Shown here in pieces: positions 1 through 64,000 of a DNA stretch of 64,000 bases (position 1 is the stretch's first letter; the number at the start of each line of letters is the position of its first letter). A program made the translations under genes and the position numbers. The notes beneath the pieces were generated by a model, which had not been told where the DNA came from, ran no database searches, and worked only from the letters and a program-made list of their open reading frames with translations. The stretch is from an uncultured Pelagibacteraceae bacterium. Lineage in GTDB: Bacteria > Pseudomonadota > Alphaproteobacteria > Pelagibacterales > Pelagibacteraceae. The stretch lies in assembly GCA_902618695.1 (NCBI GenBank), contig CACNCB010000005.1, forward strand, positions 1-64,000, in the 5' to 3' direction.

Positions 1-330
1 TACGCTTTGTTTTTTCTCAGTTTTGTTTAGTTTTCTTTTTTTATAAGCCAATTCACCTTTTGGTCCATGAGCAATACCACCGCCTACAAAAATAGGAGCT
101 TTTCTACTAGCATGCCTTGCACCACCTGTTCCCTTTTGAGCATATATTTTTGATGTTGGGCCTCTTACTTCATTTTGTTGTTTGGTTTTTGCGTGTCTTC
201 CTTTGTAATTAGCATTCGTTTTGTAAAGAACAGAACTTACCAACTTGCGGTTAATTTTTGCTGAAAAAATATTATCTAAAACTTCAATACTATCTTTTTT
301 TCCGTCTATACTAATTTTATCTAGTTTCAT
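1..330 (-). CDS. rplD: Large-subunit ribosomal protein L4 (uL4), N-terminal part only
   Basis: L4 binds 23S rRNA near the exit tunnel and in many bacteria represses its own S10 operon. The 110 residues present include the arginine- and glycine-rich tunnel loop (GRHAKTKQQNEVRGPTSK, then GGGIAHGPK), which is diagnostic for L4. The start codon overlaps the rplC stop by one base (TAATG), so the two are translationally coupled. The C-terminal half, and presumably the rest of the S10 operon, lies beyond the left edge. Identity is secure; only completeness is unknown. Confidence 0.95.
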   Translation of the reverse strand, partial: MKLDKISIDGKKDSIEVLDNIFSAKINRKLVSSVLYKTNANYKGRHAKTKQQNEVRGPTSKIYAQKGTGGARHASRKAPIFVGGGIAHGPKGELAYKKRKLNKTEKKQSV

Positions 331-1040
331 TATTTTTTCTTCTTTTCAGGTGTTTTTTTTGCTTGTTCCGCAGCTGCATGTTTCTCACTAATAGTCATTT
401 TACTGATGTTTTTTACAGATTTTTTAACAATAACCTCTGCATTTTTAGAACCAGGAATTGACCCTTTTAAATAAAGAAGTTCGTTTTCTAAATCTGTTTT
501 TATAATTTCAATATTTAGCATAGTTCTCAATTTATCACCCATATGACCAGCCATCTTTTTTCCTTTAAAAACTTTTCCTGGATCTTGACTATGTCCTGTT
601 GAACCATGTGCTCTGTGAGATATAGAAACACCATGACTGGCTCTTAAACCACCAAAATTATGTCTCTTCATAGCACCAGCAAAACCTTTACCAATTGTTT
701 TTGATCTTGTGTCTACAAATTTAATGTCTTTGAATATTTCTAAACCAAACTCGTTTCCTTCTTTGTAAACAGATGTGTCGTTTACTCTAAATTCTTTTAA
801 TTTTTTCTTAGCTTCAGTATTTTTTTTAGCGAAAACACCTTTCATAGCTTTTGTTAATTTTGAATTTTTAATTTTCCCATATCCAAGCTGAACAGCCTTG
901 TACCCTCTTTTTTCTTCCTCAATAACCTGAATAACTCTAGCTTTTTCGACCTTAAGTACAGTCACAGGAACTAATTGACCAGATTTATAGAACTCTCTTG
1001 TCATGCCTATTTTCTTTCCTATTAAAGCTATCTCACTCAT
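330..1040 (-). CDS. rplC: Large-subunit ribosomal protein L3 (uL3)
   Basis: L3 is an early-assembling 23S rRNA-binding protein that reaches to the peptidyl transferase centre. The N-terminal IGKKIGMTREF and the central GSTGHSQDPGKV and KGKKMAGHMGD segments (about residues 145-170) are L3 signatures. At 236 aa it is somewhat longer than the usual 205-215. The excess is a lysine-rich tail ending in KKTPEKKKK, probably disordered and RNA-binding. It sits 2 bp after rpsJ and overlaps rplD by one base, as expected in an S10 operon. Confidence 0.97.
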   Translation of the reverse strand: MSEIALIGKKIGMTREFYKSGQLVPVTVLKVEKARVIQVIEEEKRGYKAVQLGYGKIKNSKLTKAMKGVFAKKNTEAKKKLKEFRVNDTSVYKEGNEFGLEIFKDIKFVDTRSKTIGKGFAGAMKRHNFGGLRASHGVSISHRAHGSTGHSQDPGKVFKGKKMAGHMGDKLRTMLNIEIIKTDLENELLYLKGSIPGSKNAEVIVKKSVKNISKMTISEKHAAAEQAKKTPEKKKK

Positions 1041-1042
1041 AA

Positions 1043-1351
1043 TTAAATTTTTATCTCCACATCTACTCCAGAAGCTAAATCAAGTTTCATTAATGCCTCT
1101 ACAGTTTGTGGTGTTGGTTCAATAATATCTATTAATCTTTTATGAGTTCTTGACTCAAATTGCTCTCTACTTTTCTTGTCTATATGAGGTGATCTTAAAA
1201 CTGTATATCTTTCAATTCTAGTGGGTAATGGTATTGGTCCCTTAATTGTTGCTCCAGTTCTTTTTACTGTATTTACAATCTCTTCTGTTGAAGCATCTAG
1301 AACTTTATTGTCATATGCTCTTAATTTAATTCTAATATTCTGTTTTTCCAT
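1043..1351 (-). CDS. rpsJ: Small-subunit ribosomal protein S10 (uS10, NusE)
   Basis: S10 is part of the 30S head and, as NusE, also acts in NusB/NusG-dependent antitermination. The 102-residue length and the motifs [28 protein letters not shown] and RTHKRLIDI are standard. It begins 2 bp after fusA ends, with no tuf gene and no room for a promoter. The S10 operon is therefore transcribed directly from the str operon here. Confidence 0.98.
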
Positions 1352-1353
1352 GA

Positions 1354-3432
1354 TTAACCTGCAATCTTCTTAGTAACTTCGTCTTGAACATTTTGTGGTA
1401 CTTTTGAATAATGATCAAAAAACATTGAATATTGTGCTCTACCTTGAGACATTGATCTTAAATTATTTATATAACCAAACATGTTAGCCAAAGGAACCAT
1501 TGCTGTTATTACGGTTGCGTTACCTCTTTGCTGTTGAGTGTTAATTTGACCCCTTCTACTATTTAAATCTCCTATAACATCACCCATGTAGTCTTCAGGA
1601 GTTACTACTTCAACTCTCATTACTGGCTCTAATAATTTTAGTCCACCTTTTGTACATGCTTCTTTAAAGCAAGCTCTGCTTGCTAATTCAAATGCTAGTA
1701 CACTTGAGTCAACATCGTGATGCAATCCATCTAAGATGGTTACTTTGTAATCAATCATTGGAAATCCAGCTAAAATTCCAGTATCTGAAACAGTTTCTAT
1801 TCCTTTTTCAACACCAGGGATAAATTCTTTTGGAATTGCACCACCTTTAATTTTGCTCTCAACATCTCTACCTTTACCAGGTTCTTGAGGCTCTACTAAA
1901 AGTTTAACTTTTGCAAATTGACCAGCACCACCACTTTGTTTTTTGTGAGTGTATTCAACCTCTGAAGCAGCTTCTATAGTTTCTCTATAAGCAACTTGTG
2001 GAGCTCCAACATTGGCTTCTACTTTAAATTCTCTTTTCATTCTATCAACAATAATATCCAAGTGTAGTTCACCCATTCCCTTAATAATTGTTTGACCTGA
2101 CTCTTCGTCTGAAGTAACTCTAAAAGAAGGATCTTCCTTAGCTAACCTGCCTAATGCTTCACCCATTTTTTCTTGGTCTGCTTTTGTTTTTGGTTCTACT
2201 GCAATTTCAATTACTGGATCAGGGAACTCCATTGGTTCCAGAAGGACAGAATTTTCTTTGTCACATAAAGTATGTCCTGTAATAGTATTTTTTAATCCTG
2301 CTAAAGCAACTATATCACCTGCATTAGCTTCTTTAATATCTTCTCGAGAGTTTGCATGCATTAAAAGCATTCTTCCAACTCTCTCTTCTTTTTCTTTAGA
2401 AGAATTGAAGACTGCTGTACCAGTTTTGATTGTACCAGAATAGATTCTAATAAAAGTTAGTGAGCCAACAAATGGATCGTTAGCCACTTTAAAAGCTAAA
2501 GCAGAAAATGGAACACTATCTTCAAATTTCATTTCCATTTCATCTTCACTACCTAATTTAGTTCCTTTGATAGATCCAATATCTACAGGACTTGGTAAGT
2601 AGTTCACAACCGCATCTAGTAAAGGCTGAACACCTTTGTTTTTGAATGCTGAACCTGTCAAAACTGGAACAAAACTAAAATTTAGAGTTCCTTTTCTTAT
2701 GCATTTGATTAAATCTTCTTCTTTAATTTCATCGCCATTTAAATAGGCTTCCATTAGCTTTTCATCTTGTTCAACAGCTGTTTCAACTAATTCTGTTCTA
2801 TATTTTTCTGAAATTTCTTTTAAATCTGCTGGAATTTCTTTGTATTCCCATTCAGCTCCTAGTGCCTCATTTTTCCAAACCTGAGCTTTCATTTTAACAA
2901 GATCAACTACACCAGATAAAGAGGCTTCAGCTCCTATAGGGACTTGCACAACCAAAGGTTTGGCACCTAATCTATCTCTAATCATGTCTACACATCTAAA
3001 GAAATCAGCACCTGTTCTGTCTAATTTGTTTACAAAACAAATTCTTGGTACTTTATACTTGTCCGCTTGTCTCCATACAGTTTCGGACTGTGGCTCTACA
3101 CCTGCAACACCATCAAAAACAGCAACAGCGCCATCTAAAACTTTTAAAGACCTTTCTACTTCAATGGTAAAATCAACATGACCAGGTGTGTCTATAATAT
3201 TAATTCTATGATCATTCCAAAAACAAGTAGTGGCCGCAGATGTAATTGTAATTCCTCTTTCTTGTTCCTGCTCCATCCAATCCATTGTTGCAGCACCATC
3301 GTGTACTTCGCCTATTTTGTGACTCTTTCCTGTATAGTATAGAACTCGTTCAGTAGTAGTTGTTTTACCGGCATCTATATGGGCCATGATCCCAATATTT
3401 CTGTATTTGTCTAATGTGTGAGTTCTAGCCAT
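1354..3432 (-). CDS. fusA: Elongation factor G
   Basis: EF-G is the GTPase that drives ribosomal translocation and, with RRF, recycling. The G1 loop AHIDAGKTT is at about residues 17-25, followed by RGIT in switch I, DTPGHVDF and NKLDRTG. Domains II-V follow, with FIPGVEKG in domain IV. The 692-aa length matches the family. It lies 6 bp after rpsG and 2 bp before rpsJ. There is one copy in this window and no sign of a divergent paralogue. Confidence 0.98.
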
Positions 3433-3438
3433 AATTTA

Positions 3439-3909
3439 TTACCACCTAAAATGAGCAAATGCCTTATTGGACTCTGCCATTTTATGCACATCCTCTCTTT
3501 TTTTAACGGCAGCTCCTTTTTTTTCATAAGCATCATAGAGCTCATTAAAAATTTTATCCGCCATATGTTTATCTTTTCTTTTTCTTGCTGACTCAACTAA
3601 CCATCTAATAGCTAACGCTTGTGCTCTTTTACTTTTTACCTCAACAGGAACTTGGTATGTTGCGCCGCCAACTCTTCTTGATCTAACTTCTACAGTTGGT
3701 TTGATATTATTAATTGCTTCATTAAAAATATTTATTGGTTCATCTTTTGTTTTTGTTTTTATTTTATCTATTGCTTCATAAACAATTTTTGCAGCAATAC
3801 CTCTTTTACCATCGTACATTATATTATTTATTAATTTTGGAATTATAGTTGAATTAAATTTAGGATCTGGAACTATTTTTTTTTTGGGTTGTGTTTTTTT
3901 TCTAGACAT
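3439..3909 (-). CDS. rpsG: Small-subunit ribosomal protein S7 (uS7)
   Basis: S7 nucleates 30S head assembly on 16S rRNA and in many bacteria is the translational repressor of the str operon. The 156-aa protein shows the family motifs NNIMYDGKR, VRSRRVGGATYQVP and ALAIRWLV and ends in AHFRW. Its ATG overlaps the rpsL stop by one base (TAATG), so translation is coupled to S12. The N-terminus is lysine-rich (SRKKTQPKKK). Confidence 0.97.
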   Translation of the reverse strand: MSRKKTQPKKKIVPDPKFNSTIIPKLINNIMYDGKRGIAAKIVYEAIDKIKTKTKDEPINIFNEAINNIKPTVEVRSRRVGGATYQVPVEVKSKRAQALAIRWLVESARKRKDKHMADKIFNELYDAYEKKGAAVKKREDVHKMAESNKAFAHFRW

Positions 3910-4280
3910 TATTTACCTTTTTTTGTTCCGTATAAAGATCTTCTTTGTTTTCTATTTGCGACACCTTGAGTATCAAGATTGCCTCTTAAAATATGATAAC
4001 GAACGCCTGGTAAATCTTTCACCCTGCCACCTCTAATTAAAACTACAGAGTGCTCTTGAAGGTTGTGACCTTCGCCTGGAATATAAGCTGTAACTTCAAA
4101 TCCGTTAGACAATCTCACTCTGGCAACTTTTCTTAATGCAGAGTTTGGTTTCTTAGGAGTTGTCGTATAAACTTTTACGCAAACACCTCTCTTTAAAGGT
4201 TGTTTTTGTAAAGCAGGAACTTTATTTCTTGTGACTTGCTTTACACGTTTCTTTTTTAACAACTGATTAATAGTTGGCAT
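3909..4280 (-). CDS. rpsL: Small-subunit ribosomal protein S12 (uS12)
   Basis: S12 forms part of the decoding centre and is the classical streptomycin-resistance locus. The conserved MPTINQLL start fixes the N-terminus and gives the usual 123 aa. An in-frame upstream ATG would add 32 residues, but they are unlike any S12 and come from the structured leader, so I reject that start. [17 protein letters not shown] and [13 protein letters not shown] surround the lysine and proline positions linked to streptomycin phenotypes. Neither position looks altered by eye. It is the first gene of the str operon. Confidence 0.97.
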
Positions 4281-4385
4281 ATATCTTTTAAAATTAGTTA
4301 ATTTATTTTTAGATGAAAATAACTGACAGGTTATTTTGTGGCAGCGTTTAGCACTGTTAGAAGTGCTACATTCCAACCAAAAACA
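4281..4385 (-). promoter_or_regulatory. Structured 5' leader of rpsL (S12 leader candidate)
   Basis: Between the predicted transcription start and the rpsL ATG are about 100 nt that fold locally. One hairpin has perfect TAGCAC/GTGCTA arms (4349-4368). A second has AATAAC/GTTATT arms closing a six-base loop (4318-4335). This spacer is visibly richer in G and C than others in the window. A cis-regulatory RNA upstream of S12 has been described for Candidatus Pelagibacter from comparative analysis of long intergenic regions, and this position fits it. Autoregulation by S7 or S12 is inference. Confidence 0.6.
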
Positions 4386-4390
4386 TCGCC

Positions 4391-4418
4391 AAATTACTTA
4401 TTAATAGCACTTTGTCAA
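4391..4418 (-). promoter_or_regulatory. Probable sigma-70 promoter of the str/S10 operon
   Basis: On the minus strand a perfect -35 hexamer TTGACA (4413-4418) is followed after 16 bp by TAATTT (4391-4396). It lies in the only real gap between rpoC and rpsL, about 110 bp ahead of rpsL. It would let the str/S10 genes be transcribed independently of the rpoBC run upstream. Confidence 0.6.
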
Positions 4419-4447
4419 ACTAAAACTGCAATTTTTAGGCGATTTTT

Positions 4448-7400
4448 TTACTGATTTACTTGTGTTTCTTCAGGTTCAGAGGATTCTATTTTATCCTGCT
4501 CTGCTAAGAAATTATTATCATCCTCTAGAGCTTTGTTGTTCCATCTATTTTTGATATTGCCAGTTCCAGCGGGAACTAATCTTCCAACAATAACATTCTC
4601 TTTAAGACCATTTAATGGATCAACTTTTCCTTTAATTGCAGCATCGGTTAATACTCTTGTTGTTTCTTGGAATGAAGCTGCTGAAATAAACGATTCAGTT
4701 TGAAGTGAAGCTTTAGTGATACCCATTAGAACTCTCTCACCAACAGCTGGGGTTTTGCCCTCTGCAACTAATTTTTCATTGGTATTATCAAACTTAATTC
4801 TATCAACTACTTCACCAGGTAAATAACTTGAATCTCCTGATACTTTAACTTCAACCTTTTTAAGCATTTGTCTTAAAATAGTTTCGATATGCTTATCATT
4901 TATGATTACACCTTGTAATCTATAAACTTCTTGAACTTGGTTAACAAAGTATTCCGTTAATTCTTTGATACCTAAAATTCTTAAAATATCATGTGGTAAT
5001 GGTTGACCATCTAAAAGATATTCTCCTTTTTGAATTTTTTCACCAGGGTTGAAATTGATATGTTTTCCCTTTGGAATTAAATAATTTGAAGGTTCTGATC
5101 CATCTTCAGGAACAATAGATACTCTTTGTTTACCCCTTACCTCTTTACCAAAAACAACACTACCATCATTTTCAGCAATGATTGCACTATCTTTAGCCTT
5201 TCTAGCTTCAAATAACTCGGCAACTCTTGGAAGACCTCCAGTAATATCTTTTGTTTTTGTAGTTTCCTTAGGTAATCTTGCAATTACGTCACCTGCATAA
5301 ACTTTTTGACCGTCTTTAATTGATAAAATGGAATCTGGTACTAAATAATATCTAGCTTCATTATCATCAGCTTTTTTAATCACATTTCCTTTTTCATCTC
5401 TTAAAGTAATTCTAGGTTTTAAATCAGTGCTTTTTGATTGACCTCTCCAATCAATTACTGATTTAGAAGAAATTCCTGTTGCATCGTCAGTAGTTTCTTG
5501 AATTGAAACACCGTCAATTAGATCTATATAACTAGCTGTACCACTTTTCTCTGCTATAACTGGTGTTGTGTAAGGATCCCATTCACATATTTTAGTATTC
5601 GCTTTTACTTTGTCACCATTGTTGAAAAATAATCTTGAACCATAAGCAACTTTATAAACTGCAATTTGAACTCCATTATCATCCTCAATTGAAAGCTGAG
5701 TATTTCTACCCATTACAATTAAATTCTTTTTAGAGTCCTCTAATATATTTGAGTTTATAATTTTTAATGTTCCTTCATTTTTAGTCACAATTTGTGAGTC
5801 CTGTTTAACAGAAGCAGTTCCACCTACGTGGAAAGTTCTCATTGTTAACTGTGTTCCTGGTTCACCGATTGACTGTGCAGAAATCATTCCAATAGCCTCT
5901 CCAACGTGAACCATTTTACCTCTAGATAAATCTCTTCCGTAAGAAGTAGCACAAACACCTTCTTTTGAACCACAAGTCATTACTGAGTAAACTTTTATTG
6001 ATTTTACCCCTGCAGCATCAATTTTATCACATCCAGCCTCATCGATCATGGTTTGTTTTTTGATTATTACTTCTCCAGTTAAAGGATGTTTAACCTCATC
6101 AAATGTGACTCTACCAAGCGCTCTTTCAGAAAGGCTAACTACTACATTACCACCTTCTAAAATTTCAGAGAGTTCGATAAATCCTGGATTTTTACAGTCA
6201 CAAGCTTTTTTGGTGACAGTTAAATCTTGAGCTACATCGCAAAGTCTTCTCGTTAAATATCCAGAACTAGCTGTTTTAAGCGCTGTATCTGCTAAACCTT
6301 TTCTAGCTCCGTGTGTTGAGTTGAAATACTCCAAAGCAGTCAATCCCTCTTTAAAGTTTGAGATAATTGGACTTTCAATAATTTCACCTGAAGGTTTAGC
6401 AATCAAACCTCTCATACCAGCTAATTGTTTCATTTGAGCAGCAGATCCTCTAGCTCCACTGTCTGCCATCATAAATACAGAATTTATTTTCAATCCTTCG
6501 TCAGTTTTTTCTGTAGCTGAAATTCCTTTCATCATTTCTCCAGCAACTTTATCTGTACACTTAGACCAAGCATCAACAACTTTGTTGTATTTTTCACCTC
6601 TTGTAATTAAACCTTCAGCATATTGAGTTTCATAATCTGCAATTAACTTCTTAGTATCTTCAATTAATTGAGTTTTATTTTCAGGGATTACAAGATCGTC
6701 TTTTCCAAATGAAATTCCTGCTTTAAATGCGTGTTTAAATCCTAAATCTTTAAGCTTGTCACAGAAAATTACCGTTGTTTTTTGACCACAAAATCTAAAT
6801 ACAACATCGATTATTTCTGAAACTACTTTTTTAGGTAATAATCTATCTATTAAAGAGAACTTAATGTTGCTGTTTTTAGGTAATAAATTTGCTAATAAAA
6901 ATCTTCCAGCTGTAGAAGTGTATTTTTCCATTTTTTTATTACCTTGATCATCTACAGTCTCAAATCTTGAAATGATAGTGCTATGTACATTTATTTGACC
7001 GGATGATAATGCAAATTCAATTTGATCTGAGTTTGTAAAGTATCCTGCTGGTTTATCAGATATAGGTTCTTGTGACAGATAGTAGATTCCTAAAATCATA
7101 TCCTGACTCGGAACAATAATTGGTTTACCGTTTGATGGAGAAAGAATATTATTTGTAGATAGCATTAAAATTCTTGCCTCTAATTGTGCTTCTAAACTTA
7201 ACGGCACGTGCACTGCCATTTGGTCACCATCGAAGTCGGCGTTAAATGCAGCACAAGTTAAAGGATGTAATTCAATTGCATCTCCTTCAATTAATTTTGG
7301 TTCAAAAGCTTGAACTCCAAGTCTATGGAGTGTTGGAGCTCTATTTAATAGAACCGGATGCTCTCTAACAATTAATTCTAAAGCATCCCATACTGCATTA

Positions 7401-8626
7401 GTTTCCTTTTCAACTAATTTTTTAGCTTGTTTGATTGTTGATGCTAATCCTAATTTATTTAACCTCGCGTATAAAAATGGTTTAAACAATTCTAAAGCCA
7501 TCTTCTTAGGCAGACCACACTCATGAAGTTTCAAATCTGGACCAACAACAATTACTGATCTTCCTGAATAATCAACTCTTTTACCTAATAAATTCTGTCT
7601 AAATCTTCCTTGCTTACCTTTTAACATTTCAGCAAGCGATTTAAGTGGTCGCTTACCTGTGCCTGTGATTACTCTGCCTCTTCTACCATTGTCAAATAAA
7701 GCATCTACTGACTCTTGAAGCATTCTTTTTTCATTTCTAACAATGATATCTGGAGCCTTTAGATCCATTAGTCTCTTTAATCTATTATTTCTGTTAATTA
7801 CTCTTCTGTATAAATCGTTAAGATCTGAAGTAGCAAATCTTCCACCATCTAATGGAACCAAAGGTCTTAATTCAGGGGGTATAACTGGAACTACAGTCAT
7901 AATCATCCACTCAGGTTTCTGACCTGTTTCAATAAACGATTCAATCAATTTTAATCTTTTAATTGCTCTTTCTTCATTAACTTTTGATTTAGTTTCTTTA
8001 ATAAAGCTTACCAGATTTTTTCTTTCTAATTCTAGATCCAAATTTTTTAACATTTCAAGAACTGCTTCTGCTCCAATTCCTGCCGTAAAACTCTCTTCAC
8101 CAAATTCGTCTTGATATTTTGCTAATTCTTCTTCATTTAAAAGTTGATTTTTTTGTAAACCGGTTAAACCTGGTTCAACTACTATAAAGTTTTCAAAATA
8201 AAGAACTCTCTCAATTTCCTTTAACTTCATATCTACTGCCAAAGCAATTCTGCTTGGAAGAGATTTTAAGAACCAAATATGTGCTACCGGAGTAGCAAGA
8301 TTAATGTGACCCATTCTTTCTCTTCTCACATTTGATTTTGTAACTTCAACACCACATTTCTCACATATAATTCCTCTAAATTTCATTCGTTTATACTTAC
8401 CGCATAAACATTCATAATCTTTTATTGGTCCAAAAATTCTTGCACAGAACAAACCATCTTTTTCAGGTCTAAAAGTTCTATAGTTAATTGTTTCTGGTTT
8501 TTTAATTTCACCAAAAGTCCAAGATTTAATTTTCTCTGGGCTAGCAAGTGAAATTTTAATACTATTAAAATTTTGAGCTTCTGAAATTTCGCTACCTTTA
8601 AACAAATCTGTTAATTCTTTTTTCAT
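4448..8626 (-). CDS. rpoC: RNA polymerase beta' subunit
   Basis: This is the catalytic subunit of RNA polymerase. The metal-binding NADFDGD motif is at residues 462-468. The N-terminal zinc-binding cysteines are in [20 protein letters not shown]. The second cysteine cluster is near [16 protein letters not shown] and the trigger-loop region. The 1392-aa length is normal for a proteobacterial beta'. The start codon overlaps the rpoB stop by one base, coupling synthesis of the two large subunits. The C-terminal tail is acidic and variable. Confidence 0.98.
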
Positions 8627-11600
8627 TAATTAAGCTCCACATTTAATGCTAATGATTTAATCTCTTTAACTAAAACATTAAATGACTCTGGTATTCCAGA
8701 CTCAAAGTTCTCTTCACCTTTAACTATAGTCTCGTAAACTTTAACTCTTCCTGCAACGTCATCAGATTTAACAGTTAAAATTTCTTGTAATGTATAAGAT
8801 GCACCATATGCTTCAAGGGCCCATACTTCCATTTCACCAAATCTTTGACCTCCTAATTGGGCTTTACCACCAAGTGGTTGTTGAGTAACTAAACTATAAG
8901 GTCCTGTAGATCTTGCATGAATTTTATCTTCAACTAAATGATGAAGTTTAAGCATATAGATTATTCCTACTGTAACAGGTCTATCAAATTTTTCTCCTGT
9001 TCTTCCATCCCATAAGTAAGTTTGCCCAGATCCCGGCAAATTTGCGAGTTGGAGCATTTCTGTTACATTTTTTTCTTTAGCACCATCAAAAACAGGTGTT
9101 GAGATAGCAATACCGTTTTGTAAATTTTCACACAGATCTTTAAACTCATTCTTGCTTAATTTATCTACTTTATCTTTAAAAATCTCTTCTCCATAAACAG
9201 ATTTTAAAAATTTTTCAATTTTTTCTGTTCTCTCAATTTTTTTGTTATTTTCGTTTACTAAATTTTTAACTTTCTCACCAAATTCTTTGCATGCCCAACC
9301 TAAATGTGTCTCTAAAATTTGTCCAACGTTCATTCTGCTCGGTACACCTAGGGGATTTAACACAATATCAACAGGTCTACCATCTTCTCTATATGGCATA
9401 TCTTCTACAGGTACAATTTTACTAACAACGCCTTTGTTTCCATGTCTTCCAGACATCTTATCACCAGGTCTTAATCTTCTTTTTATAGCAACGAATACTT
9501 TTACCATTTTCATAACACTTGGTAATAAATCGTCACCACTTCTAATTTTTAAAACTTTATCTTCAAATCTCTCTGTTATGTCTTGTTTCGCTTTATTATA
9601 TTGATCTTTTAATTGAGCTAATGTTGATTCATCGTTTATATTACCTACTGTAATTTTAAAGACATCATTAATTGATAGTTTGTTAATTGTATCAAAATCT
9701 AACTTAGTTCCTTCAGACAAATCCTTTATTTTTTTAGTTAAAGACGATCCAGATAAGAATTGCGAAGCTCTTTGTTTAATACTTCTCTCTAATATTTCTT
9801 CCTCAACAATTTTATCTTGTTGAACTTGCTCAATTTCAGCTCTTTCAATAGTTATTGATCTCTCATCTTTTTCAATTCCATGTCTGTTGAATACTCTTAC
9901 GTCAACTACCGTTCCACTTGATCCTCTAGACATTCTTAAAGATGTGTCTGTTACATCAATAGCTTTTTCACCAAATATTGATCTTAATAATTTTTCTTCA
10001 GGACCAGATGCAGAATCTCCTTTTGGTGTAACTTTACCAACCAAAATATCTCCAGCATTAACTTCAGCACCAATATAAACTATTCCAGATTCATCAAGAT
10101 TTTTTAAAGCTTCTTCATTTACATTCGGTATATCTCTTGTAATTTCTTCTTCACCAAGCTTTGTATCTCTCGCCATAATTTCGTATTCAACAATATGAAC
10201 AGATGTAAAAACGTCGTCAGTAACACATCTTTCAGAAATTAGGATTGAGTCTTCAAAGTTGTAACCTTGCCATGGCATAAATGCTACAGTAACATTCTTA
10301 CCCAAAGCAAGTTCACCTAATTTTGTTGAAGGACCATCAGCAATTATATCTCCAAATTTAACTTTATCACCAACTCTAACAAGTGGTCTTTGATTAATAC
10401 AAGTGTTTTGGTTTGATCTCTTAAATTTTTGAAGGTTATAAATATCGACGCCAGACTTACTAAAGTCTGTTTCCTCAGTTACTTTTATAACAATTCTTTT
10501 ACCATCTATTTTATCGACAATACCATCACGTTTTGCGACAATAGTTACTCCAGAGTCTAGAGCAACATCACTCTCAATTCCTGTGCCAACAAGTGGTGAC
10601 TCTGGCTTTAATAATGGGACTGCCTGTCTCATCATGTTTGACCCCATTAAGGCTCTGTTTGCATCATCGTTTTCTAAGAATGGAATTAATGAAGCTGCAA
10701 CTGAAACAAGTTGTTTTGGTGATACGTCAATGTAATCAATCGTATCAGGTTTAGCTAAAAGAAAGTTTAGATTTTGTCTGCACGAAACTAGCTCTTCAGT
10801 AATTTTTCCATTTTTATCAAGTTTTGTATTTGCTTGAGCAATAGTATACTTTGTTTCTTCCATTGCTGATAAATATTCGACTTTATCTTGAACAACACCT
10901 TCTTTTACCTTTTTATATGGGCTTTCAATAAAGCCATACTTATTAATTTTTGCATATGTGGATAAACTATTAATTAAACCAATATTTGGGCCCTCTGGTG
11001 TTTCAATTGGACAAATTCTTCCATAGTGGGTTGGGTGCACGTCTCTAACTTCAAACCCTGCTCTTTCTCTTGTTAAGCCACCCGGACCTAGCGCTGAAAC
11101 TCTTCTTTTGTGTGTAATTTCAGATAATGGATTTGTTTGGTCCATAAATTGAGATAGTTGTGAACTTGCAAAAAAATCTTTTAGTGAAACTGTTAATGGT
11201 TTTGCATTAATTAAATCTTGTGGCATTGCTGACTCAACATCTAGAGTTGTCATTTTTTCTTTAATAGCTCTTTCCATTCTGTAAACACCAATTCTAGCTT
11301 GGTTCTCAACTAATTCTCCAACAGAACGAACTCTTCTATTTCCTAGGTGGTCTATGTCATCAACATCATCTTTACCATCACGTAAATCCAACATTTTATG
11401 AATAATTGCAATGATGTCGTCATTTCTTAATATAGTAATTTTATCTGAACACTCTTGGTTTAATCTTGAGTTCATTTTAACTCTTCCTACGTCAGATAAA
11501 TCATATCTATCTGAGCTGAAGAATAGATTGTTAAATATTTGAGTTGCTATCTCAATAGTTGGAGGCTCACCAGGTCTTAGCATTTTATAAATCTCAGTGA

Positions 11601-12714
11601 TAGCCTCGTCTTTCGTATTATTTTTATCTGCTAAAATAGTTGTTAGCAAATAAGGTCCTTTATTTATAGAGTTTGTAACAGAAATTTGAAGTGTATGTAT
11701 ATTTGCATCTAAAATTTGCTGAATAATTGTATCATTTAATTCAGTTCCAATTTTAAATACGCCTTCTTCTTCCTCATTAATTTTAACATCTCTGTGTAAA
11801 AATTTTCCATACAAAGACTCTCTAGATACTAGTATGTCTTTAAGACCGTCATTAGCTAATTTTTTCGCACTTAAAAAATTAATCTTGTCGCCTAATTTAA
11901 TTACTACTTCACCAGTCTTTGCATCAATTACTTCTTCTGAGAAATTTTTAGCTTTGTAGTTTTCAGGGTTAAATTTAGTTTTCCATTTTTCTGTTTTAGC
12001 ATCAAAAATATATTGCTCGTTTTCATAGAACTCATCTACTATTTCTGATTTCGTATAACCTAAAGCTAACAATAAAGTGGATGAAAAAATTTTCTTTTTT
12101 CTGTCAATTTTAAAATATAGAAAATCTTTTACATCATACTCAAAATCTAACCAAGAACCTCTATTGGGTATTACTCTACAATTAAATAAGAGTTTACCGC
12201 TTGCATGAGACTTTCCTTTATCATGATCAAAAAATACACCTGGACTTCTGTGCATTTGATTTACCACAACTCTTTGAACACCGTTAGTTATGAAAGTTCC
12301 ACTATTAGTCATCATGGGAACTTCACCCATATAAACCTCTTGTTCTTTAGCTGATAAAATATCTTTTGTATTATTTTCTTGATCTATCTCGTAAACCACT
12401 AATCTTAATGTACATTTAAGAGCTGATGAATATGTAAGACCTCTTGTAATACACTCTTCAACATCAAATTTTGGTTTTTCTAATCTATATGAAACATACT
12501 CTAAAGTTGCTTTATCATTTAAATCTTCAATTGGAAAAATACTTTTAAATACTCTATCGAAACCTTTGGTAAGTTCAGCTGCATCAGCGTTGAATTCAGT
12601 TAATTCTTTATATGAATTCTTTTGTACTTCTATTAAATTAGGGATAGACAAACTCTCTTTAAGTTTACCAAAACTTTTTCTAATATTTTTCTTTTCAGTA
12701 AAAGATAATTGCAT
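8626..12714 (-). CDS. rpoB: RNA polymerase beta subunit
   Basis: Beta forms, with beta', the active-site cleft of RNA polymerase. The rifampicin-pocket segment reads [21 protein letters not shown] and continues [15 protein letters not shown], which is the wild-type pattern. [11 protein letters not shown] and [19 protein letters not shown] near the C-terminus are universal beta motifs. The 1362-aa length is normal. It is preceded by a 56-bp spacer containing a hairpin and followed by rpoC in a one-base overlap. Confidence 0.98.
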
Positions 12715-12724
12715 CTATGTTTAT

Positions 12725-12752
12725 AAATACTGATTAAAAATAACCAGTATTT
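12725..12752 (-). promoter_or_regulatory. Hairpin in the rplL-rpoB spacer
   Basis: The short spacer holds an inverted repeat with perfect 8-bp arms AAATACTG/CAGTATTT and further pairing of TTA with TAA inside. No U-tract follows on the minus strand, so it is not a standard intrinsic terminator. In E. coli the same spacer holds a partial terminator and an RNase III site that lower rpoBC expression relative to L7/L12. A similar role is inference from position. Confidence 0.45.
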
Positions 12753-12770
12753 GGATTCTTTCTATTTAAT

Positions 12771-13136
12771 TTATTTAAGTTCTACTTTAGCGCCAGCAGC
12801 TTCTAACTTAGCTTTGATCTCTTCAGCGTCTTTTTTATTTACACCAGATTTAACTTCTTTTGGTGCTCCCTCTACAAGATCTTTGGCTTCTTTTAAACCT
12901 AATGAAGTAGCTGCTCTTACTTCTTTGATAACATTAATTTTTTTATCACCTGCAGAAACTAACATGATTGTAAAATCATCTTTATCTTCTGCTGGAGCCG
13001 CACCACCTGCTGCTGCTGGAGCTGCTGCTGCCATTGGAGTTACACCCCATTTCTCTTCTAATTGTTTTGAAAGTTCAGCTGCCTCTGCGACAGTCAAACT
13101 TGATAAATCTTCAATAATTTTGTTTAGGTCAGGCAT
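12771..13136 (-). CDS. rplL: Large-subunit ribosomal protein L7/L12 (bL12)
   Basis: L12 forms the multi-copy stalk that recruits translational GTPases. The N-terminal dimerisation part (about residues 1-32) is followed by an alanine/proline/glycine hinge ([10 protein letters not shown]). The C-terminal domain has [20 protein letters not shown] and DLVEGAPK. The 121-aa length is standard. It follows rplJ by 5 bp. The alanine-rich hinge makes this a locally GC-rich stretch. Confidence 0.97.
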
Positions 13137-13141
13137 ATGTA

Positions 13142-13663
13142 TTACTCTTTGGGTTGTGTTTCAGAATTTTCTGCGGACAAACTACTCATTTTTTCTGAAT
13201 GTGCAAGCAAAATACTGATTAATTTAGATGCAGAAGCGTTCAAAATACCCACAATATTGGCTCTTGCTTCATCTAATGTAGGTAAACTTGCTACATTTTG
13301 GACACCGGCCGAATCTAAGACCTCATTATCCATTATTCCACCGATTAATTTTAAGTTTTCGTTATCTTTAGCAAATTTTGAGAGTATCCTTGCAGACATT
13401 ATAGCATCCTCTCCAAATGCAACTGCTGTAGGACCTGTAAATAAATTTGATAAATCTTTACACTTTGTTTTTTCTAAAGCTAATTTTGTAATTCTGTTTT
13501 TTGTTATTTTGAAAATTATTCCGTGTTCTCTCATTTTAGCTCTCAATTCGTCCAATTGTGTCATAGTTAAACCTTGGTAATGTGTAACCATAACAGCTTT
13601 ACTGTTTTCAAACTTATTAGTCATTTCTTCAATATAATTTTTCTTTTGTTCTTTGTTCATCAT
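13142..13663 (-). CDS. rplJ: Large-subunit ribosomal protein L10 (uL10)
   Basis: L10 anchors the L7/L12 stalk to 23S rRNA and classically represses its own operon. The 173-aa protein has the family's [19 protein letters not shown] and [10 protein letters not shown] segments and a C-terminal helix that would bind L12 dimers. It starts only 2 bp after rplA. There is therefore no space for the L10 leader found upstream of rplJ in enterobacteria, and any autoregulation must act elsewhere. Confidence 0.95.
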
Positions 13664-13665
13664 AA

Positions 13666-14355
13666 CTATATCGATTTACCTAATTTTACTTTATATGAAA
13701 CACCCATTGTTGATGTAACAAATGCATTTTTAATTAAATCACCTTTTAAAGTGTTATTTGATTTTTCTTTTTCTAAAGCATCTAAAATGGCATTATAGTT
13801 TTTTAGCAATTGATCATCACTAAAAGATTTTTTACCAATACTAACTCCAATATTACCATCTTTATCATTTCTTATTTCTACTTGACCAGATTTAGCATTA
13901 GTTACAGCTTCTTTAATATTTTCAGAAACTGAGCCAAGTTTAGGATTGGGCATTAAACCCTTTGGTCCTAAAACTTTTCCTAATTTTGAAAGTTTAATCA
14001 TCATTCCTGGAGTACAAATCAATTTTTCAAAATTCAATTCACCACCTTTAATTTTTTCAACAAACTCTTCGCCACCTACGACATCTGCGCCAGCATCTTT
14101 TGCATCTTGTACTTTGTTATCCTCACAGACTACAGCAACTTTAATTTTTTTGCCTGTGCCACCAGGTAAATTAACAACTGTTCTAATATTAACTTCACTT
14201 TTCTTTTGCTTGTTGTTTATTTGAAAACTTAAATCTAAAGATTCGTCAAATTTAGTTGTACAGTTTTTCCTAAGTTCAGGTAATAACTTTTCGATAGTCT
14301 CAGCACTCAAGTCTTTAGTCTTTTGAGGTAATTTTTTATATCTTTTCGATACCAT
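13666..14355 (-). CDS. rplA: Large-subunit ribosomal protein L1 (uL1)
   Basis: L1 builds the mobile stalk at the E site and is the translational repressor of the L11 operon in many bacteria. Its 229 aa include the signatures LGPKGLMPNPKLGSV (about residues 125-140) and KSGQVEIRNDKDGNI. Its start overlaps the rplK stop by one base, giving the conserved L11-L1 pair. Confidence 0.97.
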   Translation of the reverse strand: MVSKRYKKLPQKTKDLSAETIEKLLPELRKNCTTKFDESLDLSFQINNKQKKSEVNIRTVVNLPGGTGKKIKVAVVCEDNKVQDAKDAGADVVGGEEFVEKIKGGELNFEKLICTPGMMIKLSKLGKVLGPKGLMPNPKLGSVSENIKEAVTNAKSGQVEIRNDKDGNIGVSIGKKSFSDDQLLKNYNAILDALEKEKSNNTLKGDLIKNAFVTSTMGVSYKVKLGKSI

Positions 14356-14780
14356 TATTCTTTTACCTCAATTCCCATTGATCTAGCTGATCCTGCGATA
14401 ATTTTTATAGCCTCTTCAATATCATGTGCATTTAAATCATTCATTTTTTCTTTTGCTATACTCTCTAATTGTTTTTTAGAAATTGAGGCAATAATATTTC
14501 TTCCAGGTTCTTTAGATCCACCTTTAAGTTTTACTGCTTCTTTAATATAAAAAGATGCTGGGGGTGATTTAATTTTAAAATCAAATTTTTTATCTTTATA
14601 AACTGTAATTTCAACTGGAACAGGTTTGCCTGCCATTGATTTAGTTTTGTCATTAAACGCTTTACAAAACTCCATAATATTTACACCTCGTTGGCCTAAT
14701 GCAGGACCAACTGGTGGGGCTGGATTAGCTTGACCACCTTTAATTTGTAATTTTATAAATCCACTTATTTCTTTTGCCAT
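14355..14780 (-). CDS. rplK: Large-subunit ribosomal protein L11 (uL11)
   Basis: L11 lies in the GTPase-associated centre and is needed for RelA/stringent signalling. The proline-rich hinge [20 protein letters not shown] and the C-terminal motif [11 protein letters not shown] are diagnostic. The 141-aa length is standard. It overlaps nusG by one base and rplA by one base. Confidence 0.97.
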
Positions 14781-15310
14781 TAACTTACCTTCTCAACTTG
14801 ATTATATTCTAAATCTACCGGTGTAGGACGACCAAATATAGAAACTGACACCTTAAGTCTAGCTTTTTCTTCATCAATTTCTTCAATCATTCCCGTAAAT
14901 GATGCAAATGGACCATCTACAACCTGAACTTTTTCGCCTACACTGTAATCTATGCCAGATTTTGGCTGAGCAACACCATCTTTAATTTGACCTAAAATCT
15001 TCTCTACCTCTTTATCTGAAACTGGAACAGGGATTCCTTTTGTACCTAAGAAACCACTCACTCTCTTTATGTTTTTAATCATGTGATAAATATTATTATC
15101 CATCTCACTTTTTATTAGTACATATCCAGGAAAGTATTTCTTTTTTCTTTGAATTCTTTTACCTCTCTTAACCTCAGTAACATCATGAGTTGGTACAATA
15201 ATTTCCTCAAACTTATCAGCAATTTTTGCTTTATCTGCCTCCTCTTTAATTAATGAAGCTACTTTATTTTCAAAACTAGAATGAGACTGAACAATATACC
15301 AGTTTTTCAT
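14780..15310 (-). CDS. nusG: Transcription antitermination/elongation factor NusG
   Basis: NusG binds RNA polymerase through its NGN domain (here beginning [15 protein letters not shown]) and Rho or S10 through its KOW domain ([18 protein letters not shown], about residues 126-143). The 176-aa length is typical. It overlaps secE and rplK by one base each, in the conserved secE-nusG-rplK order. Confidence 0.97.
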
Positions 15311-15501
15311 TAAATACTCACTTTAAGCAAAAGTTCTAAGAAAAATTTTAGAACCTGATCTAAAAGAAGAAAAAATAACGACATAACAACCGCCATAACA
15401 AACACCATTAAAGCACCTTGCAAAGTCTCTTTCCAAGTTGGCCAAGTAACTTTAAAAGCCTCTTGTTTTACTTCTTGTATAAATTTAATCGGGTTTCTCA
15501 T
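15310..15501 (-). CDS. secE: Preprotein translocase subunit SecE
   Basis: SecE is the small clamp subunit of the SecYEG channel. The 63-residue protein starts at MRNPIKFIQEV, has the amphipathic segment EAFKVTWPTWKE, and then one membrane helix (about residues 30-50). An in-frame start five codons upstream is possible but would lie right against the end of tRNA-Trp. Single-span SecE is the usual alphaproteobacterial form. It lies between tRNA-Trp and nusG. Confidence 0.93.
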   Translation of the reverse strand: MRNPIKFIQEVKQEAFKVTWPTWKETLQGALMVFVMAVVMSLFFLLLDQVLKFFLELLLKVSI

Positions 15502-15517
15502 AATTTCTAAACTCAAT

Positions 15518-15593
15518 TGGCAGGAGCGGAGGGACTCGAACCCTCAGCCTCCGGTTTTGGAGACCGGCGCTCTACCAATTGAGCTACACTCCT
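15518..15593 (-). tRNA. tRNA-Trp (anticodon CCA)
   Basis: On the minus strand the 76-nt sequence folds as a complete cloverleaf with acceptor AGGAGTG/CGCTCCT, T-arm GGTTCGAGTC and an encoded 3' CCA. The anticodon loop CTCCAAA gives anticodon CCA. It sits between tuf and secE and must be processed out of the tuf-secE transcript. Confidence 0.97.
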
Positions 15594-15603
15594 ATTTATA
15601 GAG

Positions 15604-16794
15604 TTACTCTATAATTTTAGTTACTACACCTGCTCCAACAGTTCTTCCACCTTCTCTAATTGCAAAGTTTAATTTTTCTGCCATAGCGATTGGAGTAATT
15701 AATTTAACAGTAAATTTAGCATCATCACCTGGCATAACCATTTCTGTACCAGCTGGTAATTCAACTTCACCTGTTACGTCTGTTGTTCTAAAATAAAACT
15801 GAGGTCTGTATTTAGTAAAGAAAGGAGTATGTCTTCCACCCTCGTCTTTTTTAAGTACATATGCTTGAGCTTCAAATTTAGTATGAGGAGTAATTGAACC
15901 AGGTTTACAAAGAACTTGACCTCTTTCGATGTCTGTTCTTTCAATACCTCTCAATAAAATTCCGACATTATCACCAGCTTCACCTGAATCTAAAAGTTTT
16001 CTAAACATTTCAACTCCAGTGCAAACCGATTTTTTAGTTTCTTTTATTCCAACTATTTCAACTTCTTCTCCAGTTTTGATTACACCTGACTCTACTCTTC
16101 CAGTTGCAACTGTTCCTCTTCCAGAAATTGAGAACACGTCTTCAATTGGCATCAAGAATGGTTTATCTACTTCTCTAGCTGGTTGTGGAATATGTTCGTC
16201 AACAGCTTTCATTAGTTCTAAAATTGAATTTTTTCCAATTTCTTCATCTCTTCCTTCAACTGCTGCTAAAGCCGAACCTTTAACGATTGGTGTTTTATCA
16301 CCTGGGTATTTATATGATGTTAAAAGTTCTCTAATTTCTTCTTCTACAAGATCAATCATTTCTTTATCATCAACTTGGTCTACTTTATTTAAGTAAACAA
16401 CAATTGCAGGGATACCAACTTGTCTTCCTAAAAGAATATGTTCTCTTGTTTGTGGCATTGGACCATCAGCTGCATTAACAACTAAGATTGCTCCATCCAT
16501 TTGTGCGGCACCAGTGATCATATTTTTAACATAGTCAGCGTGACCAGGACAGTCTACGTGAGCATAGTGTCTTTTTTCTGTTTCATACTCAACGTGTGCT
16601 GTTGAAATTGTTATACCTCTCTCTTTTTCCTCAGGTGCTTTATCAATCTGATCATAAGCAACTGCAGTTCCGCCGCCAGCCTGTGCTAATACATTTGTAA
16701 TCGCGGCAGTAAGAGTTGTTTTACCATGGTCGACATGACCAATAGTCCCAATGTTACAGTGGGGTTTATTTCTTACAAATTTTTCTTTTGACAT
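15604..16794 (-). CDS. tuf: Elongation factor Tu
   Basis: EF-Tu delivers aminoacyl-tRNA to the ribosome. It shows [11 protein letters not shown] (about residues 19-29), [26 protein letters not shown] and NKVD, then domains II and III. The length is 396 aa. A GAGG ribosome-binding site lies upstream. This is the only tuf in the window. It heads the run with tRNA-Tyr and tRNA-Gly rather than sitting between fusA and rpsJ. Whether a second copy exists elsewhere cannot be seen. Confidence 0.98.
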
Positions 16795-16842
16795 TACGTT
16801 TTTACCTCAGTTTATTTGTTTTTATTTTCAATTTTATTTTCT

Positions 16843-16916
16843 TGGAGCGGGTAAAGGGAATCGAACCCTTACATCCAGCTTGGAAGGCTAGCGTTCTACC
16901 ATTGAACTACACCCGC
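16843..16916 (-). tRNA. tRNA-Gly (anticodon TCC)
   Basis: The minus strand reads as a 74-nt cloverleaf beginning GCGGGTGTAG and ending in encoded CCA. The anticodon loop CTTCCAA gives TCC, and the T-arm reads GGTTCGATTCC. It lies between tRNA-Tyr and tuf and is probably cotranscribed with both. Confidence 0.97.
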
Positions 16917-16961
16917 ACAACCCCAAGAGTAACACTCCATGTTATCTAAAAATTTATTAAA

Positions 16962-17047
16962 TGGTGGAGGGGGAAAGATTCGAACTTTCGAAGACCGAAG
17001 TCAACGGGTTTACAGCCCGCCCCATTTGACCGCTCTGGAACCCCTCC
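16962..17047 (-). tRNA. tRNA-Tyr (anticodon GTA)
   Basis: An 86-nt class II tRNA with a long variable arm. The acceptor is GGAGGGG/CCCCTCC, the anticodon loop is CTGTAAA (GTA), and CCA is encoded. It is the first gene of the tuf transcription unit. A short GGGG/CCCC hairpin lies a few bases upstream of its 5' end (17051-17064). Confidence 0.97.
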
Positions 17048-17094
17048 TTTGGGGAAGTGTCCCCTTGTTCAATAAAGCTTCAAATAACAAGCGT

Positions 17095-17122
17095 TTTATA
17101 TATTTTATTTATGCAAATGCAA
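17095..17122 (-). promoter_or_regulatory. Probable promoter of the tRNA-Tyr/tRNA-Gly/tuf operon
   Basis: On the minus strand TTGCAT (17117-17122) is separated by 16 bp from TATAAA (17095-17100). The predicted start is about 40 bp upstream of tRNA-Tyr. No better pair is visible in this spacer. It would drive the long tuf-rpoC run. Confidence 0.5.
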
Positions 17123-17176
17123 CACGTGATTTAATAAGTAAATATTAAAAAAAGCGTGTAAAACACTTAATAATTT

Positions 17177-17920
17177 ATGAATAAATCATCTTTTTTCATT
17201 GTTGGTCAACATGCAGTAATTGAAGCTCTTAGAAACCCCAAAAGAAAGGTTTTAAGAGTTTTTTTAACCGAGGAGTCTAAAAAAAATATTCATAGAAAAA
17301 ACCCCAACAAGAATATTTTAGAGGACGTCAAAGTTTATTTTAAATCTAAAAAAGAATTAGACAAATATTCTTCAAAAGAACAACTGATACATAATGGATA
17401 TGTTGCAGAGATAGAACATTTAGATCAACCAGAATTAAAACAATTTATTAAAGGTAAAAATAATTTAACTTTTGTATGTCTTGATGAGGTTACAGATCCA
17501 AGAAATATTGGTTCATTGATAAGAAGTGCAGTGTCTTTTGATATTGACGGATTAATAATCAAAGAAAGACATTTTCCTCGAGATAGCAAGTTAATGTATA
17601 AATCAGCAAGTGGTTGTATGGAATACGTAAATATATTCCAAGTATCTAATATTAATTCAACATTAAAAAATTTAAGAGAAAAAAATTTTTGGGTTTATGG
17701 TTTTGATGCAAAAGGTCAAAAAGATTTCACAGATATAAAATGGGAAGGAAATAACATTCTTCTTTTTGGATCTGAGGGATTTGGTATGAGACAGCATACA
17801 AGTAAATATGCAGATTTTTTTGTTAAAATTAATATTAATGATGATATTGAAAGTTTAAATATCTCAAATAGTGCAGCAATTGTGTTTCATCACTTGAGTT
17901 ATTTAAAAAAAAAGAGTTGA
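17177..17920 (+). CDS. rlmB: 23S rRNA 2'-O-ribose methyltransferase, RlmB/TrmH type (SPOUT)
   Basis: RlmB uses SAM to methylate the 2'-OH of G2251 in the 23S rRNA P-loop. The 247-aa protein has an N-terminal substrate-binding domain starting VGQHAVIEALRNPKRKV. Its SpoU motifs are DEVTDPRNIGSLIRSA, LLFGSEGFGMR and LNISNSAAIVFHH, which form the trefoil knot and SAM pocket. It diverges from the tuf operon across a 129-bp spacer. RlmB is favoured over TrmH by its N-terminal domain, but exact site specificity is inferred. Confidence 0.85.
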   Translation: MNKSSFFIVGQHAVIEALRNPKRKVLRVFLTEESKKNIHRKNPNKNILEDVKVYFKSKKELDKYSSKEQLIHNGYVAEIEHLDQPELKQFIKGKNNLTFVCLDEVTDPRNIGSLIRSAVSFDIDGLIIKERHFPRDSKLMYKSASGCMEYVNIFQVSNINSTLKNLREKNFWVYGFDAKGQKDFTDIKWEGNNILLFGSEGFGMRQHTSKYADFFVKININDDIESLNISNSAAIVFHHLSYLKKKS

Positions 17921-17953
17921 TTATTTAATAAATAATTAATAATTATTGCGCAT

Positions 17954-18029
17954 GCCCTTGTAGCTCAGCTGGTAGAGCAATTGATTTGTAATCAATAGGT
18001 CCGCGGTTCGAGTCCGTGCGGGGGCACCA
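17954..18029 (+). tRNA. tRNA-Thr (anticodon TGT)
   Basis: A complete 76-nt cloverleaf with acceptor GCCCTTG/CGGGGGC, D-arm AGCTCAGCTGGTAGAGC, anticodon loop TTTGTAA (TGT), T-arm GGTTCGAGTCC and encoded CCA. It follows rlmB by 33 bp on the same strand. Confidence 0.97.
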
Positions 18030-18062
18030 CTACTCAATAAAATCAAAGTTTATAATTTTTTA

Positions 18063-18085
18063 AAATTTTAAGATTCTTAAAATTT
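18063..18085. terminator. AT-only inverted repeat, possible bidirectional terminator
   Basis: Perfect 10-bp arms AAATTTTAAG/CTTAAAATTT enclose the triplet ATT. The repeat lies between the end of tRNA-Thr (plus strand) and the end of the broken lipoprotein gene (minus strand), where convergent transcription should stop. The stem has few G:C pairs and no clear U-tract, so termination is only a guess. Nothing else is seen between the tRNA and the lipoprotein gene. Confidence 0.35.
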
Positions 18086-18145
18086 CTCTGCTTGGTGTGT
18101 ACATAGTGTGAATAGATTGTGTATCAATCAAGTAGTCGTTTGAAA

Positions 18146-18575
18146 TTAATCTACACAATCAAAAACCACTTTATAATCTTCTTTAGATTTATACTTTGCA
18201 GTTCTTTGAAATTTCAGACAGTGCTTTTCAGCTTCGGGTAGTGCATCAATTTCATCTCCATAGAGATACAAGACAACGAAATTTTTATTTCCACTAATTG
18301 ATGGTTTTTCACATTTATAAGTTAAAGTTTGAAGGTCATATGTTCCTTTAACAAGTTCACCAGCAATAGGATATTTTTTTTAATTGTGAGCAATGATTTT
18401 TAGCCTTAACAAAAATTAATTTCTTTGATGCAATGTTAGGGAACCATTGAATGGTTATAAGATCATTGTTTTGTTCTATAACTGTTAATCTTTTTCCAAA
18501 TCCATAATTCTCTCCATCGTATCTACAAGATACCAGCAGCAAACACAGAACCACGATCCCTAAAAGTTTTTTCAT
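18146..18575 (-). pseudogene. Small lipoprotein gene, reading frame broken at an A8 tract
   Basis: The first part codes for a lipoprotein signal peptide (MKKLLGIVVLCLLLVSC, lipobox LVSC) and runs to a stop after 72 aa. Downstream, another frame stays open and codon-like to a TAA, starting YPIAGELVKGTYDL and ending VVFDCVD. Dropping one base from the A8 run (T8 at 18374-18381 on the plus strand) fuses the two into a 142-aa protein. The fused protein contains two similar segments, AKNHCSQLKKY and AEKHCLKFQRTAKY, an internal duplication. The gene follows nadK by 4 bp. It could be a recent pseudogene, a sequencing error or a slippage-dependent gene. The function is unknown. Confidence 0.7.
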
Positions 18576-18579
18576 TTAT

Positions 18580-19350
18580 CTAACTAGTCTCTCTTCTTAT
18601 TTGCTCAATTTTAATCTTTTTTTGTAAACTTCTATTTTTATCATATAGAAGATTAAACTTAATTTTTTTGTTAGTTTTTACAGTTATTGATTTAGCATTT
18701 CTTACTTCTAAATTATCTGCAACAGCACTAATAGGTCTCTTAGTTGGGTTTAAATTGGTTATAACTATTTTAATTTTATCATTAACTATTTTGCCCTTCC
18801 ATCTTCTTGGCCTAAAGGCACTAATAGGTGAAATTGATAATTTTTTTGAATGAAGACTTAAGATAGGTCCATGAACAGAAAGATTATAAGCAGTACTTCC
18901 TGCAGGTGTTGAAACCAATACTCCATCTGAAACTAATTTTTTAATTATCTGTCTTGAACCTTGTTTAATAGATAGTGAAGCAGCCTGCCTACTTTGTCTT
19001 AGTACAGATACTTCATTGATTGCTATAGATCTCTTAGTTTGATTATTTTTATTTTTAACAGTCATTTCTAGTGGAGAAATTGAAACCAAATTTGCCTTTG
19101 ATAAGTTTTTTAAAATATCTTTTGGGGAAAATTTATTCATAAGAAAACCATAATTTCCAGAGTTAATCCCATAAAAATGTTTATTTGAATTTTTATTTTT
19201 TTTTAATGTTTGAAGCATAAAACCATCTCCACCAATAACAATGATGAGATTTTCTTTTTTATACTGATTAATTTTTATTTTTTTTATTAATATATTTTTT
19301 ATACTTGATGACTTCTTGTTTTGATCTGAAATTATTTGAAGTTTACTCAT
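18580..19350 (-). CDS. nadK: NAD kinase
   Basis: This enzyme phosphorylates NAD to NADP. The 256-aa protein carries the IGGDGFML motif (family GGDG, about residues 39-46) and INSGNYGFLMN. The second family signature is VSTPAGSTAYNLS, with GPI following. ISPISAFRPRRWKG is the expected C-terminal segment. It begins 4 bp after the 3' end of tRNA-Leu, so both are probably on one transcript. The lipoprotein gene follows. It is slightly shorter than enterobacterial NadK (about 290 aa). Confidence 0.9.
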   Translation of the reverse strand: MSKLQIISDQNKKSSSIKNILIKKIKINQYKKENLIIVIGGDGFMLQTLKKNKNSNKHFYGINSGNYGFLMNKFSPKDILKNLSKANLVSISPLEMTVKNKNNQTKRSIAINEVSVLRQSRQAASLSIKQGSRQIIKKLVSDGVLVSTPAGSTAYNLSVHGPILSLHSKKLSISPISAFRPRRWKGKIVNDKIKIVITNLNPTKRPISAVADNLEVRNAKSITVKTNKKIKFNLLYDKNRSLQKKIKIEQIRRETS

Positions 19351-19354
19351 TTAG

Positions 19355-19440
19355 TGGTGCCCTCGGCCAGACTCGAACTGGCACTCCGCAAGCGGCAAGG
19401 ATTTTAAGTCCTTTGTGTCTACCAATTTCACCACGAGGGC
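19355..19440 (-). tRNA. tRNA-Leu (anticodon TAA)
   Basis: An 86-nt class II tRNA on the minus strand, starting GCCCTCGTGG and ending in encoded CCA. The anticodon loop CTTAAAA gives TAA, and the variable arm is long. It is intact. Its 5' half and upstream flank recur, diverged, about 2.2 kb to the right beyond two sugar-osmolyte genes, as described under the island and fragment entries. Confidence 0.97.
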
Positions 19441-19538
19441 ATTTGTGAATTTCATGAGTATTTATGCTAATATTTATAATTGAACAAGTCTAATTAGTAA
19501 AATTGTTATTTATTAGAATATTTTATAAATATCAAACA

Positions 19539-20342
19539 ATGGAAAAAGCAATTAAAGTTTTGATATTTACTGACCTAGACGGCTCTCTGCTTCATAGAGA
19601 TACGTTTAAATTTGATGAAATAAAAGACTATTTAAAACAACTAATATCAAAAGGAATTTTAATAATACCCAATACTAGTAAAACAGAGAAAGAAATTTTA
19701 CAGTTTAATTATGAATTAGGATCAAATTTACCTTTTATTTCTGAAAATGGATCAGCAATTAATGGCTTAGAATTATTGAGCTCAGATTTGCCTAAGGAAT
19801 TAATTCTTAGTAGAGAAAAGAATGATCTTTTAAATATTTTTAAAAATATAGTTCCAATAAATCTGCAAAATAAATGCAAATGGGTACCTGAAATGAATAA
19901 AAAAAAACAAAGTTTAGTTTTTGGTTTAGAAGATAAAAAACTAAAGATGGCTTTAAATCGTAAATACACTATTCCATTTGTATTTGAGGGAACCAAAAAT
20001 CAAAGAAATGAATTATCTAGGATAATTAAAAATGAAGATCTTTATTTACAAGAAGGCGGAAGGGTTATTAATTTAACTGATAGGGTTAGTAAAGCTAAAG
20101 CTCTTCAAATATTTGTAAGATTTTTAAAAAAAAATAATAAAAATATAAAAACAATAGCTGTTGGTGATAATTATAATGATTTAGAAATGCTAAAAAAGAG
20201 TGATTTTCCATGCTTAGTATTCAATGATAAATTCACTTTAGATGAAATTCCTATAAATAACTTAATAACAACAAATAAGCCATCTCCTGAAGGCTGGGCA
20301 GATGTGATTAAAATGGCTCTAGTTAAAATAAACAAAAATTAA
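19539..20342 (+). CDS. Mannosyl/glucosyl-3-phosphoglycerate phosphatase (HAD family)
   Basis: It would remove phosphate from glucosyl- or mannosyl-3-phosphoglycerate, giving the compatible solute glucosylglycerate or mannosylglycerate. The HAD nucleophile motif FTDLDGSLL is at about residues 10-18. IIPNTSKTEKEI follows, then a conserved lysine region and the metal motif VGDNYNDLEML. This is the MpgP/Cof (IIB-cap) layout. I chose the ATG giving MEKAIKVLIF; a TTG 12 codons earlier is possible. It lies 11 bp before the synthase gene and forms its operon partner. The substrate is inferred from that neighbour. Confidence 0.8.
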   Translation: MEKAIKVLIFTDLDGSLLHRDTFKFDEIKDYLKQLISKGILIIPNTSKTEKEILQFNYELGSNLPFISENGSAINGLELLSSDLPKELILSREKNDLLNIFKNIVPINLQNKCKWVPEMNKKKQSLVFGLEDKKLKMALNRKYTIPFVFEGTKNQRNELSRIIKNEDLYLQEGGRVINLTDRVSKAKALQIFVRFLKKNNKNIKTIAVGDNYNDLEMLKKSDFPCLVFNDKFTLDEIPINNLITTNKPSPEGWADVIKMALVKINKN

Positions 20343-20353
20343 TAAAATTAATT

Positions 20354-21574
20354 ATGAGTGATTTTTCGCAAAATGGTATTATTTCAACACTTCATGACTT
20401 TGGAACAAAGTCAACAAAGCAAATAGAAAAAGAGCTTTTAAGTTTTTCAAAAGAGAGAAAAATGGAACTTATATTACCTTGTCTTTATAGCGAATTAAAT
20501 GGAGATGCATTACCAAAAATTGTTTCTGAAATTGCTCAAACTAATTATCTACATCACATAATAATAGGACTAGATCAAGCTAATGAAAAACAAGCCAGAA
20601 AGGCATGGACGTTTTTTGAAAAATTAGAAACTCCATTCACAATACTTTGGAACGATGGTCCGAATTTAAAAAAATTAGATAAAGAATTACAAAAAAAAGC
20701 ACTAGCACCAAATGAAAAAGGGAAAGGCAGAAATGTTTGGTATTGTATTGGCATGTCAATAGCAAGAAATAGTGCAAGATCAGTTGCTTTACATGATTGT
20801 GATATAAAAACATACGATCGAAGGATGCTGGCAAAATTATTTTATCCAGTGGTTAATCCATTGTTCAATTTTGAATTTTGCAAAGGTTTCTATCCTCGGG
20901 TAGCAGATAACAAAATGAATGGAAGAGTAGCCAGACTATTAGTTTTTCCACTATTAAACGCTTTAGAAAAAACCATAGGTAAAAGTGAATATTTAGATTT
21001 TATGAAATCATTTAAATATCCACTAGCTGGAGAATTTTCTTTTAGAAGAAATATTCTCCCAGAATTAAGAATTTCATCAGACTGGGGAATAGAAATTGGA
21101 ATTTTGTCGGAAATGCAAAGAAACTTTTCTCCTCAAAATATTTGTCAGGTTGATTTAGCTGATACTTATGACCATAAACATCAGGATTTATCTATAGATG
21201 ATGAAAATAAAGGTCTTTCAAGAATGTCCATTGACATAATAAAAACCTTTATAAAAAAACTTGCTACACAAGGTCATTCGTTTAGTAGAGAACAATTAAG
21301 ATCACTTAAAGCAACTTACTATAGGTCGGCACTCGATTTAATTGACGCTTATCGAGGCGATGCTGATATGAATGGTTTGAAATTTGACTCTCATTCTGAA
21401 GAAAAGGCTGTAGAATTATTTTCTAAAAATATTATTAAAGCAGGAGAAGATTTTTATTTAAATCCAATGGATGCTCCATTTATACCAACTTGGAGTAGAG
21501 TTAAAAGTGCTATACCAGATTTTTTAATAAGATTAGAAAAAGCTGTTAACGAAGATAATAAATTTTATCTTTAA
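20354..21574 (+). CDS. gpgS: Glucosyl-3-phosphoglycerate synthase (GT81 family)
   Basis: GpgS transfers glucose from an NDP-glucose to 3-phosphoglycerate, the first step of glucosylglycerate synthesis, a nitrogen-free osmolyte and stabiliser. The 406-aa protein has the GT-A fold signature with the metal-binding stretch ALHDCDIKTYD (about residues 149-159). It also shows KGKGRNVWYCIG, FCKGFYPRV and AGEFSFRRNILPEL, which are characteristic of this family. A phosphatase gene just upstream completes the two-step pathway. The 3' end abuts a tRNA-Leu fragment. Mannosyl-3-phosphoglycerate synthase activity is the alternative. Confidence 0.82.
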   Translation: MSDFSQNGIISTLHDFGTKSTKQIEKELLSFSKERKMELILPCLYSELNGDALPKIVSEIAQTNYLHHIIIGLDQANEKQARKAWTFFEKLETPFTILWNDGPNLKKLDKELQKKALAPNEKGKGRNVWYCIGMSIARNSARSVALHDCDIKTYDRRMLAKLFYPVVNPLFNFEFCKGFYPRVADNKMNGRVARLLVFPLLNALEKTIGKSEYLDFMKSFKYPLAGEFSFRRNILPELRISSDWGIEIGILSEMQRNFSPQNICQVDLADTYDHKHQDLSIDDENKGLSRMSIDIIKTFIKKLATQGHSFSREQLRSLKATYYRSALDLIDAYRGDADMNGLKFDSHSEEKAVELFSKNIIKAGEDFYLNPMDAPFIPTWSRVKSAIPDFLIRLEKAVNEDNKFYL

Positions 21575-21576
21575 AA

Positions 21577-21617
21577 GATTTTAAGTCCATCGTGTCTACC
21601 AATTTCACCACTAGAGT
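21577..21617 (-). pseudogene. tRNA-Leu fragment (5' half, diverged)
   Basis: On the minus strand this corresponds to the acceptor 5' strand, D-arm and anticodon region of the intact tRNA-Leu. Thirty-six of 41 positions match. GTGTCT, ACCAATTTCACCAC and GATTTTAAGTCC are kept as read on the plus strand. The 3' half, variable arm, T-arm and CCA are absent, so it cannot make a tRNA. Similarity continues about 30 bp into the former upstream flank (TTCATGA, TTTAT). Confidence 0.8.
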
Positions 21618-21696
21618 AATAGTTAATTTCATGAATGTTTATCCCAATTAATAAAAATATGATCGTAATTACCAAAATATTTTTCATAAATTTAAT

Positions 21697-22620
21697 TTAA
21701 TTCAAAATTTTCTTTTTAGCTTTTTCAAATTCTTCTTTGGTTAAAACTCCTGATTTATAAAGATCATTTAGTTTTTTTAATTGATCGATCATTAAATTAT
21801 TAGAATTAATTGATACTGTACTATCGATAAATTTATTTAAATTTAATTTATGTTTTCTTTTAACATTTACCATATTTTCAAAATTTTTATGAAATTCTGA
21901 TGTTAAAGAAATCCATTCACTCATAGTTTTTTGATGTTTGGGATATTGAGAAATATTAACCTTGTGATACTCAGAAGCTTCCTCGGAAAAAAATTTTGAC
22001 TTTGGTGCACTCAGTAATTTAGGATTAATATATCTTCTTACTTCATGCCAAGTTCCGCCTGTTAATCTAGAAAAATAACTGTGATGTGACTCCAGCATTA
22101 TCTTAGGAAACTTAATTGATCTTTTTTTAATCCAATTATTATATGCTGATGCCACTGCTTTCCCATAGGTACTGTCATCAGGATAATTAAGTTCTTTAGT
22201 GACATCCATATGTCTTACAATCATACAATTAAAAGTGCTTCCTTTTCTATATAGCTCCAACAAAAAATATTCAGGTCTTTCATAACACCCATCATACTTA
22301 TCATGAAAAACTAACTCCGTGATTATTGGCTCAACATGACCAACGTAATAACCAGCTAATAAGCCTTCATAAACTTCGATCATTTCCATTACTTCATTAT
22401 TTTCAACTCTTGCAATTCCAACTACTCTTTGTAAAATACCCCAATTACTTGTGTTGGCTCTTACAACTTCCCAATTACCTCTTTTAAGTTTAATTTTTAT
22501 GTATTGATTAAAACTAAAAAAATCTTTTACTTCCTCTCCTATATAAAAAGTTTTTGCAAAAGTATTTGTTCCGAATGTGAATGAACTAAACAAATAAATA
22601 AAAATCAGAAATTTTTTCAT
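21697..22620 (-). CDS. Secreted protein with a C-terminal SHOCT-like helix pair; function unknown
   Basis: I do not recognise a family for the body of this 307-aa protein. It starts with a Sec signal peptide (MKKFLIFIYLFSSFTFG, likely cleavage after TFA). About 200 residues follow with many aromatic residues (GNWEVV, GGTWHEVRRYINPKLL). The last 30 residues, LKKLNDLYKSGVLTKEEFEK and onward, match a SHOCT-type short C-terminal domain, often involved in oligomerisation. The ATG was preferred over a TTG two codons upstream. It follows the tRNA-Leu fragment and is convergent with gpgS. Confidence 0.6.
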   Translation of the reverse strand: MKKFLIFIYLFSSFTFGTNTFAKTFYIGEEVKDFFSFNQYIKIKLKRGNWEVVRANTSNWGILQRVVGIARVENNEVMEMIEVYEGLLAGYYVGHVEPIITELVFHDKYDGCYERPEYFLLELYRKGSTFNCMIVRHMDVTKELNYPDDSTYGKAVASAYNNWIKKRSIKFPKIMLESHHSYFSRLTGGTWHEVRRYINPKLLSAPKSKFFSEEASEYHKVNISQYPKHQKTMSEWISLTSEFHKNFENMVNVKRKHKLNLNKFIDSTVSINSNNLMIDQLKKLNDLYKSGVLTKEEFEKAKKKILN

Positions 22621-22636
22621 AAGCAAATATCAATAA

Positions 22637-23425
22637 TCATTCACTAAAAGATATATTTATGTCTGGAGATCTTTTAGAATTTGGAAAATCCAAATTTTTA
22701 ATTGGATATTTTTTATCATTACTTCTATTTGAAGTAATATCTTTTGAAAAAGTTAATTCGATTGCTTCTGGAAAACTATCTAATTTTTTTATTGAGTAGT
22801 TGTTAGCATGAATATGAACTAAACTAAGATTTGGTGATAACATTTTTATAAATTCCACGATTTTGCCAAGATTACTTGAAACTTTGTGAAATTCAATTAC
22901 GATTCCTTGTATTTTAGACTTATTTGAAATTATTTCGCTTAGTATCTCATACTCAAAATTTTCAATATCAATTTTTAAAAATATATTCTCTTTATATATT
23001 AGATGATCATTAATGATTGTTTGTAAGTTTATAGATGAGCTATCGTTACCAATCTTTTTTAGATAAAATTTGTTTAATTTATTATGTTTAAAAAAATAAA
23101 CAAAATCTAAATATTGAAACATTTTATACAATTTTTTTGGTTTAAATATTTTTAATTTTAAAAATTTAATTAAATCTCTTTTGAATTTGGATAACCAAAA
23201 GTTGTTATCTATCGAATGATCATAAGCAAAAACATTAATTTTTGATTTTTTTACAAAATCTTTTTCAAAATCCCAATTATCACTTATTCCAAAAGATAAT
23301 AAAGTTTTTGAATTCATTATTGTTTTAATTGGGACTACATAACCTCCGTCATCAATTGATCCAAGTCTAACTAAATCTTTATTATCAACAAAAACAGGTT
23401 TTAATTCTTTGGGAAAAGTTACCAT
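22637..23425 (-). CDS. FkbM-like SAM-dependent methyltransferase
   Basis: The 262-aa protein has the elements of FkbM-family methyltransferases: LLSFGISDNWDFEKDF (SAM-binding loop region, about residues 42-57), NVFAYDHS after strand 2, and IFLKIDIENFEYEILSEII (the family's K-x-D-x-E-x-x-E element, about 150-168). GIVIEFH and LVHIHANN close the fold. The acceptor cannot be read from sequence; family members methylate sugars or small molecules. It is in a small minus-strand cluster with the gamma-glutamylcyclotransferase and CinA-like genes. Confidence 0.7.
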   Translation of the reverse strand: MVTFPKELKPVFVDNKDLVRLGSIDDGGYVVPIKTIMNSKTLLSFGISDNWDFEKDFVKKSKINVFAYDHSIDNNFWLSKFKRDLIKFLKLKIFKPKKLYKMFQYLDFVYFFKHNKLNKFYLKKIGNDSSSINLQTIINDHLIYKENIFLKIDIENFEYEILSEIISNKSKIQGIVIEFHKVSSNLGKIVEFIKMLSPNLSLVHIHANNYSIKKLDSFPEAIELTFSKDITSNRSNDKKYPIKNLDFPNSKRSPDINISFSE

Positions 23426-23452
23426 AATTAAAAATAATTATTTAAAATTTTA

Positions 23453-23857
23453 TCAAGAACCTGACAGTCCTTTCTTTAGGTATTTTTCATCTAGATTACA
23501 ATCTTTATATCCACGCTTCACAATATTTAAATATCTTTCTGTTGGAAATTTAAACGGAGTTTTATTAACCATTGCGTATGTCATTACTTTTTTTCCATAA
23601 TGATAAAAATAATATTTTTTATAGAGAATTGGGAAATCTTCATAAACATCTAATTTTTTTTCATCACTTTTAGATATTTTAAATAAACCACCAGGAACAA
23701 GAGAATTTTTTTTTGGTTCAATATCTGCTGCTCTATACTTGCTTCTAAATGTTAATTTAAAATCTTTTAAATTTATTTTTTTCAAAAAAATACTATCTTT
23801 ACATCTACGTTTCATTTGAAAATGATTAAGATTACTTCCATATGCGAAATACAACAT
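23453..23857 (-). CDS. Gamma-glutamylcyclotransferase-like (AIG2/GGCT) protein
   Basis: The fold is marked by the N-terminal YFAYGSNLN (substrate-binding loop, residues 3-11). The central YEDFPILYKK supplies the candidate catalytic glutamate near residue 77. GGLFKI and VMTYAMV are the expected strands. Such enzymes cleave gamma-glutamyl compounds to 5-oxoproline, often in glutathione turnover. The 134-aa length is typical. It overlaps the CinA-like gene by one base. Confidence 0.75.
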   Translation of the reverse strand: MLYFAYGSNLNHFQMKRRCKDSIFLKKINLKDFKLTFRSKYRAADIEPKKNSLVPGGLFKISKSDEKKLDVYEDFPILYKKYYFYHYGKKVMTYAMVNKTPFKFPTERYLNIVKRGYKDCNLDEKYLKKGLSGS

Positions 23858-24606
23858 TATCGATCTACCACTTCAATTTTTTTTTCTTCAATAAATTTTA
23901 AAATTTGAAATCTACAATTAGCAATTTTATTTTTATCTGCAGATCTAATTACTATGGAAACACCTAATTTACCTGCGTGAAAAAAAGGATAACTACCAAT
24001 TTCAACATCTTGATTGTCATTTTGAACTCTGTTTAAAGAATCAGCTATTTCGCTCTCAACAGTTTTTAGGCTTATTGTGATACTTTTAATTGGTTTACCA
24101 CCTACAATACTGTTGGTTAAACCTCCTAACATAGATTTTAAAATTGAGGGAACACCGGGCAATGAAAAGACATTTTCAACATTAAAACCTGGAGCACCAC
24201 TTGTTGGGTTTAAAATTAATTTTGCATTCTCTGGCATCCATGCCATTTTTTGCCTACCTTGATTAAATTCACCAGGTTGGTAATAAGATTCTAAAATTTT
24301 AAAAGCCTCTTTATGAACTTCGTACTTTATTCCAAACGCTTTTGAAACTGATTGTGCCGTTATGTCATCATGAGTAGGTCCAATACCACCAGTTGTAAAA
24401 ACATAGTTGTAAGTTGATCTAAGCAAATTTAAATTATCAACAATAATCTCTTCTACATCAGGTATTACTCTTACTTCTGCAACATTAACTCCAATTGAAT
24501 TAAGCCAAATCGCTAAGGTTGAGGTATTTGTATCCTGAGTTCTGCCAGATAAAATTTCATTACCTATAATCAAAATTGATGCATTAACTTTTGATTTTTT
24601 ATCCAT
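23857..24606 (-). CDS. CinA/MoaB-type molybdopterin-binding-domain protein
   Basis: Residues 10-180 form a MoCF/CinA N-terminal domain: ILIIGNEILSGRTQDTNT, TTGGIGPTHDDITAQSVSKAF and SLPGVPSILKSM. The C-terminal deamidase domain of full CinA (about 150 aa) is absent, which is common in stand-alone alphaproteobacterial members. Full-length CinA has ADP-ribose or NMN-linked activities; here only nucleotide or molybdopterin-like binding can be claimed. Its ATG is 20 bp from the divergent sfsA ATG. Confidence 0.75.
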   Translation of the reverse strand: MDKKSKVNASILIIGNEILSGRTQDTNTSTLAIWLNSIGVNVAEVRVIPDVEEIIVDNLNLLRSTYNYVFTTGGIGPTHDDITAQSVSKAFGIKYEVHKEAFKILESYYQPGEFNQGRQKMAWMPENAKLILNPTSGAPGFNVENVFSLPGVPSILKSMLGGLTNSIVGGKPIKSITISLKTVESEIADSLNRVQNDNQDVEIGSYPFFHAGKLGVSIVIRSADKNKIANCRFQILKFIEEKKIEVVDR

Positions 24607-24626
24607 ATGAAATATATAATTTAGTT

Positions 24627-25325
24627 ATGGAATTTACCAAGTCTTTAGTAAAAGGCAAACTAATCAAACGTTATAAAAGGTTTTTTACCGACGTTAAGCT
24701 TGGTAAAGAAATTGTCACTGCTCACTGTCCGAATACTGGATCGATGAAAGGTTTATTAAATCAAGGTAATGAGGTTTATTTACTTCCTAATAACGATCCA
24801 AAAAGAAAACTTAAATATGGATTGGAAATAATTAAATCTAGAAAAAATTTAGTAGGTGTAAATACTCATATGGCTAATAAAATAGTTGAGCATGGTCTAA
24901 AAAATAATTTAGTAGATGAACTCAAAAATAATGAGGTTATTAAACCTGAGGTTTTTTTTAATAAAGAAACAAGATTTGACTTTTTGTTGGAAAAAAAAGG
25001 TCAAAAAACATTTGTTGAAGTTAAAAATGTTACTTTATTTAGAAATAAGAATATAGCTGAATTCCCAGATGCTCCAACAGCTAGGGGAAATAAGCATTTA
25101 TTGACCCTTATAAATGCCATAAAGAAAAGTTATAAAACATACTTAATATTTTTAGTTCAAATTCAAAATATGAAATATTTTAAAATAGCTAAAGATATAG
25201 ACGAAGAATATTATAAGAACTATTTAATTGCTAAAAAAGCTGGTGTAAATTTTTTAGCTTATAGGTGTGATATAAGTTCTAAAAAAATTTTTATAGATAA
25301 AAAATTAAAAATTATAGATGACTGA
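24627..25325 (+). CDS. sfsA: SfsA family protein (sugar fermentation stimulation protein homologue)
   Basis: SfsA proteins combine an N-terminal OB-like domain with a nuclease-like fold and bind DNA; their cellular role is poorly defined. The 232-aa protein shows AHCPNTGSMKGLL, VGVNTHMANKIV, FVEVKNVTLF and FPDAPTARGNKHL, all family signatures. The ATG at MEFTKSL matches the family N-terminus better than the one 12 codons upstream. It overlaps map by 8 bp and heads the purine operon run. Confidence 0.88.
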   Translation: MEFTKSLVKGKLIKRYKRFFTDVKLGKEIVTAHCPNTGSMKGLLNQGNEVYLLPNNDPKRKLKYGLEIIKSRKNLVGVNTHMANKIVEHGLKNNLVDELKNNEVIKPEVFFNKETRFDFLLEKKGQKTFVEVKNVTLFRNKNIAEFPDAPTARGNKHLLTLINAIKKSYKTYLIFLVQIQNMKYFKIAKDIDEEYYKNYLIAKKAGVNFLAYRCDISSKKIFIDKKLKIIDD

Positions 25326-26088
25326 GTATAAAGAAAAATTCGAAAAAATGAGAATTGCAGGAAATTTAGCTGCAAGAACTTTAGATATGTTAACTGCAAA
25401 TATTAAAGAAGGTATCTCAACTGATTATATTGATAAGTTAGGATATGAATTTATAAGAGACAATGGTGGCTACTCTGCTCCACTATATTATAGAGGGTTT
25501 ACAAAATCTTTGTGCACATCTTTAAACCATGTTGTGTGTCATGGAATACCTTCTGATAGAATTTTGCAAGAAGGTGATGCTATAAATGTCGACGTAACAG
25601 CAGTCGTTGATGAATACTATGGTGACACTAGTAGAATGTTTTGTATTGGAAAAACTCCAGTAAAGTTAAACAATCTTATTGAAGCAACTTACGAATCTAT
25701 GATGAGAGCTATTAAAATTTTAAAACCTGGAATTAAATTAGGAGATATTGGTTATGAGATACAATCTTTTGTAGAGGAGAAAGGTTTTTCAGTTGTTAGA
25801 GATTTTTGTGGTCATGGAATAAGCAATACATTTCATGAGCCACCAAATATTCTTCACTATGGTAAAAAAAATACAGGCATGGAACTACAACCAGGTATGA
25901 CGTTTACAATAGAACCAATGATAAATGCAGGTAAATACGATATTAAAATGTTGAATGATGGTTGGACAGCTGTTACAAAAGATAAATCTTTATCTGCACA
26001 ATTTGAACATACGTTAGGAATTACTGAAAATGGTTATGAAATCTTTACAGAATCTGCTAAAGGTTACTCAAAGCCTCCATACTTATAA
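25318..26088 (+). CDS. map: Methionine aminopeptidase, type I
   Basis: It removes the initiator methionine from nascent proteins. The metal ligands of the pita-bread fold are visible: two aspartates in NVDVTAVVDEYYGDTSRMF, a histidine in FCGHGISNTFHEPP, and glutamates in TIEPM and FEHTLGI. The 256-aa length is that of type Ia enzymes. It overlaps sfsA and precedes purB by 3 bp. Confidence 0.95.
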   Translation: MTEYKEKFEKMRIAGNLAARTLDMLTANIKEGISTDYIDKLGYEFIRDNGGYSAPLYYRGFTKSLCTSLNHVVCHGIPSDRILQEGDAINVDVTAVVDEYYGDTSRMFCIGKTPVKLNNLIEATYESMMRAIKILKPGIKLGDIGYEIQSFVEEKGFSVVRDFCGHGISNTFHEPPNILHYGKKNTGMELQPGMTFTIEPMINAGKYDIKMLNDGWTAVTKDKSLSAQFEHTLGITENGYEIFTESAKGYSKPPYL

Positions 26089-26091
26089 TTA

Positions 26092-27384
26092 ATGATTAAA
26101 AGATACTCGCGAAAAGAATTAACTGATATTTGGTCAGAAGAAAATAAATATAAAATATGGTTAGATGTTGAGGTTGCAGCAGCTGAAGCAATGGAAAGAC
26201 TTGGTCAAATTCCAAGGGGTGTTACTTCAATAGTTAAAAAAAAAGCTAGGATTAATGTAAGTAGAATTCACAAAATAGAATCTGAGGTAAAACATGACGT
26301 AATAGCATTTCTTACTTCTGTTACTGAAAAAGCTGGAATTAAAGCAAGATACCTGCATCAAGGAATGACTTCGTCAGATGTTTTAGATACTAGTTTTAAT
26401 ATTCAATTAGTCCAATCAGGTAAAATTATTTTAAAAGATATAGATCAAATTTTAAAAGTTTTAAAAAGACAAGCTAAAAAATATAAATTCACACCGTGCA
26501 TGGGAAGAAGCCACGGTATCCATGCTGAACCAATCACTTTTGGCTTAAAATTGGCTTCGTTTTATGAGGAGTTTAAAAGAAACAGAAATAGATTGAAAGA
26601 TGCAATAGATGAGGTATCAACTTGCGCAATATCTGGTGCTGTTGGAACATTTGCTAACATAAATCCAAATGTTGAAAAATATGTGGCAAAAAAATTAGGT
26701 TTAAAAGTTGAACCTATTTCCACACAAGTAATTCCAAGAGATAGACATGCATTTTATTTTTCTGTTTTGGGAATTATTGCAGGCTCCATAGAGAGAGTGG
26801 CAGTTGAAATAAGACACCTGCAAAGAACTGAAGTTTATGAATTACAAGAATATTTTTCTAAAAATCAAAAAGGCTCTTCCGCGATGCCTCATAAAAAAAA
26901 TCCGATTTTAAGTGAAAATTTAACCGGCTTAGCTAGGATGGTTAGAAGTGCAGTTGTACCAGCACTTGAAAACATAGCTCTTTGGCATGAAAGAGATATT
27001 TCCCATTCAAGTGTTGAAAGAAATATTGGTCCAGATGCTAACATAACAACTGACTTTGCTTTGGTTAGGCTTACAAGTATTTTAGACAATATGATTGTTT
27101 ACCCAAAAAAAATGCTTGAGAATTTAAATCTAACAAAAGGTTTAATTTTTTCTCAAGAAGTTATGTTGGAGTTAACTAAAACAGGTTTGAGCAGAGAAAA
27201 ATCTTATAATATGGTACAATCTTACGCAAAAAAATGCTTCGCAGAAAATTTGAACTTAATTGACGTCATTTCATCCGATAAATTTATAATGAGTAAAATT
27301 TCACCAAAAAAACTAAAGTCTATATTTAATTATTCTAAACACTTTAAAAATGTAAATTTTATCTTTAGAAGAGTTTTTAAATAA
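26092..27384 (+). CDS. purB: Adenylosuccinate lyase
   Basis: PurB cleaves SAICAR and adenylosuccinate, releasing fumarate, in purine synthesis and AMP formation. MGRSHGIHAEPITFG contains the catalytic histidine, and the signature loop GSSAMPHKKNPILSE is near residues 263-277. HQGMTSSDVLDT is also present. The 430-aa length is normal. It overlaps the purC start by one base (TAATG). Confidence 0.96.
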   Translation: MIKRYSRKELTDIWSEENKYKIWLDVEVAAAEAMERLGQIPRGVTSIVKKKARINVSRIHKIESEVKHDVIAFLTSVTEKAGIKARYLHQGMTSSDVLDTSFNIQLVQSGKIILKDIDQILKVLKRQAKKYKFTPCMGRSHGIHAEPITFGLKLASFYEEFKRNRNRLKDAIDEVSTCAISGAVGTFANINPNVEKYVAKKLGLKVEPISTQVIPRDRHAFYFSVLGIIAGSIERVAVEIRHLQRTEVYELQEYFSKNQKGSSAMPHKKNPILSENLTGLARMVRSAVVPALENIALWHERDISHSSVERNIGPDANITTDFALVRLTSILDNMIVYPKKMLENLNLTKGLIFSQEVMLELTKTGLSREKSYNMVQSYAKKCFAENLNLIDVISSDKFIMSKISPKKLKSIFNYSKHFKNVNFIFRRVFK

Positions 27385-28169
27385 TGAAAAAAGGTAAAAA
27401 ATTATACGAAGGAAAAGCTAAAATCATTTATGCTACAAATGACAAAAATTTAGTGATTCAATATTTTAAAGATGATGCAACTGCATTTAATAATCAAAAA
27501 AAAACAACTATTGAGGGCAAAGGTGTTCTAAATAATAGAATATCTGAGCACATACTCTCAAATTTGTCAGAAGTTGGTATCAAAAATCATCTAGTAAAAA
27601 GGATTAATATGAGAGAACAATTAGTTAAGTTTGTCGACATAATACCAATAGAATTTATTGTTAGAAATATTGCAACTGGATCATTAACTAAAAGACTGGG
27701 TATTGAGGAAGGAACTGTTCTTGAACGACCATTAATAGAATACTGTCTTAAAGACGATAAGCTTGGAGATCCAATAATTAGTCGTGAACATATTTTAACT
27801 TTTAATTGGCTTAACGTAATGCAGCTTGATTGGATAGATGAAAATTTATCCAGATTAAATGATTTCTTAATGGGAATGTTTAGAGGCGTTGGAATAAAAT
27901 TAGTAGATTTTAAAGTTGAATTTGGTTTCACACAAGAAAGTGAAAAAACTCAAATTATTTTAGCTGATGAAATTAGCCCTGATACATGTAGATTGTGGGA
28001 TATTTTAACAGATAAAAAACTTGATAAAGACAGATTTAGAAAAGATTTAGGAGATCTTATACCTGCATATACAGAAGTTGCAAAAAGACTTGGAATACTT
28101 CATGAACAATCAAATATTTCTGCGGTTAATGTCACTCAGCTTTCTTCTATTAAAAGAAAGAAAAAATGA
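27384..28169 (+). CDS. purC: SAICAR synthase (phosphoribosylaminoimidazole-succinocarboxamide synthase)
   Basis: PurC joins CAIR and aspartate using ATP. LYEGKAKIIYAT, DDATAFNNQKK, IEFIVRNIATGS and ILADEISPDTCRLWD are the standard motifs. The last of these carries acidic residues of the active site. The 261-aa length is typical. It overlaps purS by 4 bp (ATGA). Confidence 0.96.
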   Translation: MKKGKKLYEGKAKIIYATNDKNLVIQYFKDDATAFNNQKKTTIEGKGVLNNRISEHILSNLSEVGIKNHLVKRINMREQLVKFVDIIPIEFIVRNIATGSLTKRLGIEEGTVLERPLIEYCLKDDKLGDPIISREHILTFNWLNVMQLDWIDENLSRLNDFLMGMFRGVGIKLVDFKVEFGFTQESEKTQIILADEISPDTCRLWDILTDKKLDKDRFRKDLGDLIPAYTEVAKRLGILHEQSNISAVNVTQLSSIKRKKK

Positions 28170-28408
28170 AAATTTCAGTAATTATCACTTTAAAAAAAGA
28201 TGTTCTTGATCCACAAGGAAAAGTTATTCACCAGACATTAGATGGAATGGGTTTTGATGATATTAATGAAGTAAGACAAGGAAAATATTTTGAAATAGAT
28301 ACAAAAGAAAGTGATAACGTCAAAGCAAAAGCAAAAGTAGAAGATATGTGCAAAAAACTTTTAGCAAATCTTGTAATTGAAAATTATAAAATTATTGATC
28401 CCAAGTAA
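28166..28408 (+). CDS. purS: FGAM synthetase subunit PurS
   Basis: PurS is the small bridging subunit of the three-part formylglycinamidine ribonucleotide synthetase (PurS-PurQ-PurL). The 80-aa protein has VLDPQGKVIHQTL and GKYFEID, as in the family. Its place between purC and purQ is the usual one. Confidence 0.92.
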   Translation: MKISVIITLKKDVLDPQGKVIHQTLDGMGFDDINEVRQGKYFEIDTKESDNVKAKAKVEDMCKKLLANLVIENYKIIDPK

Positions 28409-28411
28409 TTA

Positions 28412-29095
28412 ATGAAATCATCAGTTATTACTTTTCCAGGTTCAAATTGTGATAGAGACATGGATGTTGCTCTTAAAAAGTTTGGGTTTAAAAATAAAAT
28501 GGTTTGGCATGCTGATACAGAATTACCTAAAAGCGATTTAGTAGTTTTGCCAGGTGGCTTCTCGTACGGTGATTATTTAAGATGTGGAAGCATGGCATCT
28601 AAATCAAAAATAATGCAGTCTATAATTAATTTTGCAAATTCAGGGGGTATGGTTATGGGTATCTGTAATGGATTTCAAATATTGGTAGAAACTGGTTTGG
28701 TTCCAGGCGTTTTACTTAGAAACAAATATTTAGAATTTATTTGTAAAAATGTTTTTGTGAAAATTAACGATAAAAAAAATAAATATTTTAAAAATGTTGA
28801 TAACGAAGTTTTAGAATTTCATATAGCTCATAATGAAGGAAATTATTTTTGTACTAATGATCAATTAAAAGAAATTGAAGACAATAATCAAGTAGCTATT
28901 AACTATTGTGATAGAAATGGAAAAGTTGAAGATCAATTTAATCCTAATGGGTCTATAAAAAATATTGCTGGGATATTTAATAAAGAAAAAAATGTTTTAG
29001 GGATGATGCCCCACCCTGAAAGAATGATTGATACATCTTTATCAGGTGAAGATGGATCATTATTTTTTAAAAACCTAATAAACAACTTAAAATGA
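28412..29095 (+). CDS. purQ: FGAM synthetase glutaminase subunit PurQ
   Basis: A class I glutamine amidotransferase supplying ammonia to PurL. The nucleophile elbow GICNGFQIL places the cysteine at about residue 85. The catalytic His-Glu pair is in MMPHPERM near the C-terminus. FPGSNCDRD starts the protein as expected. Its end overlaps the purL ATG by 4 bp. Confidence 0.95.
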
Positions 29096-31284
29096 TTGTA
29101 AACGAACAAGTGGCAGTTGATCACGGTTTAAAGAAAGAAGAATACGCTAAAATTTGTGAGTTATTAAAAAGGACTCCAAACATTACGGAACTAGGGATTT
29201 TTTCTGCGATGTGGAATGAACATTGTTCATATAAATCATCAAAATTGCATTTAAAGAAACTACCTACTAAAGGAAAGAAAGTTATACAAGGTCCTGGAGA
29301 AAATGCTGGAGTTGTTGATATTGAGGATAATGATGCAATAGTATTTAAAATAGAAAGCCACAATCATCCATCATTTATCGAACCTTATCAGGGTGCCGCT
29401 ACTGGGGTCGGTGGTATAATGCGTGATGTATTTACAATGGGTGCAAGACCAATAGCTAACCTGAACTCTATACATTTTGGATCACCACAACATAAAAAAA
29501 CTAAAAATTTATTAAGAGGTGTTGTTCATGGCATAGGTGGTTATGGTAATTGTATGGGTGTTCCTACAATAGCTGGCCAAACAAAATTTGATAGCTCCTA
29601 TAATGGAAATATTTTAGTTAACGCTATGACATTAGGATTGGTTAAAAAAGATAAGATTTTTTACTCTAAGGCCGCAGGATTAAATAAACCTGTGATTTAT
29701 GTTGGATCTAAAACTGGAAGAGACGGAATACATGGTGCAAGTATGGCTTCAGCAAGTTTTGATGAAAAAATCGAGGAAAAGAAACCAACAGTTCAAGTTG
29801 GAGATCCTTTTACTGAAAAACTTTTACTAGAAGCTTGTTTGGAGTTAATGGCTGGAGATTCAATTATAGCCATTCAAGATATGGGTGCTGCTGGATTAAC
29901 TTCTTCAAGTATTGAAATGGCATCAAAGGGAAACCTTGGAATAGAAATTAATTTAAACAAAGTGCCATGTAGAGAAACTAAGATGACACCTTATGAAATA
30001 ATGCTATCAGAGAGTCAAGAGAGAATGTTAATTGTTTTAGAAAATGGTAAAGAAGATCAAGCAAAAAAAATATTTGATAAATGGAACTTAGATTTTGCAG
30101 TAATAGGTAAAACTACTAAATCAAAAAAAATAGAGCTTTATTTTGATGAAGAAAAAGTAGCAGATATTCCAGTTAATACCTTAGTTGAAAACTCTCCTAT
30201 GTATGATCGAAAATGGAAAAAAGCAAAACTTCCTAAAAAAAATAAGATTAAAAAAGAAGATATTAAACATTTAAAAATTATAGATGTATTAAAAAAAATT
30301 TTAGCCAATCCAAATATATGTAGTAAAGAGTGGATTTGGCAACAATATGATCATACGGTAATGGGAGACACAATACAAAAACCTGGTGGAGACGCAGGTG
30401 TTGTAAGAGTTCATGGTACAGATAAAGCTGTTGCTGCATCCGTAGACTCTTCTGCAGTTTATTGTTGGGCGCACCCTTTAACTGGTGGAAAGCAAGTGGT
30501 TTGTGAAAGTTTTAGAAATCTTATATCTGTTGGTGCAAAACCAATTGCTATCACTAATTGTTTAAATTTTGGTAGTCCAGAAAATAAGGAAAACATGGGT
30601 GAGTTTGTTGAATGTGTTCAAGGTATTGGTGAGGCTAGTGAATATTTAAAATTCCCAGTAGTTTCTGGCAATGTTTCTTTCTACAACCAAACAAAAGATC
30701 AAGGTATAAAACCTACACCAACAATTGGTGGTATTGGGTTAATCAAGGATTATAAAAATATGATTACTATGGATTTTAAAGAAGTTAATAATTTGATTTT
30801 AGTAATTGGAAAAACTGAAGGACATATTGATCAAAGTTTATTTGCGAGGACTATTTTAGATGAAAAAAATGGACCTCCACCAGAAGTAAATTTATTTAAT
30901 GAAAAAAATAATGGAGAAACATTACTAAAATTGATTGAAAATAATTTAATTAAAAGTGCGCATGATGTTTCTTTAGGTGGCATAATTACTGCTGTAGCAA
31001 AAATGTGTATCAAAGGGAAAAAAGGAATAAGTATTAAAAAACCCAAATATCTAATCAATGATATAGAATACTTATTCGCTGAGGATCAAGGCAGGTATAT
31101 TATAGAAATTAACAAAATAGATTTTAAAAAAGTAGCTGATATATTGAATAAAAATGCAGTCCATTTTGATGAACTTGGCACAATTAATGAAAATGAACTA
31201 TATATTAACGATAAGACAAAAGTTACAATTGACGAATTGTCGACTTCTAATAAAAGTTGGCTTACAAAATATATGAGTAAATAA
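29092..31284 (+). CDS. purL: FGAM synthetase large subunit PurL (short form)
   Basis: It carries out ATP-dependent amidation of FGAR. The 730-aa short form lacks the fused N-terminal PurS-like and C-terminal glutaminase domains, consistent with separate purS and purQ just upstream. Signatures include [33 protein letters not shown] and [13 protein letters not shown]. It ends on the start codon of bolA. Confidence 0.96.
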
Positions 31285-31514
31285 TGGCAATGGATTTAAA
31301 AGAAATTGAGAATTTTATAAAAGAGGCGATGCCCGATGCTACAGTAGAGATACAAGATTTGGCTGGTGATGGAAATCATTATTCAGCAACAGTTACGTCA
31401 TCTCAATTTTCTGGAAAAAGTAAAATTGAGCAACATAAAATGGTTTATAACTCATTAAGAGGTAGAATGGGTAATGAACTGCACGCATTAGCAATTAAAA
31501 CAAAGGAGAGCTAA
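31284..31514 (+). CDS. bolA: BolA-family protein
   Basis: A 76-aa BolA-fold protein with [15 protein letters not shown] as the family helix and HALAIKTK at the end. It precedes a CGFS glutaredoxin by 1 bp; BolA-monothiol glutaredoxin pairs form [2Fe-2S]-bridged heterodimers used in iron-sulfur trafficking or iron sensing. It is closer to the small IbaG/BolA2 type than to E. coli BolA (105 aa). Confidence 0.9.
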
Positions 31515-31515
31515 A

Positions 31516-31854
31516 ATGGATCAAAAAACAAATGATTTAATTAAAAAAGAAATTGAAAACAACGAAGTTTGTCTATTTATGAAAGGTACACCTGATGCTC
31601 CACAATGTGGATTTTCAATGGCTACTTCCAATATTTTAAAAGTTCTAGAAGTAAATTTTAAAGGTGTAAATGTTTTAGAAAGCCAAAGTTTAAGGGAAGG
31701 TATAAAAGTTTTTAGTGATTGGCCAACAATACCTCAGCTATATGTTAAAAATGAATTTATTGGTGGGTGTGATATAGTTAAAGAAATGTATGAGAGTGGT
31801 GAATTAACAAAACTTTTTGAAAGCAAAAATATAAATTTTAAGACTAAGAGCTAA
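31516..31854 (+). CDS. grxD: Monothiol glutaredoxin (CGFS type)
   Basis: The active site PQCGFSM has the single cysteine at residue 31. [18 protein letters not shown] and GGCDIVKEM bind glutathione and the cluster. The 112-aa length is that of Grx4/GrxD. It is the last gene of the plus-strand purine run, and its stop codon directly abuts the convergent rpsD stop with no spacer. Confidence 0.94.
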
Positions 31855-32472
31855 TTATCTAGAATAATATTCAATTACTAAATTAGGTTCCATAACGATT
31901 GGATATGGGACTTCTTCAAACTTTGGAACTCTAACAAATTTTAGTTTTTTGTTTTTTTCATCCATTTGAATATATTCAGGAGTTTCTCTTTCTTTGTTTG
32001 CAAGAGCAATATCAATTATTGCAAGTTGTTTTGATTTGTCTCTAATCTCAATAGAATCTTCTTCTCTAACTAAGTAACTCCCAATATTAACTTTTTTACC
32101 ATTTACTCTGACATGACCGTGATTAATTAATTGTCTAGCTGAAAAAATTGTTGTTGCAAATTTTGCTCTGTAGATCACAGCATCTAATCTTCTTTCAAGA
32201 AGGCCAATTAAGTTTTCGCCAGTATCACCTTTTAGCATTACCGCTTTTTTGTAAATATTTCTAAATTGTCTCTCGTTAATGTTCCCATAATAAGATTTTA
32301 GTTTTTGTTTAGCTTGGAGCTGTATTCCATAGTCAGAAGGCTTTGATGTTTTTGTTTGACCATGTTGTCCTGGTCCATAAGCTCTTTTATTAAAAGGACT
32401 TTTTGGTCTACCCCAAAGATTAACTTTTAATCTTCTATCTACTTTATGTTTAGAGTTTAATCTTTTTGTCAT
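31855..32472 (-). CDS. rpsD: Small-subunit ribosomal protein S4 (uS4)
   Basis: S4 starts 30S body assembly. The N-terminal region [18 protein letters not shown] and the S4 RNA-binding domain ([31 protein letters not shown], about residues 90-130) are clear. The 205-aa length is standard. It stands apart from the alpha operon, as often in alphaproteobacteria, and has its own promoter-like sequence. Confidence 0.97.
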
Positions 32473-32484
32473 TTAATAGTGGGC

Positions 32485-32512
32485 TTTATAAACTTACTCA
32501 TAATTTTGTCAA
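32485..32512 (-). promoter_or_regulatory. Probable rpsD promoter
   Basis: A perfect -35 TTGACA (32507-32512) directly abuts the stop codon of the TrmJ-like gene. After 16 bp comes TATAAA (32485-32490). The start of transcription would fall only about 6 nt before the rpsD ATG, so the mRNA would be leaderless or nearly so. Confidence 0.6.
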
Positions 32513-33226
32513 TCAACGTTTTTTACCTAAACTTGCAAATACCCCTGATAAAATACGAGCTTCTTTGGCCGATAATTCCATCCTATAAAAAATATTCCGC
32601 AAATTTTCAAGCATAATTGGCTTCTTCTCTTTTGATTTAAAGAAATTAATTTCCTCAAGATTTTGTATACAAAGATTTACCATAGCAACTATCTCTTTTT
32701 TAGATGCTGATTTAACTTTATTTGATTTCTTAAAATAATACGCTTTTGAATTAATTATGCTTGATACATATTGCGCAATTATTATTAAACTGTGAGATAA
32801 GTTTAATGATTTAAAATCAGAATTAGTTGGAATTTGAAGAGTATAGTTTGCATAGCTAATTTCATTATTTGATAAACCAGATGCTTCTGAACCAAATAAA
32901 AAAGCTATTTTCTTTTTATAATTAATTTTTTTTAAATCTTCTAATTGGATATGTTTAATATTTTTATTTCGAAATCGTGCTGATGTTGCGACTACAATAT
33001 CAATATTTTTTAAAGATTTTTCTAAATTTTCAAAATTTTTTGCTTTGTTGATTATGTTTTTTGCACCGACGGAGGTTGCTAAAATTTTATCATTAGGAAA
33101 TATTGGTTTAGGATCAATAACAATAAGTTTATTAAAATTAAAATTCTTCATTCCTCTTGCACATGCTCCAATATTTTCTGAGAGTTGAGGTTTGTGTAAG
33201 ATGAAAGAAATATTATTAACAGACAT
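32513..33226 (-). CDS. trmJ: SpoU-family tRNA/rRNA 2'-O-methyltransferase, TrmJ type
   Basis: The SPOUT motifs are ISFILHKPQLSENIGACARGM (motif 1, about residues 6-26), AFLFGSEASGLSNNEI (motif 2) and SLNLSHSLIIIAQY (motif 3). TrmJ methylates the ribose at position 32 of tRNAs; the 237-aa length and the N-terminal catalytic domain with a short C-terminal helix set fit. The target assignment is by family. It overlaps the DUF1989 gene by one base. Confidence 0.82.
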   Translation of the reverse strand: MSVNNISFILHKPQLSENIGACARGMKNFNFNKLIVIDPKPIFPNDKILATSVGAKNIINKAKNFENLEKSLKNIDIVVATSARFRNKNIKHIQLEDLKKINYKKKIAFLFGSEASGLSNNEISYANYTLQIPTNSDFKSLNLSHSLIIIAQYVSSIINSKAYYFKKSNKVKSASKKEIVAMVNLCIQNLEEINFFKSKEKKPIMLENLRNIFYRMELSAKEARILSGVFASLGKKR

Positions 33227-34089
33227 TAATCTATGCCATGATTTCTGTTATAATTGGAAATAGCTGATGGTTTAATTTCATTTAGATATTTTGAATCTAC
33301 AGTCCAAATAGAAACTCTTAATGGATAACATTTTGCAACATCAGATGAGTGTTCAGATCCACAATCACCACCTGGACAAGCTGAAAGAGCACCCAACAAG
33401 TCTGTTTCAGCAAAAAATTCTAAATAATCACCAGGTCTTACAGGGCTTGCTTTCATAAAGTATTGTTTAGTATCATTAGTAAATCCAGTTAACATAAAAA
33501 CATTTAATACATCATGAACTATTTTTTCTGCGTGGTTTAATTGAACATTTTTTTCTTTAACTAAAGCTCTTGTTAAATTTGAATGACAGCAATAATGATA
33601 ATCTTTGTCGTTCAAAAGTTTTGATGTATACGGATCACATCTAGTACCAATTACATCATGAACCGATCCTCCGTCTTTATCATAATCATACCAATCTAAA
33701 GTATCCCAAGTTATTGTTGCTAAAGATCTAAGATAGGGAAAACTACTAAACATTTTATCTCCAACAGAAAGATGAGTTCCATAAAGAGCTCTTGTTTTTC
33801 CTGAGTAAAATTTTTCCTCTAAATTATTTAAATTAAATAAATTTAAATCACCTACTTGAGGTCCCTCTACACTTTCAATTCTAAAAAACTCACCAAATTT
33901 AACTTCGAACGTTTTTGCATCTCTTGGAGGTATTATAACTTCATTTTTTTTAACTAAGTGTTCTCGGGCAGAAAGTAAAAGACTTAAATTTTTTTCTTCA
34001 ATACTAGTATTTGGGTAACAAACTATTGGTTTTGCTCCTATTCTATCTTTTATATCAGATGGTTTTTCTGAAAATTTTTTAATTTTCAT
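33226..34089 (-). CDS. DUF1989 (urea carboxylase-associated family) protein
   Basis: The 287-aa protein contains the family's features: VEGPQVGDLNLFN, GDCGSEHSSDVAKCYPLRV near residues 243-261, and a CCHSN stretch. DUF1989 proteins are usually encoded near urea carboxylase or C1/amino-group metabolism, and the fold resembles aminomethyltransferases. The reaction is unknown. Here it overlaps cimA by 4 bp and trmJ by one base, with no urea genes nearby. A role linked to the neighbouring synthase is not demonstrated. Confidence 0.75.
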   Translation of the reverse strand: MKIKKFSEKPSDIKDRIGAKPIVCYPNTSIEEKNLSLLLSAREHLVKKNEVIIPPRDAKTFEVKFGEFFRIESVEGPQVGDLNLFNLNNLEEKFYSGKTRALYGTHLSVGDKMFSSFPYLRSLATITWDTLDWYDYDKDGGSVHDVIGTRCDPYTSKLLNDKDYHYCCHSNLTRALVKEKNVQLNHAEKIVHDVLNVFMLTGFTNDTKQYFMKASPVRPGDYLEFFAETDLLGALSACPGGDCGSEHSSDVAKCYPLRVSIWTVDSKYLNEIKPSAISNYNRNHGID

Positions 34090-35693
34090 TCCTTCGAACT
34101 TCCAGGAGCTTTATCCTTGAATAACTTATAATCCAGACTGTCCACTAAAGCTTTAAAAGATGCATCAATAATATTTGGTGATACTCCAATAGTAAACCAA
34201 TTCACACCCTCAGAGTCTGTGCTTTCAATACTTACTCTTGTTACAGCTTCTGTACCAGTATTTAAAATTCTTACTTTGTAATCAACTAGTCTTAAATCTT
34301 TTAAATATTCTGAATATTTAGCAAGCTTGTTAACATTCTTTCTAATAGCATTATCTAGAGCATTAACAGGTCCGTTTCCTTGTCCTTCACACAAAATTTT
34401 ATCTCCATCTACTTCTAATTGAGCTTTTGCATATGAAACTATTTCTCCAGAATTGTCTTTCTTAACTGAAACATCATACTCATTAATAGAAATATATCTT
34501 GGTATCTCTCCCATTAATCTTCGAGCTAACAACTCAAAGGATGCGTCTGCACCATCATAGCTATAACCAATAAATTCTCGATCTTTTACTTCTTCTAAAA
34601 GTTTTTTAATTTTTGGATTGCTTTTCTCAACTTTGATTCCTATTAAATTCAATCTTGACATTATATTTGATTGACCTGATTGATCTGAAACTACGATATT
34701 TCTAGAATTTCCAACTTCTTCAGGATTAACATGTTCGTAAGTTTTTGGATCTTTTTGAACAGCAGAAACATGCATCCCACCTTTGTGAGAAAAAGCAGAA
34801 GCTCCAACATAAGGTAAATGTTTATTGGGTTTTCTATTTAATATCTCATCTAATAATCTTGAGCATTGAGTTAAGTTTTTTAAATTTTCTCTTTTGATTT
34901 TTAGTTCAAATTTATCTGAAAAATCTTTCTTTAAAAAAAATGAGGGAATTAATGACATTAAATTAGCATTTCCACATCTTTCACCCAAACCATTGATTGT
35001 ACCCTGGACTTGTCTAACACCTGCTTGAACTGCTGCAAGACTATTGGCTACAGCATTTTCGGTATCATTATGAGCGTGTATTCCTAAATTTTTTCCAGGG
35101 ATTTGCTTGCTTACTTTAGATACAATTTCTGTTATCTCGTGTGGAAGTGTACCGCCGTTAGTATCACATAATACAACCCATCTAGCACCATTATCAAAAG
35201 CAGCTTTTAAACATGACATTGCATATTCTGGATTAGCTTTATATCCATCAAAAAAATGTTCAGCATCAAACATGAACTCTTTTCCAGATTTAACAATGTG
35301 TTTAGTACTTTCACTTATATTCATTATATTCTGCTCATTACTTATTCCTAATGCGACATCCACTTGAAAATCCCATGATTTTCCAAACAAGCAAACAGAA
35401 GTACTTTTTGAATTAATTAATGATGAGAGCATAGGGTCATTTTCTGCACTGTGTTCAGATTTTTTAGTCATTCCAAATGCAGTTAATTTTGTTGATTTAA
35501 AATTATGATCTTTATTGAAAAACTCAGTATCAGTTGGATTTGCACCTGGCCAACCACCTTCAACGTAATCCACACCTAATTTATCTAATGCTGATGAGAC
35601 TTTTTCTTTATCATCAATTGAAAAATCTACACCTTGTGTTTGTGCTCCATCACGCAGTGTTGTGTCAAATATATAAAGTTGTTCTTTGCTCAT
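34086..35693 (-). CDS. cimA: (R)-citramalate synthase
   Basis: CimA condenses pyruvate and acetyl-CoA to citramalate, giving a threonine-independent route to 2-oxobutyrate and isoleucine. The HMGL-like barrel starts FDTTLRDGAQTQGVDFS, with metal-binding HAHNDTENAVANSLAAV and GTINGLGERCGNANL. A C-terminal LeuA-type regulatory domain (about residues 400-535) follows. The length (535 aa) and the GAQT motif separate it from 2-isopropylmalate synthase. It overlaps cysS by 4 bp. Confidence 0.88.
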   Translation of the reverse strand: MSKEQLYIFDTTLRDGAQTQGVDFSIDDKEKVSSALDKLGVDYVEGGWPGANPTDTEFFNKDHNFKSTKLTAFGMTKKSEHSAENDPMLSSLINSKSTSVCLFGKSWDFQVDVALGISNEQNIMNISESTKHIVKSGKEFMFDAEHFFDGYKANPEYAMSCLKAAFDNGARWVVLCDTNGGTLPHEITEIVSKVSKQIPGKNLGIHAHNDTENAVANSLAAVQAGVRQVQGTINGLGERCGNANLMSLIPSFFLKKDFSDKFELKIKRENLKNLTQCSRLLDEILNRKPNKHLPYVGASAFSHKGGMHVSAVQKDPKTYEHVNPEEVGNSRNIVVSDQSGQSNIMSRLNLIGIKVEKSNPKIKKLLEEVKDREFIGYSYDGADASFELLARRLMGEIPRYISINEYDVSVKKDNSGEIVSYAKAQLEVDGDKILCEGQGNGPVNALDNAIRKNVNKLAKYSEYLKDLRLVDYKVRILNTGTEAVTRVSIESTDSEGVNWFTIGVSPNIIDASFKALVDSLDYKLFKDKAPGSSKE

Positions 35694-37045
35694 TTAAATT
35701 TCCAGGTCGTTTTACCATCTTTATCTTCTATTAAAACACCTTTGTCTAATAGCTCATCTCTTATTTTGTCAGCTTTCTTATAATTTTTATTAACTCTAGC
35801 TTCATTTCTCTGATTAATTTTAATTAAAATTTCATTTTCAGAAATTGATAACTTGTTTTTCTTAAATTTAAGCCAATCCTCTTTAGTTTCATTTAATAAT
35901 CCAATAAAATTGCAGGCAGAAATAAATAATATTTTATCTTCATCAGAGCCCTTCGCTGCTTTCTCATATAGTTTATGTAAATTAGCAATATAGCCTGGTG
36001 TATTTAAATCATCGAGAAGAGGTTTAAGAATTTCATCCGAAATTTTTAATTTTGTTTTTATGTTTAAATAAACATTATACCATTTACTAATTGTATTTTC
36101 ACATTCCTCTAAAAGCTTATCATTCCAATCAAGTGGCTGTCGATAATGTGCACTCATCAAAGCCATTCTTAAAACTTGACCACTTTTATTTTTTCTAAAA
36201 TCTTTAATTTTTAAAATATTACCCTGTGATTTTGCCATTTTTTCATTGGACATTGTGATAAATGCATTGTGTAACCAATAATTAGCAAACGCCTTACTAT
36301 CATTTGCACATCTTGATTGAGCTATTTCATTTTCATGATGCGGAAATAACAAATCAACACCTCCTCCATGAACATCAAATTCGTTTCCTAAATATTTTTT
36401 AGACATTGCTGAACATTCTAAATGCCAACCGGGTCTACCTTTTCCCCAAGGAGAGTCCCATGAAGGCTCATCTGTTTCTGATGGTTTCCATAAAACAAAA
36501 TCTTCAGGATTTTTTTTATTATCACTTACTTCAATTCTTGATCCTGCAACTAATTCATCTAACTTTTTGTTTGATAACTGCCCATAATCTTTAAATTTTT
36601 TTACTTCAAAATAAACATGCTTATTATTTTCGTAAGCAAATCCTTTTTTAATTAATTCAGAGATCATTTCTATCATTTCAGAAATGTGCTCAGTTGCTTT
36701 TGGCTCATGATTTGGTTGTTCACAATTTAGATAGATACAATCTTCGTTAAAATTTTGAGTAATTTTTTTAGTAAGCTCTGAAATTGAAATATTATTTTCC
36801 TTTGAGGATTTTATTATTTTATCATCTACATCTGTAATATTTCTTACATAAGTTACATTAGGATATTTTTTTTTTAAAATTTTAAAAAGAATGTCAAATA
36901 CAACTACTGGTCTAGCATTACCAATATGAGGATCATCATAAACAGTTGGACCGCAAACATACATTCTCACATTATTTTTATCTTTGGGAATAAATTTTTC
37001 TTTTTTGTTAGTAAGATTATTTGTTAAAAAAATATCTAAACTCAT
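35690..37045 (-). CDS. cysS: Cysteinyl-tRNA synthetase
   Basis: A class Ia aminoacyl-tRNA synthetase. The HIGH motif appears as DPHIGNARP and KMSKS as EKMAKSQGN. The zinc site uses the cysteine in VCGPTVYD, plus WHLECSAMS and HHENEIAQ. The 451-aa length is normal. It is translationally coupled to cimA by a 4-bp overlap. Confidence 0.96.
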   Translation of the reverse strand: MSLDIFLTNNLTNKKEKFIPKDKNNVRMYVCGPTVYDDPHIGNARPVVVFDILFKILKKKYPNVTYVRNITDVDDKIIKSSKENNISISELTKKITQNFNEDCIYLNCEQPNHEPKATEHISEMIEMISELIKKGFAYENNKHVYFEVKKFKDYGQLSNKKLDELVAGSRIEVSDNKKNPEDFVLWKPSETDEPSWDSPWGKGRPGWHLECSAMSKKYLGNEFDVHGGGVDLLFPHHENEIAQSRCANDSKAFANYWLHNAFITMSNEKMAKSQGNILKIKDFRKNKSGQVLRMALMSAHYRQPLDWNDKLLEECENTISKWYNVYLNIKTKLKISDEILKPLLDDLNTPGYIANLHKLYEKAAKGSDEDKILFISACNFIGLLNETKEDWLKFKKNKLSISENEILIKINQRNEARVNKNYKKADKIRDELLDKGVLIEDKDGKTTWKFK

Positions 37046-37090
37046 AGTTGAAGAAATATACTTAAATTATAGATTTGTGAATCTATTTGA

Positions 37091-37828
37091 TTAATTTGGA
37101 ATTATGCATACAGGAATTGGCTCCATTTTATGCATATTTTGTTTTCTGATAATTTCGTATTTTGCACGATTCGGAGAATTTGGATTCTCCATTGCTTCTT
37201 CTAATTCATTATATTTTAAACCAAGTTGACCTTCATCAGTTCTACCGTCATCCCATAAACCATCAGTTGGAGGTGCATCAATAATCTCTTGCAGAATTCC
37301 TAGCTCTTTTCCTAATTCCCAGACCTGTGTTTTGTTACAATCAGCTATTGGTGAAATATCTACTCCACCATCTCCATACTTAGTATAAAACCCAACACCA
37401 AAATCCTCAACTTTGTTTCCTGTTCCTACAACAATTCCTTTATTCGCTGCTGCTACCTGATAAAGAGTGGTCATTCTTAGTCTAGCTCTTGAATTAGCCA
37501 TACCATGTTCATTATCAAATTTTGATAAGCTTGCATTAAATGCTAAAAATAACTCGTCTAAATTAATTGTATGCGCTTCAACATTTTTGAAATTTTTTAC
37601 TAACCATTCTTGATGCTTTATACTTAAATCATGTTGATGTGATTTCTGTTTGATTGGCATAGATAAAACAATAGTTTTTATTCCAGTCATGGCACTAAGT
37701 GTGCTCGATACTGATGAGTCAATTCCTCCAGAAATACCTATTACTAACGACTCTGCCTTTGTTGGCATATTATCTACATAGTTTTTGATCCAATTAGAAA
37801 TAAATTTAACTTTTTCTGAAGGTGTCAT
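37091..37828 (-). CDS. nadE: NAD synthetase (ammonia-dependent)
   Basis: It amidates deamido-NAD to NAD. The PP-loop VIGISGGIDSSVSSTL (about residues 27-42) and VVGTGNKVEDFGVGF, YTKYGDGGVDISPI are diagnostic. At 245 aa it lacks the N-terminal nitrilase glutaminase domain, so it should use free ammonia unless a separate glutaminase exists. It lies between cysS and the DAHP synthase gene. Confidence 0.93.
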   Translation of the reverse strand: MTPSEKVKFISNWIKNYVDNMPTKAESLVIGISGGIDSSVSSTLSAMTGIKTIVLSMPIKQKSHQHDLSIKHQEWLVKNFKNVEAHTINLDELFLAFNASLSKFDNEHGMANSRARLRMTTLYQVAAANKGIVVGTGNKVEDFGVGFYTKYGDGGVDISPIADCNKTQVWELGKELGILQEIIDAPPTDGLWDDGRTDEGQLGLKYNELEEAMENPNSPNRAKYEIIRKQNMHKMEPIPVCIIPN

Positions 37829-37866
37829 AATTAGAAACTATTTATTATTAATAATTTTACAATGTA

Positions 37867-39246
37867 TTAAGATGCCGCTCTGTCTGCATTTTTTGAATAC
37901 GAGCTATTCTTTTTAATCTCATCTGATATTAAAAATGCTAATTCTAAAGCTTGATTTCCATTAAGTCTTGGATCACAGTGAGTGTGGTATCTAGAAGATA
38001 AATCTTTTTCGGATATTTTTTGAGCACCTCCTATACATTCAGTCACATCTTGACCAGTTAATTCGATATGTAGACCGCCTGCATAACTTCCCTCACTTTG
38101 ATGGCATGCAAAAACCTCTTTTACTTCTTTTAAAACACTGTTGAATGGTCTTGTTTTGAATCCTGTTGCTGCTTTGATTGTATTACCATGACAAGGATCA
38201 CACGACCAAATCACATTTAATCCCTCTTTTTTTATTGCTCTAATTAATTTTGGTAAAAATTTTGATACATTATCTGCTCCAAATCTTGATATTAAAGTAA
38301 TTTTACCCTTTTCATTTTTTGGATTAATTCTATTACAAAGATTAATTAAATCATCAGCCTTTAAGGTTGGTCCACATTTAATTCCAATTGGATTTTCTAT
38401 ACCTCTACAAAATTCGACATGTCCTCCATCTATTTGTCTAGTTCTGTCTCCTATCCAAACAAAATGAGCAGATGTATCATGATTTTCACCAGTGGTAGAA
38501 TCTGTTCTGGTCATTGACTCCTCGAAAGGTAGTAGTAAAGCTTCATGTGATGTCCAAAAATTTACTGTGTACAATCTATTATTAAAATCTGAAGTAATTC
38601 CACATGCTCTCATAAAAGCAATAGCATCAGCTATTTTATCTTCAAGATCCTTAAATTTTTTGGCCTGTGGGCTTTTTTTAATATAATCTAAATTCCATAA
38701 GTGGACTTTATTTAAATCTGCAAATCCTCCTTTTGAAAAAGCTCTAATAAGATTGAGGGTTGCTGCTGATTGAGAATAAGCTTTAAATAATCTTTTAGGA
38801 TCAGGAACTCTAGCCTTTTCAGTGAATTCCATAGCATTTATGTTATCTCCTAAATAACTTGGAAGCTCAACTCCATCTTTTATTTCTGTTGGTGCACTTC
38901 TAGGTTTTGAAAATTGTCCAGCTATTCTTCCAACTTTTACCACAGGTAATGAGGCTGAGTAAGTTAAAACTAATGACATTTGCAACATTAATTTAAATGT
39001 ATCTCTAATATTATCTGGATTAAATTCTGCAAAACTCTCAGCACAATCTCCACCCTGAAGTAAAAATGCTTTTCCTTCTACAACATCAGCCAACTGACTT
39101 TTAAGATGTCTCGTTTCTCCAGCAAATACTAGCGGAGGAAATGTTCCTATCTTATCCAAAACTTTATCCAACTCTTTTTTATCTGGATAATCTGGAATGT
39201 GTTTTACAGGATATTTTCTCCAACTATTTTTTTTCCAACTTTTCAT
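37867..39246 (-). CDS. Class II 3-deoxy-7-phosphoheptulonate (DAHP) synthase
   Basis: The first step of the shikimate pathway, joining PEP and erythrose-4-phosphate. Class II (plant/Mycobacterium-like) features are FLLQGGDCAESFAEF, GRIAGQFSKPRS, VWSCDPCHGNT and GGLHIELTGQDVTECIGG. I used the ATG giving MKSWKKNSW; a TTG lies two codons upstream. The 459-aa length matches. No class I DAHP synthase is seen in the window. Confidence 0.94.
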   Translation of the reverse strand: MKSWKKNSWRKYPVKHIPDYPDKKELDKVLDKIGTFPPLVFAGETRHLKSQLADVVEGKAFLLQGGDCAESFAEFNPDNIRDTFKLMLQMSLVLTYSASLPVVKVGRIAGQFSKPRSAPTEIKDGVELPSYLGDNINAMEFTEKARVPDPKRLFKAYSQSAATLNLIRAFSKGGFADLNKVHLWNLDYIKKSPQAKKFKDLEDKIADAIAFMRACGITSDFNNRLYTVNFWTSHEALLLPFEESMTRTDSTTGENHDTSAHFVWIGDRTRQIDGGHVEFCRGIENPIGIKCGPTLKADDLINLCNRINPKNEKGKITLISRFGADNVSKFLPKLIRAIKKEGLNVIWSCDPCHGNTIKAATGFKTRPFNSVLKEVKEVFACHQSEGSYAGGLHIELTGQDVTECIGGAQKISEKDLSSRYHTHCDPRLNGNQALELAFLISDEIKKNSSYSKNADRAAS

Positions 39247-39281
39247 ATTCAACCCAAGGGTGTTTTAACAGAGTTTAAAGT

Positions 39282-41102
39282 TTATTCAACAGTGACAGAT
39301 TTAGCCAAATTTCTAGGCTTATCAATATCATAACCTTTTTTTAGAGCAGAGTAATACGCAAGCTTTTGAAGTGGAATAGTCAAGAGGAACGGAAGTAAGT
39401 CATCATTTGTATTCTCAACTTCAATAGTTTCCCAAATATTTTCTGAAATAACTTCATCTTTACTTTTGTTAGTTATTAATAATACCTTTGCTCCTCTGGC
39501 TATTACTTCCTGCATATTCGAAATTGTTTTTTTATAATAATTATCTCTAGGAGCCAAAACTACGACAGGCATTCCCTCTTCAATTAAAGCTAATGGTCCA
39601 TGTTTCATTTCTCCTGCTGGATATCCTTCAGCATGAACATATGAAAGTTCTTTAAGTTTTAGTGCACCTTCTAAAGCTATCGGATATGAATAACCTCTTC
39701 CTAAAAACATTGAACCCTTTGCCTCGTTAAATGTTGAGGATATTGCCTGGATGTCATTATCATGAAGCAAAGTTTTCTCTATTAAGCCAGGTAAAGCTTT
39801 TAAATCTTTAAGTTTTTTTTGGTATTGTTTTTTTTCTATTTCATTACTCAATGATCCAAGTTTTAAAGCTAACATATACAAAACAAGTATTTGTCCTAAA
39901 AAAGCTTTTGTTGAAGCCACTCCAATTTCAGGTCCACAATGAATTGGTAATACAAAATTAGAATCTCTCGCTATTGAGCTTTCAATCACATTAACAACAG
40001 CACATGTTTTCATTTTATTTTTGTTACAAAGATCTAAGGCTGCATAAGTATCTGCTGTTTCACCTGATTGTGAAACAAAAATATATAAATTATCTTTTTT
40101 AAATCTATTTTTTTTATATCTAAATTCTGATGCTATATCAATATTTACATCTAAAGTTGTAAGTTCTTCAAACCAATATTTAGCCATCAAACATGAATGA
40201 TATGCGGTTCCACATCCTACCAAGGTTATTGATTTAATATCCTTAATTTTCCATGGAAAATTAAAGATATTTATATCTTTGTTTACACTATCTACGTATT
40301 CTTTAATTCCAGTTTTAATTGTTGTTGGCTGCTCTTCAATTTCTTTTGCCATGAAATGTTTAAAATCACCTTTGTCATAATTTGCTTCATCAGATGATAA
40401 TTCTAATATTTTTTTATTAACCTTCTTTCCATTTTCATTAAAAAAAAGAACCTGATCTTTTTTAACAATACAAAATTCACCATCATCAAGGTATGTGATT
40501 TTATTTGTCATTGATTTCAAAGCATATGAGTCTGAACCTAGATAATTTTCATTAGGACCATATCCAACTGCTAAAGGCGAGCCTCTTCTAGCACCAACAA
40601 TTAAATCTGGCATATCTTTAAAAACAATTCCAAGTGCAAAACTACCATGAAGTTGTTTTAATGTTTTTGTTATAGCTTCTTCTAATTCTGAAGTCTTTAA
40701 ATGTTCCGTTATTAAATGAACGATTACTTCTGTATCTGTCTGTGATTTAAATTTGTGGCCTTTGTTAATTAAATGTTTTTTTAATATTGTAGAGTTTTCA
40801 ATAATTCCATTGTGAACTACTGATACATTATGAGAGGAATGAGGATGTGCATTTAAACTATTTGGAATTCCATGAGTAGCCCATCTTACATGCCCTATGC
40901 CAATATTTCCTCTTAAATTTTTTAAATCAAAATTATTTTCTAAATTATCAACTCTTCCCTCTGATTTTACTTCATTGATTTCACCATCTGAAAGTGTAGC
41001 TATACCTGCTGAATCATATCCTCTGTATTCTAATTTTTTTAATGAATTAATTATATTCGCAGAAACAGGTTTGTTGCTAGATATTCCAATAATTCCACAC
41101 AT
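39282..41102 (-). CDS. glmS: Glutamine-fructose-6-phosphate aminotransferase
   Basis: It makes glucosamine-6-phosphate for peptidoglycan and LPS. The N-terminal nucleophile cysteine is in MCGIIGI. RGYDSAGIA and HVRWATHG belong to the glutaminase domain. Two SIS domains follow (VGCGTAYHSC, FVSQSGETADTY), and the C-terminus ends in LAKSVTVE. The 606-aa length is standard. It lies 3 bp after the GlmU-like gene. No glmS ribozyme-like spacer is present. Confidence 0.97.
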   Translation of the reverse strand: MCGIIGISSNKPVSANIINSLKKLEYRGYDSAGIATLSDGEINEVKSEGRVDNLENNFDLKNLRGNIGIGHVRWATHGIPNSLNAHPHSSHNVSVVHNGIIENSTILKKHLINKGHKFKSQTDTEVIVHLITEHLKTSELEEAITKTLKQLHGSFALGIVFKDMPDLIVGARRGSPLAVGYGPNENYLGSDSYALKSMTNKITYLDDGEFCIVKKDQVLFFNENGKKVNKKILELSSDEANYDKGDFKHFMAKEIEEQPTTIKTGIKEYVDSVNKDINIFNFPWKIKDIKSITLVGCGTAYHSCLMAKYWFEELTTLDVNIDIASEFRYKKNRFKKDNLYIFVSQSGETADTYAALDLCNKNKMKTCAVVNVIESSIARDSNFVLPIHCGPEIGVASTKAFLGQILVLYMLALKLGSLSNEIEKKQYQKKLKDLKALPGLIEKTLLHDNDIQAISSTFNEAKGSMFLGRGYSYPIALEGALKLKELSYVHAEGYPAGEMKHGPLALIEEGMPVVVLAPRDNYYKKTISNMQEVIARGAKVLLITNKSKDEVISENIWETIEVENTNDDLLPFLLTIPLQKLAYYSALKKGYDIDKPRNLAKSVTVE

Positions 41103-41105
41103 AAA

Positions 41106-41726
41106 TTATTTTTTCCTTCTTTTGTAACTCTTAATTTCTAATTGTGGCGATCTTGTTAGTGCTAAAGATTTGTTTCTAACATTCTTTGTTATTACTGAAC
41201 CAGCTCCAACGATACTATCTTTATTAATAGTAATTGGGGCAACTAAAGATGAGTTTGAGCCTATAAATACTTTATCTTTAATTATTGTCTTATTCTTATT
41301 TAGACCATCATAATTACAAGTAATTGTACCTGCGCCTATATTTACTGATTTTCCAATTTGTGAATCTCCTACATAAGATAAGTGATTAACTTTAGATTTA
41401 TCTCCTAAAGTACTTTTTTTGATCTCTACAAAATTACCTACTTTAGATCCTTCTTTTAAAATTGTATCAGGTCTTATTCTGGCATATGGACCAATCTCAA
41501 CTTTATTTTCAATTTTGCACGACTCTAAATGTGAAAAAGATTTTATTATTACATTATTCCCAATTTTAACCTTAGAGCCGATAACTACATAAGGTTCTAT
41601 GGTTACTTTCTTTCCGATCTTTGTATCTTTCGAAAAAAAAATAGTTTCAGGACCAATCATCTTAACTCCTGATTTTATAAATTTGTTTCTAAGTTTTTTT
41701 TGACTTGAGTCTTTCATTTTGATCAT
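41106..41726 (-). CDS. GlmU-like acetyltransferase half (left-handed beta-helix), no uridylyltransferase domain
   Basis: The 206-aa protein matches only the C-terminal half of bifunctional GlmU. GVKMIGPETIFFSKD is the junction region. Hexapeptide repeats then run to ARIRPDTILKEGSKVGNFVE and NHLSYVGDSQIG. GAGTITCNYDGLNK and FIGSNSSLVAPI are GlmU active-site and acetyl-CoA regions. The normal N-terminal pyrophosphorylase domain (about 230 aa) is missing, and the upstream DNA is a divergent promoter gap. It would acetylate glucosamine-1-phosphate; the second activity must come from another gene. Confidence 0.8.
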   Translation of the reverse strand: MIKMKDSSQKKLRNKFIKSGVKMIGPETIFFSKDTKIGKKVTIEPYVVIGSKVKIGNNVIIKSFSHLESCKIENKVEIGPYARIRPDTILKEGSKVGNFVEIKKSTLGDKSKVNHLSYVGDSQIGKSVNIGAGTITCNYDGLNKNKTIIKDKVFIGSNSSLVAPITINKDSIVGAGSVITKNVRNKSLALTRSPQLEIKSYKRRKK

Positions 41727-41786
41727 ATTTATATTAAGTATATTGTTTGATTAATTCACAATTTATTTCTTTAAAATACTTTAATA

Positions 41787-42452
41787 ATGAAACAAAAATT
41801 TACAATTTTATTTGATTTAGACGGAACATTAGTAGATACAGCTCCAGATTTAATTCGTGCGCATAACCATGTAATGAAAAAATTTGGTTATCCTACAAAA
41901 ACTTTAGGAGAACTAAAAAATGCTGTCGGCAAAGGAGCAAAAGCTATGATGGCAAAAGCTAATGGCCAATGGAAGTGGTTTGATGAAAAAATTCAAAACG
42001 AAATGACTGATGAATTTCTATCATATTATGGAAAAAATATTTTACATGAAAGTAAATTAATTAACGGTGTAAAGGAATTTTTAAATTGGTGTAAAAATGA
42101 AAATATTTCTATGGCAGTATGCACTAATAAAACTGAACACTTAGCAGTTGATCTTTTAAAAAAAATTGGGATTTATGATTATTTCGAATATGTTGCAGGT
42201 TATAATACTTTTGAATATTGCAAACCAGACCCTCGACATTTAACAACTACAATTGAAATTTTAGATGGTGATAAGAACAAATCAATTATGATTGGTGACA
42301 GCGAGACAGATGCTAATGCTGCTATGGCTGCTGAAATTCCAATAATATTACTAAAATATGGATATACAGAAAAAAGATCTGAGGAAATTTATCATAATCA
42401 CATTATAAAAGACTTTGTAGGCATTGAGAAAATAGTATCAGAATATCTTTAA
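41787..42452 (+). CDS. gph: Phosphoglycolate phosphatase-like HAD hydrolase
   Basis: The HAD nucleophile motif FDLDGTLVDTAPDL is at residues 8-21. VCTNKTEHLAVDLL is motif II, and MIGDSETDANAA carries the metal-binding acids. The 221-aa length and TLVDTAPDL resemble Gph, which clears 2-phosphoglycolate. Other small sugar phosphates are possible. It diverges from the GlmU-like gene over a 60-bp spacer. Confidence 0.8.
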   Translation: MKQKFTILFDLDGTLVDTAPDLIRAHNHVMKKFGYPTKTLGELKNAVGKGAKAMMAKANGQWKWFDEKIQNEMTDEFLSYYGKNILHESKLINGVKEFLNWCKNENISMAVCTNKTEHLAVDLLKKIGIYDYFEYVAGYNTFEYCKPDPRHLTTTIEILDGDKNKSIMIGDSETDANAAMAAEIPIILLKYGYTEKRSEEIYHNHIIKDFVGIEKIVSEYL

Positions 42453-42505
42453 TATTGATTAATTTATTTTAACTATTAAAACAAAATCACAAATAAGGAG
42501 TAATT

Positions 42506-44008
42506 TTGTTATTACACACAGTTAAAGTATATCCATCAAAAATTAATCTTCCAAAGCAGAAACAGCTTGCCTGGAAAATTTCAGAGATAGCAAGCGATAA
42601 TGCTAAATTAAATAAAGATGCTATTGAAATGGTTATCAATAGAATTATTGATAATGCTTCTGTTGCAATTGCTTCATTAAATAGAAAGCCAGTAATTTCA
42701 TCTAGAGAAATGGCTTTAAGACACCCTAGAAAAAATGGTGCAACTTTATTTGGTGTAAACTCAAAATTAAAATTTGATTGTGAATGGGCAGCATGGTCAA
42801 ATAGTACAGCTGTCAGAGAATTAGATTTTCATGATACTTTCTTAGCTGCAGATTATAGTCATCCAGGTGACAACATTCCTCCTCTTATAAGTGTAGCACA
42901 ACAAAACAAAAAAAGTGGATTGGATTTATTAAGAGGAATAATTACTGCATATGAAGTTCAGGTAAATTTAGTCAAAGGTATTTGTTTGCATAAGCATAAG
43001 GTGGACCACATTGCTCATTTAGGGCCTAGTGTTGCTGCTGGATTAGGAACAATGTTAAAATTAAATACTGAAACTATATATCAAGCTGTTCAACAGGCAT
43101 TACATACATCAATATCTACAAGACAATCTAGAAAAGGAGAAATTTCAAGCTGGAAAGCTTATGCTCCTGCTCATGCTGGTAAGCTTGCTATCGAAGCTGT
43201 AGATAGAAGCATGAGAGGTGAAGGTGCTCCAAGTCCAATATATGAAGGTGAAGATAGTGTAATAGCAAGAATATTAGATGGAAAAAAAGCAAACTACAAA
43301 GTCCCTTTACCAAAAAAAGGTGAGAGTAAAAAAGCTATCTTAGAGACATATACAAAAGAATATTCTGCAGAATATCAATCGCAAGCATTAATAGATTTAG
43401 CTAAAAAGCTGAAAACAAAAATTAATAATTTAAATTATATTAAAAAAATTGATATTTTTACAAGTCATCACACTCATTATGTGATTGGAACAGGTGCTAA
43501 TGATCCACAAAAAATGGATCCCAAGGCTAGTAGAGAAACATTAGATCATTCTATAATGTATATATTTGCTGTAGCTTTAGAAGACGGAGATTGGCATCAT
43601 GTTAAATCTTATACTAAAGCAAGAGCAAATAGAAAAAGTACAATTAAAATTTGGAGATCAATTAAAACATATGAAGATAAAAAATGGACAAAGAAATATC
43701 ATGATCCAAATCCAAAAAATAAAGCTTTTGGAGCTAAAGTAGTTGTAACACTTAACAATGGAAAAAAAATAACAGAGGAACTTGATAGAGCAGACGCACA
43801 TCCATATGGAGCAAGACCGTTTAAGAGAGAAAATTACATAAATAAATTTTTAACTTTAACTGAGGGTATTTTGGATAAAAAAGAAAGAAATCGTTTTTTA
43901 AAAACAGTACAAAATTTAAGAAATTTAAAATCAGGTCAACTTCATAAATTGAATATAGAAGTAAGAAGAAATAAATTAAAACGAAATAATAAAAAAGGAA
44001 TTTTTTAA
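42506..44008 (+). CDS. prpD: 2-methylcitrate dehydratase (MmgE/PrpD family)
   Basis: It dehydrates 2-methylcitrate in the methylcitrate cycle for propionate/propionyl-CoA. [43 protein letters not shown] and [12 protein letters not shown] are PrpD signatures. The start is a TTG, chosen because a strong AAGGAG lies 5 bp ahead and no ATG is suitably placed. The 500-aa length fits. Its stop overlaps the prpB start by one base. Confidence 0.92.
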
Positions 44009-44904
44009 TGCACTTTGTAGAAAAAGAACCGAGTCAAAAAAGATTAGATTTTGATCAAAAATTAAAGTCAAATAGAATATTAAGAGTTCCAGGTGCATAC
44101 AATCCTTTGACAGCAAAGCTTATAGAAGAAATTGGATATGATGCAGTTTATGTATCCGGTGGAGTAATGGCTAATGATCTTGGTTTTCCCGATATTGGCT
44201 TAACAACTCTACAAGATGTTAGCACAAGATCTTATCTAATTTCGAGAGTAACTAATCTTCCAACAATAGTTGATATCGATACAGGATTTAAATCTTGTAA
44301 AGAAACCATAGAAACATTTGAAGAATTTGGAATAACAGGTGTCCACTTAGAGGATCAGATTGAAAGAAAAAGATGTGGGCATCTTGATAATAAAGAACTT
44401 ATTTCAACTGATGCTATGGTTAAAAAAATTAAAGAATGTGTTGCAGCAAAAAAAGATCAAAATTTTAAAATTATCGCACGTTCAGATGCAAAAAGTGTTG
44501 AAGGAATTGATAAAATGATTGAAAGATGTAAAGCTTATATTGATGCTGGTGCTGAAATAATATTCCCTGAAGCGCTTCAGAATGAAAAAGATTTTGAAAA
44601 AGTTCGTAAAGAATTGTCTGGTTACTTGTTAGCTAATATGACTGAATTTGGTAGGTCTAAATTATTTAACTACAAAGAATTAGAAAATTTTGGCTACAAT
44701 ATCGTTATTTATCCCGTAACAACACAGAGACTTGCTATGAAGAATGTAGAAGATGGATTAAGAGACATTTATACAAATGGACACCAAAATAATATTATAG
44801 ATAAAATGCAAACTAGAAAAAGACTTTATGAATTAGTTGATTATGAAAAATATAATTCATTAGATGAAAAGATATATAATTTTAGTACGGAAGGACATGA
44901 ATAA
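44008..44904 (+). CDS. prpB: 2-methylisocitrate lyase
   Basis: It splits 2-methylisocitrate to succinate and pyruvate. The isocitrate-lyase superfamily signature reads KRCGHLDNK, with the catalytic cysteine near residue 124. VPGAYNPLTAKLIEEIGYDAVYVSGG and DIDTGFK bind metal and substrate. The 298-aa length is typical. It is coupled to prpD and prpC by one-base overlaps. Confidence 0.93.
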   Translation: MHFVEKEPSQKRLDFDQKLKSNRILRVPGAYNPLTAKLIEEIGYDAVYVSGGVMANDLGFPDIGLTTLQDVSTRSYLISRVTNLPTIVDIDTGFKSCKETIETFEEFGITGVHLEDQIERKRCGHLDNKELISTDAMVKKIKECVAAKKDQNFKIIARSDAKSVEGIDKMIERCKAYIDAGAEIIFPEALQNEKDFEKVRKELSGYLLANMTEFGRSKLFNYKELENFGYNIVIYPVTTQRLAMKNVEDGLRDIYTNGHQNNIIDKMQTRKRLYELVDYEKYNSLDEKIYNFSTEGHE

Positions 44905-46028
44905 TGAGTGATGATATTAAAAAAGGTTTACTTGGCATAGTGGTAGATGAAACTGAAGTTTCAAAAGTAATGCCAGAAATAAACTCTCTTACTTATAGGG
45001 GATATGCTGCTCAAGATTTATGTGAATACTGTAGATTTGAAGAAGTAGCCTATTTAATTTTAAACAAAGACCTTCCTAACACTATTGAGCTTAGAAAATT
45101 TGAAAAAGAAGAGCGAAACAATAGAGAATTAACTAAAAATTTATATGAAATTATTAAGCATATGCCAAAAAAATCACATCCTATGGATGTTGCTAGAACT
45201 GCAGTTAGTGTTATGGGATTAGAAGACAAAGAAACTGCAGATTCATCACCAGAAGCAAATATGAGAAAGGCATTAAGAATTTTTTCTAAAACTCCAACTG
45301 CTTTGGCTGCTTTTTATAGAATCAGAAAAGGTAAAAAAATTATTAAACCTAAAAAAACTTTAACATTTGCTGAAAACTTTTTTTACATGTGTTTTGGAAA
45401 AGTACCTCAAAAAGAAATCGTAAAAGCTTTTGACGTTTCTTTAATCTTATATGCTGAGCATAGTTTTAATGTTTCAACTTTTACTGCTAGAACAATTACT
45501 AGTAGCTTATCAGATATACATGGAGCAATTACTGGTGCTATAGCTAGTTTAAAAGGTCCACTCCATGGTGGAGCAAATGAAGAAGTGATGCATATGATGA
45601 ATAAAATTAAAAAACCAGAAAATGCACTTAAATGGATCAATAATGCTTTGAAAAATAAAGAGGTTGTTATGGGATTTGGTCATAGAGTTTACAAATCAGG
45701 TGATTCAAGAGTTCCAACTATGAGAGAATATTTTGGAAAAGTTGCAAAAATTAAAAAAGATAAAAAGTTTGAAAAAATTTATGACATCGTAGAAAAAGTT
45801 ATGATTAAAGAAAAAAACATTTATCCTAATGTAGATTATCCTACAGGACCTACTTATCACTTAATGGGTTTTGATACTGATTTCTTCACACCAATATTTG
45901 TAATTTCAAGAATTACTGGATGGTCTGCACACATTATGGAACAACATGCTGCTAACAAACTTATAAGACCTTTAGCAAGTTATAAGGGAAATAAACACAG
46001 AAAAGTAATGCAGCTAAATCAAAGGTAA
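44904..46028 (+). CDS. prpC: 2-methylcitrate synthase
   Basis: It condenses propionyl-CoA with oxaloacetate. The citrate-synthase fold shows the catalytic histidines in AEHSFNVSTF and GFGHRVYKSGDSR. GAIASLKGPLHGGANE and FTPIFVISRITGWSAH complete the active site. The 374-aa length and the adjacency to prpD and prpB support methylcitrate rather than ordinary citrate synthase. No prpR-like regulator is nearby. Confidence 0.9.
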   Translation: MSDDIKKGLLGIVVDETEVSKVMPEINSLTYRGYAAQDLCEYCRFEEVAYLILNKDLPNTIELRKFEKEERNNRELTKNLYEIIKHMPKKSHPMDVARTAVSVMGLEDKETADSSPEANMRKALRIFSKTPTALAAFYRIRKGKKIIKPKKTLTFAENFFYMCFGKVPQKEIVKAFDVSLILYAEHSFNVSTFTARTITSSLSDIHGAITGAIASLKGPLHGGANEEVMHMMNKIKKPENALKWINNALKNKEVVMGFGHRVYKSGDSRVPTMREYFGKVAKIKKDKKFEKIYDIVEKVMIKEKNIYPNVDYPTGPTYHLMGFDTDFFTPIFVISRITGWSAHIMEQHAANKLIRPLASYKGNKHRKVMQLNQR

Positions 46029-46032
46029 TAAA

Positions 46033-46659
46033 TTATAGCTCTATTTTAGCAAATCTGTCATTACAGATTATTTCACATTTAAATTTATTATGCTCAATAA
46101 ACTCATCAATTGCTTTTTTAACACCTGGTGCATAACCTAAATCGTAATCGTCACAAAGAACTGTTCCATTATTTTTAATTACTTCTTTACAATTATTTAA
46201 ATCATTCATTACTGTATTATAGTCATGACCTCCATCTAAAAATACATATTCAATTTTTGACATATCCATTTCTCTTAATACCTTGTTTGAATTTCCTTTG
46301 ATGAGATATATGTTGTTTTTAAATTTTGAAAGCAAGTCCTGTACTGCTTCTTTACTATATGGATTTAGTCTTTTGATATAACGAAAATATATTGTTTTTA
46401 AAGGATTTGAAAATTTTGTATTAGGTATTATTTCATCTTTGTTTTCATCATTCTCCTCAAACAAATCTAACCCAATATATTTAAAATCATTTTTATGAAT
46501 TTCATTTAATAATTCACAAATATTTCTTGCAGTTACACCATGAAAAACACCTACTTCTAAAAAGGTTTTTGGTTTTTTTTTTAATATTTCTGTTAAAAAA
46601 AATTCACCCACTCCAGGTTGTTTTAGACTAGTTTTACGAAAGTATTTTTTATATTTCAA
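46033..46659 (-). CDS. Class I SAM-dependent methyltransferase
   Basis: A Rossmann-fold methyltransferase of the Methyltransf_24 kind: TFLEVGVFHGVTARNICELL (motif I), KYIGLDLFEE (motif II) and YVFLDGGHDYNTVMNDL (motif IV region). The substrate is unknown; relatives act on sugars or macrocin-like compounds. I chose a TTG start one base after the nrdB stop, giving about 208 aa. Another TTG 23 codons upstream would overlap nrdB by 68 bp. It is convergent with prpC, 4 bp apart. Confidence 0.65.
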   Translation of the reverse strand: MKYKKYFRKTSLKQPGVGEFFLTEILKKKPKTFLEVGVFHGVTARNICELLNEIHKNDFKYIGLDLFEENDENKDEIIPNTKFSNPLKTIYFRYIKRLNPYSKEAVQDLLSKFKNNIYLIKGNSNKVLREMDMSKIEYVFLDGGHDYNTVMNDLNNCKEVIKNNGTVLCDDYDLGYAPGVKKAIDEFIEHNKFKCEIICNDRFAKIEL

Positions 46660-46660
46660 C

Positions 46661-47668
46661 TTAACTGAAAGCTTCTGCCCATGTTCCTTGAGTGGATGCT
46701 TTAGAATATTCTGTTGCTCTACCTTCAAAAAAGTTCATATGCTCAACAGCATTAAGCATTGTATCCAACCAAGTTAGTGGATTTTTTTGAACATCGTAAA
46801 TTGGTTCTAATCCTAATTGAATGAGTCTTCTGTTCGCAATGAACCTAATGTAATCTTTAACTTCTTGAGAGGTTAATCCTTCCATCGGACCCATTTCAAA
46901 AGCTAAATCAATAAAAGCATCTTCATGATCAACAATAATTCTACAAGCCTCATAAAGTTCTTTTTTAAGTTTAGGAGTCCAGATTTCAGGATTCTCTTTT
47001 ATAAACTCTTTAAAAATTCTGATCATAGAATTACAATGAAGTGTTTCATCTCTTACAGACCAAGTAACTATCTGTCCCATTCCTTTCATTTTATTGTGTC
47101 TTGGAAAATTCAATAAAATAGCAAAACTTGCAAACAATTGTAATCCTTCTGTAAAAGCACTAAACACCGCAACTGTTTTTGCAATATCCTCCTTAGAATT
47201 TACATTAAATCCCTGCATGTAATCGTACTTGTCTTTCATTTCTTTGTATTTCATGAAAGCTGAGTATTCTGACTCAGGCATACCGATAGTATCTAAAAGA
47301 TGAGAGTAAGCAGCTACATGAACTGTTTCCATTGCAGCAAACGCTGTCATCATCATTAGTACTTCTGTCGGCTTAAATACAGTAGTGTAATGTCTTAAAT
47401 AACAATTATTAACCTCAACATCTGCTTGAGTAAAAAATCTAAAAATTTGTGTTAATAGATTTTTTTCCGGTTGAGACAAATTTTTTTGCCAATCTTTAAC
47501 ATCGTCTCCTAAAGGTACCTCTTCTGGTAACCAATGAATTCTTTGTTGAGTTAACCATGCATCATAACACCATGGATATCTGAAAGGTTTGTAGACTGGG
47601 TTTTCTACTAATAGACCCATCTTTTTTGGTTGAATAATCTCTTTATTAATTTTTTCCGCTACTGACAT
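46661..47668 (-). CDS. nrdB: Class Ia ribonucleotide reductase, beta subunit
   Basis: R2 holds the diiron-tyrosyl radical cofactor. ETVHVAAY places Glu114, His117 and Tyr121 in the spacing of the E. coli radical site. Asp83 lies in QADVE, and further ligands are in FTEGLQLF and RDETLHCN. Radical-transfer residues would lie in the C-terminal tail. The ATG at MSVAEK has a GAGGAG site 8 bp upstream and overlaps the nrdA end by 10 bp. The 335-aa length is normal. Confidence 0.95.
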   Translation of the reverse strand: MSVAEKINKEIIQPKKMGLLVENPVYKPFRYPWCYDAWLTQQRIHWLPEEVPLGDDVKDWQKNLSQPEKNLLTQIFRFFTQADVEVNNCYLRHYTTVFKPTEVLMMMTAFAAMETVHVAAYSHLLDTIGMPESEYSAFMKYKEMKDKYDYMQGFNVNSKEDIAKTVAVFSAFTEGLQLFASFAILLNFPRHNKMKGMGQIVTWSVRDETLHCNSMIRIFKEFIKENPEIWTPKLKKELYEACRIIVDHEDAFIDLAFEMGPMEGLTSQEVKDYIRFIANRRLIQLGLEPIYDVQKNPLTWLDTMLNAVEHMNFFEGRATEYSKASTQGTWAEAFS

Positions 47669-49596
47669 GATAAACACTCCTCGTATTCTTGTTCTTGGTT
47701 TTCGTTTGATTTATTTTTGTAAACATTTGCTAATATGTCAGTTGATTTTGAATCATTAACATTCTCAGCTCTTTGAATTGATTTTGATCTGCAGTAATAA
47801 AGGCTCTTCAAACCTTTCTTCCAAGCATCAAAATGAATTTTATGTAATTCTTTTTTATGCACATCTGCTGGTAAAAATAGATTTACGGATTGTGCTTGAG
47901 AAATAAATGGAGTTCTATCTCCGCTTAATTCAATTATCCAATTTTGGTTCAACTCAAATGCAGTTTTGAATACATCTTTTTCTAAATCAGTTAAAAAATC
48001 TAGATGATTAACTGATCCCTGATTTGTAGTAATACTAGACCATGTTTCTTCATCATTTTTTCCATGAGATTGAAGGATTTCTTCTAAATATCTATTTCTA
48101 ACATTAAAAGATCCTGAGAGTGTTTTGTGTGTATAACTATTTGCTGCAATTGGTTCTACTCCTGGTGATGCTCCTCCGCAAATAATAGAGATTGAAGCGG
48201 TTGGAGCTATTGCTGTTTTATTTGAGAATCTTTCATTATAACCAAATTCAGCTGCATCAGGACATGCACCTCTTTCTTCGGCTAAGTCTTTAGAGGCTTG
48301 GTTAACTTTTTCGTGAATATTTTTAAATATTTTTTTATTCCAAGACTTTGCCATCACTGACTCAAGAGGAATTTTATTTTTTTGTAGAAATGAATGAAAG
48401 CCCATCACTCCTAATCCAACACTTCTTTCTCGCTCTGCTGAATATTTTGCATCTTTAAATTGTTCTGGTGCTTTATTAATAAAATCAGATAAAACATTAT
48501 CTAGAAATCTCATCACATCACTAATCATCTCTGGATCATCTTTCCATTCGTTGTATTTTTCTAAATTTAATGAAGACAAACAACATACTGCTGTTCTGTC
48601 TCTACCATCTTTATCTATTCCAGTTGGTAAAGTTATTTCACTACATAAGTTTGAAGTTTTAACTGTAAGATTTGCTAACTTATGATGCTGGGGAATTTGT
48701 CTATTAACAGTATCAATATAAATTATATATGGTTCACCAGTTTCAATTCTAGCTGTTAACAATCTTATCCATAAATTTCTTGCAGAAATAGTTTGTTGAA
48801 CACTACCATCAGCAGGACTTTTTAATCCCCATTGCTCATCAGTTTCAACTGCTCTCATAAATGCATCTGAAACTAATACACCATGATGTAAATTTAATGC
48901 TTTTCTATTTGGATCTCCTCCTGTTGGTCTCCTCATCTCTATAAATTCTTCAATCTCAGGATGATCTATTGGAAGATAACAAGCTGCAGATCCTCTTCTT
49001 AAGGAACCTTGGCTAATTGCCATTGTTAACGAATCCATAACTTTAATAAATGGAATTATTCCTGAGGTTTTTCCAACTTTTCCAATTTTTTCTCCAATTG
49101 ATCGTAAATTACCCCAATAACTTCCGATACCACCTCCTTTTGCAGCAAGCCAAACATTTTCACTCCAAAGATCTAAAATTCCACCTAAGCTATCTGAAGC
49201 CTCATTTAAAAAACATGAAATTGGCAAACCTCTTTTAGTTCCGCCATTTGATAAAACCGGAGTAGCAGGCATAAACCAAAGGTTGCTAATATAGTTGTAA
49301 ATTCTTTGTGCATGTAAGTTATCATCAGCGTATGTGCTAGCTACTCTTGCAAACAAGTCTTGATAAGATTCATTGGGACCAAGATATCTATCTTTCAAAG
49401 TCGCTTTCCCAAAATCAGTTAAGTTTGAGTCTTTTGATCTATCAATTTTAATTATGATACCTTTGTCATTTTGAAAAAGTTCTGTTTCATTGCTTAATGA
49501 AAAAAGATCTGGTCTATTACCTTTTGAAACATTCTTAACTGCTGGGCTATATTCAGAGACAGCTTTTTTGAGTGCTTGAGAAAGAATCTTATTCAT
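47659..49596 (-). CDS. nrdA: Ribonucleotide reductase, alpha subunit, lacking an ATP-cone
   Basis: R1 reduces ribonucleotides. The active-site cysteines are in LPISCFLNE, SNLCSEITLPT and AVCCLSSLN, and the redox pair ends the protein (EECLSCQ). At 645 aa it is about 115 shorter than E. coli NrdA. The start corresponds to a point after the N-terminal ATP-cone, so overall-activity control by dATP at that site should be absent. The specificity site and barrel (GGGIGSYWGNLRSIG) are intact. NrdR-like boxes lie upstream. Confidence 0.93.
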   Translation of the reverse strand: MNKILSQALKKAVSEYSPAVKNVSKGNRPDLFSLSNETELFQNDKGIIIKIDRSKDSNLTDFGKATLKDRYLGPNESYQDLFARVASTYADDNLHAQRIYNYISNLWFMPATPVLSNGGTKRGLPISCFLNEASDSLGGILDLWSENVWLAAKGGGIGSYWGNLRSIGEKIGKVGKTSGIIPFIKVMDSLTMAISQGSLRRGSAACYLPIDHPEIEEFIEMRRPTGGDPNRKALNLHHGVLVSDAFMRAVETDEQWGLKSPADGSVQQTISARNLWIRLLTARIETGEPYIIYIDTVNRQIPQHHKLANLTVKTSNLCSEITLPTGIDKDGRDRTAVCCLSSLNLEKYNEWKDDPEMISDVMRFLDNVLSDFINKAPEQFKDAKYSAERERSVGLGVMGFHSFLQKNKIPLESVMAKSWNKKIFKNIHEKVNQASKDLAEERGACPDAAEFGYNERFSNKTAIAPTASISIICGGASPGVEPIAANSYTHKTLSGSFNVRNRYLEEILQSHGKNDEETWSSITTNQGSVNHLDFLTDLEKDVFKTAFELNQNWIIELSGDRTPFISQAQSVNLFLPADVHKKELHKIHFDAWKKGLKSLYYCRSKSIQRAENVNDSKSTDILANVYKNKSNENQEQEYEECLSCQ

Positions 49597-49630
49597 AAAA
49601 ATTTAATATATTTTGTTATTAGTACGAAAA

Positions 49631-49677
49631 CAACTATATGTTGTAGGCGTTGGTTGTAAATATACTATATAAACTTT
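49631..49677. promoter_or_regulatory. Paired NrdR-box-like operators upstream of nrdA
   Basis: Two copies of an ACTATAT-centred site, ACTATATGTTGT (49633-49644) and ACTATATAAACT (49664-49675), lie 31 bp apart. They match 11/12 and 10/12 positions of the NrdR core ACWATATATWGT. NrdR sites normally occur in pairs about three helical turns apart, which fits. They lie 35-80 bp upstream of nrdA and within the divergent spacer to the phosphohexomutase gene. Confidence 0.6.
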
Positions 49678-49776
49678 ATAACAATAGAACATTTATAGAA
49701 CGCGACAATATGATAATCAACAAAAAAATTAAATTTTTTTCAAGAAATTAACATAAAAAGGATAGGTAATTACTTC

Positions 49777-51231
49777 ATGAATCAAAACATAAAAATAGAT
49801 CCCTACGGTTTTAGAGAATATGACGCTCGATGGTTGTATGAGAAAGACATAAATTTAGCTGGAATAGAGAATCTTGGCAAAGGGTTTGGAACACAAATAA
49901 AACTTCATACTAAAAAAAAAAATCCAAGAATCGTCATTGGTCATGATTACCGATCTTATAGCGAGGAAATAAAAACTGCTTTAAAAAAAGGATTAATATC
50001 TACAGGTTGCAACATTGAGGATATTGGTTTGTCATTGTCTCCTATGGTTTATTTTGCACAATTCAATTTAGATGCAGATGCGGTTGCTATGGTTACTGCA
50101 AGTCATAATGAAAATGGTTGGACTGGTGTCAAAATGGGAATCAAAAGAGGACTAACTCATGCACCAGAAGAAATGAAAGAGTTAAAAGAAATTACCTTAA
50201 ATGAAAAGTTCACAAAAGGCGAAGGTAGCGAAAAAAATATAAAAGATTTTGATAAAATTTATAAGGATGACTTAATTAGTAAAAACAAAATTAAGAAAAA
50301 AATTAAAGCTGTAGTAGCTTGTGGGAATGGAACAGCAGGTGTTTTTGCTCCAGAAATTTTAAGAGGTATTGGTTGTGAAGTAATTGAGTTAGATTGCAAC
50401 CTAGATTGGAATTTTCCTAAATACAACCCAAATCCTGAAGATCTAGAAATGCTTCACGAAATAGCAAAAGTAGTTAAAGAGAACAATGCAGATATAGGTT
50501 TTGGATTTGATGGTGATGGAGATAGAGTTGGGGTTATTGATGATAAAGGTGATGAAATATTTTCAGATAAAATAGGTCTTCTAATTGCTAGAAATCTATC
50601 AAACAAACATAAAAATTCTAAATTTGTAATAGACGTGAAATCAACAGGTCTATACACAAAAGATAAGATTTTATTAGAAAATAATTGTGAAACAATTTAT
50701 TGGAAAACAGGTCATTCTCATATTAAAAGAAAAGTAAATACTGAAAAAGCTTTGGCAGGCTTTGAAAAAAGTGGTCATTTCTTTTTTAATCAACCTTTAG
50801 GATATGGTTATGATGATGGAATTAACTCAGCAATTCAAGTTTGTCACTTATTAGATAATCAAAATAAAAAAATAAGTGATATTATTACTGAATTACCTGG
50901 CACATTTCAAACACCAACAATGGCACCTTTTTGCAAAGATGAAGAAAAATATATTGTTGTTGAAGAACTAGTTAAGCAAATTAAAAATTTAAAAGAAAAC
51001 AAAACCGAAATTGATGGTCAAGTTATTAATGATATTTTAACTATTAATGGAGTTAGGTTTTCATTCGAAGATGGTTCTTGGGGACTTATAAGAGCTTCTT
51101 CAAACAAACCATCTTTAGTGATCGTTACTGAAAGTCCCACATCAGATGAAAGGAAGAAAAAAATATTTGATTTTATTGATGATTTGTTACAAAAAACTGG
51201 CAAAATCGGTGATTATGATCAGAAAATTTAA
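49777..51231 (+). CDS. Phosphomannomutase/phosphoglucomutase (alpha-D-phosphohexomutase)
   Basis: It interconverts hexose-1- and hexose-6-phosphates, feeding nucleotide-sugar, LPS and possibly glucosylglycerate synthesis. The catalytic serine loop VTASHNENGWTGVKMG is near residue 107, the metal loop FGFDGDGDRVGV near 245, and the sugar-binding loop is GFEKSGHFFF. The phosphate-binding C-terminus has RASSNKPSLVIVTES. The 484-aa length fits AlgC/PMM-PGM enzymes. An AAGGATAGG ribosome-binding region precedes the ATG. Substrate preference cannot be read from sequence. Confidence 0.87.
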   Translation: MNQNIKIDPYGFREYDARWLYEKDINLAGIENLGKGFGTQIKLHTKKKNPRIVIGHDYRSYSEEIKTALKKGLISTGCNIEDIGLSLSPMVYFAQFNLDADAVAMVTASHNENGWTGVKMGIKRGLTHAPEEMKELKEITLNEKFTKGEGSEKNIKDFDKIYKDDLISKNKIKKKIKAVVACGNGTAGVFAPEILRGIGCEVIELDCNLDWNFPKYNPNPEDLEMLHEIAKVVKENNADIGFGFDGDGDRVGVIDDKGDEIFSDKIGLLIARNLSNKHKNSKFVIDVKSTGLYTKDKILLENNCETIYWKTGHSHIKRKVNTEKALAGFEKSGHFFFNQPLGYGYDDGINSAIQVCHLLDNQNKKISDIITELPGTFQTPTMAPFCKDEEKYIVVEELVKQIKNLKENKTEIDGQVINDILTINGVRFSFEDGSWGLIRASSNKPSLVIVTESPTSDERKKKIFDFIDDLLQKTGKIGDYDQKI

Positions 51232-52331
51232 TTTTTTAAATTATCTTCATCGTTTTTATTTTCTAAATTATAGTTATCAACTTTAGTTTCTAAATTATCG
51301 CTATCCTGATTGTTTTCTTGTTCAGGGTTTTCATCACTATAAAACTTTCTAACTAATTCCTCCTCTTTTAGTCGTTGTTCTTCATCAAATTTTTTTTCCC
51401 ATTCTTTCATACGCCTATTTTCTTCTTCTATTCTCTCGTTTTGAGCTATTTCAGCTGATCGAATTCTCTCGTTTTCTTCTTCAATTCTTTTTTGTCTTTC
51501 CTCCTCTATTTTCAATTCTCTTTCTCTTTGTCGTCTTTCATTTTCTCGATTTATTCTCTCACGTTCTGCTTCTTTAAGTTCTTTTTCTTTATTTCTTAAT
51601 TCCTCTTCCTTGGCTCTTTGCTCGGCTTCTTCTTTTAAAATCTGTCTTTGAATTTCTTGCTGTCTTTCAGTTTCAAGATCTCTTAATCTTTCCTCCATTT
51701 CTTTAAGTTTTTCTTGCTCATATTTCAACTTACGTGCTGCTTCTCTTAATCTTTGTTCTTCCTCAAGCCTATTTTTTCTTTCAATTTCTTTTAATCTTAA
51801 TTTTTCTTGTCTTTCCTTTTCTTTTTCGTCTCTTCTCTTTTGAGCTTCAATTTCTTTGTTTTTAAGTTTTTCTTCTTTAATTTTAATATTTTCTTCTCTA
51901 ATTCTTTGTCTCTCTAACATTTTGAGCCTTAAATCTTCCTGCTTAAGCTTTCTGGCTTCCTCTCTAAGTTTTCTAGTTTCTTCGTCCTTAATTTTTTTCT
52001 GTTCTATTTTAATTCTTTGAGCTTCTATTTTTTGCCTTTTCTCTTCATTCTTTTTTTCTTGTTTTTCATTTTCAATGATTAATTTTTTTTGAAAAAGTAT
52101 TTTCTTTCTTTCTTCTTTCAGTTCATCTTGTTTAGCTTTTTTAGCTAATTTTTTTTCTAAAATTAATTCTCTTTTCTTTTCTTTTTCTAATTGTTTTTGT
52201 AATGCCTGATCTTTTTTAGCTTTGTTTTTTTTTATATTTTCTAAAAATGAGGAAAACTTATTTTTTGATTTATCGATTGGATCAAATAAATTTTTTTTAA
52301 TATTTTTATTAATGTCTTTTATTGAAACCAT
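51228..52331 (-). CDS. Very charged coiled-coil protein, function unknown
   Basis: I recognise no domain. From about residue 50 to 320 the 367-aa sequence is almost wholly Glu, Lys, Arg, Gln and Leu, with repeated KLKEEE and RRQRERELKIEEE patterns. This predicts one long coiled coil or a single alpha-helix stabilised by salt bridges. There is no signal peptide or membrane segment. The C-terminal 40 residues are Asn/Asp/Glu-rich and likely disordered. Its stop codon overlaps the convergent mutase stop on a shared TTAA. A structural or scaffold role is a guess. Confidence 0.75.
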   Translation of the reverse strand: MVSIKDINKNIKKNLFDPIDKSKNKFSSFLENIKKNKAKKDQALQKQLEKEKKRELILEKKLAKKAKQDELKEERKKILFQKKLIIENEKQEKKNEEKRQKIEAQRIKIEQKKIKDEETRKLREEARKLKQEDLRLKMLERQRIREENIKIKEEKLKNKEIEAQKRRDEKEKERQEKLRLKEIERKNRLEEEQRLREAARKLKYEQEKLKEMEERLRDLETERQQEIQRQILKEEAEQRAKEEELRNKEKELKEAERERINRENERRQRERELKIEEERQKRIEEENERIRSAEIAQNERIEEENRRMKEWEKKFDEEQRLKEEELVRKFYSDENPEQENNQDSDNLETKVDNYNLENKNDEDNLKN

Positions 52332-52422
52332 TTTTTAAAAGTATCAATTAGAATAATAACACTAAATATTATGTGTGGCTAAATTGAGTTTTTTTTTAAG
52401 ACTAAATACAACTTAAGATTGT

Positions 52423-52544
52423 TATACTATAAATTAGTTGATAAAATGTATTTTCAACTAATAAGTGTTCTTAATTTTTTAAAGAATCACTTAATCTTAA
52501 TTAGTGAGGTGATGGAGGGAGACTGAAGTCACCTCTTTTTTTTT
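52423..52544 (+). ncRNA. Candidate small RNA with three hairpins and an intrinsic terminator
   Basis: An extended -10 (TGTTATACT, ending 52428) precedes about 110 nt that fold as three consecutive stems. The first is TTAGTTGA/TCAACTAA (52434-52461), 8 bp. The second is 11 bp with one bulge (52462-52493). The third is GAGGTGA/TCACCTC (52506-52535), followed by nine T. The terminator loop is purine-rich (GGAGGGAG). Flanking genes are both on the minus strand, so this plus-strand terminator serves neither. No ORF of note lies inside. It does not resemble tmRNA, 6S, RNase P or SRP RNA. Confidence 0.6.
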
Positions 52545-52549
52545 GTTAA

Positions 52550-53335
52550 TTATAATTTTAAGTATTCGTAAAAAAATTTAATCGAAACCACTAAAAGAAA
52601 AATCCCAAAAAACTTACTAATTTTATTTTTATCAATACTATGAACCGTTTTAGCCCCTATCCGAGCCATGAAAGTTGTAATTGGTATAAATATTAAAAAG
52701 GCTGGTATATTTATAAAACCGAAGCTTAAAGGAAGACTTGAATTTAAATAACTTCCTGAAATTAAAAAACCTATTGCTCCAAATAAAGCAATTAAAAAAC
52801 CGATTGCTGCTGCACTTCCTATGGCTTTATTTATTGAATAACCAAAAAACTTTAGAATAGGCACATTCATTACGGCCCCTCCTATACCCATAGGAGCAGA
52901 TATAAACCCAACAAGAAAACCAAGAATTACTTTTAGATGTAATTTCATTTTAACAATTATGTTTTGCTCTTTTTCTTTTATTAAAAGTAAGTAAATTCCT
53001 AAAAATAAAATCATTATAGAAAAAAATAAAACTAAGGATTTAGTTTTTAAAGAAGCTGCAAAAGCAGTACCAACAACAACTCCTAGAACAACAAAAAGAC
53101 CGTAATTCTTAACGATATCAAAATCAACCGCTTTAAATTTATGATGTGTTATAACTGAAACTGTAGACGTTGGTATTATAATTGCAAAAGAAGTTCCAAC
53201 GGCAAGGTGCATAAGATATTGAGGATCAATTTCTAAAGAACTAAAAATAAAATATAAAAATGGAACGGTTATAAGTCCTCCACCAATACCAAATAATCCA
53301 GCAACAAAACCAACGGGTATCGCTGTTATGACCAT
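52550..53335 (-). CDS. TauE/SafE-family membrane permease
   Basis: A 261-aa protein with about eight membrane helices and the duplicated glycine-rich signatures FVAGLFGIGGGLITVPFL (residues 10-27) and LVGFISAPMGIGGAVMNVP (about 141-159) of the TauE/SafE family. Members export sulfite, sulfoacetate or related organosulfur anions; the substrate here is unknown. The frame stays open a little upstream of this ATG, so a slightly earlier non-ATG start is possible. It lies 40 bp after dusA. Confidence 0.85.
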   Translation of the reverse strand: MVITAIPVGFVAGLFGIGGGLITVPFLYFIFSSLEIDPQYLMHLAVGTSFAIIIPTSTVSVITHHKFKAVDFDIVKNYGLFVVLGVVVGTAFAASLKTKSLVLFFSIMILFLGIYLLLIKEKEQNIIVKMKLHLKVILGFLVGFISAPMGIGGAVMNVPILKFFGYSINKAIGSAAAIGFLIALFGAIGFLISGSYLNSSLPLSFGFINIPAFLIFIPITTFMARIGAKTVHSIDKNKISKFFGIFLLVVSIKFFYEYLKL

Positions 53336-53375
53336 TAATAAAATAAAATAACTGTATTCGTTTGTTAAAATTGAA

Positions 53376-54368
53376 TTAAGCAGACTGGCCTACTCTAGTA
53401 TCTACATTGTTGTATTTAATTTTATCCATGATGTGATCAATCTTATTTACATCAGCATCCCTAACACACATATTTTCACTTAAATATCTTTTCCAATGAC
53501 TTGCACCTATTTGACCATGAAATAAACCAAGAGTATGTCTCATAATCTGATTTAATCTTGTTCCTTTTTTTAATTCATCTTTAACATAAGGAATAAGTTG
53601 TTCTATTACATCTTGTCTGCTTGGAACATCATTGTTGTTAAATATTTCTTTTTCAATATCTGCTAACAAATAAGGAGTATGATATGCAGCTCTTCCTATC
53701 ATTACCCCATCTGTTTTTTCTAAATGAGGTTTTATTTCATCTACTAAAGTTATTCCTCCGTTTATTATTATCTCTTCATTGGGAAAATCCCTTTTTAATT
53801 TATAAACATATTCGTATTTTAAAGGTGGAATATTTAAATTTTGCTTAGGTGTAAATTTACCCAACATCGCTTTTCTTGCATGAATGATGAAAGTATTAAC
53901 TCCTGTTGTTTTCAGAGTGGAAATAAAACTATGTAAATTTTCATAATCTTCTACATCATCGTAACCAATTCTGGTTTTAATGGTGACTGGCAGTTTTGTA
54001 ACTGATTGCATTTTACTTAAACAATCCGCCACTAAATTTGGTTCTTTCATTAAACAAGCACCAAATCTATTTTTTTCAACTTTTCTACTTGGACAACCTA
54101 AGTTTAGATTAATTTCATCATAACCAAAATCTTCACCTACTTTGGTGGCTTCAGCTAAAAGCTTTGGAGATGAGCCTCCTAATTGAAGTGCTACAGGTTT
54201 CTCTTTAATATTAAACTCTAATAACTTTTTTTTGTCTCCTCTATTTATAGCTTCATCAACTACCATCTCAGTATAAAGAAGAATATTTTTAGATATTAAT
54301 CTAAGAAAAAATCGTTCATGACGATCTGTGCAATCCATCATAGGAGCAACTGATACTTTCCTGTTCAT
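53376..54368 (-). CDS. dusA: tRNA-dihydrouridine synthase A
   Basis: A flavoenzyme that reduces uridine 20/20a in tRNA D-loops. VAPMMDCTDRHERFF is the FMN-binding start of the DusA subfamily. LNLGCPSRKVEKNRFGACLM contains the catalytic cysteine. TIKTRIGYD, FIIHARKAML and GVMIGRAAYHTPYLL follow. The 330-aa length is that of DusA. Confidence 0.93.
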   Translation of the reverse strand: MNRKVSVAPMMDCTDRHERFFLRLISKNILLYTEMVVDEAINRGDKKKLLEFNIKEKPVALQLGGSSPKLLAEATKVGEDFGYDEINLNLGCPSRKVEKNRFGACLMKEPNLVADCLSKMQSVTKLPVTIKTRIGYDDVEDYENLHSFISTLKTTGVNTFIIHARKAMLGKFTPKQNLNIPPLKYEYVYKLKRDFPNEEIIINGGITLVDEIKPHLEKTDGVMIGRAAYHTPYLLADIEKEIFNNNDVPSRQDVIEQLIPYVKDELKKGTRLNQIMRHTLGLFHGQIGASHWKRYLSENMCVRDADVNKIDHIMDKIKYNNVDTRVGQSA

Positions 54369-54390
54369 GGTATAACTTTATATTATTTTT

Positions 54391-54927
54391 TTATGAGTTT
54401 GAAGCTTCAGTGTCATCTGAAGATACGTCTGCTTCTTGATTTTCTGATTCTGAAACTTCATCTAAAGAAACTTCTCCTTGCTCATTCATAGTTTCTTCGC
54501 CTAATGAATTATCAACTTTCGCTGCAGCTGTTTCAGATAGCTCTGCTAAATCTTCTTTCGTTACTTGAATTTTTTCTGGAGTTTTTCTTGCTCTTTTAGA
54601 TGGTAAAATGGGGGTTCCAGTTTTTGAAATTTCACCTTTATATAGATTTTCAAAATCATCACCTATTTCTTCATCATCCTCTACGCTATCATCAACTTGT
54701 TCAACATGTTTTCTAAGTTTGTAAACAGCACTATTAGTTAAATCTGAAACTTTTATTTTTTCTTCAGCGATTTCTCTGAGTGAGATAACAGTGTTTTTAT
54801 CGTTATCCCTATCAATTGTTGGTTCTATCCCTGCATTAAGTTGAGTAGCTCTCTCTTTAGCAACAAGTACTAATTCGTAAGGGCTCTCTACTTTATCTAT
54901 ACAGTCTTCAACAGTTACTCTTGCCAT
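54391..54927 (-). CDS. rpoZ: RNA polymerase omega subunit with a long acidic C-terminal tail
   Basis: Omega aids beta' folding and, in proteobacteria, forms part of a ppGpp site. The core (residues 1-80) reads MARVTVEDCIDKVESPYELV, RATQLNAG and ISLREIAEEKI. The remaining roughly 100 residues are Asp/Glu/Ser-rich and likely disordered, making the protein 178 aa compared with about 90 in E. coli. It is followed by dusA. Confidence 0.9.
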   Translation of the reverse strand: MARVTVEDCIDKVESPYELVLVAKERATQLNAGIEPTIDRDNDKNTVISLREIAEEKIKVSDLTNSAVYKLRKHVEQVDDSVEDDEEIGDDFENLYKGEISKTGTPILPSKRARKTPEKIQVTKEDLAELSETAAAKVDNSLGEETMNEQGEVSLDEVSESENQEADVSSDDTEASNS

Positions 54928-54970
54928 GCGGAGTGTCTACACAGTGAGTCCTTAAAAATCAAGGCCTATT

Positions 54971-56176
54971 TTATAAATAATTTGGATTTAGCTTATTTTT
55001 AACCAAATAAAGAAGTAGAATTGAGCTAAAGATGTAGGCTCCTGAAACGACAGCTATATGTTCAATTGAAAAACCAATATCAATCAAAAATCCAAATAAA
55101 GCTGTACCAAAAGCTGTTGAAAATACCATTAGTGCAGTTGTTAAAGCCTTAATAGATCCAATATATTTGACACCATAAATCTCAGCCCATGTTGAAGAAC
55201 CAAGAACGTTTGCCAGGCCGTTGGTTACTCCAAGTAAACCAAAAAAAACAAAAGAAGATAATGGCGAATTAAAATAGTAAAGAACTACAGTTGAAAAAAA
55301 AAGAGGAATATTCATATAAATCAATAATTTCCTACTTGAAAATTTATCAATTAAAAAACCAGATATAAAAAGAGTAATCACTGATAAAATTGAGTAAGCC
55401 ATGAATGATTGTGCAATCACGTAAGGTCCCCATTCTTTAGAGGAGGATATAAACGATTGATAAACAAAAGAACCAGTTGCAATCCATGGCATGGCCAGCA
55501 TTGTCATACAGATGACATAAAATCTATAATCTTTTAAAACCTCTATTCTTTTCCATTGTTTAATTTCTTTATTGTTCTCCTCTATTTTAGATTGTTCTCT
55601 CGTATCAAGCTTAACATCTTTAACTAAAAGAAAAGTTGCAACAGGTAAAACAAGAATAACTAAAACAGATATTGAAACCCAAATATCTCTCCATTCTATA
55701 AAAGTTAATAAAAAAACAATTAAAACTGGCATTATAAATTCAGCTAATGACAAACCCAACCAACCTGTGCTTAAAGCTCTTCCTCTGTTTTTTTCAAAAA
55801 AACGAGATATTGTTGTTGTTGCTGTGTGACTTGATAATCCTTGTCCAGCTAAACGCATTAAAAAAATTCCTACAAATAAAAAAATAACTGATGAAATTTT
55901 TGAAAATATGAAACAGGAAATTGATAAAAAAATTATTACATAAGATGCAAATTTTAATATATTTACGTCATCAATTTTTTTTCCAATCCAAACTAAAATA
56001 ACACTACTTAATAAAGTAGCTGATGCATAAATCGAGCCAAATTGTCCATGTGTAATTGATAAGGCGTCTCTAATACTAGAATTAAATAGGCCAAGAAAAA
56101 AACTCTGTCCAAAACTTGAAAAAAATGTAAAAATAAATCCAAATACAATTACTTTTAAATTTAAACTTTTAAACAT
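54971..56176 (-). CDS. Major facilitator superfamily transporter
   Basis: A 401-aa protein with about 12 hydrophobic helices. The loop between helices 2 and 3 has the MFS-like VWIGKKIDDVN and the central loop is charged (DVKLDTREQSKIEENNKEIK). RLAGQGLSSHTATTTISRFF in helix 4 resembles oxalate/monocarboxylate-type carriers. The substrate is unknown. Its ATG is only 11 bp from the ATG of the divergent dehydrogenase gene, hinting at shared control. Confidence 0.85.
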   Translation of the reverse strand: MFKSLNLKVIVFGFIFTFFSSFGQSFFLGLFNSSIRDALSITHGQFGSIYASATLLSSVILVWIGKKIDDVNILKFASYVIIFLSISCFIFSKISSVIFLFVGIFLMRLAGQGLSSHTATTTISRFFEKNRGRALSTGWLGLSLAEFIMPVLIVFLLTFIEWRDIWVSISVLVILVLPVATFLLVKDVKLDTREQSKIEENNKEIKQWKRIEVLKDYRFYVICMTMLAMPWIATGSFVYQSFISSSKEWGPYVIAQSFMAYSILSVITLFISGFLIDKFSSRKLLIYMNIPLFFSTVVLYYFNSPLSSFVFFGLLGVTNGLANVLGSSTWAEIYGVKYIGSIKALTTALMVFSTAFGTALFGFLIDIGFSIEHIAVVSGAYIFSSILLLYLVKNKLNPNYL

Positions 56177-56187
56177 AGAAAAAAATT

Positions 56188-57063
56188 ATGACTTGTAATG
56201 TTGCTTTCATAGGTCTTGGGGTTATGGGCTACCCAATGGCTGGATATATATCAAAAGCCGGACACAATGTAACTGTTTTTAATAGAACTAAATCTAAAGC
56301 TGAAAAATGGATTGGTGAATATAAAGGTAAAATGGCCTATACACCTGCGGAAGCTGCAGATGGTGCTGATTTCATTTTTACATGTGTTGGTAATGACAAT
56401 GATTTAAGAGAAGTAGCAACTGGAGAAAATGGATTATTTAATACAGCGAAAGCTGGGTCTATTTTTATTGATAACTCAACTGTATCAGCAGAAGTATCAA
56501 GAGAATTAAATAAAAAAGCAAATGATAAAGGTTTTAGTTTTTTAGATGCTCCTATTTCGGGAGGTCAAGCAGGCGCTGAGGGCGGAATACTAACAGTAAT
56601 GGTTGGTGGCGATGAAGAAGTGTTTAAAAAAGCTGAACCTGTTATTGATTGTTACAGTAAAAAAGTAAAATTAATTGGTCCATGTGGAAGTGGTCAGTTA
56701 ACAAAGATGATGAACCAAATGTGTATTGCTGGAACAGTCCAAGGTTTATCTGAAGCAATTAATTTTGGAATAAACGCAGGTTTAGATATGGATAAAGTTA
56801 TGGAAACAATATCAAAAGGTGCGGCACAATCTTGGCAAATGGAAAATAGATACCGAACTATGACAGATGATAAATTTGATTATGGTTTTGCCATTGATTG
56901 GATGAGAAAAGATTTAAAAATTGCAATTGAAGAAGCAAAGAAAAATGGCTCGCCTGTTCCTATAACAGAAATTATTGATGGTTATTACGCTGAAGTTCAA
57001 GAAATGGGTGGAAACCGTTGGGATAGTTCAGGTTTGATTGCTAGATTAAAAAAGAAAAAATAA
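56188..57063 (+). CDS. Beta-hydroxyacid dehydrogenase (3-hydroxyisobutyrate dehydrogenase family)
   Basis: An NAD(P)-dependent oxidoreductase with the dinucleotide motif FIGLGVMGYPMAG (residues 7-19) and NRTKSKAE after strand 2. The substrate signature DAPISGGQAGAEGG is near residue 122. The catalytic lysine lies in GQLTKMMNQ near 172. The substrate could be 3-hydroxyisobutyrate, tartronate semialdehyde or a related acid. It is divergent from an MFS carrier that could import a matching acid, but that is inference. Confidence 0.85.
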   Translation: MTCNVAFIGLGVMGYPMAGYISKAGHNVTVFNRTKSKAEKWIGEYKGKMAYTPAEAADGADFIFTCVGNDNDLREVATGENGLFNTAKAGSIFIDNSTVSAEVSRELNKKANDKGFSFLDAPISGGQAGAEGGILTVMVGGDEEVFKKAEPVIDCYSKKVKLIGPCGSGQLTKMMNQMCIAGTVQGLSEAINFGINAGLDMDKVMETISKGAAQSWQMENRYRTMTDDKFDYGFAIDWMRKDLKIAIEEAKKNGSPVPITEIIDGYYAEVQEMGGNRWDSSGLIARLKKKK

Positions 57064-57068
57064 TATTT

Positions 57069-57674
57069 GTGACGGATACAGTTCCTTACTACGAGGACTT
57101 TGCAGAGATCAAAAAGAAAATTTGGTCTATGTTGGATAATGCTGTTAAAGATAGAAGTTCACCTTTTAGAATACCTGTATTTATTTGTGGGGATCAATCT
57201 GACTTAGATGGAAGAATTGTAGTTTTAAGAAAATCAGACCAGTCAAACAATATAGTGCAATATCATAGTGACATTCGATCAGATAAAATTGAAAAGCTAA
57301 AAGCAAATAAAAACGCTGCAATGTTGTTTTACGATAAAGATGAAAAAATTCAGGTTAGATTAAAAGTTGAATGCATAATTAATCATAATAATGAAGTAAC
57401 AAAAGAATCTTGGTCTAGAACTCAACATATTAGTAGAAAATGTTATTTAGTTGATAATGGACCTGGAACTGAGTCAGATATACCAACTTCAGGTTTAAAA
57501 CCAGAGTTAGATAATTTTGATTACACTAAAGAACAAAGCGAGGAAGGTTTTAAAAACTTTACTGTTATTCAGTGTAAAATTAAATCCATAGAATGGCTTT
57601 ATTTAGCAGCTAAAGGACATCGAAGAGCAAAGTTTAATTTGGAAAACAATAAAGACACCTGGTTAGTTCCATAG
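57069..57674 (+). CDS. Pyridoxamine 5'-phosphate oxidase-like FMN-binding protein
   Basis: A split-barrel protein of 201 aa, with GRIVVLRKSD and NAAMLFYDKDEKIQVRLK as the core strands. The end, IEWLYLAAKGHRRAKFNLE, is common in this PNPOx-like group. The start codon is GTG, 5 bp after the dehydrogenase gene. True PdxH motifs are incomplete, so it may be a general flavin reductase or an FMN/haem-binding protein rather than vitamin B6 oxidase. Confidence 0.7.
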   Translation: MTDTVPYYEDFAEIKKKIWSMLDNAVKDRSSPFRIPVFICGDQSDLDGRIVVLRKSDQSNNIVQYHSDIRSDKIEKLKANKNAAMLFYDKDEKIQVRLKVECIINHNNEVTKESWSRTQHISRKCYLVDNGPGTESDIPTSGLKPELDNFDYTKEQSEEGFKNFTVIQCKIKSIEWLYLAAKGHRRAKFNLENNKDTWLVP

Positions 57675-57878
57675 ATGGTTACTGGATATATATTTACAGC
57701 ATTTCTTATTATTTCAGGATTAGCTGTAATGAGATTTGGGAGCATTCACTTTAAAAGATTTAAAGAAGGAAAAACAAAAATAAAAGCTCATTTAAGTGGA
57801 AAAATTTCTTTTTTAATTCTATTAATTATTATTATTGGGTTGATAGTTTATTCGATTAACGATCTATTATTTAATTAA
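57675..57878 (+). CDS. Small two-span membrane protein, function unknown
   Basis: A 67-aa protein whose ATG directly follows the stop codon of the preceding gene. It has two predicted membrane helices (YIFTAFLIISGLAVM and ISFLILLIIIIGLIVY) with a basic loop between (KRFKEGKTKIKAH). No family is recognised. Its position suggests cotranslation with the PNPOx-like gene. Confidence 0.55.
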   Translation: MVTGYIFTAFLIISGLAVMRFGSIHFKRFKEGKTKIKAHLSGKISFLILLIIIIGLIVYSINDLLFN

Positions 57879-57895
57879 ATAACTGACTATTTTTT

Positions 57896-58480
57896 TTATT
57901 TTGATATTTTTTTATCATTAAGCTTTGTCATTGCTCTGCCAGTAGAAAATGTATAATCATTGTCATCCATTAATTTTCCAGCTCCATCGTAAAGTTTCCA
58001 ATTAAATTTTATTTTATCTTTTTGTTTTTTTCCTAATTTTAAAATAGTTAATTCAATTTTTCTTGTCTTTCCTCCAGAAGATCCATTAAATGTTCTTTTT
58101 TCACCTTCTTTCCAAACACCTAAAGGAAATTTACATCCATTTACAATTATTCTTCCACCACGCCTACTATCCCAAACTCTTCCAATACATTGTCCATCAT
58201 TAGTAACAGTAAAAAGTTGGGTTTTTACTCCACTTTGACCTTTTCTTGTTCTTTTATAAACTTTTATTAATTTTCCAGTTTGAGGATTTTTCCAATCTTC
58301 AGGACCTACTATTTTTTTTCTTTTCTTTTCCCCAAAGACCAAATTGGCTTTTGTAAATTTAATTTCAGTATCATCACGAATTTCCCCACCAGTGAATAAT
58401 TCAAGCGGTATAAATCTTTCGTTTGCTTGAGATAATTGAGAAATTAAAGAAATTATTAAAATTATTAAAATTTTTTTCAT
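57896..58480 (-). CDS. Secreted protein of unknown function
   Basis: A 194-aa protein with a signal peptide (MKKILIILIISLISQLSQA, cleavage after SQA). The mature part is basic and strand-rich, with two cysteines (NDGQCIGRVWD and VNGCKFPLG) that could form a periplasmic disulfide. The segment NPQTGKLIKVYKRTRKG stands out. I recognise no family. It overlaps the DUF1330 gene by 4 bp (ATGA), so they are an operon pair. Confidence 0.6.
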   Translation of the reverse strand: MKKILIILIISLISQLSQANERFIPLELFTGGEIRDDTEIKFTKANLVFGEKKRKKIVGPEDWKNPQTGKLIKVYKRTRKGQSGVKTQLFTVTNDGQCIGRVWDSRRGGRIIVNGCKFPLGVWKEGEKRTFNGSSGGKTRKIELTILKLGKKQKDKIKFNWKLYDGAGKLMDDNDYTFSTGRAMTKLNDKKISK

Positions 58481-58776
58481 ACACCTTTAATAACTATATT
58501 TGTACCTTCAGAATTATCCAGTCTAATCTGTTTAATAGGTTTGTATTCTTCTGAATTATACCATTCTAAAGCTTTTTCATAACTAGGGAATTTAAGAACG
58601 ATAATTCGAGGGAATTTTGTTTCTCCGTCAAAGATTGTAAATTCACCAGCTCTTACCAAAAATTCCCCACCAAATTTTTTTACAAGTGGTGTAACCTTTT
58701 CAATATACTCTTTATAATTTTCAGGGTTCGTAATTTTTAGCTGTGCTATAACGTATCCTGCTGGCATTGTTTTCAT
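58477..58776 (-). CDS. DUF1330 family protein (dimeric alpha/beta-barrel)
   Basis: A 99-aa protein with the family's PAGYVIAQLKITNPENYKEY start, GGEFLVRAGE and the end pattern IIVLKFPSYEKALEWYNSEEY. DUF1330 proteins have a ferredoxin-like fold; their function is not established. It precedes and overlaps the secreted protein gene. Its stop codon falls within the signal-peptide start of that gene. Confidence 0.85.
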   Translation of the reverse strand: MKTMPAGYVIAQLKITNPENYKEYIEKVTPLVKKFGGEFLVRAGEFTIFDGETKFPRIIVLKFPSYEKALEWYNSEEYKPIKQIRLDNSEGTNIVIKGV

Positions 58777-58795
58777 CTATATAAAAATCGTTTTT

Positions 58796-59716
58796 TTAAA
58801 CATTTGTAATATTTGAATTTATCAATTTTTCTTCTTTAGGAGCAAGTACTACTGCTAAAATTCCCCCTAAAACTATCAAAGAGCTGCCCGCTACCTCTCT
58901 CCAACCAAATGGTTCGTTTGTAAGCATACTTGAGCTTATTACTCCAACAACGATTTCTGCAAGAAAAAGAATTGAACATAAACCCGCACCTAATTTACTT
59001 GGAGCCCAGAGTATTACTATTGCAGTAGGAATAAAATAAAAAACAGATATTAAAAATAAAAAATAAGACATTGAAATGAAAGACTCAATAGCAGGCATTT
59101 CTCCAAGGTAATCAACTAAAAAAAATCCAGCAACTATATTAAATAAAGCTCCATAGAAAAAAAAAGAAAATATAATTGGAAACACACCATCAGTTTTAAC
59201 GACTTCCAGTCTTATCATTCCGCCAGCAAATATTGCACCACCCGCTAACGCCAGCCAATCTCCAGCATTTTCTGGAAGAGGTATAATAGTTTGTTTGCTA
59301 AAAACTATCCATAAACCACCAAGGGCTAATCCTAAAGTAAGTACTCTTTCTAAACCAGGTCTTTTTTTCAAAAATAATATTTCAAATATTGTTGTCCAAA
59401 TTGGTGTCATATAAAATAATATTAATGCTCTAACAACATCAGTTAAAAGAAAACTTAAAGCATAACAAATGAAACCACCACCAACTAATAAACCAGTGAC
59501 CGGTAACTCTAAACCAGTTTCTTTTTTTTTAATTAATCTCCAAATAGCTATTGGTATTAATATTAAAAGTCCAATTATCATTTGAGCAATAGTCCCCCAT
59601 CCACCTGTAAGACCGCCTTCAACAAGTATTCTTTGTGGTAACCAATAAATTCCCCAAGACCCAGCTGAAATAGCCAAAGCAAATGCAATTTTAAAATGGT
59701 GGGAGTGTCTAGTCAT
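58796..59716 (-). CDS. EamA/DMT-superfamily transporter
   Basis: A 306-aa protein with ten predicted helices arranged as two EamA repeats. Helix 3-4 reads ALILFYMTPIWTTIFEILFL (about residues 93-112). The second repeat ends in GWREVAGSSLIVLGGILAVV. These carriers usually export amino acids or other metabolites; the substrate is unknown. It sits 19 bp after the gamma-carbonic anhydrase gene on the same strand. Confidence 0.85.
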   Translation of the reverse strand: MTRHSHHFKIAFALAISAGSWGIYWLPQRILVEGGLTGGWGTIAQMIIGLLILIPIAIWRLIKKKETGLELPVTGLLVGGGFICYALSFLLTDVVRALILFYMTPIWTTIFEILFLKKRPGLERVLTLGLALGGLWIVFSKQTIIPLPENAGDWLALAGGAIFAGGMIRLEVVKTDGVFPIIFSFFFYGALFNIVAGFFLVDYLGEMPAIESFISMSYFLFLISVFYFIPTAIVILWAPSKLGAGLCSILFLAEIVVGVISSSMLTNEPFGWREVAGSSLIVLGGILAVVLAPKEEKLINSNITNV

Positions 59717-59735
59717 TAATTTAAATTAAATATAA

Positions 59736-60248
59736 CTAAAAAATTGATTTCGAATATTTTTTCCAATTATCTTGATAATGTTTTGTGTTTTCAAATACTG
59801 CTTTTTTTTCTTCCTCTGAAACTTCTCTAATAACTTTACCTGGTGAGCCAACAACCAAAGAGTTATCTGGTATGATTTTATTTTCTGTTATCAAAGCTTT
59901 AGCTCCAATAATACAATTCTTTCCAATATTAGCTTTATTTAAGATAACAGCTCCAATGCCAATTAAACTATTATCTCCAATGGTACATCCATGAAGCATA
60001 ACTAGATGGCCAACCGTAACATTTTTTCCTACTTTTAAAGGACATCCAGGATCTGTGTGTAATACGCTTCCATCTTGTACATTAGACCCTTCACCAATAT
60101 GAATATTTTCAATATCTCCTCTAAGCACTGCATTAAACCAAATACTTGTATTTTTTTCTAAAGTAACATCTCCAATTATTGTGGCATTAGGAGCTACCCA
60201 ATTTTCGCCAGAGTTTTTTGGTTTTTTATCTTTTAAATCATAAAACAT
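59736..60248 (-). CDS. Gamma-carbonic anhydrase-like (YrdA/PaaY type) beta-helix protein
   Basis: The 170-aa left-handed beta-helix carries the three candidate metal histidines in VLHTDPGC, TVGHLVMLHGC. RGDIENIHIGEGSNVQDG supplies the Arg/Asp/Gln residues typical of the family. It may hydrate CO2 or be a related metal-dependent thioesterase or an inactive trimer; sequence alone does not decide. Its ATG lies 19 bp from the divergent thioredoxin-fold gene. Confidence 0.82.
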   Translation of the reverse strand: MFYDLKDKKPKNSGENWVAPNATIIGDVTLEKNTSIWFNAVLRGDIENIHIGEGSNVQDGSVLHTDPGCPLKVGKNVTVGHLVMLHGCTIGDNSLIGIGAVILNKANIGKNCIIGAKALITENKIIPDNSLVVGSPGKVIREVSEEEKKAVFENTKHYQDNWKKYSKSIF

Positions 60249-60267
60249 AATCTATATATTTTACATT

Positions 60268-60822
60268 ATGCCTATACAAACTCCAATATGTGATTTTGGT
60301 CAAAAAGCTATTCCATTTGAATTAAAATCTACTGATAATAAAATTGTGTCTTTAAATGATATCAAAGGTGAAAATGGAACTTTGATAATGTTCATTTGCA
60401 ATCATTGTCCATATGTAAAAGCTATTACAAAAGAATTAGTTGAAGATTGTAGTGAATTAAAAAAAATTGGTATCAACTCAGTTGCCATCTGCTCAAATGA
60501 CTTTGTTAATTATCCAGACGACTCATTTGATAACATGATCAAGTTTTCAAATGAAAATCATTTCAATTTTCCTTACTTGCATGATGAAACTCAAGAAATT
60601 GCAAAAGCATATGATGCTGTATGTACTCCAGATTTCTTTGGCTACAATAAAAATCTAGAACTTCAATACAGAGGACGATTAAGAGAACTTAAAAAGTTTA
60701 TTCCAGTTAAAGACAGAGAAAGTGATCTGCTAACAGCTATGAGACAAATAGCTGAAACAGGAAAAGGTCCTGAAGATCAAATACCAAGTGCGGGCTGTGG
60801 TATTAAATGGAAGTATGATTAA
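60268..60822 (+). CDS. Thioredoxin-fold (AhpC/TSA-like) protein
   Basis: The 184-aa protein has a peroxiredoxin/thioredoxin-like domain, with MFICNHCPYVKAITKEL giving a CNHC pair near residues 47-50. Also present are the AICSNDFVNYPDDSF segment and a cis-proline loop region (VCTPDFFGY). The resemblance is to the thioredoxin-family proteins annotated as redoxins. Peroxidase or disulfide activity is unproven. It overlaps the glycosyltransferase gene by one base. Confidence 0.78.
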   Translation: MPIQTPICDFGQKAIPFELKSTDNKIVSLNDIKGENGTLIMFICNHCPYVKAITKELVEDCSELKKIGINSVAICSNDFVNYPDDSFDNMIKFSNENHFNFPYLHDETQEIAKAYDAVCTPDFFGYNKNLELQYRGRLRELKKFIPVKDRESDLLTAMRQIAETGKGPEDQIPSAGCGIKWKYD

Positions 60823-61904
60823 TGTATCTAATTGTAACTAGATCATTCCCACCTGAACTTGGTGGTATGCAAAATCTAATGTGGGGCCTTTCAAGAGAAC
60901 TGTCTAAAAACTTCATGATAAAAGTTTTTGCAGATCATATAGAGGGTCACAAAAATTTTGATGAACAAGCTTCTTTTACAATCGAAAGAGTTGGTGGAAT
61001 TAAATTACTTAGAAAATATAGAAAAGCACAATTAATTAATGAATATATTAAAGAAAATAAAATTGATGGTGTTATTGCTGATCATTGGAAAAGTTTAGAA
61101 CTTATTAAAACTTCTAAGAAAAAATACTGTTTAATTCATAGTAAAGAAATCAACCATCCTAAAGGTTCTAGTCAAAATAAAAGAGTAGTTAGTGTTTTAA
61201 ATAATGTTGAAAAAGTTATTGCAAATTCTCAGTTTACAAAAAATCTAGCAATAGAACTTGGTGTTAATGAAAATAAAGTAATTGTAATAAATCCAGGTGT
61301 GGATCCTGCTGAAGAATTAAATAAAAAAACTTTAGATAAAGTTGAAAGTATACTTAAAGTTAAAAATCCAAGACTAATCACAGTTTCAAGATTTGATAAA
61401 CGTAAAAATCATGAAAAAATAGTAATGGCTTTAAGAAATTTAAAACAAATTTATCCTGATATTGTTTACATATGTGTTGGATATGGAGAGGAAGAAGAAA
61501 ATATTAAGAAACTGGTGAAAGAACTAGACCTTGAAGCACAAGTTATGTTTTTTAAAGATATTAGTAATGATTTAAAAAATGCTTTAGTTTCAAAATCAAA
61601 TATCTTTGTGATGCCATCCATAATACATAAAAAATCAGTTGAAGGTTTTGGTATAGCTTACGTTGAAGCGGCACAATACGGTATTCCATCAATTGGAGGA
61701 AAAGATGGTGGTGCTGCGGATGCAATTAATCATGAAAAAACTGGTTTAATATGTGATGGAAATAGTCTCGATGATATTTATTCTTCTATTAATTCATTGT
61801 TGGAAAATAAAAAACATTTAGAGCTTGGGAAAAATGCAAAAGAATTTGTGAATAAATTTCAATGGTCAAAAATAATTGAAGAATACAAAAAGATATTAAA
61901 TTGA
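60822..61904 (+). CDS. GT4-family glycosyltransferase
   Basis: A GT-B enzyme of 360 aa. The N-terminal SFPPELGGMQNLMW is the acceptor-side glycine loop. The second domain has VSRFDKRKNHEKIVMAL. The donor-site signature EGFGIAYVEAAQYGIPSIGG carries the E-x7-E pair near residues 276-284. It probably works on LPS, capsule or a glycolipid; donor and acceptor are unknown. It is coupled to both neighbours by overlaps of one and four bases. Confidence 0.85.
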   Translation: MYLIVTRSFPPELGGMQNLMWGLSRELSKNFMIKVFADHIEGHKNFDEQASFTIERVGGIKLLRKYRKAQLINEYIKENKIDGVIADHWKSLELIKTSKKKYCLIHSKEINHPKGSSQNKRVVSVLNNVEKVIANSQFTKNLAIELGVNENKVIVINPGVDPAEELNKKTLDKVESILKVKNPRLITVSRFDKRKNHEKIVMALRNLKQIYPDIVYICVGYGEEEENIKKLVKELDLEAQVMFFKDISNDLKNALVSKSNIFVMPSIIHKKSVEGFGIAYVEAAQYGIPSIGGKDGGAADAINHEKTGLICDGNSLDDIYSSINSLLENKKHLELGKNAKEFVNKFQWSKIIEEYKKILN

Positions 61905-62791
61905 TTTCAAATAATAAATTAGCAATTTTTTTAATTATAATCTCAGTATTTTGTGGAACATTAATGTTAACCTTTTTAAAATTAGCACAAGAAGAAGTTA
62001 ATGTTTATGTTGCAGGTTTTTTTAGATTTTTATTTGGTTTCCTAATTATTATTCCCTACATGCTAAAATCTAATTTTACAGTGTTTAAAACAAATCATCA
62101 TAAAAAACATTTTTTAAGAGCGGTTTTAAACTTGCCTTCAATGTTATTATATTTCTCAGCCTTAGTAATGATGCCAATTGAAAAAGCTACAGCTATATCT
62201 TTTGTGGTTCCTTTCATAGTAACAATATTGGCAGTTTTATTTCTAGGAGAAAAAATTTACATATACAGGAGTTTTGCACTGGTTTTAGGATTTATAGGTA
62301 TGTTAATAATTTTAAGACCAGGAATAATTGAAATCTCTCTTGGAGTTTATATGGCACTGGCATCGTCTTTTATGTGGTCGATAGTAATTATAATTACAAA
62401 AACTATCGCAAAAGATGATAGTTCGATTACAATTTTATCTTATGGATATACGTATATGACAATTTTTAGTTTCATTATTGCGTTGTTTTATTGGCAAACA
62501 CCTAGTTTTCAAACTTTGATTTATTTATTTTTTGCAGGTTTATTTGGTACATTGCTACATCTTTGTATTAATCACGCGTACAAATTAGTAGATGTTAGTA
62601 TGACACAACCATACTCATTTCTAAGTTTAGTGTTTGCTTCTTTAATTGGATATTATGTTTTTAGTGAAACACCTGATCTCTTCACTTGGATTGGTGCTAG
62701 TGTTATATTTTTAGGTGTTTTAATCATGTCATATCGTGAAATGAAGCTTGATAAAGAAATTATTAGAAAACGAATAGATATTAAATCTTAA
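61901..62791 (+). CDS. EamA/DMT-superfamily transporter
   Basis: A 296-aa protein with ten hydrophobic helices in two EamA units (KATAISFVVPFIVTILAVLF; VSMTQPYSFLSLVFASLIG). The start is TTG in a TTGA overlap with the glycosyltransferase stop. It resembles RhaT/S-adenosylmethionine-type carriers only in a general way, so no substrate is claimed. Its stop codon shares TTAA with the convergent TctA gene. Confidence 0.83.
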   Translation: MISNNKLAIFLIIISVFCGTLMLTFLKLAQEEVNVYVAGFFRFLFGFLIIIPYMLKSNFTVFKTNHHKKHFLRAVLNLPSMLLYFSALVMMPIEKATAISFVVPFIVTILAVLFLGEKIYIYRSFALVLGFIGMLIILRPGIIEISLGVYMALASSFMWSIVIIITKTIAKDDSSITILSYGYTYMTIFSFIIALFYWQTPSFQTLIYLFFAGLFGTLLHLCINHAYKLVDVSMTQPYSFLSLVFASLIGYYVFSETPDLFTWIGASVIFLGVLIMSYREMKLDKEIIRKRIDIKS

Positions 62792-64000
62792 TTTTTCTTC
62801 TTGAAAGTTTTGTAAATATGCCAAACTACTATTAAAATTGTAGTAGCTAAGATACATGCAGTTAAAGTTCTATCCCACAAAAATTCCCAAGAACCATTAC
62901 TTAATAATAAAGATCGTCTCAAGTTTTCTTCCATCAATCCACCAAGTACAAAAGCTAATATCAAAGGCGGCATCGGAAAATCATATAATCTTAAAAAGGT
63001 AGCTACTACAGCTATTCCAATCATTAAATAAATATCAAAATTATTAAACGACATTACGTAAATCCCAGTAACGGAGAAAAATAAAATAAGAGGAATTAAA
63101 TAATTTTTAGGAACAGCAAGAATTCTAGCTATATAAGGAATGAGTGGTAAGTTTAATATCAGCAAAATTACCATTCCAATATACATAGACATAATTATTG
63201 ACCAAAAAATCTCTGGATTAGTCATGTAAAGTCTAGGACCAGGCTGAACACCAAATCCTAAAAGTGCACCTAGCATAACAGCTGTAGTTCCACTTCCAGG
63301 AATTCCCAAAGTAAGCATTGGCACAAAAGAACCTGAGCAAGCTGCATTATTTGCAGTTTCTGGTGCAGATAAACCATTTACACTGCCTTTACCAAATTTT
63401 TCCTTTTCTTCATCACTTACAACGTTTCGTTCCATACCATAAGCTAAAAAGGAAGCAATTGTTGCACCAGCTCCTGGAAGAACACCAATTAAAAAACCAA
63501 TTACTGATGATCTTGGAATTGTCTTATACATTTTTGTTCGTTCTTCTTTATTAATTTTAATTGAGCCTAATTCAGTTAAAGAAACTTGTTTAGCAGCACT
63601 GGTTGGATCGTTTCTTTTTAAAATAATTGTTAAAGCTTCACTCATTGCAAAAGTTGCCATCACTACAAGTACGAAGCTAATCCCGTCAGTTAAGTTCATA
63701 TTATTAAATGTAAATCTTGTAATATCAGACAAACTATCTTGACCCACAGATGCTAACATCAATCCAAGTACTACCATCATCATTGCTTTTAAAAATTGTC
63801 CTTTAGATGAAAAAGCAGCAATCGCTGTTAAACCTAAAATCATTAAAGCAAAATAATCTGGTGATCTAAAAGATAAACTTACTTTTGATAAACTTGGTGC
63901 CATAAATAATAAATAAATTGCAGATAATGTTCCACCTGCAAACGAACTCCATGCTGCAATCGCTAAAGCCTTACCCGCCTTACCTTGTTGTGCCATAGGA
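62788..64000 (-). CDS. Tripartite tricarboxylate transporter large permease TctA, C-terminal part
   Basis: TctA is the large membrane subunit of TctABC systems that take up citrate, tricarboxylates or related acids with a periplasmic binding protein. The visible 404 residues have LIGVLPGAGATIASFLAYG and GSGTTAVMLGALLGFGVQPGP, both family signatures. The frame is open through the right edge, and MAQQGKAGKALAIAA is an internal conserved segment, so the N-terminus (about 100 aa) lies outside. The tctB and tctC genes are not seen; the substrate is unknown. Confidence 0.92.
   Translation of the reverse strand, partial: PMAQQGKAGKALAIAAWSSFAGGTLSAIYLLFMAPSLSKVSLSFRSPDYFALMILGLTAIAAFSSKGQFLKAMMMVVLGLMLASVGQDSLSDITRFTFNNMNLTDGISFVLVVMATFAMSEALTIILKRNDPTSAAKQVSLTELGSIKINKEERTKMYKTIPRSSVIGFLIGVLPGAGATIASFLAYGMERNVVSDEEKEKFGKGSVNGLSAPETANNAACSGSFVPMLTLGIPGSGTTAVMLGALLGFGVQPGPRLYMTNPEIFWSIIMSMYIGMVILLILNLPLIPYIARILAVPKNYLIPLILFFSVTGIYVMSFNNFDIYLMIGIAVVATFLRLYDFPMPPLILAFVLGGLMEENLRRSLLLSNGSWEFLWDRTLTACILATTILIVVWHIYKTFKKKN

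Follow-up and report, generated by a model that had tools for sequence, protein, structure and literature searches.

On the minus strand of the window, by which is meant the whole 64,000-nt stretch of DNA that was analysed, a small lipoprotein gene lies between a tRNA-Thr gene and a NAD kinase-like gene (Table 1); the names NAD kinase and, below, tuf and rlmB are those that we presume from the sequences. The window belongs to contig 5 of a draft genome (35 contigs, 1.23 Mb, 89% complete). The lipoprotein gene begins with an open reading frame of 72 aa (18357-18575, minus strand) that starts at the ATG at 18575, has the N-terminus MKKLLGIVVLCLLLVSC and the lipobox LLLVSC, and reaches its stop just past an A8 tract, while the frame entered after the tract is open as far as the TAA at 18148-18146. 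The original prediction, that the two frames make up one 142-aa lipoprotein divided at this tract, proved sound on both counts: the tract lies in the sequence where it had been placed, and the joined protein is matched end to end by uninterrupted SAR11 proteins.

Table 1. Features at the lipoprotein locus (positions in the window)
Feature	Position	Strand	Remarks
tRNA-Thr(TGT)	17954..18029	+	3' part to 18029 repeated at cassette ends in relatives
116-nt tail, stop codon to tRNA 3' end	18030..18145	-	Same length in five orthologous cassettes
Three arm-like direct repeats, TACACA, TTCACA, TACACA, 11 nt apart	18096..18123	-	Seen by eye; counterpart of SAR11 cassette leader/tail repeats
Frame-broken lipoprotein gene	18146..18575	-	Relatives: 142 codons; window: stop after 72 aa
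A8 tract (T8 on +), site of the frame break	18374..18381	-	Interrupted and one base shorter in five close orthologues
NAD kinase-like gene, which bounds the variable site on its other side	18580..19350	-	Ends 4 nt before the lipoprotein start

With its lipobox and a cysteine, C17, that is invariant by eye in six aligned rows, the protein has the marks of a bacterial lipoprotein, and the lipobox would place it at the cell surface or in the periplasm. Cysteines 62, 88, 119 and 140 (read-through numbering) are likewise invariant across six aligned rows, L016 being outside the alignment, and so are both pairs of the two H-C repeats that had been noticed in the fused protein. These repeats, each with a further cysteine, suggest two units that may be stabilised by disulphides. 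The 72-aa product retains, of those four cysteines, only C62, together with the lipid-bearing C17. No Pfam family was found for the 142-aa protein at E <= 1, and the structure predicted for an orthologue, from a four-row alignment, was uninformative (mean pLDDT 40) and was left unused. The idea that the signal-peptide DNA is a dispersed repeat was rejected for this genome: the first 60 bases of the gene have no second good match in it, the other three matches being 14-17 nt long.

Comparison of the 142-aa read-through with the genome contigs (the genome_contigs set) yielded five close orthologues (L014-L018), all uninterrupted, at 89-92% identity in Pelagibacteraceae single-cell or draft genomes, and a distant homologue (L003, in G274), also uninterrupted, at about 42-44%. 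The family of the five close matches is what marks the window as SAR11 (Pelagibacterales). Five of 297 genomes were matched in a family search (the genome itself, G274 at 42% and three weak matches) and eight of 399 in a genus search (the genome itself, three full-length matches at 89-91% and four weak ones), the three full-length genus matches being the same loci as three of L014-L018. L007, L008 and L009 occupy the same contig positions as L016, L015 and L017, respectively, and these duplicate loci were removed ahead of the count; matches in G111, G117, G118, G361, G420, G462 and G488 were dropped as unsafe (E 5e-4 to 0.01, 26-35% identity). None of the six relatives, five close and one distant, stops at the 72-aa position, so that a frame broken here stands against uninterrupted orthologues, as is expected of a recent frameshift pseudogene. 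No second genome of the species was found.

Age and cause of the frame break

At the site of the tract the five close orthologues encode F/Y-E-K-Y in a run interrupted by G, and none of them has the A8 tract; the window holds a pure A run that is one base longer, and differs from its relatives there by base substitutions as well as in length. The substitutions would have come first and the change of length second. Upstream of the tract the gene differs from the five orthologues by 19-22 synonymous and 4-7 nonsynonymous changes (Nei-Gojobori dN 0.027-0.047, dS 0.75-1.05), and downstream by 28-29 synonymous and 10 nonsynonymous changes (dN 0.049, dS 1.46-1.64, the latter near saturation). With L014 as the reference the proportions of the two kinds do not differ significantly between the parts (Fisher p 0.54). 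The downstream frame is thus still coding in character, as had been proposed, the orthologues being full-length and the differences mostly synonymous. To judge from these substitutions, purifying selection appears to have acted on both sides of the tract, with no sign of old decay. Since the differences are mostly synonymous on either side, the break must be late relative to the divergence of these genes, or not real, that is, an assembly error.

Three causes had been put forward for the split: a recent pseudogene, a sequencing or assembly error, and a gene expressed only through slippage. The first is the most likely. That the gene is functional and its break an error of sequencing or assembly is the less probable reading, though one to be taken seriously. 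Such an error would account for the similar purifying selection on both halves, with no significant nonsynonymous excess downstream; the source assembly is a draft in 35 pieces, and homopolymers are commonly miscalled by one base. Against error speak the substitutions by which the tract differs from its relatives, not in length alone, and the 50 other coding-strand A runs of 8-11 that the window has within other open ORFs of 100 aa or more, a count that is biased because broken genes fall outside it. A runs of 8 or more are ordinary in the window, and homopolymers alone do not break genes here.

The remaining possibility among the three, that the full protein is still made when RNA polymerase or ribosomes slip on the A8 tract, whether by chance or as a programmed event, found no support and is very improbable. 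In its favour are the known slipperiness of long A runs and a downstream frame without decay, but the tract is missing from all five close orthologues, which leaves no conserved slippery tract of the kind found in programmed frameshifting genes. In addition, the loss of an A that would be needed is the rarer direction of transcript error at homopolymers in both bacteria measured, E. coli and Buchnera; in the passages of PMC5574713 that treat them, transcript deletions seldom begin in homopolymers, and errors that restore the frame were not observed. It is harder still to believe that A-run length acts here as the switch of a surface lipoprotein, in the manner of a phase-variable contingency gene. 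The protein is of a suitable kind, and there is a homopolymer within its gene; no conserved hypermutable repeat exists at the site in any of the five close orthologues, however, and A runs of this length are commonplace in the window. By itself, then, the split gene is ordinary, one more recent pseudogene or assembly error.

Cassettes at the tRNA-Thr gene

In the five close orthologues the gene is the last of a cassette and is followed by the 116-nt tail and then by tRNA-Thr 3' sequence. An intact tRNA-Thr follows the tail in L016, L017 and L018; in L014 and L015 only the tRNA 3' half does, then come further genes and finally the intact tRNA-Thr (seen, for the L015 contig, in L054). The companions upstream vary: genes of 92 and 188 aa in L014, a 149-aa gene in L015 and L016, a 132-aa lipoprotein-like gene in L018, and the same gene in L017 with a 97-aa gene in between. 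The lipoprotein gene is 97.9-99.5% identical among L014, L016, L017 and L018, far more alike than tuf (82-89%) and rlmB (74-81%) on the same four contigs, and so it appears to travel. Around the lipoprotein cassette of L015:357-9429 (L054), pilin-like genes with near-identical N-termini (14 in 10.4 kb) lie between tRNA-Thr half repeats. At L017:4666-4986 two adjacent and otherwise different genes begin with near-identical signal-peptide DNA, which is a possible recombination site between cassette genes.

Such arrangements are widespread among the relatives. A tRNA-Thr search matched 146 of 150 of them, and at least 23 of the 64 same-genus genomes with a full-length tRNA-Thr among the matches listed have one or more 3'-half repeats on the contig of tRNA-Thr, no more than about 10 kb from that gene; the 23 leave out two genomes whose repeat lies about 70 kb off or on a different contig, one without a listed intact tRNA, and two with only a 5' part. 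At the loci from which cassettes were cut, where copies ending before position 74 were set aside, the repeats start at tRNA position 17-30 (once 44) and extend to the 3' end, and opposite-strand copies occur at no locus; the variable genes are bounded by these partial repeats, which is the structure of a tRNA-anchored additive island. In terms of the window's own tRNA gene, the repeated part would begin mostly at position 22-30, about 17975-17983. Copies of the 5' part alone occur in L089:8974-9018 and L090:9396-9437 (oriented; tRNA positions 1-45 and 1-42), about 5-6 kb from the intact gene on its other flank, and may point to exchange close to the anticodon loop.

From loci chosen for having repeats, and thus not at random, 49 cassettes were cut, 39 from the window's genus and 10 from a sister family, tRNA copies that end before position 74 (for example positions 26-59 in L015/L054) being left out. 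Without the integrase-bearing L065 there are 38 genus cassettes, a few of them near-duplicates. Their ORFs of at least 80 aa point almost uniformly toward the tRNA (79, with 4 pointing away); of the 79, simple text patterns class 10 as pilin-like and 13 as lipoprotein-like. The typical cassette has a leader of ~90 nt, genes in one direction and a tail of ~115 nt; in 28 of the 38 the leader measures 80-110 nt and the tail 95-145 nt. The median length, including the repeat, is 1.6 kb, and between repeats the cassettes measure 696-6064 nt, 36 of the 38 being shorter than 4 kb and two longer. In the sister family, L073:7797-9787 has four tRNA-Thr half repeats spaced at only about 400-515 nt; each unit holds one small ORF or none and lacks the leader and tail layout of the genus.

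Read by eye, short direct repeats number two in most leaders and two or three in most tails; their common spacing is about 11 nt, and their types include CGACACA, TACACA, GTCACA, GGTAACA and GTCCGCA. The repeats of a leader tend to match those of its own tail. The mean local score of leader against own tail is 12.3, versus 8.0 against the tails of others and 6.4 for shuffled leader letters, and the own-tail value was reached in none of 20000 permutations. This comparison covered 36 of the 39 genus rows, three near-duplicates having been removed and some related rows remaining; the 10 sister-family (f2) cassettes among the 49 were excluded as lacking the layout. The own tail was outscored by no foreign tail in 12 of the 36, and by 10 or more in 7 of the 36, so that mixing occurs and the match of the arms is weak for some cassettes. 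By analogy, the repeats of leader and tail would be like the arms of phage attachment sites.

The window itself appears to keep just the tRNA side of such a cassette, the far end being missing from the sequence. It contains no second tRNA repeat, only the intact tRNA-Thr matching at E <= 1e-3, so that the second boundary of an additive island is lacking in the window itself; nor was a cassette leader or tRNA repeat found on the NAD kinase-like side, as that gene ends right before the lipoprotein start. The tail is closest to that of an unrelated cassette, L072 (77.6% identity), and is 61-62% identical to the tails of the orthologues. Gene and tail therefore have different histories and, as far as such identities can tell, seem to have been recombined. 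In L064:625-4523 (oriented) the frame of the NAD kinase-like gene extends up to tRNA-Thr, and on the far side of this gene there is a tRNA-Thr half repeat.

A proposed split attachment site and its putative recombinase

Integrases are scarce at these arrays. The PF00589 profile was searched in 12 genomes, 8 of them array-bearing and all available as drafts: there was no match anywhere in G309, G511 and G333, one each in G392, G323 and G152 and two in G642, all off the array contig, and a match at the array only in G172. Seven of the 8 array genomes therefore have no integrase match at the array, though in drafts such absence is not proof. The window's own genome has two matches, on contigs 1 and 7, and none on contig 5. 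The exception in G172 is a 7.7-kb element with its own integrase (L065:6057-13874), which is bounded by the intact tRNA-Thr on one side and a half repeat of it on the other and has arms of a different type, GACTACA.

A candidate for the missing partner comes from L098, an 8.9-kb viral contig that is probably satellite-like, given its integrase, AAA and small-terminase domains. At L098:7220-8464 it carries an unbroken site made up of tail repeats, 56 nt of the tRNA 3' part and a 93-nt leader with GTCCGCA repeats, and the leader is followed by the first ATG of the integrase frame, at the position where the cassettes begin their first gene. The same repeat type occurs in cassettes (cassette 4 of L054 and cassette 2 of L061). 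The tRNA-Thr pattern matched one other viral contig, L097, which was rejected as an attachment site: its tRNA-Thr gene is complete and stands in the company of other tRNA genes. In the viral collection, no relatives of the integrase were found besides the query contig, and a variant tRNA pattern matched no contig; the two integrases, compared with 599 frames of 47 loci, matched only themselves, and none of the integrases found had the arm type seen in the window's tail.

These observations are best brought together by supposing that the small two-repeat lipoprotein gene, in relatives, closes an integrative cassette whose anchor is the 3' end of tRNA-Thr(TGT). Such cassettes would enter the tRNA gene by site-specific recombination, with the tRNA 3' half as the core and with arms in the leader and in the tail; the integrase, which most of the examined arrays lack, may be supplied in trans by phage satellites or prophages that use the same tRNA gene. 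In the window, base changes would have produced an uninterrupted A run, the length of which then shifted by one, so that the frame was lost. The far end of the cassette here would be gone and, with it and the frame, mobility and function; missing that end and abutting the NAD kinase-like gene, the cassette is probably fixed and decaying. Taken as a whole, the explanation that a tRNA-Thr(TGT) cassette gene has recently been frame-broken here, and that in the relatives such cassettes integrate site-specifically, is considered probable.

It must be set against the view that the arrays of tRNA halves grow and spread by homologous recombination alone, or are old prophage relics, with no integrase acting on the cassettes. 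SAR11 genomes do recombine strongly, the gene and the tail in the window have different closest relatives, and in seven of eight genomes there is no integrase match at the array. Homologous recombination would, however, have no need of arm repeats that match between the leader and the tail of one cassette, and it leaves aside the unbroken leader-core-tail layout of L098, with an integrase that starts just where the cassettes have their first gene. Integration of the cassettes by recombination alone, or their origin as relics, is accordingly held to be unlikely. A more far-reaching form of the preferred, site-specific explanation is offered tentatively, as a possibility that falls short of an even case: tRNA-Thr(TGT) may be a SAR11 platform for integrase-free cassettes that hold a complete but split phage-type site, the arm types being matched to the integrases of different satellites acting in trans, and the window's gene may have lost first its far end and then its frame.

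SAR11 are among the most abundant bacteria in the sea, and the setting outweighs the split gene in that it provides a testable model of how small accessory genes, such as those for lipoproteins and pilin-like proteins, enter and leave streamlined genomes. The layout of the cassettes also bears on which phage satellites could provide the recombinase. If the model is true, streamlined cells trade single surface-protein genes without an integron, and in the comparison with integrons it is to be noted that the repeats are tRNA halves and that three draft array genomes lack any PF00589 match.

Comparison with known systems

Serial tRNA cassettes are already known, and the SAR11 tRNA-Thr arrays are rated as little described. 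The literature search, in which little of the subscription literature was covered and which may thus have passed over a published account, met no publication naming them. In 2007 the hypervariable regions of SAR11 were described in PMC2217521, in the part bearing on this subject, as containing pilin genes, with one region flanked by tRNA genes and no attC. Serial insertion of cassettes at tRNA genes, leaving partial repeats, has been reported for the Actinomarinales (PMC7771536), and the same kind of additive island occurs at tRNA-Lys in the Methylophilaceae (PMC10872708). The SAR11 arrays are like these islands in that cassettes are added successively at a tRNA gene and leave partial tRNA repeats behind. 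Unlike the islands as described there, they have near-fixed leader and tail lengths in most cassettes, matching arms and mostly a single gene direction; arms are absent from the passages that describe the islands, and an unbroken site with an integrase was seen here on a satellite-like contig.

Tycheposons, elements of 4-200 kb with a tyrosine recombinase and tRNA-bounded cargo in streamlined marine bacteria (as described in PMC10872708), are tRNA-bounded like the SAR11 cassettes but differ in size and in gene content: nearly all of the SAR11 cassettes fall below the 4-kb bound between repeats, and seven of eight array genomes have no tyrosine recombinase at the array. The CIMEs, which are decayed ICEs or IMEs that keep attL and attR without an integrase and are stacked in tandem at the end of a gene (PMC5704250, in the portion concerned with them), are similar in that the cassettes of the relatives keep att sites and have no integrase, the window lacking one end. 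The SAR11 cassettes are nonetheless mostly 0.7-4 kb long, with one or few genes, and the comparison was made on integrases. The ssrA islands of Dehalococcoides are also in tandem downstream of an RNA gene with direct repeats of its 3' end, and sixteen of them, according to the relevant section of PMC3146451, have an integration module that includes a serine recombinase; the RNA gene is a different one in SAR11.

The frame break has its own parallel in AT-rich genomes of the Buchnera type, where genes are disabled by indels in runs of A or T, as set out in the passages on homopolymers in PMC5574713. The window's gene differs from those homopolymer pseudogenes in that it belongs to free-living SAR11 and is an accessory gene that spreads between genomes.
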